Assembly (NCBI GenBank): GCA_016777565.1
Contig: JADHRF010000008.1
Span: 1 to 34,920 of the forward strand
Direction of reading: 5' to 3'
DNA: 34,920 nucleotides
Source: Pelagibacteraceae bacterium
GTDB taxonomy: Bacteria; Pseudomonadota; Alphaproteobacteria; Pelagibacterales; Pelagibacteraceae
The translations under genes and the position numbers were made by a program. Of the stretch, positions 1-34,920 are shown one piece after another. The first letter of the stretch is position 1. Every line of letters starts with the position of its first letter. Under the pieces are notes generated by a model that searched no databases, had not been told where the DNA came from, and saw only the letters and a list, made by a program, of their open reading frames with translations.

Positions 1-110
1 TTGTGAAGAACTATATTTTTAGAATAGTTCGTTTCACTTAAAAGTTGCTGGGCAAAGAAAAAAGCAGCAAATATGTGTATATAGATTTTAAAAGATTTAC
101 TAATTTTCAT
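1..110 (-). CDS. N-terminal fragment of an exported protein, possibly TlpA-like thiol-disulfide oxidoreductase (cut by window edge)
   Basis: Reading leftwards from the ATG at 110, 36 codons are open to the edge of the window. The product begins with a short basic stretch (MKISKSFK) followed by a hydrophobic core rich in Ile, Phe and Ala and then QQLLSE, which looks like a Sec signal peptide, so the protein is probably exported. No catalytic motif is visible because the rest is outside the window. The TlpA suggestion rests only on context: in many alphaproteobacteria a tlpA-type thioredoxin-fold gene lies divergent to argH. Only 30 bases separate its start from that of argH, so both promoters must share or overlap this gap. 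I am fairly sure that this is a gene start and unsure of the function. Confidence 0.5.
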   Translation of the reverse strand, partial: MKISKSFKIYIHIFAAFFFAQQLLSETNYSKNIVLH

Positions 111-140
111 ATTAATTTAAATTAGAATTAACATAGTAAA

Positions 141-1529
141 ATGAAAAATAAAATTAAAACAGTATGGTCAAAAAGATTAAAAGGTAAAACTTCTAAATCT
201 TTTCAGAGAATTGGGTCTTCAATCAATATAGATCAAAGACTCTACAAGCAGGATATCTTTGCCTCAATTATACATACTCAAATGCTTATGAAACAAAGAA
301 TTATACCTGCAGATAAAGGCAAAAAAATAATTCAAGGTTTAAAAAAGATTAAGTCTTTAATCGATAATGGTAAATTTATTTTTGAGGAAAAATACGAAGA
401 TATTCATCTAAATATAGAAAAAAAATTATTTCAAATTATAGGTCCGGCTGCTGGTTTTATGCACACTGCAAGATCTAGAAATGATCAAGTAGTTACGGAC
501 TTTAAATTGTGGATAAAAGATTCAACTCAAAATATTATAAAAGATATTTCCAGTACAATGAAAGCAATAATAAAAAAAGCTGAAAAACATAGTGATACTG
601 TTATGCCTGGGTTTACTCATCTAAAAAATGCTCAGCCTATTTCTTTTGCTCATTATCTTTTAGCTTATTATGAAATGTTAAAAAGAGACAAAAAAAGATT
701 TGAAAATAGTCTAAATCTTTTAGATGAGTCTCCTTTAGGTTCTGCTGCTTTATCTGGAACCTCGTATAAAATAGATAGAAATTATACTGCAAAAAAACTT
801 GGCTTTAAAAAACCTACAAATAATTCTATTGACTCTGTTTCCGATAGAGATTTTGCAATAGATTTTTTATATGCAGCAGCTGTTTGTGCGATGCACCTAT
901 CAAGATTAGCTGAAGATTTTATTATTTTAAATTCTGATGCTTATAAATTAATTGAATTTAATGATAGTGTGTTGACAGGATCCTCAATCATGCCACAGAA
1001 AAAGAATCCTGACCCAGCAGAATTAATTAGAGGAAGAGTAGGAATTAATTATGGAAAATTAAACTCGATTCTTACAATAATGAAAGGGTTGCCAATGTCG
1101 TATTTTAAAGACTTACAGGATGACAAGGCATTAGTGTTTGATGGCTACGATACTTTAAGAGACTCTTTAACTATGTCCTATGAATTAATAGATAATCTAA
1201 GAGTTTCAAAAGAAAAAATGTCTAAAATGGCTAATCAAGGTTTCACTACCGCAACTGACTTTGCAGATTATCTCGTAAAAGAAAAAAAATTATCTTTTAG
1301 AGAATCCTATCATATCTCGTCATCACTGGTTAATTTTGCTGAGAAAAATAATAAAACCCTAGACCAAATAACTCTAAAAGAATTAAAAAAATTTAATAAA
1401 GATTTAGATAAAAATGTATTAAAAATATTTGATGTAAATTTTTCAATGAATTCTAAAAACTCATATGGAGGAACTTCCTCAAATAATGTAAAAAAAATGA
1501 TAAAAAAATATAAAAAGGAAATTAAATGA
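141..1529 (+). CDS. argH: Argininosuccinate lyase
   Basis: Cytosolic enzyme of the last step of arginine synthesis, cleaving argininosuccinate to arginine and fumarate. The 462-residue length is typical of the fumarase/aspartase superfamily. Visible motifs are HTARSRNDQ (about 108-116), GFTHLKNAQP with the conserved His160, and the superfamily signature GSSIMPQKKNP at 280-290, whose mobile loop carries the catalytic serine. The N-terminal WSKRLKG (about 9-15) is the usual start of ArgH, which supports the ATG at 141. The stop codon overlaps the next start (ATGA, 1526-1529), so a small lipoprotein gene and then lysA follow in the same transcription unit. Identification is secure. Confidence 0.96.
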   Translation: MKNKIKTVWSKRLKGKTSKSFQRIGSSINIDQRLYKQDIFASIIHTQMLMKQRIIPADKGKKIIQGLKKIKSLIDNGKFIFEEKYEDIHLNIEKKLFQIIGPAAGFMHTARSRNDQVVTDFKLWIKDSTQNIIKDISSTMKAIIKKAEKHSDTVMPGFTHLKNAQPISFAHYLLAYYEMLKRDKKRFENSLNLLDESPLGSAALSGTSYKIDRNYTAKKLGFKKPTNNSIDSVSDRDFAIDFLYAAAVCAMHLSRLAEDFIILNSDAYKLIEFNDSVLTGSSIMPQKKNPDPAELIRGRVGINYGKLNSILTIMKGLPMSYFKDLQDDKALVFDGYDTLRDSLTMSYELIDNLRVSKEKMSKMANQGFTTATDFADYLVKEKKLSFRESYHISSSLVNFAEKNNKTLDQITLKELKKFNKDLDKNVLKIFDVNFSMNSKNSYGGTSSNNVKKMIKKYKKEIK

Positions 1530-1639
1530 AAGTTTTTTTTTTCATGATTGTAAGTGTACTATTATTAGAAGGCTGTGGTAAAAAATCAGACCCCAAGTAT
1601 CAGGTAAAAAATAAAGAAATGATTATAATTCTATCTTAA
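1526..1639 (+). CDS. Very small lipoprotein, LptM (YifL)-like
   Basis: A 37-codon frame begins inside the argH stop (ATGA overlap) and ends 5 bases before lysA. The product has a one-lysine N-terminus, a hydrophobic stretch (VFFFMIVSVLLL) and a lipobox LEGC with the lipidated cysteine at residue 17, followed by GKKSDPKYQ. This resembles the CGxKGxxxxP pattern after the cysteine in LptM-type lipoproteins, which assist maturation of the LPS transporter LptD in enterobacteria. A tiny lipoprotein between argH and lysA is a recurrent arrangement in proteobacteria, and that context supports a real gene. The tail after the cysteine is only about 20 residues. The lipoprotein call is good; the LptM function is inference. 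Confidence 0.68.
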   Translation: MKVFFFMIVSVLLLEGCGKKSDPKYQVKNKEMIIILS

Positions 1640-1644
1640 AACAC

Positions 1645-2874
1645 ATGTCTCTCTTAAAATATTTTGGCTCAAGATTGTTTGTTGAAAATTCTTCAGTTGT
1701 AAATCTTACAAAAAAAAATAAAACTCCTTTTTATGTTTACTCTGAAAATCAAATTAAAAAAAATTATTTAAAATTAGCTAAAAACTTTAAAAGCACAAGC
1801 CCCCTTATTTGTTTTGCTACTAAAGCCAATTCAAACTTATCAATAATTAAAATACTTGGTAAATTAGGGGCTGGTGCTGATGTCGTATCAGGTGGTGAAC
1901 TTTTAAAGGCTTTAAAAGCAGGCATTAAACCAAATAAAATTGTTTTTTCTGGAGTAGGAAAAACTGAAGAAGAACTAAAGCTAGCTATTCAAAAAAAAAT
2001 ATTATTAATAAATATTGAGTCAGAGAGTGAAGCAAGATTACTAAATGATATTGGAAGAAAATTTAATAGAAAAATATCAGTTGGTTTTAGATTAAATCCC
2101 GATGTAGATGCAAAGACAAACAAAAAAATTTCAACAGGAAAATCAGAAAATAAATTTGGTATTTCAATTAAAAATTTTTATGCAATTTACAAGGATAGAA
2201 AACAATTCAAAAATTTAAGAATTGATGCTTTAAGTGTACATATTGGAAGTCAAATACTTTCAGATACTCCATATAAAAAAACACTAAATGTTCTTTTAAA
2301 AGTAATAAATAATTTACAAATAAAACTCAAATATATTGATCTTGGTGGCGGTTTTGGAATTAGTTATGAAAAAAAAAATAAGGAAATTAATCTTAATAAA
2401 TACGCAAAACTGGTTCATAATTTTAAAAAAAAATTAAACTGTAATATTATTTTTGAACCTGGAAGATCTTTGGTTGGTAACGCAGGAATTTTAGTTAGTA
2501 AAATTCAATATATTAAAAAAGGCCCAAATAAATATTTTATTATTTTAGATGCAGGCATGAACGATTTTATGAGGACGGCTTTGTATGATGCTAAACATGA
2601 AATTTTACCTGTAAATAGAATTTCTAAAAAATTTTCTGGTGCTCTAGAATTTGCGGGACCTGTATGTGAGTCTACCTGCAAATTTACGACATATAAGAAT
2701 TATCAAAAGATAAACGAAGGAGACTTTGTTGCTATTACTAATGCTGGTGCTTATGGATCCTCTCTGTCTTCTAATTACAACGTAAGACCGCTAATCGCTG
2801 AAATACTTATAACTAAGAATAAATTTAAAATAATAAGAAAAAGACAGAATTTACTCAAATTGATAAGCGCTTAA
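1645..2874 (+). CDS. lysA: Diaminopimelate decarboxylase
   Basis: PLP enzyme of the alanine-racemase fold (fold III) that converts meso-diaminopimelate to lysine, the last step of lysine synthesis, in the cytosol. The 409-residue protein has the Schiff-base lysine in FATKAN (Lys60), HIGSQ at 199-203, the phosphate-binding loop LGGGFG at 233-238, EPGR at 271-274 and the decarboxylase hallmark CEST at 341-344, whose cysteine and glutamate act from the partner subunit. This last motif separates it from arginine or ornithine decarboxylases. It follows the small lipoprotein gene by 5 bases, and its stop overlaps the start of the acyltransferase gene (TAATG). Identification is secure. Confidence 0.96.
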   Translation: MSLLKYFGSRLFVENSSVVNLTKKNKTPFYVYSENQIKKNYLKLAKNFKSTSPLICFATKANSNLSIIKILGKLGAGADVVSGGELLKALKAGIKPNKIVFSGVGKTEEELKLAIQKKILLINIESESEARLLNDIGRKFNRKISVGFRLNPDVDAKTNKKISTGKSENKFGISIKNFYAIYKDRKQFKNLRIDALSVHIGSQILSDTPYKKTLNVLLKVINNLQIKLKYIDLGGGFGISYEKKNKEINLNKYAKLVHNFKKKLNCNIIFEPGRSLVGNAGILVSKIQYIKKGPNKYFIILDAGMNDFMRTALYDAKHEILPVNRISKKFSGALEFAGPVCESTCKFTTYKNYQKINEGDFVAITNAGAYGSSLSSNYNVRPLIAEILITKNKFKIIRKRQNLLKLISA

Positions 2875-3581
2875 TGCAATTTATTAGATCTTTAATTTTT
2901 AATATTTTTTTATACTTAGGAATAATATGTGTTTTAATTTTAGCGGTACCTACTCTTTTTCTTCCTGCTAAATTTGCTCTGTATTGTGGCAAGTTCTTAG
3001 CCTATTATATTATTTTTATATTGAAAGTATTTTTAAATACAAATGTTATCTTTCATGGGCTTGAGCATCTAAAAAAAGTAGAAAAATTTTTTGTTGCTTC
3101 AGCGCATCAGTCAATGTTTGAAACATTCGCCTTTCAGGCACCACTTGATTACCCTATCTTCATACTTAAGAAAGAACTTTTAAGAATTCCTTTATTTGGT
3201 TGGTACTTAAAAAAAATTGGCTCAATTGAAATTGTTAGAGAAACAACAACAAAAGATAATTTAAGTTTTTTCGATAAAATTAAAAAAACTATTTATAAAA
3301 ATAATAGGCCTCTTTTAATTTTTCCACAAGGAACTCGAGTTAAATTCAATGAAATAGTCCCTTTTAAAAAAGGTGTAGGACGAATTTATGATGCTCTTGG
3401 TTTGCACTGTATACCTGTTGCTTTAAATTCAGGAAAAATATGGCCAAAAAACAGTTTTTTTAAGCACCCAGGTGATATACATATTACTTTTCTAGAACCC
3501 ATCAAGCCGGGAATAGAAAAAAATACTTTTATTAAAATACTTGAGGAAAAAATTTATTCTGAGATAAAAAAATATCCCTAG
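2874..3581 (+). CDS. plsC: 1-acyl-sn-glycerol-3-phosphate acyltransferase (PlsC family)
   Basis: Probable membrane-bound acyltransferase that makes phosphatidic acid from lysophosphatidic acid. The first 55 residues hold one or two hydrophobic membrane segments. Motif block I, normally HX4D, reads HQSMFE (His78 to Glu83), so an acid is present but it is Glu. Block II is KKELLRIPLFGWYLKKIGSI (99-118), and block III, usually FPEGTR, reads FPQGTR (150-155). The rest of the family pattern is intact and the 235-residue length is normal, so I expect an active enzyme. Substrate specificity cannot be read from sequence. The start overlaps the lysA stop, and its stop shares the palindrome CTAG with the stop of convergent tyrA. 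Confidence 0.85.
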   Translation: MQFIRSLIFNIFLYLGIICVLILAVPTLFLPAKFALYCGKFLAYYIIFILKVFLNTNVIFHGLEHLKKVEKFFVASAHQSMFETFAFQAPLDYPIFILKKELLRIPLFGWYLKKIGSIEIVRETTTKDNLSFFDKIKKTIYKNNRPLLIFPQGTRVKFNEIVPFKKGVGRIYDALGLHCIPVALNSGKIWPKNSFFKHPGDIHITFLEPIKPGIEKNTFIKILEEKIYSEIKKYP

Positions 3582-4483
3582 TCTTTTTTCCTGCCAAAAT
3601 CTGGTTTATTAGTGTCTTGTCCTGCTTTAATAATTTCTTTTCTCAATTCTTTTGTTGAATTAAAAATCTGGTAAAGTTTATCTCCATTTTTATCATTTAA
3701 AGCTTTTTTGAGCTCCTGAAGTTTTTCAATAAAATTATCGATACTTTTTGAAATATTTTCATTGTTATCTATAAAAATATCTCTCCACATCAAAGGATTT
3801 GATGCGGCTATTCTTGTAAAATCTCTTAAACCGCCAGCGCTATACTGAATTACCTCTTGTTTTAATTTGTCTTCAACGTTAATTACAGTTCTAACAATGT
3901 TATAAGCAATCGCATGTGGCAAATGACTGGTTAAAGATAAAATTTCATCATGTTCTTCTGGTGTCATTATCTTAACCTTGCTTCCAATAGCCTCCCATAA
4001 CGATTTCAAAATTTGTATTGGCTGTTCATTGCTTTCTTTTGGCGGAGAAATGATACACCAACGATTTTTAAACATATCTGCATGACCTGCTTTTGGACCA
4101 GTTTCTTCTGTGCCCGCTATAGGATGAGAGGGTATCCAATTAATCTCTTTTAAGTTTATATTATGAATAATTTTCATTACTTCTTTTTTAACTGATCCTG
4201 TGTCTGTTAAAATTGATCCTTTTTTTAGATCATCCTTTATAGACAGTATTATTTCTTTGTAGCTACTCAAGGGTGTAGCGATAATTATTAAATCAGAATT
4301 TTTCACACACTGTCTAATATCTGTTGAAATATAAGAGCATATATTTTCTTTTTTTAGATAAGTAGTAACCTCTTTTGACAGATCGAAAATTCTTACTTCT
4401 TTTGCTAAATTTTTATTTTGGATTGCTCTTAAGATTGAAGATCCTATCAAACCACAACCAATTATAGATACAGTGTTAAACAT
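3578..4483 (-). CDS. tyrA: Prephenate/arogenate dehydrogenase
   Basis: Oxidative decarboxylation of prephenate (or arogenate) on the route to tyrosine, cytosolic. The N-terminus is a Rossmann dinucleotide fold with GCGLIG at 9-14, followed by IIIATPLSSY, the substrate-loop segment SHPIAGTEETGP with the conserved histidine, and SHLPHAIAYN in the helical C-terminal dimerisation domain. At 301 residues it is a monofunctional TyrA with no chorismate mutase or ACT domain visible. NAD versus NADP use and prephenate versus arogenate cannot be decided here. It overlaps hisC by 8 bases (4476-4483) and is presumably translated from the same mRNA. Its tail overlaps plsC on the other strand. Confidence 0.92.
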   Translation of the reverse strand: MFNTVSIIGCGLIGSSILRAIQNKNLAKEVRIFDLSKEVTTYLKKENICSYISTDIRQCVKNSDLIIIATPLSSYKEIILSIKDDLKKGSILTDTGSVKKEVMKIIHNINLKEINWIPSHPIAGTEETGPKAGHADMFKNRWCIISPPKESNEQPIQILKSLWEAIGSKVKIMTPEEHDEILSLTSHLPHAIAYNIVRTVINVEDKLKQEVIQYSAGGLRDFTRIAASNPLMWRDIFIDNNENISKSIDNFIEKLQELKKALNDKNGDKLYQIFNSTKELRKEIIKAGQDTNKPDFGRKKD

Positions 4484-5558
4484 TAAGAATTTTTTTTAAT
4501 TCAGATATTAGTTTTAAGTTTTCTTTATTATTTCCAATAGTAACTCTTAAAGAGTTTTTTATAGAATATACTTCCATTTGTCTTAATAAAATTCCTTTTT
4601 TTGCTAAAGCAAAAAAGACTTGCTTAGAATTTTTTTTAATTCTATTAAAGTTTATTAATAAAAAATTTACACTCGTTCTATTTGTGTGAATATTTAAACT
4701 TTTAAAGAATTCATAAAACTTTTTTGACCATTTTCTTACATGGTGTATTTCTTTATTAAGCCAGCTAGTATCTTTTATAGCAACTGAGGCTGCAAACAAA
4801 GCTGGTCTGCTCACATTAAAAGGAGGTTTTATTTTGTATAATGCTTTAATTATATCTTTTGATGAGTATGCCCAACCAACTCTTAAACCAGCTAGGCCAT
4901 AAATTTTAGAGAATGTTCTTGTTATTAAAACATTTTTAAATTTAGAAAATAGTTTTAATCCATTTTCATAATCTTTAAAATTCATATACTCAAAATACGC
5001 ATCATCAACAACTAAAAGAATATCGCTTCTTAATTTTTTTCTTAATCTAAGTATCTCATTTTTACTTATATAAGTTCCTGTTGGATTATTAGGATTTGCA
5101 ATAAAAACAACTTTGGTTTTACGGGTCACACATGAAAGAATATTATTTACAGAACAAGTAAAATTATTTTCTTTGGCGTATACTATCTTCGCAAAATTAA
5201 GTTTGCTGTAAATTCTATAAATAATAAAACTGTATTGTGATATCACAACTTCATCATTTTTATTTAAAAAACCTTTGCAGATAAGTTCAAAAACTTGATC
5301 TGAACCGTTTCCTAAAATAATTCTATTTACGTCCAAATTAAATTTTTTTGCTATAACTTTTCTTAAAAAGGTTCCATCTGAGTCAGGATATCTTTTAAAA
5401 TTTTTTGAAACTTTAATATATTCTTTTACTGCTTTTGGGCTTGGGCCTAAAGCAGACTCATTTGCAGATAACTTTATTCTAGCAAATTTTTGCTTAAATA
5501 AACTTAATCCTGCAACGTACTTCTCTGCATTTAAGCTTTTAGCTTTAGGTAGTTTCAT
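4476..5558 (-). CDS. hisC: Histidinol-phosphate aminotransferase (also likely aromatic aminotransferase)
   Basis: Fold-type I PLP aminotransferase of histidine synthesis that converts imidazole-acetol phosphate to histidinol phosphate. Visible features are the N-terminal SANES (31-35), NPNNPTG at 155-161, VVDDAY (183-188) with the PLP-ring aspartate, the Schiff-base Lys218 in TFSKIYGLAGLRVG, and a C-terminal arginine in SLRVTIG. At 360 residues it has the usual family length. Pairing with tyrA is a common alphaproteobacterial arrangement in which this enzyme is thought to serve tyrosine/phenylalanine transamination as well, which is inference. It is transcribed away from metX, with 182 bases between the two start codons. 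Confidence 0.93.
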   Translation of the reverse strand: MKLPKAKSLNAEKYVAGLSLFKQKFARIKLSANESALGPSPKAVKEYIKVSKNFKRYPDSDGTFLRKVIAKKFNLDVNRIILGNGSDQVFELICKGFLNKNDEVVISQYSFIIYRIYSKLNFAKIVYAKENNFTCSVNNILSCVTRKTKVVFIANPNNPTGTYISKNEILRLRKKLRSDILLVVDDAYFEYMNFKDYENGLKLFSKFKNVLITRTFSKIYGLAGLRVGWAYSSKDIIKALYKIKPPFNVSRPALFAASVAIKDTSWLNKEIHHVRKWSKKFYEFFKSLNIHTNRTSVNFLLINFNRIKKNSKQVFFALAKKGILLRQMEVYSIKNSLRVTIGNNKENLKLISELKKILNV

Positions 5559-5623
5559 AATTTATTTAAGTTCATATCTAAAAAGCTTTATTATTTCTAT
5601 CTTCATTTTAATTTCTTATAAAA

Positions 5624-5652
5624 TTGACAACTTTAACGCCATCTAGTACAAC
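5624..5652 (+). promoter_or_regulatory. Promoter of metX-metW-gloB
   Basis: A perfect -35 hexamer TTGACA at 5624-5629 is followed after 17 bases by TACAAC at 5647-5652, which matches 4 of 6 positions of a sigma-70 -10 box. Transcription would start around 5658-5660, at the first bases of the riboswitch P1 stem. The position relative to the aptamer supports this choice. Confidence 0.7.
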
Positions 5653-5654
5653 AC

Positions 5655-5708
5655 TTTAGCGCTGATTTAACCAAATTGCGGGCGCTAGATAAAATTCGCT
5701 AAATAGGG
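5655..5708 (+). promoter_or_regulatory. SAM-II riboswitch aptamer
   Basis: S-adenosylmethionine-binding leader of the SAM-II class (known from alphaproteobacteria and marine metagenomes, commonly upstream of metA/metX). The diagnostic stretch AGCGCTGATTTAACC begins at 5658. Stem P1 is AGCGC (5658-5662) with GCGCT (5682-5686), extendable by TTT/AGA outside. The H-type pseudoknot is TTGCG (5676-5680) with CGCTAA (5697-5702), leaving one U unpaired (5700), as in the SAM-II fold. The aptamer precedes metX, which fits feedback by the end product of the pathway. Recognition is by recalled consensus and hand pairing, not a covariance search. Confidence 0.93.
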
Positions 5709-5724
5709 TTCTGCCCAGTTTAGC
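5698..5724 (+). promoter_or_regulatory. Predicted antiterminator hairpin of the SAM-II switch
   Basis: GCTAAA (5698-5703) is the exact complement of TTTAGC (5719-5724), and GGG (5706-5708) of CCC (5714-5716), with a U-G pair at 5704/5718 and one A-A mismatch at 5705/5717. This makes an 11-step helix closed by a 5-base loop (TTCTG). It uses the 3 prime strand of the SAM-II pseudoknot (5697-5702) and captures most of the 5 prime arm and the loop of the terminator, so it excludes both. Predicted logic: without SAM this hairpin forms and transcription continues; with SAM the pseudoknot holds its left arm and the terminator forms. The pairing is directly visible; the switching is inference. Confidence 0.72.
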
Positions 5725-5738
5725 TGGGCTTTTTTTTT
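5713..5738 (+). terminator. Rho-independent terminator in the metX leader
   Basis: GCCCAG (5713-5718) and CTGGGC (5724-5729) form a perfect 6-bp GC-rich stem with loop TTTAG, followed immediately by nine T residues (5730-5738). This is a textbook intrinsic terminator in an otherwise AT-rich region. It lies just downstream of the SAM-II aptamer and ends two bases before the metX start codon, so it is taken to be the expression platform of the riboswitch. Confidence 0.9.
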
Positions 5739-5740
5739 AT

Positions 5741-6874
5741 ATGAACTATAAAATTGAAAATACAAAAAAAATAATTATAAATAAACCACTTAAATTAGAC
5801 TGTGGTCAAACAATAGAAGATTTCCCTATTGCTTATGAAACATATGGAAAACTTAATGAAAAAAAAAATAATGCGATCTTAATTTTTCATGCTCTTACTG
5901 GTGATCAGTTTGTTACAGGTAATAATCCTATTACCAATAAAGATGGCTGGTGGGCTACCGCCGTCGGCTCAGGAAAAGCGATAGATACGGATAAGTATTT
6001 TATTATTTGTGCAAATGTTTTGGGTGGTTGCATGGGGTCTTTTGGTCCAAAGAGTATTAATGAAAAAAAAAAAGAACCTTATGGCTTAAGTTTTCCAGTG
6101 ATTACCATTAGAGATATGGTTAGAGCTCAAGATGCTTTGCTAGAACATCTCGAGATTGATAAACTTTTAAGTGTGTTTGGTGGTTCCATGGGAGGAATGC
6201 AACTTTTGCAGTTTTGTGCTCTATATCCTGAAAAAACTTTTTCTGCTGTACCTATTGCCTCAACAGCAAGTCACAATGCACAACAAATTGCATTAAATGA
6301 ATTAGCTAGACAAGCAATCATGAGTGATCCGTTGTGGAATAAAGGTAACTATTATCAAAATAACAAGATTCCAAAAAATGGACTTGCGGTTGCTAGAATG
6401 GCTGCACATATTACTTATATGTCTGACAAAGGTTTGCAAGAAAAGTTTGGACGAAAACTTCAGGAAAAAAAGGATTATGAATTCACTTTTGACGCTGACT
6501 TTCAAATAGAAAGTTACTTAAGACATCAGGGTAAGGTTTTTGTAGAAAGATTTGATGCAAATTCTTATCTCTACATTTCTAGAGCAATGGATTACTTTGA
6601 TTTGTCTAAACAGTTTAAAAGTGGTTTAAGTGAAGCATTTCAAAATCATAAAACTAAATTTTTGATAGTATCTTTTTCCTCAGACTGGCTCTATCCTACA
6701 AAAAATAGCAAAGAAATTGTTATTGCTTTAAATGCTTCTGGAGTCAATGTTGCTTTTGCAGAAATTAAAACTGACAGGGGGCATGACTCCTTTTTGCTTG
6801 ATGAGCCTGAATTTCTAAAAACTATTAAAGGATTTTTAGACACAAATTTTGAAATATTTAAAAATGAAAAATGA
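5741..6874 (+). CDS. metX: Homoserine O-acyltransferase (MetX family)
   Basis: Alpha/beta-hydrolase-fold transferase that activates homoserine by O-acylation, entering methionine synthesis. The nucleophile elbow is GGSMGG with Ser149; the triad is completed by Asp315 in SSDWLYP and His348 in RGHDS. The family blocks FHALTGD, GCMGSFGP and GGMQ are present, and 377 residues is the normal length. Whether it uses acetyl-CoA or succinyl-CoA cannot be settled from these motifs, although MetX proteins paired with metW are usually called acetyltransferases. The ATG at 5741 lies two bases after the T tract of the leader terminator and has no Shine-Dalgarno sequence. Expression is predicted to be switched off by SAM. 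The gene overlaps the start of metW. Confidence 0.95.
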   Translation: MNYKIENTKKIIINKPLKLDCGQTIEDFPIAYETYGKLNEKKNNAILIFHALTGDQFVTGNNPITNKDGWWATAVGSGKAIDTDKYFIICANVLGGCMGSFGPKSINEKKKEPYGLSFPVITIRDMVRAQDALLEHLEIDKLLSVFGGSMGGMQLLQFCALYPEKTFSAVPIASTASHNAQQIALNELARQAIMSDPLWNKGNYYQNNKIPKNGLAVARMAAHITYMSDKGLQEKFGRKLQEKKDYEFTFDADFQIESYLRHQGKVFVERFDANSYLYISRAMDYFDLSKQFKSGLSEAFQNHKTKFLIVSFSSDWLYPTKNSKEIVIALNASGVNVAFAEIKTDRGHDSFLLDEPEFLKTIKGFLDTNFEIFKNEK

Positions 6875-7457
6875 ATTTAAAATTATAGCAAATTTACTTC
6901 CGTCTCAATCAAGAGTGCTTGATGTTGGTTGTGGAGATGGCACTTTAATTAAAGCACTTATTAATGAAAAAAGTATTGATGCTAGAGGAATCGAATTAGG
7001 TAAAAATAATGTTAAAGAATGTATTTCAAAAGGACTCTCTGTAATAGAAGGAAACGCAGAAACTGAACTTAGTCAATTTCCTGATAAGGCTTTTGATTTT
7101 GTAATTTTAAGTCAAACCCTTCAAGCATTTTATCAACCAGAAAATGTACTTGAACAACTATTAAGAATTGGCCATCGAGTAATAATTTCAATTCCTAATT
7201 TTGGTTATTGGCAAATTAGAGCTAAACTATTATTTTTTGGAAAAATGCCTATAACTAAGTCTTTACCTTACTCCTGGCACGATACGCCTAATTTACATAT
7301 GTGCTCTATAAAAGATTTTTATCAATTTTGTGAAAAGAAAAAGGTTCGAATAGATAGAGTTATTGGCATCAATGGAGAAAAAACATCTTCTATTTATAGA
7401 ATCAATTTAGAAATGAAAAACTTATTCTCAGAAGTTGGCATATTCTTAATTAGTTAA
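6864..7457 (+). CDS. metW: MetW, SAM-dependent methyltransferase-fold protein partnering MetX
   Basis: Small class I methyltransferase-fold protein that accompanies metX in many proteobacteria and has been linked to homoserine acyltransferase function. Motif I is VLDVGCGDG near the N-terminus, followed by KAFDFVILSQTLQAF and a MetW-typical segment with WHDTPNLHMCSIKDF. I prefer the ATG at 6864 (MKNEFKII) over one five codons upstream at 6849 because MetW proteins start about this far before the glycine loop. Either start overlaps the end of metX, so translation is probably coupled. Length from 6864 is 197 residues. It is cotranscribed with metX and so falls under the SAM-II switch. Confidence 0.92.
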   Translation: MKNEFKIIANLLPSQSRVLDVGCGDGTLIKALINEKSIDARGIELGKNNVKECISKGLSVIEGNAETELSQFPDKAFDFVILSQTLQAFYQPENVLEQLLRIGHRVIISIPNFGYWQIRAKLLFFGKMPITKSLPYSWHDTPNLHMCSIKDFYQFCEKKKVRIDRVIGINGEKTSSIYRINLEMKNLFSEVGIFLIS

Positions 7458-8222
7458 ATGTTGAAAATTAATACTATTTCATGTCTGCAAGATAACTATA
7501 GTTACATTATTGAAGACTCCACCGCTAATACAATTGGAATAATCGATCCTTCTGAATTTCAACCAATTGATAATTTTATTAAAAAAAAATTTAATAAAAT
7601 TGATTACGTACTAAACACTCATCATCATTTTGATCATACAGGTGGAAATTTAGAATTAAAAAAAAAATATAATTGTAAAATTGTAGGATCTAAGAGTGAT
7701 GAAAAAAGAATTCCAGGTATAGATATAAAATTACAAGATGGTGATATTTTCAAATTTGGTAGCGTAGAATTTAAAATTATTCTTGTTCCTGGACATACGA
7801 GCGGTCATATCTGCTTCCACTCCGACAAAGAAAAAATTATTTTTACTGGAGATACTTTGTTTTCTTTGGGATGTGGCAGAGTGTTTGAAGGAACATATTC
7901 TCAAATGTTAAAATCACTTAATGTGATAAAAAATTTGCCTGTAGATACAAACATTTATTGTGGTCATGAATATACCAAAAAAAATCTAAATTTTTGTTAT
8001 AAAGTAGATTTTAATAATCATTACCTCAAAGAGAAAATAGAATGGGTAGATTCAAAGATAAACAAAAAAGAACCAACAGTTCCTATTACTATTAAAGAAG
8101 AGTTAAATACAAATATTTTTTTGCGTTGTGATGTTCCTTACATAAAAAAAATTCTAGGTATGGAAAATTCCTCTGAGGTTGAAATATTCAAAAAACTTCG
8201 AGATTTAAGGGATAGTTTTTAG
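7458..8222 (+). CDS. gloB: Hydroxyacylglutathione hydrolase (glyoxalase II)
   Basis: Metallo-beta-lactamase-fold hydrolase that releases D-lactate from S-lactoylglutathione, the second step of methylglyoxal detoxification in the cytosol. The binuclear metal motif HxHxDH is at 55-60 (HHHFDH), with His113 in GHTSGH, Asp132 in TGDTLF and His170 in CGHEYT. The C-terminal helical domain contains LRCDVPYIK, close to the substrate-binding arrangement of GloB, which favours glyoxalase II over other members of the fold. The start directly abuts the metW stop, so it is in the metX operon even though it has no direct role in methionine synthesis. Confidence 0.93.
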   Translation: MLKINTISCLQDNYSYIIEDSTANTIGIIDPSEFQPIDNFIKKKFNKIDYVLNTHHHFDHTGGNLELKKKYNCKIVGSKSDEKRIPGIDIKLQDGDIFKFGSVEFKIILVPGHTSGHICFHSDKEKIIFTGDTLFSLGCGRVFEGTYSQMLKSLNVIKNLPVDTNIYCGHEYTKKNLNFCYKVDFNNHYLKEKIEWVDSKINKKEPTVPITIKEELNTNIFLRCDVPYIKKILGMENSSEVEIFKKLRDLRDSF

Positions 8223-8232
8223 TTCTATCGCC

Positions 8233-8260
8233 TTGACTTGGGTTTCTTTCAAGTTATATT
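8233..8260 (+). promoter_or_regulatory. Promoter of the rplU-rpmA-obgE run
   Basis: TTGACT (8233-8238, 5 of 6 matches) and TATATT (8255-8260, 5 of 6) are separated by 16 bases in the 65-base gap after gloB. Initiation would fall near 8267, about 20 bases before rplU. An inverted CTTGA/TCAAG pair (8232-8236, 8249-8253) overlaps it and may be chance. No terminator for gloB is visible in the gap, so some read-through is possible. Confidence 0.6.
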
Positions 8261-8287
8261 GCTTTAATTTTTAAAGAAAGAAAATTT

Positions 8288-8698
8288 ATGTCTTTTGCAA
8301 TATTTGAAACAGGTGGAAAGCAGTATAAAGCATCTGCGAGTAAAATTATAGAAATAGAGAAACTGGAAGCTGAAATAGGAAAAACTATTCAGTTTAAAAA
8401 TGTTCTTTTGTTAAATGATAGCAAAACAACTGAAGTTGGAAACCCAAAAATAGATGGCGCAATTGTAGAAGCAAAGTTGATTGATAATGTTAAAGATCGA
8501 ACTATTTTAATTTTTCACAAAAGAAGAAGAAAACATTCTAGAAAAATGAATGGGCATAGACAAAGACATTCAAAAATACAAATTACAAAAATACTTTCTA
8601 AAGATGGGAAAATTATTGCTGAGGCAAAACCTGTTGAGTCAAAACTAAAAACACAGATTGAAAAAAAAATAACTTCTAAAAAAGATCTAAAAAAATAG
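8288..8698 (+). CDS. rplU: 50S ribosomal protein L21
   Basis: Large-subunit ribosomal protein that binds 23S rRNA. The family start FAIFETGGKQYKA and the basic core FHKRRRKHSRKMNGHRQRHS are clear. At 136 residues it exceeds the roughly 103 of E. coli L21 because of a lysine-rich C-terminal tail ending in KKITSKKDLKK; tails like this are common in alphaproteobacterial L21. It is followed 8 bases later by rpmA, the standard L21-L27 pair, and preceded by a good promoter. Confidence 0.97.
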   Translation: MSFAIFETGGKQYKASASKIIEIEKLEAEIGKTIQFKNVLLLNDSKTTEVGNPKIDGAIVEAKLIDNVKDRTILIFHKRRRKHSRKMNGHRQRHSKIQITKILSKDGKIIAEAKPVESKLKTQIEKKITSKKDLKK

Positions 8699-8706
8699 GA
8701 AACTAA

Positions 8707-8961
8707 ATGGCAACAAAAAAAGCTGGTGGATCGTCACGTAATGGCCGAGATAGTGCGGGCCGGAGACTTGGTGTTAAAATATATGGTGATCAAACAGTTA
8801 TACCAGGAAATATAATTGTAAGGCAAAGAGGAACGCGTATTCATGCTGGTGAAAACGTAGGTATGGGAACAGACCATACTTTGTTTTCTTTAATAAAAGG
8901 TAAAGTTAAATTTAAAAAATCTAAACTAAACAGAACTTTTGTTTCTGTTATCCCCAATTAA
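8707..8961 (+). CDS. rpmA: 50S ribosomal protein L27
   Basis: Ribosomal protein whose N-terminus reaches the peptidyl-transferase centre. The start [16 protein letters not shown] and the body [23 protein letters not shown] and GMGTDHTLF are nearly invariant in the family, and 84 residues is the usual length. AGGAAA lies a few bases before the ATG and supports the start. obgE follows after 40 bases with a small AT hairpin between. Confidence 0.98.
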
Positions 8962-8965
8962 GCAT

Positions 8966-8990
8966 ATAAATAACCTTAGTTATTTATTTT
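8966..8990 (+). terminator. Weak AT-rich hairpin between rpmA and obgE (possible attenuator)
   Basis: ATAAATAAC (8966-8974) and GTTATTTAT (8979-8987) are a perfect 9-bp inverted repeat with loop CTTA, ending in TTTT. Only one pair is G-C, so it is at best a leaky terminator or processing/stability element that could lower obgE expression relative to the ribosomal protein genes. The repeat is certain, the role is not. Confidence 0.3.
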
Positions 8991-8992
8991 AG

Positions 8993-11068
<2,076 letters not shown>

Positions 11069-11072
<4 letters not shown>

Positions 11073-12310
11073 AAAAATTAAAACAAATTGGGAAAAATGC
11101 AAGAAAAGCTTTTCTTCAACTTAATAATTTGGACTCTAAAAAGATAAATAAAATTATAGATACCTATAGTGGTCTTTTATTAAAAAATAAAAAACAAATT
11201 CTTAAAGAAAACTCAAAAGATGTAAAATCTTCAACGAGAAAGCACTTAGTTGACAGACTTATATTAAATGAAGAAAGAATTGATGGAATGCGAAATTCCA
11301 TGAACGAGATTATTAAATTTAGAAGTCCGCTAAATAAAGTCCTTGAAGATTGGAAAAGACCAAATGGATTAAGGATAAAAAAAGTTACAACGCCAATTGG
11401 AGTAATTGGAATAATTTATGAAAGTCGACCTAATGTGACAGCTGATGTATCAGCTTTGAGTCTTAAATCTGGTAACTGCGCTATATTACGAGGCGGATCA
11501 GAAGCTTTTAATTCAAATAAAATATTAGCTGATCTTTTTAGAGAGTCTTTAAATAAAAATAAAATAGATAAAAATTGTGTTCAATTTATTGAAGATAAAA
11601 ACAGAAATATTGTAAATTATTTACTTTCTAGTATGTCTCAATATATAGATGTTATTGTACCAAGAGGTGGAAAAGAACTTGTAAAAAAAGTTCAACAACT
11701 TTCTAGAGTTCATGTCATTGGACATCTTGAAGGCTTGTGCCATATATATGTAGATAAAGACGCCAATACAAGTATGGCTACAAAAATAGTCGCAAATGCC
11801 AAAATGAGAAGAACGAGTATATGTGGTGCTGTTGAAACTTTATTGATTGATTTAAGATCTTTAAAAAAACACGCTAAACCAATTATAGATAAGCTCACAT
11901 CTTTAGGCTGTGAAGTTGTTGTAGATAAAAATATCAATAAAATATTTAGGAATAAGTTTAAACTAGCTAAAGAAATTGATTGGAAAACAGAGTATTTAGA
12001 TGCAAAAATTTCAATTAAATCAGTAAATGGAGTTCGTGAAGCCAAAGAACATATATTGAAATATGGAACAATGCATACTGACAGTATAATTTCAAATAAT
12101 TTTAAAACTGCACAATTTTTTTTAAAAAGTGTAAATAGTTCAATTGCTATGCACAATGTTTCAACTCAATTTGCTGACGGAGGTGAATTTGGATTTGGAG
12201 GAGAAATTGGTATTTCGACGAATAAATTGCCTCCTCGAGGACCAGTTGGGATAAATCAATTAACCTCGTATAAATATATTGTTTCAGGGAAAGGAACTGT
12301 TAGGTCTTAA
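11069..12310 (+). CDS. proA: Glutamate-5-semialdehyde dehydrogenase (gamma-glutamyl phosphate reductase)
   Basis: NADPH-dependent reduction of gamma-glutamyl phosphate to glutamate semialdehyde, acting directly after ProB and probably channelling the labile intermediate. Aldehyde-dehydrogenase fold; catalytic Cys252 in RRTSICGAVE, plus IIYESRPNVTADV (116-128) and the near C-terminal EFGFGGEIGIST. The 413-residue length is normal. It sits between proB (4-base overlap) and nadD (6-base gap). Confidence 0.96.
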
Positions 12311-12316
12311 TCAATA

Positions 12317-12844
12317 ATGGGTGGGTCTAAAAAAAGAAAAATTGGACTCTTTGGAGGAAGCTTTGACCCCCCACATAAAGGTCATTTAAAAATATCTAAA
12401 ATAGCAATAAGAAAACTGCATTTGGATGAGCTTTACTGGATTATAACAAAAAAAAATCCTCTTAAAAATAAAACCTTTTTTTTATTATCAGAAAGAATTA
12501 AAAGAAGTAAATTACTAACAGCTAAAACAAAAAAAATAAAAGTTAAATATTTAGAAGATAAAATAAAATCTAACAACTCAGTGGATTTAATCAAATATTT
12601 AAATAAAAAAAATAAAAAAACTGAATTTTTATTAATTATTGGTTCAGATAATCTCGTTAATTTTCATAGGTGGAAAAGGTGGAAACTACTAACGAATTTA
12701 GTAAAAATAGTAGTATTCTCAAGAAAGGGTTATGATAAAAATGCTAAAAAATCTGTTATAAATAAACACGTGAAAAATATAATTTTTATCAAAAATAAAC
12801 TAATAAATATTTCTTCAACAAAAATTAGAAAAAAATTAATTTAA
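12317..12844 (+). CDS. nadD: Nicotinate-nucleotide adenylyltransferase
   Basis: Makes deamido-NAD from nicotinate mononucleotide and ATP. The nucleotidyltransferase signature GGSFDPPHKGH is at 13-23, SDN follows in LLIGSDNLVNFHRW, and the second ATP motif ISSTKIR is at 165-171. At 175 residues it is slightly short, with the C-terminus ending directly after that motif. The ATG at 12317 gives a short leading MGGSKKRK; a later start is not available before the motif. Placement between proA and rsfS is the standard alphaproteobacterial order. Confidence 0.93.
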   Translation: MGGSKKRKIGLFGGSFDPPHKGHLKISKIAIRKLHLDELYWIITKKNPLKNKTFFLLSERIKRSKLLTAKTKKIKVKYLEDKIKSNNSVDLIKYLNKKNKKTEFLLIIGSDNLVNFHRWKRWKLLTNLVKIVVFSRKGYDKNAKKSVINKHVKNIIFIKNKLINISSTKIRKKLI

Positions 12845-12849
12845 TTTTT

Positions 12850-13197
12850 ATGAAAATAACAGATATTAAAAAACATATCGAAATGATTTTAGATAATAAT
12901 AAAGCCATAAATATCGTGTCTATCAATCTTAAAAAAAAATCATATATTGCAGATTATATGATTGTTGCTTCAGGAACTTCTTCAAGACATTTGCAATCTT
13001 TGTCAGAAAATTTAGTTTCAGAGCTAAAAAAAATAGGCATTACTGGTTGTAGAATTGAAGGAAAAGAAAGTGCTGAGTGGAAACTAGTTGATGCTATAGA
13101 TATTATTGTGCATATTTTTCATCCAGAAAAAAGAGAGTTTTATGATCTTGAAAAAATGTGGTCTGAACCTATACCTAAAGAGAAAGCATCAATATGA
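12850..13197 (+). CDS. rsfS: Ribosomal silencing factor RsfS
   Basis: Binds L14 on the 50S subunit and blocks subunit joining under nutrient limitation (family knowledge). The 115-residue protein shows the family blocks ADYMIVASGTSSRHLQSL, EGKESAEWKLVDA and IIVHIFHPEKREFYDLEKMW. It follows nadD by 5 bases and overlaps ctpA by 4 (ATGA). In many bacteria rlmH follows rsfS directly; here there is no room for it. Confidence 0.94.
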   Translation: MKITDIKKHIEMILDNNKAINIVSINLKKKSYIADYMIVASGTSSRHLQSLSENLVSELKKIGITGCRIEGKESAEWKLVDAIDIIVHIFHPEKREFYDLEKMWSEPIPKEKASI

Positions 13198-14345
13198 AAA
13201 AATTTAATTTTTCAATTTTTATATTATTTTTAAGTATTTTTATAAATATTAATTATCTTCACTCTAAAAATTCAGATGAACTTTATGAAAAAATTGATTT
13301 GTTTGGTGAGGTTCTGGAAAAAATAAAGAAAGAATACGTAGATGAAGTGGACCAAGCAGATATTATGGATTCTGCAATAAATGGTCTCTTACAATCTTTG
13401 GATCCTTACTCAGCATATATGAGTCCCAAATCATTTAAAGGAATGCAAACGGATACTAAAGGTGAGTTTGGTGGTTTAGGAATAGAAATAGGAATGGAGT
13501 CTGGTGTGGTTAAAGTAATTTCTCCAATCGATGATACGCCAGCAGCTAATGCTGGCATTAAAGCTGGAGATTATATAGTTAGAATTGATGGCAAACAAGT
13601 TCAAGGTAAATCATTAACTGAAGCAGTCGAACTAATGCGTGGCCCTATTGGTTCTGATATTAAACTTACGGTTAGAAGAAAGAACAAAAAAAAAGCATTA
13701 GAATTTAAAATTACCAGAGCAATTATTGAGGTAAAATCAGTAGATGCTAAAATAATCGGAACTAAGGATAAAATTGGATATTTAAGGTTAAAATCTTTTA
13801 ATGAAAATAGTGATGAACAATTATTTAAAAATATTAATAATTTCGAAAGAGATAATAGTTTAGTAGGCTATATTCTAGACCTACGAAATAATCCTGGAGG
13901 GCTTTTAAATCAAGCAATAAGCGTAACCGATTTTTTCTTAAATGATGGAGAAATAGTTTCTACCAAAGGAAGAAAAATAAGTGAAACAAGAAGATTTTTT
14001 TCAAAAAAAGGTGATGGTATTAAGGGAAAACCATTAATAGTTCTCATAAATACCGGTTCTGCCTCTGCTGCAGAAATAGTTTCTGGAGCGCTGAAAGACC
14101 ACAAAAGAGCAATAATTTTAGGAGAGCGATCTTATGGAAAGGGTTCGGTACAATCCATTCTTCCTCTCAAAAATGGAGGTGGCTTGAGACTGACTATATC
14201 AAAATATTATTTACCCTCTGGTAGATCGATTTCAGAGGTAGGTGTATTACCAGATATTTTTGTGGAAGAAGTTGGTAGCGAATTTAAGATTAATTCCGAT
14301 ACTGACAACCAGTTAAAATACGCTATTAATTTACTTAAGTCCTAG
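13194..14345 (+). CDS. ctpA: Carboxy-terminal processing peptidase (S41 family, CtpA)
   Basis: Periplasmic serine protease that trims or degrades proteins from the C-terminus. The N-terminus has a signal sequence (MKKFNFSIFILFLSIF, then a probable cleavage near LHS). A PDZ domain follows at about 85-165 (GGLGIEIG, GDYIVRIDGK) and then the S41 core with GYILDLRNNPGG, the nucleophile Ser291 in TGSASAAE and the general base Lys316 in SYGKGSVQ. At 383 residues it is a compact family member. It overlaps rsfS, and rppH starts 2 bases after it. Confidence 0.95.
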   Translation: MKKFNFSIFILFLSIFININYLHSKNSDELYEKIDLFGEVLEKIKKEYVDEVDQADIMDSAINGLLQSLDPYSAYMSPKSFKGMQTDTKGEFGGLGIEIGMESGVVKVISPIDDTPAANAGIKAGDYIVRIDGKQVQGKSLTEAVELMRGPIGSDIKLTVRRKNKKKALEFKITRAIIEVKSVDAKIIGTKDKIGYLRLKSFNENSDEQLFKNINNFERDNSLVGYILDLRNNPGGLLNQAISVTDFFLNDGEIVSTKGRKISETRRFFSKKGDGIKGKPLIVLINTGSASAAEIVSGALKDHKRAIILGERSYGKGSVQSILPLKNGGGLRLTISKYYLPSGRSISEVGVLPDIFVEEVGSEFKINSDTDNQLKYAINLLKS

Positions 14346-14347
14346 TC

Positions 14348-14818
14348 ATGAAACATAAAGAACTACCGCTCAGGAAAGGGGTTGGAATTGTTGTCCTCAA
14401 CTCAGACAACAAAGTTTTTGTTGGTAAACGAAAAGATAATCCATTTGATAAATGGCAAATGCCCCAAGGTGGCGTAGACCCAGATGAATCTCTATACGAA
14501 GCTATGAAAAGAGAGTTACGGGAAGAAACTAGTATAAAAAATATAAAAATTATTAAAGAATTTGACCAGTGGCTTGAGTATGAGTTACCTAAAAACCTAG
14601 TGGGAAAAATATGGAAAGGTAAATATAGAGGACAAAAACAAAAATGGTTTGTAGTAAAGTTTTTAGGCAGTGACAATGAAATAAATATAAATACAAAACA
14701 TCCAGAGTTTATTCAGTGGCAATGGGCAGATATAGAGAAACTACCAGATCTTATCGTGCTTTTTAAAAAACATGTTTATGAGGAAATAACAGTGGAATTA
14801 AAAAAGATAATTAATTAA
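14348..14818 (+). CDS. rppH: RNA pyrophosphohydrolase (Nudix)
   Basis: Removes pyrophosphate from the 5 prime end of mRNAs, starting decay, and can also hydrolyse dinucleoside polyphosphates. The Nudix box runs from Gly41 to Ile63 (G-x5-E-x7-RELREETSI), complete except that the usual Gly near its end is Ser62. The N-terminal LPLRKGVGIVVLN and PFDKWQMPQGG are typical of RppH. Length 156 residues. It is the last gene of the rplU-to-rppH run, and its stop overlaps the stop of convergent atpC by 8 bases. Confidence 0.92.
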   Translation: MKHKELPLRKGVGIVVLNSDNKVFVGKRKDNPFDKWQMPQGGVDPDESLYEAMKRELREETSIKNIKIIKEFDQWLEYELPKNLVGKIWKGKYRGQKQKWFVVKFLGSDNEININTKHPEFIQWQWADIEKLPDLIVLFKKHVYEEITVELKKIIN

Positions 14819-15199
14819 TTTGTTCAAGAGCTTCAAGTTTGTGACTTAAAATATACCTGTCTTTATCTTGAATTTCAGAGCTTTGTAAACGAGATTGAGA
14901 GTCTTTGATCATTTTTGAAATTGCTTCTTTTGCAAGGCTTTCTAATTTGACCGCAGACGATGAAAGAATTAAAAGTTTATTATCATAAAATTCAACAGTT
15001 CCTTCCTCAACATAAAATTTTTCAATTTTGTTTTCTTCTTCTACTTCAATAAATCCGGGTCTTAAAAAAGTAATTAAAGAAATATGATCTTTTAAAATTG
15101 TCATTGCACCTTCATAAGCAGGTATGCTTACTTGTTTCACTTCTTTGTTTAAAAGAGCTTGATCAGGACTTATTATTTCGAAGTTAAATTTTTCTGACA

Positions 15200-15200
<1 letters not shown>
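14811..15200 (-). CDS. atpC: ATP synthase F1 epsilon subunit
   Basis: Central-stalk subunit coupling rotation and regulating ATP hydrolysis. The N-terminal beta-sandwich opens FNFEIISPDQALLNKEVKQVSIPAYEGAMTIL as two adjoining family blocks, and the C-terminal part is the expected helical hairpin. The 129-residue length fits. The start overlaps the atpD stop by one base. It is the last gene of the F1 operon and has no visible terminator, because its tail overlaps rppH. Confidence 0.95.
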
Positions 15201-17498
<2,298 letters not shown>

Positions 17499-17499
<1 letters not shown>

Positions 17500-19031
17500 T
17501 ATTTTTTACTCTTTTTATATTCTTCGATTGTTTGAATAAGTGACTCTTCAGTTTCTTTTTCTAACTTTCCAGTAACTTGAATTGTGCTTAAGATTTCATT
17601 TTTTTCACTTTTAATTTTTTCTAAAATCTCTGTTTCAAATTGCTTAATTTCAGTTAGTTCTACATCATCTAGATATCCTCTTACGCCAGTAAAGACTGTA
17701 ACCACTTGCTCTGCGACTGTTAGCGGAGAATATTGATTCTGTTTTAAAAGTTCGGTTAATTTTGCTCCTCTGTTCAAAAGTTTTTGTGTGGCCGCATCTA
17801 AATCAGATCCAAATTGGGCAAAAGCAGCCATTTCTCTATATTGAGCAAGCTCTAACTTGATTGAACCTGCGACTTTCTTCATCGCTTTAGTTTGAGCTGC
17901 TGAACCTACTCTTGATACTGATAATCCCACGTTTACAGCCGGCCTTATTCCTTGATTGAATAATTGCGTTTCTAAAAAAATTTGTCCGTCTGTAATAGAA
18001 ATTACATTCGTCGGTATATACGCTGAAACATCTCCTGCTTGAGTCTCTATTATAGGCAAAGCCGTGAGTGATCCTCCACCATTAGCATCGCTCAATTTTG
18101 CAGCTCTTTCTAGGAGTCTGCTATGTAAATAGAATACATCGCCAGGATAAGCTTCACGTCCTGGAGGTCTTCTTAACAATAATGACATTTGCCTGTAAGC
18201 TACTGCTTGTTTTGATAAATCATCATAAACAATCAATGCATGCATTCCGTTGTCTCTAAAATATTCTCCAATAGTGCATCCAGTATAGGGAGCTAAAAAT
18301 TGAAGAGGTGCTGCATCAGAAGCTGTAGCGGCAACAACTGTAGTATACTTCATTGCCCCTGCGTCTTCTAAAGTTTTAACTATTTGAGCAACTGTAGATC
18401 GTTTTTGTCCAATAGCGACATAAACACAATAAAGTTTTTTCTTTTCATCATCAGATTCATTAATTAGTTTTTGATTAATAATTGCATCAATAGCAACTGC
18501 TGTTTTTCCAGTTTGACGGTCACCAATAATTAATTCTCTTTGTCCTCTTCCAACTGGTATAAGTGTATCAATCGCTTTCAGGCCAGTTTGCATTGGCTCA
18601 CTTACAGACTGTCTTGGGATAATTCCAGGAGCCTTAACTTCTACTCTTTTTCTTTTTATTTTTTCACTAAGATTTCCTTTTCCATCAATAGGATTTCCTA
18701 GTCCGTCTAAAACTCTTCCTAAAAGTTCTTTGCCAACTGGAGCGTCTACAATTGCGCCTGTTCTTTTTACAGTACTACCTTCTTTTATTTTTCTATCATC
18801 ACCAAAGACAACTATACCTACGTTATCAGCTTCTAGGTTAAGAGCCATACCTTTAGAACTGTCTTCAAACTCTACCATCTCACCAGCTTGAACATTATCA
18901 AGTCCAAAGACTCTTGCTATTCCATCTCCTACAGATAAAACCTTTCCAATTTCTGAGACTTCAGCTTTTTCACCAAAATTTTTTATTTGTTCTTTTAGTA
19001 TTTTTGTAATTTCTGATGGGTTAATTTGCAT
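17499..19031 (-). CDS. atpA: ATP synthase F1 alpha subunit
   Basis: Non-catalytic nucleotide-binding subunit of F1. Walker [51 protein letters not shown] and the signature [14 protein letters not shown] are all present. Length 510 residues is standard. It begins one base after the atpH stop. An F0 operon (atpB, E, F) is not in this window; the split of F1 and F0 operons is usual in alphaproteobacteria. Confidence 0.99.
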
Positions 19032-19032
19032 A

Positions 19033-19590
19033 TTATGCCCCTAACATTATTTGTTCATATTTCTTAAGTTTATTCTTTATAGAAGTATCAACCATCAAGC
19101 TTCCAATTTGTATTTTCAAACCACCAATTAAATTTTCATCTACTTTAAAATCAAGAGCAATAACAGCTCCGAGCACTTTTGATATTTCCGAGTTTAAGCT
19201 TTTAAGTTCATCAGTCGTAAGATTTTTTGAAGAAATCAATGATGCTTTTAGCTCTCCCTTTTTTTTTGAAGTTAATGATAAAAAACTTTTAAAAATATTA
19301 TTCAAATAAAAAATTCTTCTTTTAATAATTAAGACCGATAAAAAGTTTTTTACAATTTTTGACAAATTCATTTTGATAGCTATTTTGTTTAATGCTAATA
19401 ATTGATTTAATTGAGATTGAGTTGGGTTCATTATAAAATCTTTTAATTCTTTATTAGTGTTAAAAATTGTTAAAATTTCACTTACATCTTTCTCTACAAC
19501 TGACAATTCAGAATTTTCTTCGGAAAGTTCGTATAATGCAAGTGAATACCTATTAGCCGCTTCAGATGAGAATGACTTTTTTGAACTCAA
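19033..19590 (-). CDS. atpH: ATP synthase F1 delta subunit
   Basis: Peripheral-stalk subunit (OSCP homologue) joining F1 to the b subunits. [12 protein letters not shown] near the N-terminus, LKDFIMNPT, and the C-terminal block [21 protein letters not shown] as two adjoining family segments are typical; length 185 residues. The start codon is TTG at 19590. It is preceded by GGGAG at a suitable distance, an in-frame stop lies two codons upstream, and no ATG occurs before the conserved N-terminal helix. First gene of the F1 operon, with an 86-base leader after priA. Confidence 0.95.
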
Positions 19591-19676
19591 TTTTTAATAC
19601 TCCCAAGTTAGAAAATTTTTTAAGAATGAGGTTTCCTACCATAAGGCTGGCAGCTGATCAAGCTGGTATGAGGGCG
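19591..19676 (-). other. Structured leader / promoter region of the atp operon, unassigned
   Basis: The 86 bases between priA and atpH hold more G+C than the surrounding spacers. On the minus strand there is a 5-bp hairpin CAGCT-TGATC-AGCTG, enclosed by TACCA and TGGTA about 20 bases apart. A short GGT/ACC pair and an A/T-rich stretch follow before GGGAG and the TTG start. No run of T follows the hairpins, so they do not look like a priA terminator. I could not find a convincing -35/-10 pair in it. It may be a structured 5 prime UTR, an operator, or both. Confidence 0.4.
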
Positions 19677-21632
19677 TTAAGCAAAGTTAATTGGGTCCAC
19701 ATCAACCGTAAGTTTAATTTTTTTAGATATAGTCAAATTTTGAAGAACTTGACCTACATCTTTTTGAATTAAATTAGCATTTTTGGATCTCAGTAAGAGT
19801 CGAGTTCTATATTTTTTTTTAATTTTAAATATGGGTGAGTCGACAGGTCCCAAAACTTCAATCTGTCTGATAATTGTTAGTTTTCTTTTAATTTCCTGAG
19901 CTGCCTTAAAGCTATCTTGACTAGAGTTGGATGAAATAATCAAAGAAATAAGTCTTGAGAATGGTGGTAAATTTTTATTTTTTCTAACAATTAATTCATT
20001 ATTTAAAAATTTTTCAGGGTTATTTTCTAAGACATCTTGTAAAGTTTCATTTAAAGGTGTTATCGTTTGATAAATTATTAAAGACTTATTTGAAAATCTA
20101 CCAGCTCTTCCACTTAGTTGGTTATATAATTGAATATTTTTTTCAGTTGTTCTTAAATCATAACCCATTCCCGAAAAGTCAGCGTCAACTACTACAATAC
20201 AGTTTAGTTTTGGAAAATTAAATCCTTTTGAAATTAATTGTGTGCCTATAATTATATCAATTTCATTTTTTTCTATTTTTTTTAGGAAAGATTCTGTTTC
20301 ATTTTTTTTAAATAAAAAATCACTTGAAAATATTTTAATATTTTTTTTAGGAAAAATTTTTTTTAATTCATCATAAATCTTTTCCACACCTGGACCATAC
20401 ATGCGAAAATCACAGTTTTCTTCATCTGAACTACAAATTTTTTCTTTTTTTATTTTTTTTCCACAGTGATGGCAGATAAGTTGATTAGTTAGTTTGTGAA
20501 AAGTTAAATAAATTGAACAATTTGGACATAGATGTTTAAAGCCACATTTCTTACAAATTAAAAAAGGAGAGTAACCTCTTCGATTTAAAAAAAATAAAAC
20601 TTGTTCCTTTTTCTTCAAATAATTATCTATTAATTCTAGAGTTTCGTCAGCAATAAATTGATCACTTTTAAGAGCAGCTTTTTCTAAATTAATTACTTTC
20701 GCTTCCGGCAGTGGGAAATCACTGTAACGATTTGTTAATTTTGTATAGTTGTATTTTTTTGTTTTTACATTGTTATATGTTTCTAAGGATGGAACAGCAG
20801 AAACTAAATGAATTGGAATTTTTTCGATCGAGGCTCTAGCTATGGCCATATCACGTGCATGATAGATAATACCCTCATCTTGTTTATATGAAGGATCGTG
20901 CTCTTCATCTAATACTATGAGTCCTAAATTTTTAAACGGTAATAATAAAGAAGATCGAGCTCCGATTACTAGATTTAAATTACCATCAATAATTGATTGC
21001 CAAATTTTTCGCTTACTTTTAATTCCTATTTTTGAATGCCATATTGAGGGTTCATATCCAAAAAATTCTATATACCTATCTTTGAATTGATTAGTTAGAA
21101 ATATTTCTGGTAACAAAATTAATACTTGTTTACCTAAATTTAGAATTTCTTTTACTCTTTCAAAATAAACTAAAGTTTTGCCAGATCCTGTAACTCCTTG
21201 CAATAAAGAAACGTTAAATTTATTACCAAATTTTTTTAGATCTCCTAGGCTTTTTTTTTGATCTTTATTTAAGGTAAATTTAGATTTTTTGATTAATTCT
21301 TCTTTTGCCTTTTTTTCAATTATAATTGCATTTTTTTTTTCTCCTAGACACATTCTAAGAACCATTCCTTTAGAAGCTAAATTATAAGCGGATAACCAAT
21401 TAACAAATTTGATCAAGTCTTTATTGATTTTAAAGTTTTCAATTTTTTTAATAATTTTTTTAATTTTAAATTTTTTTTTTGATGGTTGAATTTTATCCCA
21501 AACAACACCTATTTCTTCGTTCCTTCCAAAAGGAACAATTACTATATCCCCTGGTATTAAATCTTTTAGTGACCCAGAATCATACGTGAATGGAAAGTTA
21601 AAAATTTTTGGGACTAGAACAGGAACTTTCAT
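19677..21632 (-). CDS. priA: Primosomal replication restart helicase PriA
   Basis: Superfamily 2 DNA helicase that reloads the replisome at stalled forks. N-terminal 3 prime-binding and winged-helix regions come first, then Walker A GVTGSGKT (146-153), the DEEH box (242-245) and the helicase motifs GTQLISKGFNFPKL and QLSGRAGR. The zinc-binding insert has eight cysteines (360, 363, 369, 372, 387, 390, 400, 407); the last pair is CX6C where CX2C is usual. Length 651 residues, slightly shorter than E. coli PriA. It lies between lpd and atpH on the same strand. Confidence 0.95.
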   Translation of the reverse strand: MKVPVLVPKIFNFPFTYDSGSLKDLIPGDIVIVPFGRNEEIGVVWDKIQPSKKKFKIKKIIKKIENFKINKDLIKFVNWLSAYNLASKGMVLRMCLGEKKNAIIIEKKAKEELIKKSKFTLNKDQKKSLGDLKKFGNKFNVSLLQGVTGSGKTLVYFERVKEILNLGKQVLILLPEIFLTNQFKDRYIEFFGYEPSIWHSKIGIKSKRKIWQSIIDGNLNLVIGARSSLLLPFKNLGLIVLDEEHDPSYKQDEGIIYHARDMAIARASIEKIPIHLVSAVPSLETYNNVKTKKYNYTKLTNRYSDFPLPEAKVINLEKAALKSDQFIADETLELIDNYLKKKEQVLFFLNRRGYSPFLICKKCGFKHLCPNCSIYLTFHKLTNQLICHHCGKKIKKEKICSSDEENCDFRMYGPGVEKIYDELKKIFPKKNIKIFSSDFLFKKNETESFLKKIEKNEIDIIIGTQLISKGFNFPKLNCIVVVDADFSGMGYDLRTTEKNIQLYNQLSGRAGRFSNKSLIIYQTITPLNETLQDVLENNPEKFLNNELIVRKNKNLPPFSRLISLIISSNSSQDSFKAAQEIKRKLTIIRQIEVLGPVDSPIFKIKKKYRTRLLLRSKNANLIQKDVGQVLQNLTISKKIKLTVDVDPINFA

Positions 21633-21646
21633 TTTAAAGAATCTTA

Positions 21647-21661
21647 TTGATATTATATCAA
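21647..21661 (-). repeat. 15-base palindrome containing TATAAT upstream of priA
   Basis: The minus strand reads TTGATATAATATCAA between the lpd stop and the priA start, a perfect 7-bp inverted repeat around a central base. It contains TATAAT, an ideal -10 box about 20 bases before the priA ATG, but I see no good -35 at 16-18 bases. It could be a priA promoter with an operator or a chance AT-rich palindrome. Confidence 0.45.
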
Positions 21662-23065
21662 TTAAAAATGAATTGCTCTTTTATCAATTGCTAGAGCTGC
21701 TTCTTTAACAGCCTCAGTATGTGTTGGGTGAGCGTGACATGTACGTGCGATATCTTCAGCGCTAGCACCAAATTCCATGGCCAAAGCCATTTCAGCTATC
21801 ATATCGCCGGTATGTGGGCCAATCATATGAACTCCTAACACCCTATCAGTTTTACTGTCTGCCAATATCTTAACAAATCCATCTGTTTCATTGTTTACTT
21901 TAGCTCTTGAGTTAGCAAGAAAAGGAAATTTACCAACTTTGTAGTCTATATTGGCTTCTTTGAGTTGTTCTTCAGTTTTGCCGACAGCAGCTACTTCTGG
22001 TGAGGTATAAACCACTCCTGGTATTACATCGTAATTCACATGGCCTGCCTGACCTGCTATAATTTCTGCTACAGCAATTCCTTCTTCTTCAGCTTTGTGA
22101 GCAAGCATAGGGCCTTTTATCACATCTCCGATGGCGTAAATATTATTTATTGAAGTTTGTAACTTTTTGTTTACTTCAATTTTCCCTTGGGTATCTTTTT
22201 TAATTCCTAATTTCGATAAATTTAGTCCTTCAGTATAAGGCTTCCTACCAACTGCTACTAAAACTTTATCACATTCTTTTTTTTCTCTTTCATGAGTTTT
22301 ATTGTTGGTAAAGTTTACAACAACTTTATTTGATACGTTTTGGACTGAAGTTACTTTATTGTTCAATTTAAATTTTATCCCTTGTTTTGTTAAAATTTTC
22401 TGAAACTCATTTGAAACTTCTCTATCCATCCCTGGTGTTATAAAGTCTAAATATTCTAAAACTGTAACACTTGAACCTAGCCTAGACCAAATAGAACCCA
22501 TCTCCAACCCAATATAACCACCGCCTATTATAATCAGCTCTTTGGGCACATCGTCAAAGGAAAGCGCTCCTGTAGAAGACACTATGTTTTGTTCATCTAT
22601 ATCTATACCTGGAAGTGATGTAGGTGCTGAACCAGTGGCAATAACAATATTTTTAGCTTTATAAGATGTTTTTTCTTCTCCCTCATAAACTACAACGTCA
22701 TTTTCAGAAAATAAAACTCCTTTACCTTTAATGTAGGTCACATTATTTTTCTTAAACAAGAACTCTATTCCTTTAGTCAATACTTGAACTGATTTATTTT
22801 TACCTGACATCATTTTATTTAGATTAAGTTTTAAGCCTGTGAATTCTATGCCTTGAGAATTAAAATCTTTTTGAGCCTTATGAAAAGACTCAGATAAATT
22901 TAAAAGACTTTTTGATGGTATACATCCTACATTCAGACATGTTCCACCGAGTGCCCCTCTTGACTCAACGCAAGCTGTTTTTAAACCTAATTGTGCAGCT
23001 CGAATAGCACATACGTAACCTCCAGGCCCTCCACCAATAACAATTACATCAAAGTTATTTTCCAT
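21662..23065 (-). CDS. lpd: Dihydrolipoyl dehydrogenase (E3)
   Basis: FAD flavoprotein that reoxidises the dihydrolipoyl group of the 2-oxo acid dehydrogenase complexes with NAD. FAD loop GGGPGGYVCA (11-20), redox disulfide Cys43/Cys48 in GGTCLNVGCIPSK, a second NAD-binding loop IIGGGYIGLEMG, and the C-terminal catalytic His446 and Glu451 in HPTHTE. Length 467 residues. It follows sucB by one base, so it is most directly the E3 of the 2-oxoglutarate complex; it may be shared with other complexes encoded elsewhere. Confidence 0.97.
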   Translation of the reverse strand: MENNFDVIVIGGGPGGYVCAIRAAQLGLKTACVESRGALGGTCLNVGCIPSKSLLNLSESFHKAQKDFNSQGIEFTGLKLNLNKMMSGKNKSVQVLTKGIEFLFKKNNVTYIKGKGVLFSENDVVVYEGEEKTSYKAKNIVIATGSAPTSLPGIDIDEQNIVSSTGALSFDDVPKELIIIGGGYIGLEMGSIWSRLGSSVTVLEYLDFITPGMDREVSNEFQKILTKQGIKFKLNNKVTSVQNVSNKVVVNFTNNKTHEREKKECDKVLVAVGRKPYTEGLNLSKLGIKKDTQGKIEVNKKLQTSINNIYAIGDVIKGPMLAHKAEEEGIAVAEIIAGQAGHVNYDVIPGVVYTSPEVAAVGKTEEQLKEANIDYKVGKFPFLANSRAKVNNETDGFVKILADSKTDRVLGVHMIGPHTGDMIAEMALAMEFGASAEDIARTCHAHPTHTEAVKEAALAIDKRAIHF

Positions 23066-23066
23066 A

Positions 23067-24374
23067 CTATAAATTTAAAAATAGTCTTCTAGGATCCTCA
23101 AGACATTCTTTAACAATTTTTAAAAAAGAAACAGCCTCTTTACCGTCAACAATTCTATGATCATAAGAAAGTGCTAGATACATAATAGGTCGAATAACAA
23201 CACTTTTATTAACTACTACTGGCCTCTCTATAATATTGTGCATTCCTAGAACAGCAGATTGAGGAGGGTTTAAGATTGGAGTTGATAACATTGAGCCATA
23301 AATTCCTCCATTGGTAATAGTGAAAGTTCCACCTTGAAGGTCATCAATAACTATTTTTCCATCTCTCGCTTTTTCTCCTAACAAAGTAATGTTTTTTTCT
23401 ATATCAGCAAAAGACATCTCATCAGTATTTCTAAGAACAGGCACGACTAATCCTCTGTCTGTTCCTACTGCTATGCTTATGTTGTAATAATTTTTATAAA
23501 CCACTTCGTCACCTTGAATCTCGGCGTTTATTATAGGGTAATTCTTAAGTCCAACTACACAAGCCTTTACAAAAAAAGACATGAAACCTAATTTTGTTAA
23601 GTATTTTTTTTGAAACTCTTCTTTGTATTCATTTCTCATTGAAATAACTGAGCTCATATCTACCTCATTAAAAGTAGTCAACATCGCCGCGTTTTCCTGT
23701 GCTTCTTTAAGTCTCTTAGCGATAGTCATCCTTAACCTCGTCATCTTAATTCTTTCCTCAGGTCCGTGTGTCACTTTTCTTTCAGATGGTTGTGGTGCTG
23801 ATCCCATTAAATTAAGAAGATCTTCTTTTAATATAATTCCATTTCTACCCGAACCTTTAATTTCACCTAAGTCAATTTTTGACTCTTTCGCAATCTTTCT
23901 TGCGGCTGGAGAAACGAAATTTAGAACTGCAGATTTTGATATTTTTTTTTCTTCTTGGGCTTCGGTTAAGACTAGAGGTTCTTCTTTGGCTGTTACTTTA
24001 TTTTTTGTTTGAGTTTTCTTCTCCTTAACTTCAATTTCTTCTTTTATTGGAACTATAGTTTCTTTAACAGTTTCTAATTTTTTTGGGGGTGGAGAATATT
24101 TTTTTTCCTCCGTTTGTATATTTGCTGAGGAAGTATTTGAAGCATTCATCATTCCTAATAATGCACCAACATTTACAGTTTGGCCTTCTTTGACAGAAAT
24201 TTTTTCTAATATTCCGCTAGAAGGTGCAGGAACCTCGACGTTAACTTTATCAGTTTCTAATTCAACAATAGCCTCATCGGCATTTATTTTATCTCCCACA
24301 TTTTTCAACCATTTGGCAACTGTAGCTTCCGTTACAGATTCTCCAAGCACAGGGACTAAGATACTTTCAGACAT
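23067..24374 (-). CDS. sucB: 2-oxoglutarate dehydrogenase E2, dihydrolipoyl succinyltransferase
   Basis: Core of the 2-oxoglutarate dehydrogenase complex; transfers succinyl from lipoyl to CoA. One lipoyl domain (about 1-76) with the lipoylated Lys43 in [14 protein letters not shown], then a Lys/Glu-rich linker, a peripheral-subunit-binding domain around 152-190 ([26 protein letters not shown]) and the catalytic domain from about 205 with His406 and Asp410 in SYDHRIVDG. Length 435 residues. Its start overlaps the sucA stop by one base, giving fixed E1:E2 synthesis. Confidence 0.97.
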
Positions 24375-27280
24375 TAATTAATTTTTCCAACAACCTTTTC
24401 TAATATTTCTTTTTGTTGTGCAAGATGTTTATTGAGATTTCCTGTCGCTGTTGAAGCTGAGGGTCTTCTACCTATATATTCTACCTTTTTTTCGGGATAA
24501 TTTATAATTTCAAGAGTTCTATCGATGTAATTCTTAACTGTATTCCAAGCTCCCATATTTTTTGGCTCCTCCTGACACCAATAAAAATCTGCATTTTCTG
24601 CGTATTTTTTTAATTCTCTTCCTAGTCTTTTAACTGGAAAAGGATAAATTTGCTCTAAACGAATAAAAACAACTTCATTATTTTTTGATTTCTCTCTAGC
24701 TTCAACTAAATCAAAGTAAATTTTACCAGAGCAAATAATTACTTTTTTAATTCTATTGTCTTTTTTTAGATCAATTAGTCCAAACTCTTTGTCGTATGCG
24801 CGGTCTGGCAAAACTCTATGAAAAGAATTATCTTTTGAGAAATCATCTAAACTAGAGACACACTGTTTGTGTCGTAATAAAGATTTGGGCGTCATGATTA
24901 TCAACGGCTTTCTAAAATCTCTATGCATCTGTCTTCTTAAAGCGTGAAAATAATTTGCTGGTGTTGTGCAATTTATTACTTGAATATTGTCTTGAGCACA
25001 TAATTGTAAAAATCTTTCTAATCTAGAAGATGAATGCTCGGGTCCTTGTCCTTCATAACCATGTGGTAATAACATCACCAAACCACTAGCTCTGCCCCAC
25101 TTAGACTCACCAGAAGTTATGAACTGATCAATAATAATTTGAGCTCCATTTGCAAAATCACCAAACTGTGCTTCCCATAAAACTAAAGTCTCAGGTTCAG
25201 AGAGTGTGTATCCAAATTCGAAACCTAAAACAGCAAGCTCAGATAAAAGAGTATCTATTACTTCAAAATTCTTCTGATTTTTTGAAATGTGATTAAGTGG
25301 TATATACCTTTCATGACTATCTTGGTTTCTTAATACTGAATGTCTCTGACTAAAAGTTCCTCTCCCTGAGTCTTGGCCTGACAATCTAACTGAAAAACCT
25401 TCATCTAAAAGCGTTGCGAATGCTAAAGACTCAGCTGTAGACCAATCAATTGGAAAATTTTCAGTAAACATTTTTTGTTTTGTCTCAAATATTTTTTTTA
25501 AAGTTTTATGTGTGTTAAAATTTTTTGGAAGAGATGTAATTTTTTTTCCGATTGTAATAACCTTGTCTTTATCAACGCCTGTAATTCCCCTTTTATCTTT
25601 TCCAAGAGCAGGTTTAAATCTAGACCAAACACCATCAAACCATGTAAGTTCAGGTTTGTAGTTTTTTGACGCTATAAATTCTCTTTCAAGGTAAGATTTA
25701 AAATTATTAATTTCTTGATCAGTATCCTCCCTAGACAAAAGCCCATCTGTTGCTAGCTTTTTTGAATAAATTTTTAAAGTTGATGGGTGAGTTTTTATTT
25801 TTTTATACATTATTGGTTGAGTAAAAGATGGTTCATCTCCTTCGTTGTGTCCAAATCTTCTATAGCAAAACATGTCGACAACTACATCTCTATTAAATTT
25901 TTGCCTAAACTCAGTCGCAATTTTTACACAATGCACCACTGCTTCAGGGTCATCACCATTAACATGAAAAATAGGAGCCTGTGCAATTTTAGCAACTTCA
26001 CTCGGGTAAGGAGACGATCTAGCAAATCTAGGAGATGTTGTAAAACCGATTTGATTATTAACTATAATATGAATTGTTCCACCAATATTATGTCCGGGCA
26101 AGCCAGACATAGCAAAACATTCTGCAACTATTCCCTGGCCTGCAAAAGCTGCATCACCGTGAATTAAAACTGGAATTACTTTTTTTCTCTCAGGATCTTT
26201 ATGAAAAAATTGTTTTGCCCTTACTTGACCTAATACTACCGGATTAACTGCTTCCAAGTGTGATGGATTATCGGTCAAGCTAATATGAACAATATTCCCA
26301 TCAAATTCACGATTTGAAGATGCTCCCAAATGGTATTTTACATCGCCTTCAAAATCTCTTTTAGAAGTAACGTTACTTCCAAAAAATTCATTAAAGATAG
26401 CTTTAAAAGGTTTGCCCATAACATTAGCTAATACATTTAATCTACCTCTGTGTGACATCCCAATTTTAATTTCTTTTACGCCTAAATTTCCACCTCTTTT
26501 TATAATCTGTTCAAGAGCAGGAATTAAAGACTCACCTCCATCAATTCCAAATCGCTTAGTTCCAACAAATTTAACATGTAAATATTTTTCAAAACCTTCA
26601 GCTTCGATAATTTTATTTAATATTGCTTTTTTTCCATTTTCAGTAAAATTTATTTCTTTTTCTGGACCCTCAATTCTATCTCTGATCCAAGCTTTCTCAT
26701 CTGGATCTCCCATGTGCATAAATTCATAGCCTATAGTTCCACAATAAGTTCTTTGTAGAATGTATATAATTTCATTTAAAGTTCCTTCTTGAATTCCAAG
26801 AACACCATCTAGAAATATTTTTTTATTTAAATCATTTTTAGTAAAACCATAAGTTTCAAGTTTTAGTTCAGGGTGCTCATTCCTTTCCATGATCTCTAGA
26901 GGATCAAGATTAGCAATTAAGTGCCCTCTAATCCTATAGGCTCGTATTAACATAATTGCTCTTACTGAATTTTTAGCTGCTTCTTCAATGAGAGCGGGAT
27001 TAAAAATTTTATTTTCCTCTGATGATGCTTCCTTAAATAGATTTTCTAATTCAGAACTATTTTTTTTAATCTTTTTTTTAGGTGCCCAGCTTGGTCCTTT
27101 TAAAGTTCTAGAAATAATTTCTTGATTTTCTTTAAGCCCATCAAAAAACTCTTTCCAACCTGCTGGCAATTTATCTGGGTTATTTAAGTATTCAGAGTAA
27201 TATTCCTCTATGAAGGCAGAGTTGTTGCCAGCTAAAAATGATGTTTTTTTGAATACGTTATTGTCTTGAGATGATGACAT
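24374..27280 (-). CDS. sucA: 2-oxoglutarate dehydrogenase E1
   Basis: Thiamine diphosphate-dependent decarboxylase of the TCA cycle (2-oxoglutarate to succinyl-lipoyl). At 968 residues it is a full-length homodimeric E1. The N-terminus has the OGDH-specific motif [19 protein letters not shown], a binding segment for the complex. Later blocks include [10 protein letters not shown], the ThDP/Mg region [10 protein letters not shown] with NNQIGFTT, and [15 protein letters not shown]. The gene lies 34 bases after sucD and overlaps sucB. Identification is secure. Confidence 0.98.
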
Positions 27281-27314
27281 TTTAATATCTCATAATAACA
27301 TATATTTTTTTTTA

Positions 27315-28190
27315 TCAACTATTTAGTTTATCAAGAAGAGTTTTACCAATATCTGCGGGAGATTTTGAGATTATTATTCCTGCAGATTTCATCATTTCAA
27401 TCTTATCTTCTGCTCCACCTTTTCCTCCGGAGATAATTGCTCCTGCATGTCCCATTCTTCTACCTGGCGGTGCAGTTAAGCCAGCAATAAAGCCAACCAT
27501 AGGTTTTTTTATTTTAGACTTTTTTATAAAATCTGATGCTTCTTCCTCTGCCGAACCACCAATTTCACCAATCACAACAATGGATTTTGTTTCCTCGTCT
27601 TTTAAAAATAAATCAAGGCAATCAATAAAGTTAGTTCCATTGATTGGATCTCCTCCAATTCCTATGCAAGTAGATTGTCCCATCCCATTGGCTGTAGTTT
27701 GAGCAACAGCTTCGTAGGTTAAAGTCCCTGATCTAGAAACTATTCCTACAGACCCTTTTTTATGAATACTGCCCGGCATAATACCAATCTTACATTCATC
27801 AGGCGTTATTATTCCAGGACAATTTGGTCCTATTAAGCGGCTTTTACTTTTATTTAATATTTGTTTTACTTTGATCATGTCAATTATCGGAATTCCTTCA
27901 GTTATACAAACGATAAGTTCTATTTTTGCTTCAATTGCTTCAATGATTGCTTCGGCAGCAAACTTAGGAGGAACATAAATCATCGTTGCACTTGCGCCTG
28001 TAATTTTTTTTGCGTCTTCAACTGTGTCAAAAACAGGAAGGCCAAGATGTTTTTGACCACCTTTTCTAGGTGTTACTCCACCAACTAATTGGGTTCCATA
28101 TTTTAAAGCTTGTTCTGAGTGGAATGTGCCATGTGTACCTGTAAAACCTTGACAAATAACTTTTGTGTTTTTATTTACTAATACAGACAT
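27315..28190 (-). CDS. sucD: Succinyl-CoA synthetase alpha subunit
   Basis: Binds CoA and carries the phosphohistidine; with SucC interconverts succinyl-CoA and succinate with substrate-level phosphorylation. CoA-binding N-terminal domain with [17 protein letters not shown]; the active-site His248 is in [29 protein letters not shown] and [14 protein letters not shown] are also diagnostic. Length 291 residues. It lies one base after sucC. Confidence 0.98.
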
Positions 28191-28191
28191 C

Positions 28192-29352
28192 TTATTTTAT
28201 TGCTTCTACAATTTTTTTAGCAGCATCATTAAGATCTGTCGCTGATAAAATTTTCAGATCAGATTTATCTAAAATTTCTTTTCCTTCTTTATAATTTGTT
28301 CCTGCCAATCGCACCACTAGAGGAACTTTTAGGTTTGTTTCTTTTGCTGCATCAAGCACTCCTTTAGCGATTACATCACACCTCATTATTCCACCAAATA
28401 TATTAATCAGGATACCTTTAACATTTCTATCTGAAAGAATTAATTTAAAAGCTGCTGATACTTTTTCTTTTGATGCCCCTCCACCTACATCTAAAAAATT
28501 AGCTGGCTCTTCACCATGTAACTTTATTATATCCATGGTAGACATAGCCAATCCAGCTCCGTTTACCATACAACCAATGGAACCACTAAGTTTGATGTAA
28601 GCTAGATCGTGCTTACTTGCTTCTATTTCTGCTGGTTCTTCTTCATTTAAATCTCGTAATTGTAAAATTTCTGGTCTTCTAAACAATGCATTGTCATCAA
28701 AGTTCATTTTTGCATCTAGACATACAATTTTTTGATTTTTGGTAATTATAAGAGGATTTATTTCTATTAGCGTTGCATCTTTTTCAATAAGGATTTTATA
28801 AAGAGCTTTGATTAGTATATGGGCGGTTGATTTTTGCTCATTATTGAAATTAAATGGTTTTATTATTTTTTCTATTTCATCCGAGTCAATATTTTTTTTA
28901 AAATCAATTTTATTTGTAATAATTTTTTCTGGTGTTTCAGATGCTACTTTTTCAATATCCATTCCACCTTCCGTGCTACTTATAAAAGCTATTTTAGAAC
29001 TTGCTCTATCTACTAAGCAAGACAGATAGAATTCTTTTAGAATATCTGAAGCTTCTTCAATATATATTCTTTTAACTTCTTTGCCTCCAGGACCTGTCTG
29101 ATGGGTAATCAAATTCATCCCAAACATTTCTTTTACTTTAGTTTTTAGTTCCTCAAAACTTTTTACTAATTTAACCCCACCGCCTTTTCCCCGGCCGCCT
29201 GCATGAATTTGTGCTTTTACTACAAATTCTTTGGAGTTTAATTTTTTAAATTCTTTCTCTAACTCATTTAACGATAATAGAACAATTCCTTTAGAGACCG
29301 GAGCCCCAAACTCCTTTAATATTTCTTTTGCTTGATGTTCGTGAATATTCAT
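28192..29352 (-). CDS. sucC: Succinyl-CoA synthetase beta subunit (ADP/GDP-forming)
   Basis: ATP-grasp subunit that binds nucleotide and succinate. N-terminal [19 protein letters not shown], the grasp loop [16 protein letters not shown], and the C-terminal flavodoxin-like part with FLDVGGGA and [16 protein letters not shown]. Length 386 residues. The ATG overlaps the stop of the upstream membrane-protein gene (TAATG), so the suc mRNA probably includes that gene or is initiated inside it. ATP versus GTP preference is not readable here. Confidence 0.97.
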
Positions 29353-30929
29353 TAGTTTTTACAAGTTATGATTTTGTGATAAGAAAGTCTATTTTTAACA
29401 ACCACATTATCCTTAAAACAAACATTATTGAAATAATTTTTTATATTTGAAAAAAGGATTTCATTATCAGATCCTAATAAATAAATCACTTCGATTCTAT
29501 TTTTTTTTAAATTTTCATTAACCATTTGTTTATAAATGTTAAAATATTTATGATTTTGTGTTGGATGAGTATTATTGTTCCACAAATACCAACGATTTAA
29601 AATATTTAAATCCTCATTTAGTATCAATGAAAAAAATTGATAGTGAGTGATTATCATTTTTTCTCTTTTGTCTTCTTTAATTAAAAATAAAGCTTTTTTA
29701 ATTAAGTCTATTTCTTCAATAGGATCTTTAAAATTAATTGTTATCCATTTAAGGTGCTTTAGTTTTGTATCAATTTTTTCTGCATCTAGTGCTATTTTTT
29801 TATCCAACTTTTCAATGTCTATGAATTTTCTGTCTACATTATATCTTAAATGATACTTGGCAGTTGAAAAAGTGAGAATTATTAACACCAAAATTAAAAA
29901 TTCTTTTCTGCTTTCTAATGATTTTAAATTTATATGTATTATGCTCGCTAAAATAGGAATTAAGCTAAATATATATATCTGATTAGCTTGCATAAGTTGA
30001 TTTAAAAAAAATAAAAAACAAGATAATAAAATTATTATATTTAAAAAAAATAACTTATTATTTTTTTTAAAAAATAATTTAATTGTAAGTATAATGAGTG
30101 AAAAATAAAAAACTTGTATAAATTTAAAATCTCCAAATATTCTTTTAAAATTTAATTGGTCCGATAATTTTACAAATGCTGTTGAGTCGCTAAACCACCT
30201 GCCTTCTCCTATTGTTAGTGGAAATAAAAAATACTGATAAATTAAATTTTTAATTGGAGTCTTGGTTAAAAACATAAAAAGAATGAACACTAGTGTGCTA
30301 CTTAAACAACCTAATAAAAAAAAATTAAAATTTTGAGTTTTATAATTCTTTATAAAATGAAATAATGAAAATAATAAAATTAGTGTAATTATATAAAAAC
30401 TTGGCGTCTGCATTGAAAAAAAGGATAAATAGAATAAATAAGGTAAAATAAACCAAGATAGATTCTTTTTATAAAGATAAGCTGTAATAAATAAAAAAAT
30501 TGAAATTAAAGAAAAAACATAGCTATGCATGTAAGCATATGGTGTTCCTGAAACTGGATAACAAAGAGTAGCGAAACTAATACAATAAATAAATACTGAA
30601 AATAAATTTAAATTAAAATTTTTAAGAAAATAATAAAAACATATTGTGCCTAAAGCATTAATTGCAGAAGCATGAAAAATATAACTCATCCATGACTCTC
30701 CAAATATAAAAAAAAATCCTGCTTGTAAATAATCCACAGTTAAGCCAGTAAAAATCCAGAAATCACGAATGGGTAGTTTGTTCTCTAAAATACTGTAACC
30801 AGTATCAAAAAATCCAAAAGTATCGATTGGCAATACACCGATGTTTCCGCTTAACCAATTAATTAAGAAGGAATAAATAATTAAAACAATAAGTGTGAAA
30901 AAATTGATATTTATTATTTTTGGTAACAT
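29352..30929 (-). CDS. Multi-pass membrane protein, GT-C-like (possible glycosyltransferase)
   Basis: I do not recognise a named family. The 525-residue product has about ten hydrophobic segments: one at 10-26, a soluble loop of about 30 residues, then closely spaced segments up to about residue 350, and a polar C-terminal domain of about 170 residues. The first loop, with PIDTFGFFDTGYSILENKLP, has acidic residues (Asp36, Asp42) placed like the catalytic Asp of polyprenol-linked GT-C glycosyltransferases (ArnT/PMT type), and TGLTVDYLQAGFF resembles the next block. This suggests a lipid-linked sugar transferase, an inference only. Its stop overlaps the sucC start, and it is divergent from a methyltransferase gene 66 bases away. 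Confidence 0.6.
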   Translation of the reverse strand: MLPKIININFFTLIVLIIYSFLINWLSGNIGVLPIDTFGFFDTGYSILENKLPIRDFWIFTGLTVDYLQAGFFFIFGESWMSYIFHASAINALGTICFYYFLKNFNLNLFSVFIYCISFATLCYPVSGTPYAYMHSYVFSLISIFLFITAYLYKKNLSWFILPYLFYLSFFSMQTPSFYIITLILLFSLFHFIKNYKTQNFNFFLLGCLSSTLVFILFMFLTKTPIKNLIYQYFLFPLTIGEGRWFSDSTAFVKLSDQLNFKRIFGDFKFIQVFYFSLIILTIKLFFKKNNKLFFLNIIILLSCFLFFLNQLMQANQIYIFSLIPILASIIHINLKSLESRKEFLILVLIILTFSTAKYHLRYNVDRKFIDIEKLDKKIALDAEKIDTKLKHLKWITINFKDPIEEIDLIKKALFLIKEDKREKMIITHYQFFSLILNEDLNILNRWYLWNNNTHPTQNHKYFNIYKQMVNENLKKNRIEVIYLLGSDNEILFSNIKNYFNNVCFKDNVVVKNRLSYHKIITCKN

Positions 30930-30954
30930 TTTAGGTCAAAGTAAATTTTTTTCT

Positions 30955-30984
30955 TTGTAACACTATTCACTTTTGATTTATATA
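30955..30984 (+). promoter_or_regulatory. Weak candidate promoter for the methyltransferase gene
   Basis: TTGTAA (30955-30960) and TATATA (30979-30984) are 18 bases apart in the 66-base divergent gap. Transcription would begin only a few bases before the ATG at 30996, giving an almost leaderless mRNA. The AT-rich context makes chance matches likely. Confidence 0.28.
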
Positions 30985-30995
30985 TTAATTAAAAA

Positions 30996-31808
30996 ATGTT
31001 TAAATTATTAAATAAAATACAGTTTCCTCCTAAAGAAAACAGAATGAAAAGTGTTGCTAATACAGAAACAGCAATTAAAATTTTTAATTCTACTAAATCC
31101 AAAAATTTAAGATTTCTTTTAGAAGAAAGATTTGGTTGGATGAATAATTTTATAAAAGAGCATGAAGTTGGCTTGGAAGTTGGTTCCGGTGCGGGTTTTG
31201 CAAAACATTTTATAGATAATAAAAATTTTCAATTATCAGATTTAAGTGAGGATCATCATTTAGATTTTAAAAATATAGATGCTCAAGCAACTGGGTTGAA
31301 CGACTCAAGTTTTGATTATGTTGTTGCGTCAAATATGATTCATCATATTCCTTTTCCTGTTAAATTTTTTAGAGAAATGAATAGAATATTAAAAAAGAAT
31401 GGTAAATTAATTATTTTTGAATCTTACTGCTCTGTAATTTTTCAAATAGCAACAATTTTGATGAAACATGAGGGTTATGATTTTACTTTAAATGTGTGGG
31501 ATGAAAAAAATCCTAAAAGTGATGTTCATGATGCTTGGGCGGGAAATATAGCGGTACCTCATTTGATATTTGACGATAAAAAAAAATTTGATGAAAACTT
31601 AGGTAATTTATTTTCTATAAAATTTGAAGAATTAACTGAATGTTTAATTTTTTTAAATTCAGGTGGAGTTACTTCTAAAACTTTTTATATACCTATGAAT
31701 AAATTTTTTTTTAATGTTCTAAAATCTACTGATAAACTTCTTATTAAATTTTTTCCAAATATATTCTGTATGGGCAGAAGAATAGTGTTAGTTAAAAAAG
31801 ACTTATAA
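30996..31808 (+). CDS. Class I SAM-dependent methyltransferase (Methyltransf_11-like), substrate unknown
   Basis: 270 residues. The SAM-binding motif I is GLEVGSGAG (59-67), and [10 protein letters not shown] follows where the acidic ribose-binding residue is expected. [31 protein letters not shown] then matches the motif IV to post-IV pattern of small-molecule methyltransferases, read as adjoining blocks. The C-terminal third is hydrophobic and aromatic, without a clear membrane helix. Nothing in it fixes a substrate. The neighbour is a possible GT-C glycosyltransferase on the opposite strand, so a cell-surface sugar or lipid carrier is possible but unproven. It is the only plus-strand gene between rppH and the right edge, and its stop overlaps that of mdh. 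Confidence 0.82.
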
Positions 31809-32759
31809 TAAGTTATCAATTTTTTTTGCTGCTAGAAATAACTCTTGAACTGCACTAATTGAATTATCAAAATCTTTTTTTTCACTTTCGCTTAAATCAA
31901 TTTCAATAATTTTTTCTATTCCGTTTTTACCAATTATTACTGGTACACCCGCATACAAATCGTTTACTCCGTATTCACCATTTAAATAAGCGGCGCATGG
32001 TAATTGTTTTTTTAAATCTTTTAGATAACTTTCAGCCATCTCTATTCCAGACGTAGCTGGAGCATAAAATGCGGAACCCTTTTCAAGTAATTTTACTATT
32101 TCAGCTCCTCCACTTTTAGTTCGATTAACAATGGAGTCTAATGACTCTTGTTTCAATTTACCTTCTTTAACTAAATTTAAAACAGATTTCCCTTCCACTG
32201 TAGTATGATTAAGCATTGAAACCATTGTATCTCCGTGGCCACCCAAAACTAATGAGTTTATTTTTGTTACTGGTATTTTTAGTTCCTGAGATAAAAAATA
32301 TTTAAATCTTGATGTGTCAAGAACTCCAGCCATACCAACAATCATATTTTTCGAAAAACCAGAATACTTTTGAAGCGCCATAACAATGACATCTAGAGGA
32401 TTAGTAATACATATTACAAAAGCTTTTGGCGATGTTTCTTTAATTCCTTCTGCTACTTGCTTAATAATTTTTAGATTTATCCCAAGCAAATCATCTCTTG
32501 TCATCCCTGGTTTTCTTGGAACACCGGCTGTAATAATTATTACATCTGAGTTTTTAGTATCATCATAATTATTGGTTCCTTTTATATCAATATTAAACCC
32601 TTCTACTGAAGATGACTGTGCAATGTCTAAAGCCTTACCTTTCGCTATTCCCTCTGCAACATCAAATAAGACAACGTTACCTAATTCTTTTAGTGCTATT
32701 AAATGAGCTAGTGTTCCTCCAATTTGACCCGCACCTATGAGTGAAATTTTTTTTTTCAT
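31803..32759 (-). CDS. mdh: Malate dehydrogenase (LDH-like type)
   Basis: NAD-dependent oxidation of malate to oxaloacetate in the TCA cycle. Rossmann loop GAGQIGG (9-15), the mobile loop [13 protein letters not shown] where Arg82 favours a dicarboxylic substrate, and catalytic His175 in GGHGDTMV. Length 318 residues. In many alphaproteobacteria mdh is directly followed by sucC; here two unrelated genes lie between them. The stop codons of mdh and the methyltransferase gene overlap (31803-31808). mmsA lies 2 bases upstream of its start. Confidence 0.97.
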
Positions 32760-32761
32760 AT

Positions 32762-34261
32762 TTACTTCATTGTTGGCATCACAAACTCTGGATCAGATCT
32801 TACGCCTGATGGCCATCTTGACGTGATTGTTTTTAATTTTGTATAGAATCTCACTCCTTCAGGTCCATGCATATGTTGATCCCCAAATAAAGACCTTTTC
32901 CAGCCACCAAAACTATGAAAAGCCATTGGAACAGGAATTGGAATATTTATACCTATCATTCCTATTTGTGCTTTACTTGCAAAAGTCCTTCCGGCATCCC
33001 CGTCTCTAGTAAAAATAGCCGCTCCATTCCCAAATTCATGATCATTTACTAATTTTAAAGCCTCTTCAAAATCTTTTGCTCTTACAATTGACAAGACTGG
33101 ACCAAAAATTTCTTCTTTATATATTCGCATATCTTTTTTAACATGGTCAAACAAACATCCACCTATATAGTAACCTTTTTCGTACCCTTGTAATTTTAAA
33201 TTTCTTCCATCAACAATTAGTTTTGCGCCTTCTTGTTCTCCAAGTTCAATATAACTTTTTACTTTTTCTAAATGTTCTTTTGTCACAAGTGGGCCCATCT
33301 CTGATTTTTTGTCCATGCCTGGTCCAACTTTTAAAGCTTCAACTTTTTGAGCAAGGCTTTCAGTCAATTTATCACCTATTCCTCCTACTGCTACTGCTAC
33401 AGATTGCGCCATACATCTCTCTCCTGCTGATCCATAAGCTGCTCCCATTAATCCATTAACTGCTTGTTCTAAATCACAATCTGGCATAATGACCGCATGA
33501 TTTTTTGCGCCGCCTAAAGCTTGAACTCTCTTTTCGTTTTTAGCACAATTCTCATAAATGTATTTTGCAATTGGGGTTGAACCGACAAAACTTATTGCGG
33601 AAACATCTTTGTGATTTATTAAAGCGTCGACTGACTCTTTATCTCCATTAACAACATTGAATACACCCTCTGGTAAGCCAGCTTCTATGAGTAATTGTGC
33701 TAGTTTAATCGCACATGTTGGATCTTTTTCGGAGGGTTTTAATATAAATGTATTGCCACAGGAGATTGCAACAGGAAACATCCACATTGGAACCATTGCA
33801 GGAAAATTAAAAGGTGTAATTCCAGCACATACCCCAAGAGGCTGTCTTAACGACCAGCTATCGACATCTGTACCTACATTTTCAGTAAACTCTCCTTTTA
33901 ATAGCTGTGGAATGCCACAAGCAAACTCAACCACTTCTAAACCTCTGGTTAATTCACCTTTTGCATCATCAAAAACTTTACCATGTTCTGATACTATTAT
34001 TTTAGTAAGTTCTTCCGAGTTTTTTTCAATTAGTTCTTTAAATTTAAACATTATTCTTGCTCTTTGTAGTGGTGGTTTGTTTGACCAAGAAGTAAAAGCT
34101 TTCTTTGCTGCTTGGACCGCTGTATCCACATCTTGTACTGAGGCTAATTTTACTACTGCTATTTGTTCGCCAGTAGCTGGATTAAAAACTTTAGAGGTTC
34201 TTTTAGATTTACCCGAGATTTTTTTTCCATTTACGAAATGTTCGATATTGTTCATAGGCAT
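32762..34261 (-). CDS. mmsA: Methylmalonate-semialdehyde dehydrogenase (CoA-acylating)
   Basis: Oxidises (methyl)malonate semialdehyde to propionyl-CoA or acetyl-CoA with CO2 release, in valine, myo-inositol or beta-alanine breakdown. Aldehyde dehydrogenase fold of 499 residues with catalytic Cys283 in [10 protein letters not shown]. The segment around 248-255 reads [13 protein letters not shown]-type enzymes lack the general-base Glu of ordinary ALDHs there, and this one does too. The C-terminal KTITSRWP is family-typical. Two in-frame ATGs (34261, 34255) are possible starts; neither has a clear Shine-Dalgarno sequence. Products enter the TCA cycle next door. Confidence 0.95.
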
Positions 34262-34279
34262 ATTGCAATAATTAAGCTT

Positions 34280-34920
34280 TTAGCTTGTTGCAAGCATTTT
34301 TTTAATAGAACCAATAGCTTTAGCCGGATTTAAGCCTTTTGGGCATGAGTTGGTACAATTCATGATAGTATGGCATCTATAAAGTTTTAGTTCATCAGCA
34401 ACTTTTTTTAACCTTTCTTTTTTTTCTTCATCTCTACTATCATTGATCCATCTATATGCTTGGAGTAAAACAGCAGGTCCTAAATATTTATCTCCGTTCC
34501 ACCAATAACTAGGGCAGGAAGTAGAGCAGCAAGCGCAAAGTATACATTCGTAGTAACCATCAAGTTTTGTTCTTTCATTTTGTGATTGTAAGAGCTCTTG
34601 TTTTTCTTGGCCAGTCTGTGTTGTTTTTAGCCAAGGTTGAATAGACTCATATTGTTTGTATAATCCACTCAAATCTCCAATTAAATCTTTTATCACTTTC
34701 AAATGAGGAAGAGGGTAAATATTCAATTCACCCTTAATATCAGTATGAGATTTAATACATGATAGGGTATTTATACCATCCACATTCATAGCGCATGATC
34801 CACAAACTCCATGTGCACAGGATCTTCTAAAAGTTAAGGTAGAGTCAATCTCATTTTTAATTTTAAAAAGAATATCCAAAACTTTTGGTCCACAATTATT
34901 CATGTCAACTTCAAAAGTAT
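34280..34920 (-). CDS. sdhB: Succinate dehydrogenase iron-sulfur subunit (cut by window edge)
   Basis: Electron-transfer subunit of complex II. The frame stays open upstream of the ATG at 34903 (TFEVD precedes [10 protein letters not shown]), which matches the family sequence before the CGPMVLD-like block, so the true start lies outside the window. The [2Fe-2S] ligands are in [15 protein letters not shown] plus LSC. The [4Fe-4S] and [3Fe-4S] ligands are in [16 protein letters not shown] and [14 protein letters not shown]. The residues between the first two cysteines are Ala-His rather than the common Arg-Glu; the ligands themselves are intact. The other sdh genes should lie just beyond the right edge. 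Confidence 0.96.

Follow-up and report, generated by a model that had tools for sequence, protein, structure and literature searches.

A SAM-II riboswitch with a predicted transcription-termination platform in the metX leader of a SAR11 bacterium

Genes and aptamer at the metX locus

The stretch of DNA analysed (34,920 nt, contig JADHRF010000008.1 of a Pelagibacteraceae bacterium), hereafter the window, carries two divergent genes around the region of interest. On the minus strand lies a gene which, from its sequence, we take to be histidinol-phosphate-aminotransferase-like. On the plus strand lie metX, encoding homoserine O-acetyltransferase, and metW, which overlaps the 3' end of metX and whose real start is uncertain within its first codons. 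The intergenic elements follow one another on the plus strand in the order TTGACA, SAM-II aptamer, hairpin, tract of nine T and metX ATG at 5741 (Table 1), and the aptamer thus has genes of methionine synthesis directly downstream, the gene context of the SAM-II class in alphaproteobacteria. As divergent genes flank the metX leader, a plus-strand terminator here ends no upstream gene, and the reading of the hairpin as the end of the minus-strand gene was ruled out. A phage origin was also considered; region 5600-5780 gave no match in 50,697 phage records.

Table 1. Features of the metX locus and its leader in the window
Feature	Position	Strand	Basis
Divergent upstream gene	4476-5558	-	ORF list
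-35-like promoter element TTGACA	5624-5629	+	sequence
TAGTAC, 3' of the -35-like element	5644-5649	+	sequence
Predicted SAM-II aptamer (pseudoknot)	5657-5710	+	RF00521 match, identity to model SAM-II RNA
P1 5' strand, pairs with 5682-5686	5658-5662	+	fold and base check
P2 5' strand	5669-5679	+	base identities checked
P1 3' strand	5682-5686	+	fold and base check
P2 3' strand; 5698-5708 doubles as antiterminator left arm	5698-5710	+	base identities checked
Intrinsic terminator hairpin, 5713-5719 with 5723-5729	5713-5729	+	terminator scan, folding
Antiterminator right arm, pairs with 5698-5708	5714-5724	+	folding, chance test, base check
T9 tract	5730-5738	+	sequence
metX, homoserine O-acetyltransferase	5741-6874	+	solved homologue 2pl5, E 1e-108
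metW	6849-7457	+	Pfam MetW, E 1.3e-73 for 6861-7454

For comparison, 65 distinct metX leaders of relatives (85 records) were collected by having a terminator, and its presence among them is therefore by construction. The TTGACA element was not among the results of a simple promoter scan of the window. The distance from its end to TAGTA is 14 nt in 56 of the 65 distinct leaders, while the hexamer was absent from the 60 nt searched in seven and stood in another register in two. Transcription of the leader probably starts near 5655-5660. The metX ATG, two bases past the T tract in the window, keeps exactly this position in all 65 leaders (chosen by their terminator), and the T run counted by script was nine in 64 of them and ten in one.

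With Rfam at the gathering threshold, zero matches were obtained in the window. When an E-value threshold was applied, SAM_alpha (RF00521) matched 5649-5723 with 27.6 bits against a gathering score of 36 (E 2e-4), and at E<=0.001 this was the sole match in the 1.17-Mb genome. The class named in the preliminary description was therefore recovered by the Rfam model, but only below its cut-off. The aptamer is identical to the model SAM-II RNA at 41 of 52 positions, and P1 positions 2/30 carry a change, C-G in the model RNA versus A-U in the window. The pairs of an H-type pseudoknot, joining the P1 loop to the 3' tail around the conserved core, can all be formed in P1 and P2, as judged by base complementarity. 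In P2, GC 5698-5699 pairs with 5678-5679, AA 5701-5702 with 5676-5677 and GGTT 5707-5710 with AACC 5669-5672, while U5700 is unpaired; this register is our assumption, taken over from the known SAM-II fold. The 3' pseudoknot strand had been described as 5697-5702, which was correct for the strand and too short for its extent, as it runs further along 5698-5710. Judged by its sequence, 5657-5710 is most likely a SAM-II aptamer.

Terminator, antiterminator and conservation in relatives

An intrinsic terminator lies between aptamer and gene, as in a transcriptional riboswitch. Its stem was noted before as 6 bp followed by nine T; the six Watson-Crick pairs and the T tract were found as described, together with one additional G-U pair and a TTA loop. 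Termination would be expected near 5735-5738. The left arm of the alternative hairpin, 5698-5708, falls entirely within the 3' strand of P2, and these bases are common to the antiterminator and the ligand-bound aptamer, which are mutually exclusive. Terminator and antiterminator are almost equal in stability (-12.0 versus -11.2 kcal/mol), and the free fold of 5696-5726 reaches -12.4 kcal/mol. When growing chains were folded in steps of 3 bases (nested folds, without kinetics or pseudoknot), the lowest-energy structure was the antiterminator at 5724 and 5727 and the terminator from 5730 on.

Both hairpins are more stable than expected by chance. In 200 shuffles each, the stability of the antiterminator fragment 5696-5726 was never reached (z -4.15) and that of the terminator fragment 5711-5742 was reached once (z -3.59); the whole leader is moderately unusual, with 11 of 200 shuffles equally good (z -1.91). 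Complementarity as good as that between the P2 strand and the terminator hairpin was reached by 3 of 2000 random hairpins in which the stem was kept and by 10 of 2000 shuffled left strands.

In the genus, RF00521 at E<=0.01 matched 127 of 169 genomes, none of them above the Rfam cut-off. In the order, at E<=0.001, 158 of 198 genomes gave a match, which exceeded the cut-off in 21. The gathering score thus hides SAM-II in all 169 genus genomes searched. Unselected counts of conservation were obtained from two pattern searches of the same 169 genomes, whose reversed control gave zero matches. The strict metX-type aptamer pattern was present in 118 and the pattern of P2 strand plus terminator in 120; all 118 are among the 120, the extra two being G063 and G158. 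Of the 14 genomes with a completeness of 90% or more, 12 contained each pattern; the remaining genomes are mostly less complete. The preliminary description had considered the layout unusual; by these counts (118/169 and 120/169) it is instead the rule in the genus, and this architecture, as far as pattern matching can tell, prevails among the metX leaders of the SAR11 genus.

Some counts depend on how the leaders were called. The regular expression for the aptamer missed 42 of 202 loci, of which 38 were read by hand and four (L053-L056, weak Rfam matches with no core) were dropped. A terminator was called in 83 of 164 distinct leaders, including one spurious call (L193, in coding sequence 57 nt downstream). 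In the second family of the order, 15 rows that are listed without a terminator do have one, with a loop exceeding the allowed 10. In that family, where metX shared 60% identity in the single pair compared (L002), the terminator stands at the same place after the aptamer with a different sequence. In three of the four leaders tested from this family, 115, 178 and 183 per 2000 random hairpins paired equally well, and the pairing there may be due to chance; for the fourth, L015, the count was 3 per 2000. The antiterminator register assigned automatically in this family is unreliable, and its rows were left out of the covariation evidence.

Covariation between 5698-5708 and 5714-5724 had been proposed as a check of the antiterminator. 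Because both arms are almost invariant across the metX leaders, such covariation is nearly uninformative there, and what these arms offer is, from the alignment, evidence of conservation rather than covariation. The alignment contained only 25 distinct metX fragments out of 53 fragments, and L135, with an A/T-only hairpin, was excluded from the pair counts. A second leader type, here called tandem-type, forms the nine antiterminator pairs without interruption and with other bases in 11 of 17 distinct fragments, while at least one break occurs in six. Pair +6 is G-C in 15 of 17 tandem-type fragments and U-A in two, versus C-G in seven, U-G in five and an A.G mismatch in 13 of the 25 metX fragments. 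At pair +7 the tandem-type fragments have C-G (15) or A-U (two), and not one of the 25 metX fragments has a standard pair. Both bases of +6 are thus changed when metX leaders are compared with tandem-type leaders, and within the tandem type both bases change at +6 and also at +7. In the longest fragment folded, the terminator was favoured in 4 of 63 metX rows (L102, L109, L115, L146) and also in the tandem-type L156.

Several other leaders were observed during these searches. In the metX leaders of genus g6 (for example L119:1480-1568 (-), L161:289-368 (-), L137:28-112 (+)) a different platform is found, which has no GC-rich terminator. There P2 is followed by T5-9 and then by conserved CTC[A/T]CAATTC(A), complementary to TGAATTG-C-GAG of the aptamer, often together with TCAGC, complementary to GCTGA. 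This platform comprises 53 distinct leaders, and the genomes with its strict pattern, 56 of 247 in the family, all belong to one genus of 14. An anti-aptamer hairpin was obtained in six of six leaders folded singly (L119, -18.6 kcal/mol), and the alignment fold of 50 gave P1 only. The anti-aptamer is not an ordinary antiterminator because it lies after the T tract; as a guess, the pseudoknot itself could act as the terminator hairpin. In genus g7, L135 carries a SAM-II aptamer before a metW-like coding sequence (sequence reading), with its A/T-only hairpin ending in T8. Twelve loci (L100, L158, L163, L165, L168, L171, L179, L180, L181, L185, L191, L193) are translational by anatomy, with GGAG or GGAGG within the P2 strand; the frames that follow in L100 and L165 are small ORFs (59 and 55 aa, respectively), that of L165 having no Pfam match. 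The genome of the window also encodes three SAM-V riboswitches (L031, L032 and L033, on contigs C41, C6 and C4). Two of them precede a homocysteine S-methyltransferase-like frame (sequence reading), and the third follows a SAM-II with a terminator. At L033 this second SAM-II-like leader was seen by pattern only and is missing from the RF00521 results for this genome.

Proposed control of metX and alternative readings

The anatomy of the leader is that of a transcriptional OFF switch, and it is very probable that the SAM-II riboswitch controls metX and the overlapping metW through transcription termination. Without SAM, nascent 5698-5708 would pair with 5714-5724 while the terminator stem is still unfinished; RNA polymerase would read through the T tract and metX would be made. 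With SAM, the pseudoknot would occupy 5698-5710 and block the antiterminator, the hairpin 5713-5729 would form and transcription would stop at the T tract. Since the antiterminator comes first in growing chains without ligand, SAM would have to act by locking the left arm in the pseudoknot. High SAM would most likely end metX transcription via the leader. The possible pairings are seen directly, while ligand, direction, termination and co-transcription of metW are deduced from the genes present and from the SAM-II class. All elements located in the preliminary description were found in place, and its reading as SAM-II with terminator, antiterminator and OFF logic is supported by the anatomy and by conservation in relatives.

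The same P2 strand could instead serve translational control, with SAM-bound P2 hiding a Shine-Dalgarno sequence (the G-run 5706-5708) and blocking ribosomes, as is described for the model metX SAM-II in passages of PMC10907184, PMC12434664, PMC5352136 and PMC6061858. An ATG does follow the G-run directly in 42 of the 65 distinct metX leaders, in 41 of them in frame with metX. It is missing in the other 23, however, as it is between G-run and terminator in the window, and where present it begins 0 to 2 bases past the G-run and enters the terminator stem. The downstream metX ATG stands at its constant place in all 65. In the one genome with T10 the upstream ATG is out of frame (15 codons) and metX is open from the downstream ATG, although a homopolymer error is possible there. 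In the window, 32 bases including the terminator separate the G-run from the ATG at 5741, a distance at odds with translational SAM-II, and an SD-like 4-mer at -18 to -4 precedes only one of 29 ATG ORFs of at least 150 aa (ORF starts assigned mechanically). The 12 leaders of the order with a translational anatomy are built in another way, with GCTAAAGGAG or GGAGG, an ATG 3 to 4 bases on and no terminator there. From the position of the start codon, the unconserved upstream ATG and the near absence of SD-like sites, the translational reading of the window was rejected as extremely improbable.

Termination might also be only one part of the response, if SAM in addition lowers the translation or the stability of the read-through RNA. 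Such dual control would extend the termination model; effects of this kind, including translation at a distance, have been reported for the S. meliloti metA SAM-II (PMC9373788), and the tandem SAM-II/SAM-V leaders of relatives join both levels by their anatomy. The metX aptamer, in contrast, is followed by no SAM-V, its ATG stands two bases past the T tract and the three RF01826 matches of the genome sit on other contigs, which makes dual control improbable here. A hairpin that is a constitutive attenuator or chance terminator, no longer switched by the aptamer, would have a parallel in the metA terminator of S. meliloti, which passages of PMC9373788 predict to be unresponsive to its SAM-II. 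Against this stand the location of the antiterminator arm within the P2 strand, its better-than-chance pairing and the presence of the linked terminator in every one of the 118 genomes with the aptamer pattern, and this reading is very improbable. The termination switch has to be reconciled with one experimental result: according to PMC11508383, a Pelagibacter tandem RNA lost its SAM-II response when the terminator-holding linker was present (full-length RNA). This fits an antiterminator that dominates at equilibrium but can also be read as evidence that SAM-II does not work as a switch in that RNA, and any simple switch model has to account for the block of the SAM response by the linker.

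The model SAM-II RNA and other known systems

The 52-mer called 'SAM-II-WT-RS' is presumably the crystallised Sargasso Sea metX aptamer (PDB 2QWY). It is printed under this name in PMC8494917, and PMC12434664 states a length of 52 nt and the entry 2QWY. The numbering AAAG50G51A52 used in PMC5352136 agrees with the 52-mer apart from the last base. A search of the genus showed the exact 52-mer (52/52) in two genomes, those of uncultured Pelagibacteraceae AG-914-J05 (L061) and AG-918-M15 (L062), and a version with up to three mismatches in 42 of 169. Both hosts are Pelagibacteraceae, which belong to the alphaproteobacteria. In each of them the 52-mer is followed by GATGCCCAGTTTAGCTGGGC, nine T, GG and the metX ATG. 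The exact 52-nt model RNA scores 34.1 bits on RF00521 against the cut-off of 36. It resembles the window in its 41/52 identity and in having the same terminator after it in its native genomes, and differs in being translational in print and in a construct that ends before the terminator.

The translational assignment of this RNA, judged by its native leaders, is probably wrong. We consider it likely, and with good confidence, that the 52-nt metX SAM-II RNA, treated since 2008 as the classic translational switch, acts in its native genomes as a transcription-termination switch, in which the "Shine-Dalgarno strand" would be the left arm of the antiterminator and the adjoining AUG an unconserved triplet entering the terminator stem. 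Papers up to 2025 call such a 52-nt RNA a classic translational switch. Among the matches listed in the literature search, judged by title or start of abstract, none describes a terminator on the model metX SAM-II; that listing did not extend to Gilbert 2008 or Poiata 2009, where such a statement would most probably stand. The biophysics of this one SAM-II RNA, from crystal structure through smFRET and NMR to simulation, has been interpreted through the hiding of a Shine-Dalgarno sequence. If the termination reading is true, the two states of the model RNA would exchange a shared strand, contrary to the relevant passage of PMC12434664, and the key constraint would be the competition of the pseudoknot with the antiterminator during transcription, while a few tens of nucleotides are made. 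The missing expression platform could then be joined to the model construct and tested directly.

Termination by SAM-II is known from elsewhere. The preliminary description held that SAM-II is usually translational, whereas PMC6061858 calls the majority transcriptional, and intrinsic terminators in many representatives were noted in 2005 (PMC1273637). Termination by other SAM-II leaders is reported or predicted in passages of PMC9373788 (metZ), PMC9481103 and PMC1273637, and a passage of PMC5069961 already classes the SAM-II of Pelagibacter metX as affecting transcription. Transcriptional SAM-II riboswitches (RF00521) such as that of S. meliloti metZ share with the window the aptamer class, a methionine-gene target, a terminator after P2 and the OFF logic, according to passages of PMC9373788 and PMC1273637; the window differs in its start codon two bases after the T tract and in a score below the Rfam cut-off.

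The tandem SAM-II/SAM-V leaders of SAR11 (bhmT), from the same genus and order, are alike in the succession of SAM-II, terminator and antiterminator. SAM-V was confirmed downstream in six of seven tandem-type loci tested, the next frame of the seventh (L186) being metF-like. The metX leader differs in having no SAM-V, and no SAM_V match was obtained in the window at either the gathering or the E-value threshold. In SAM-I (S-box) riboswitches, too, one strand is common to the ligand-bound aptamer and the antiterminator, as in the window, while the aptamer fold is unrelated to that of SAM-II. The window offers an ordinary, clear-cut case of what is likely feedback by SAM on SAR11 methionine synthesis; its element adds to the known transcriptional kind of SAM-II, and the more useful result is the probable correction to the model RNA.
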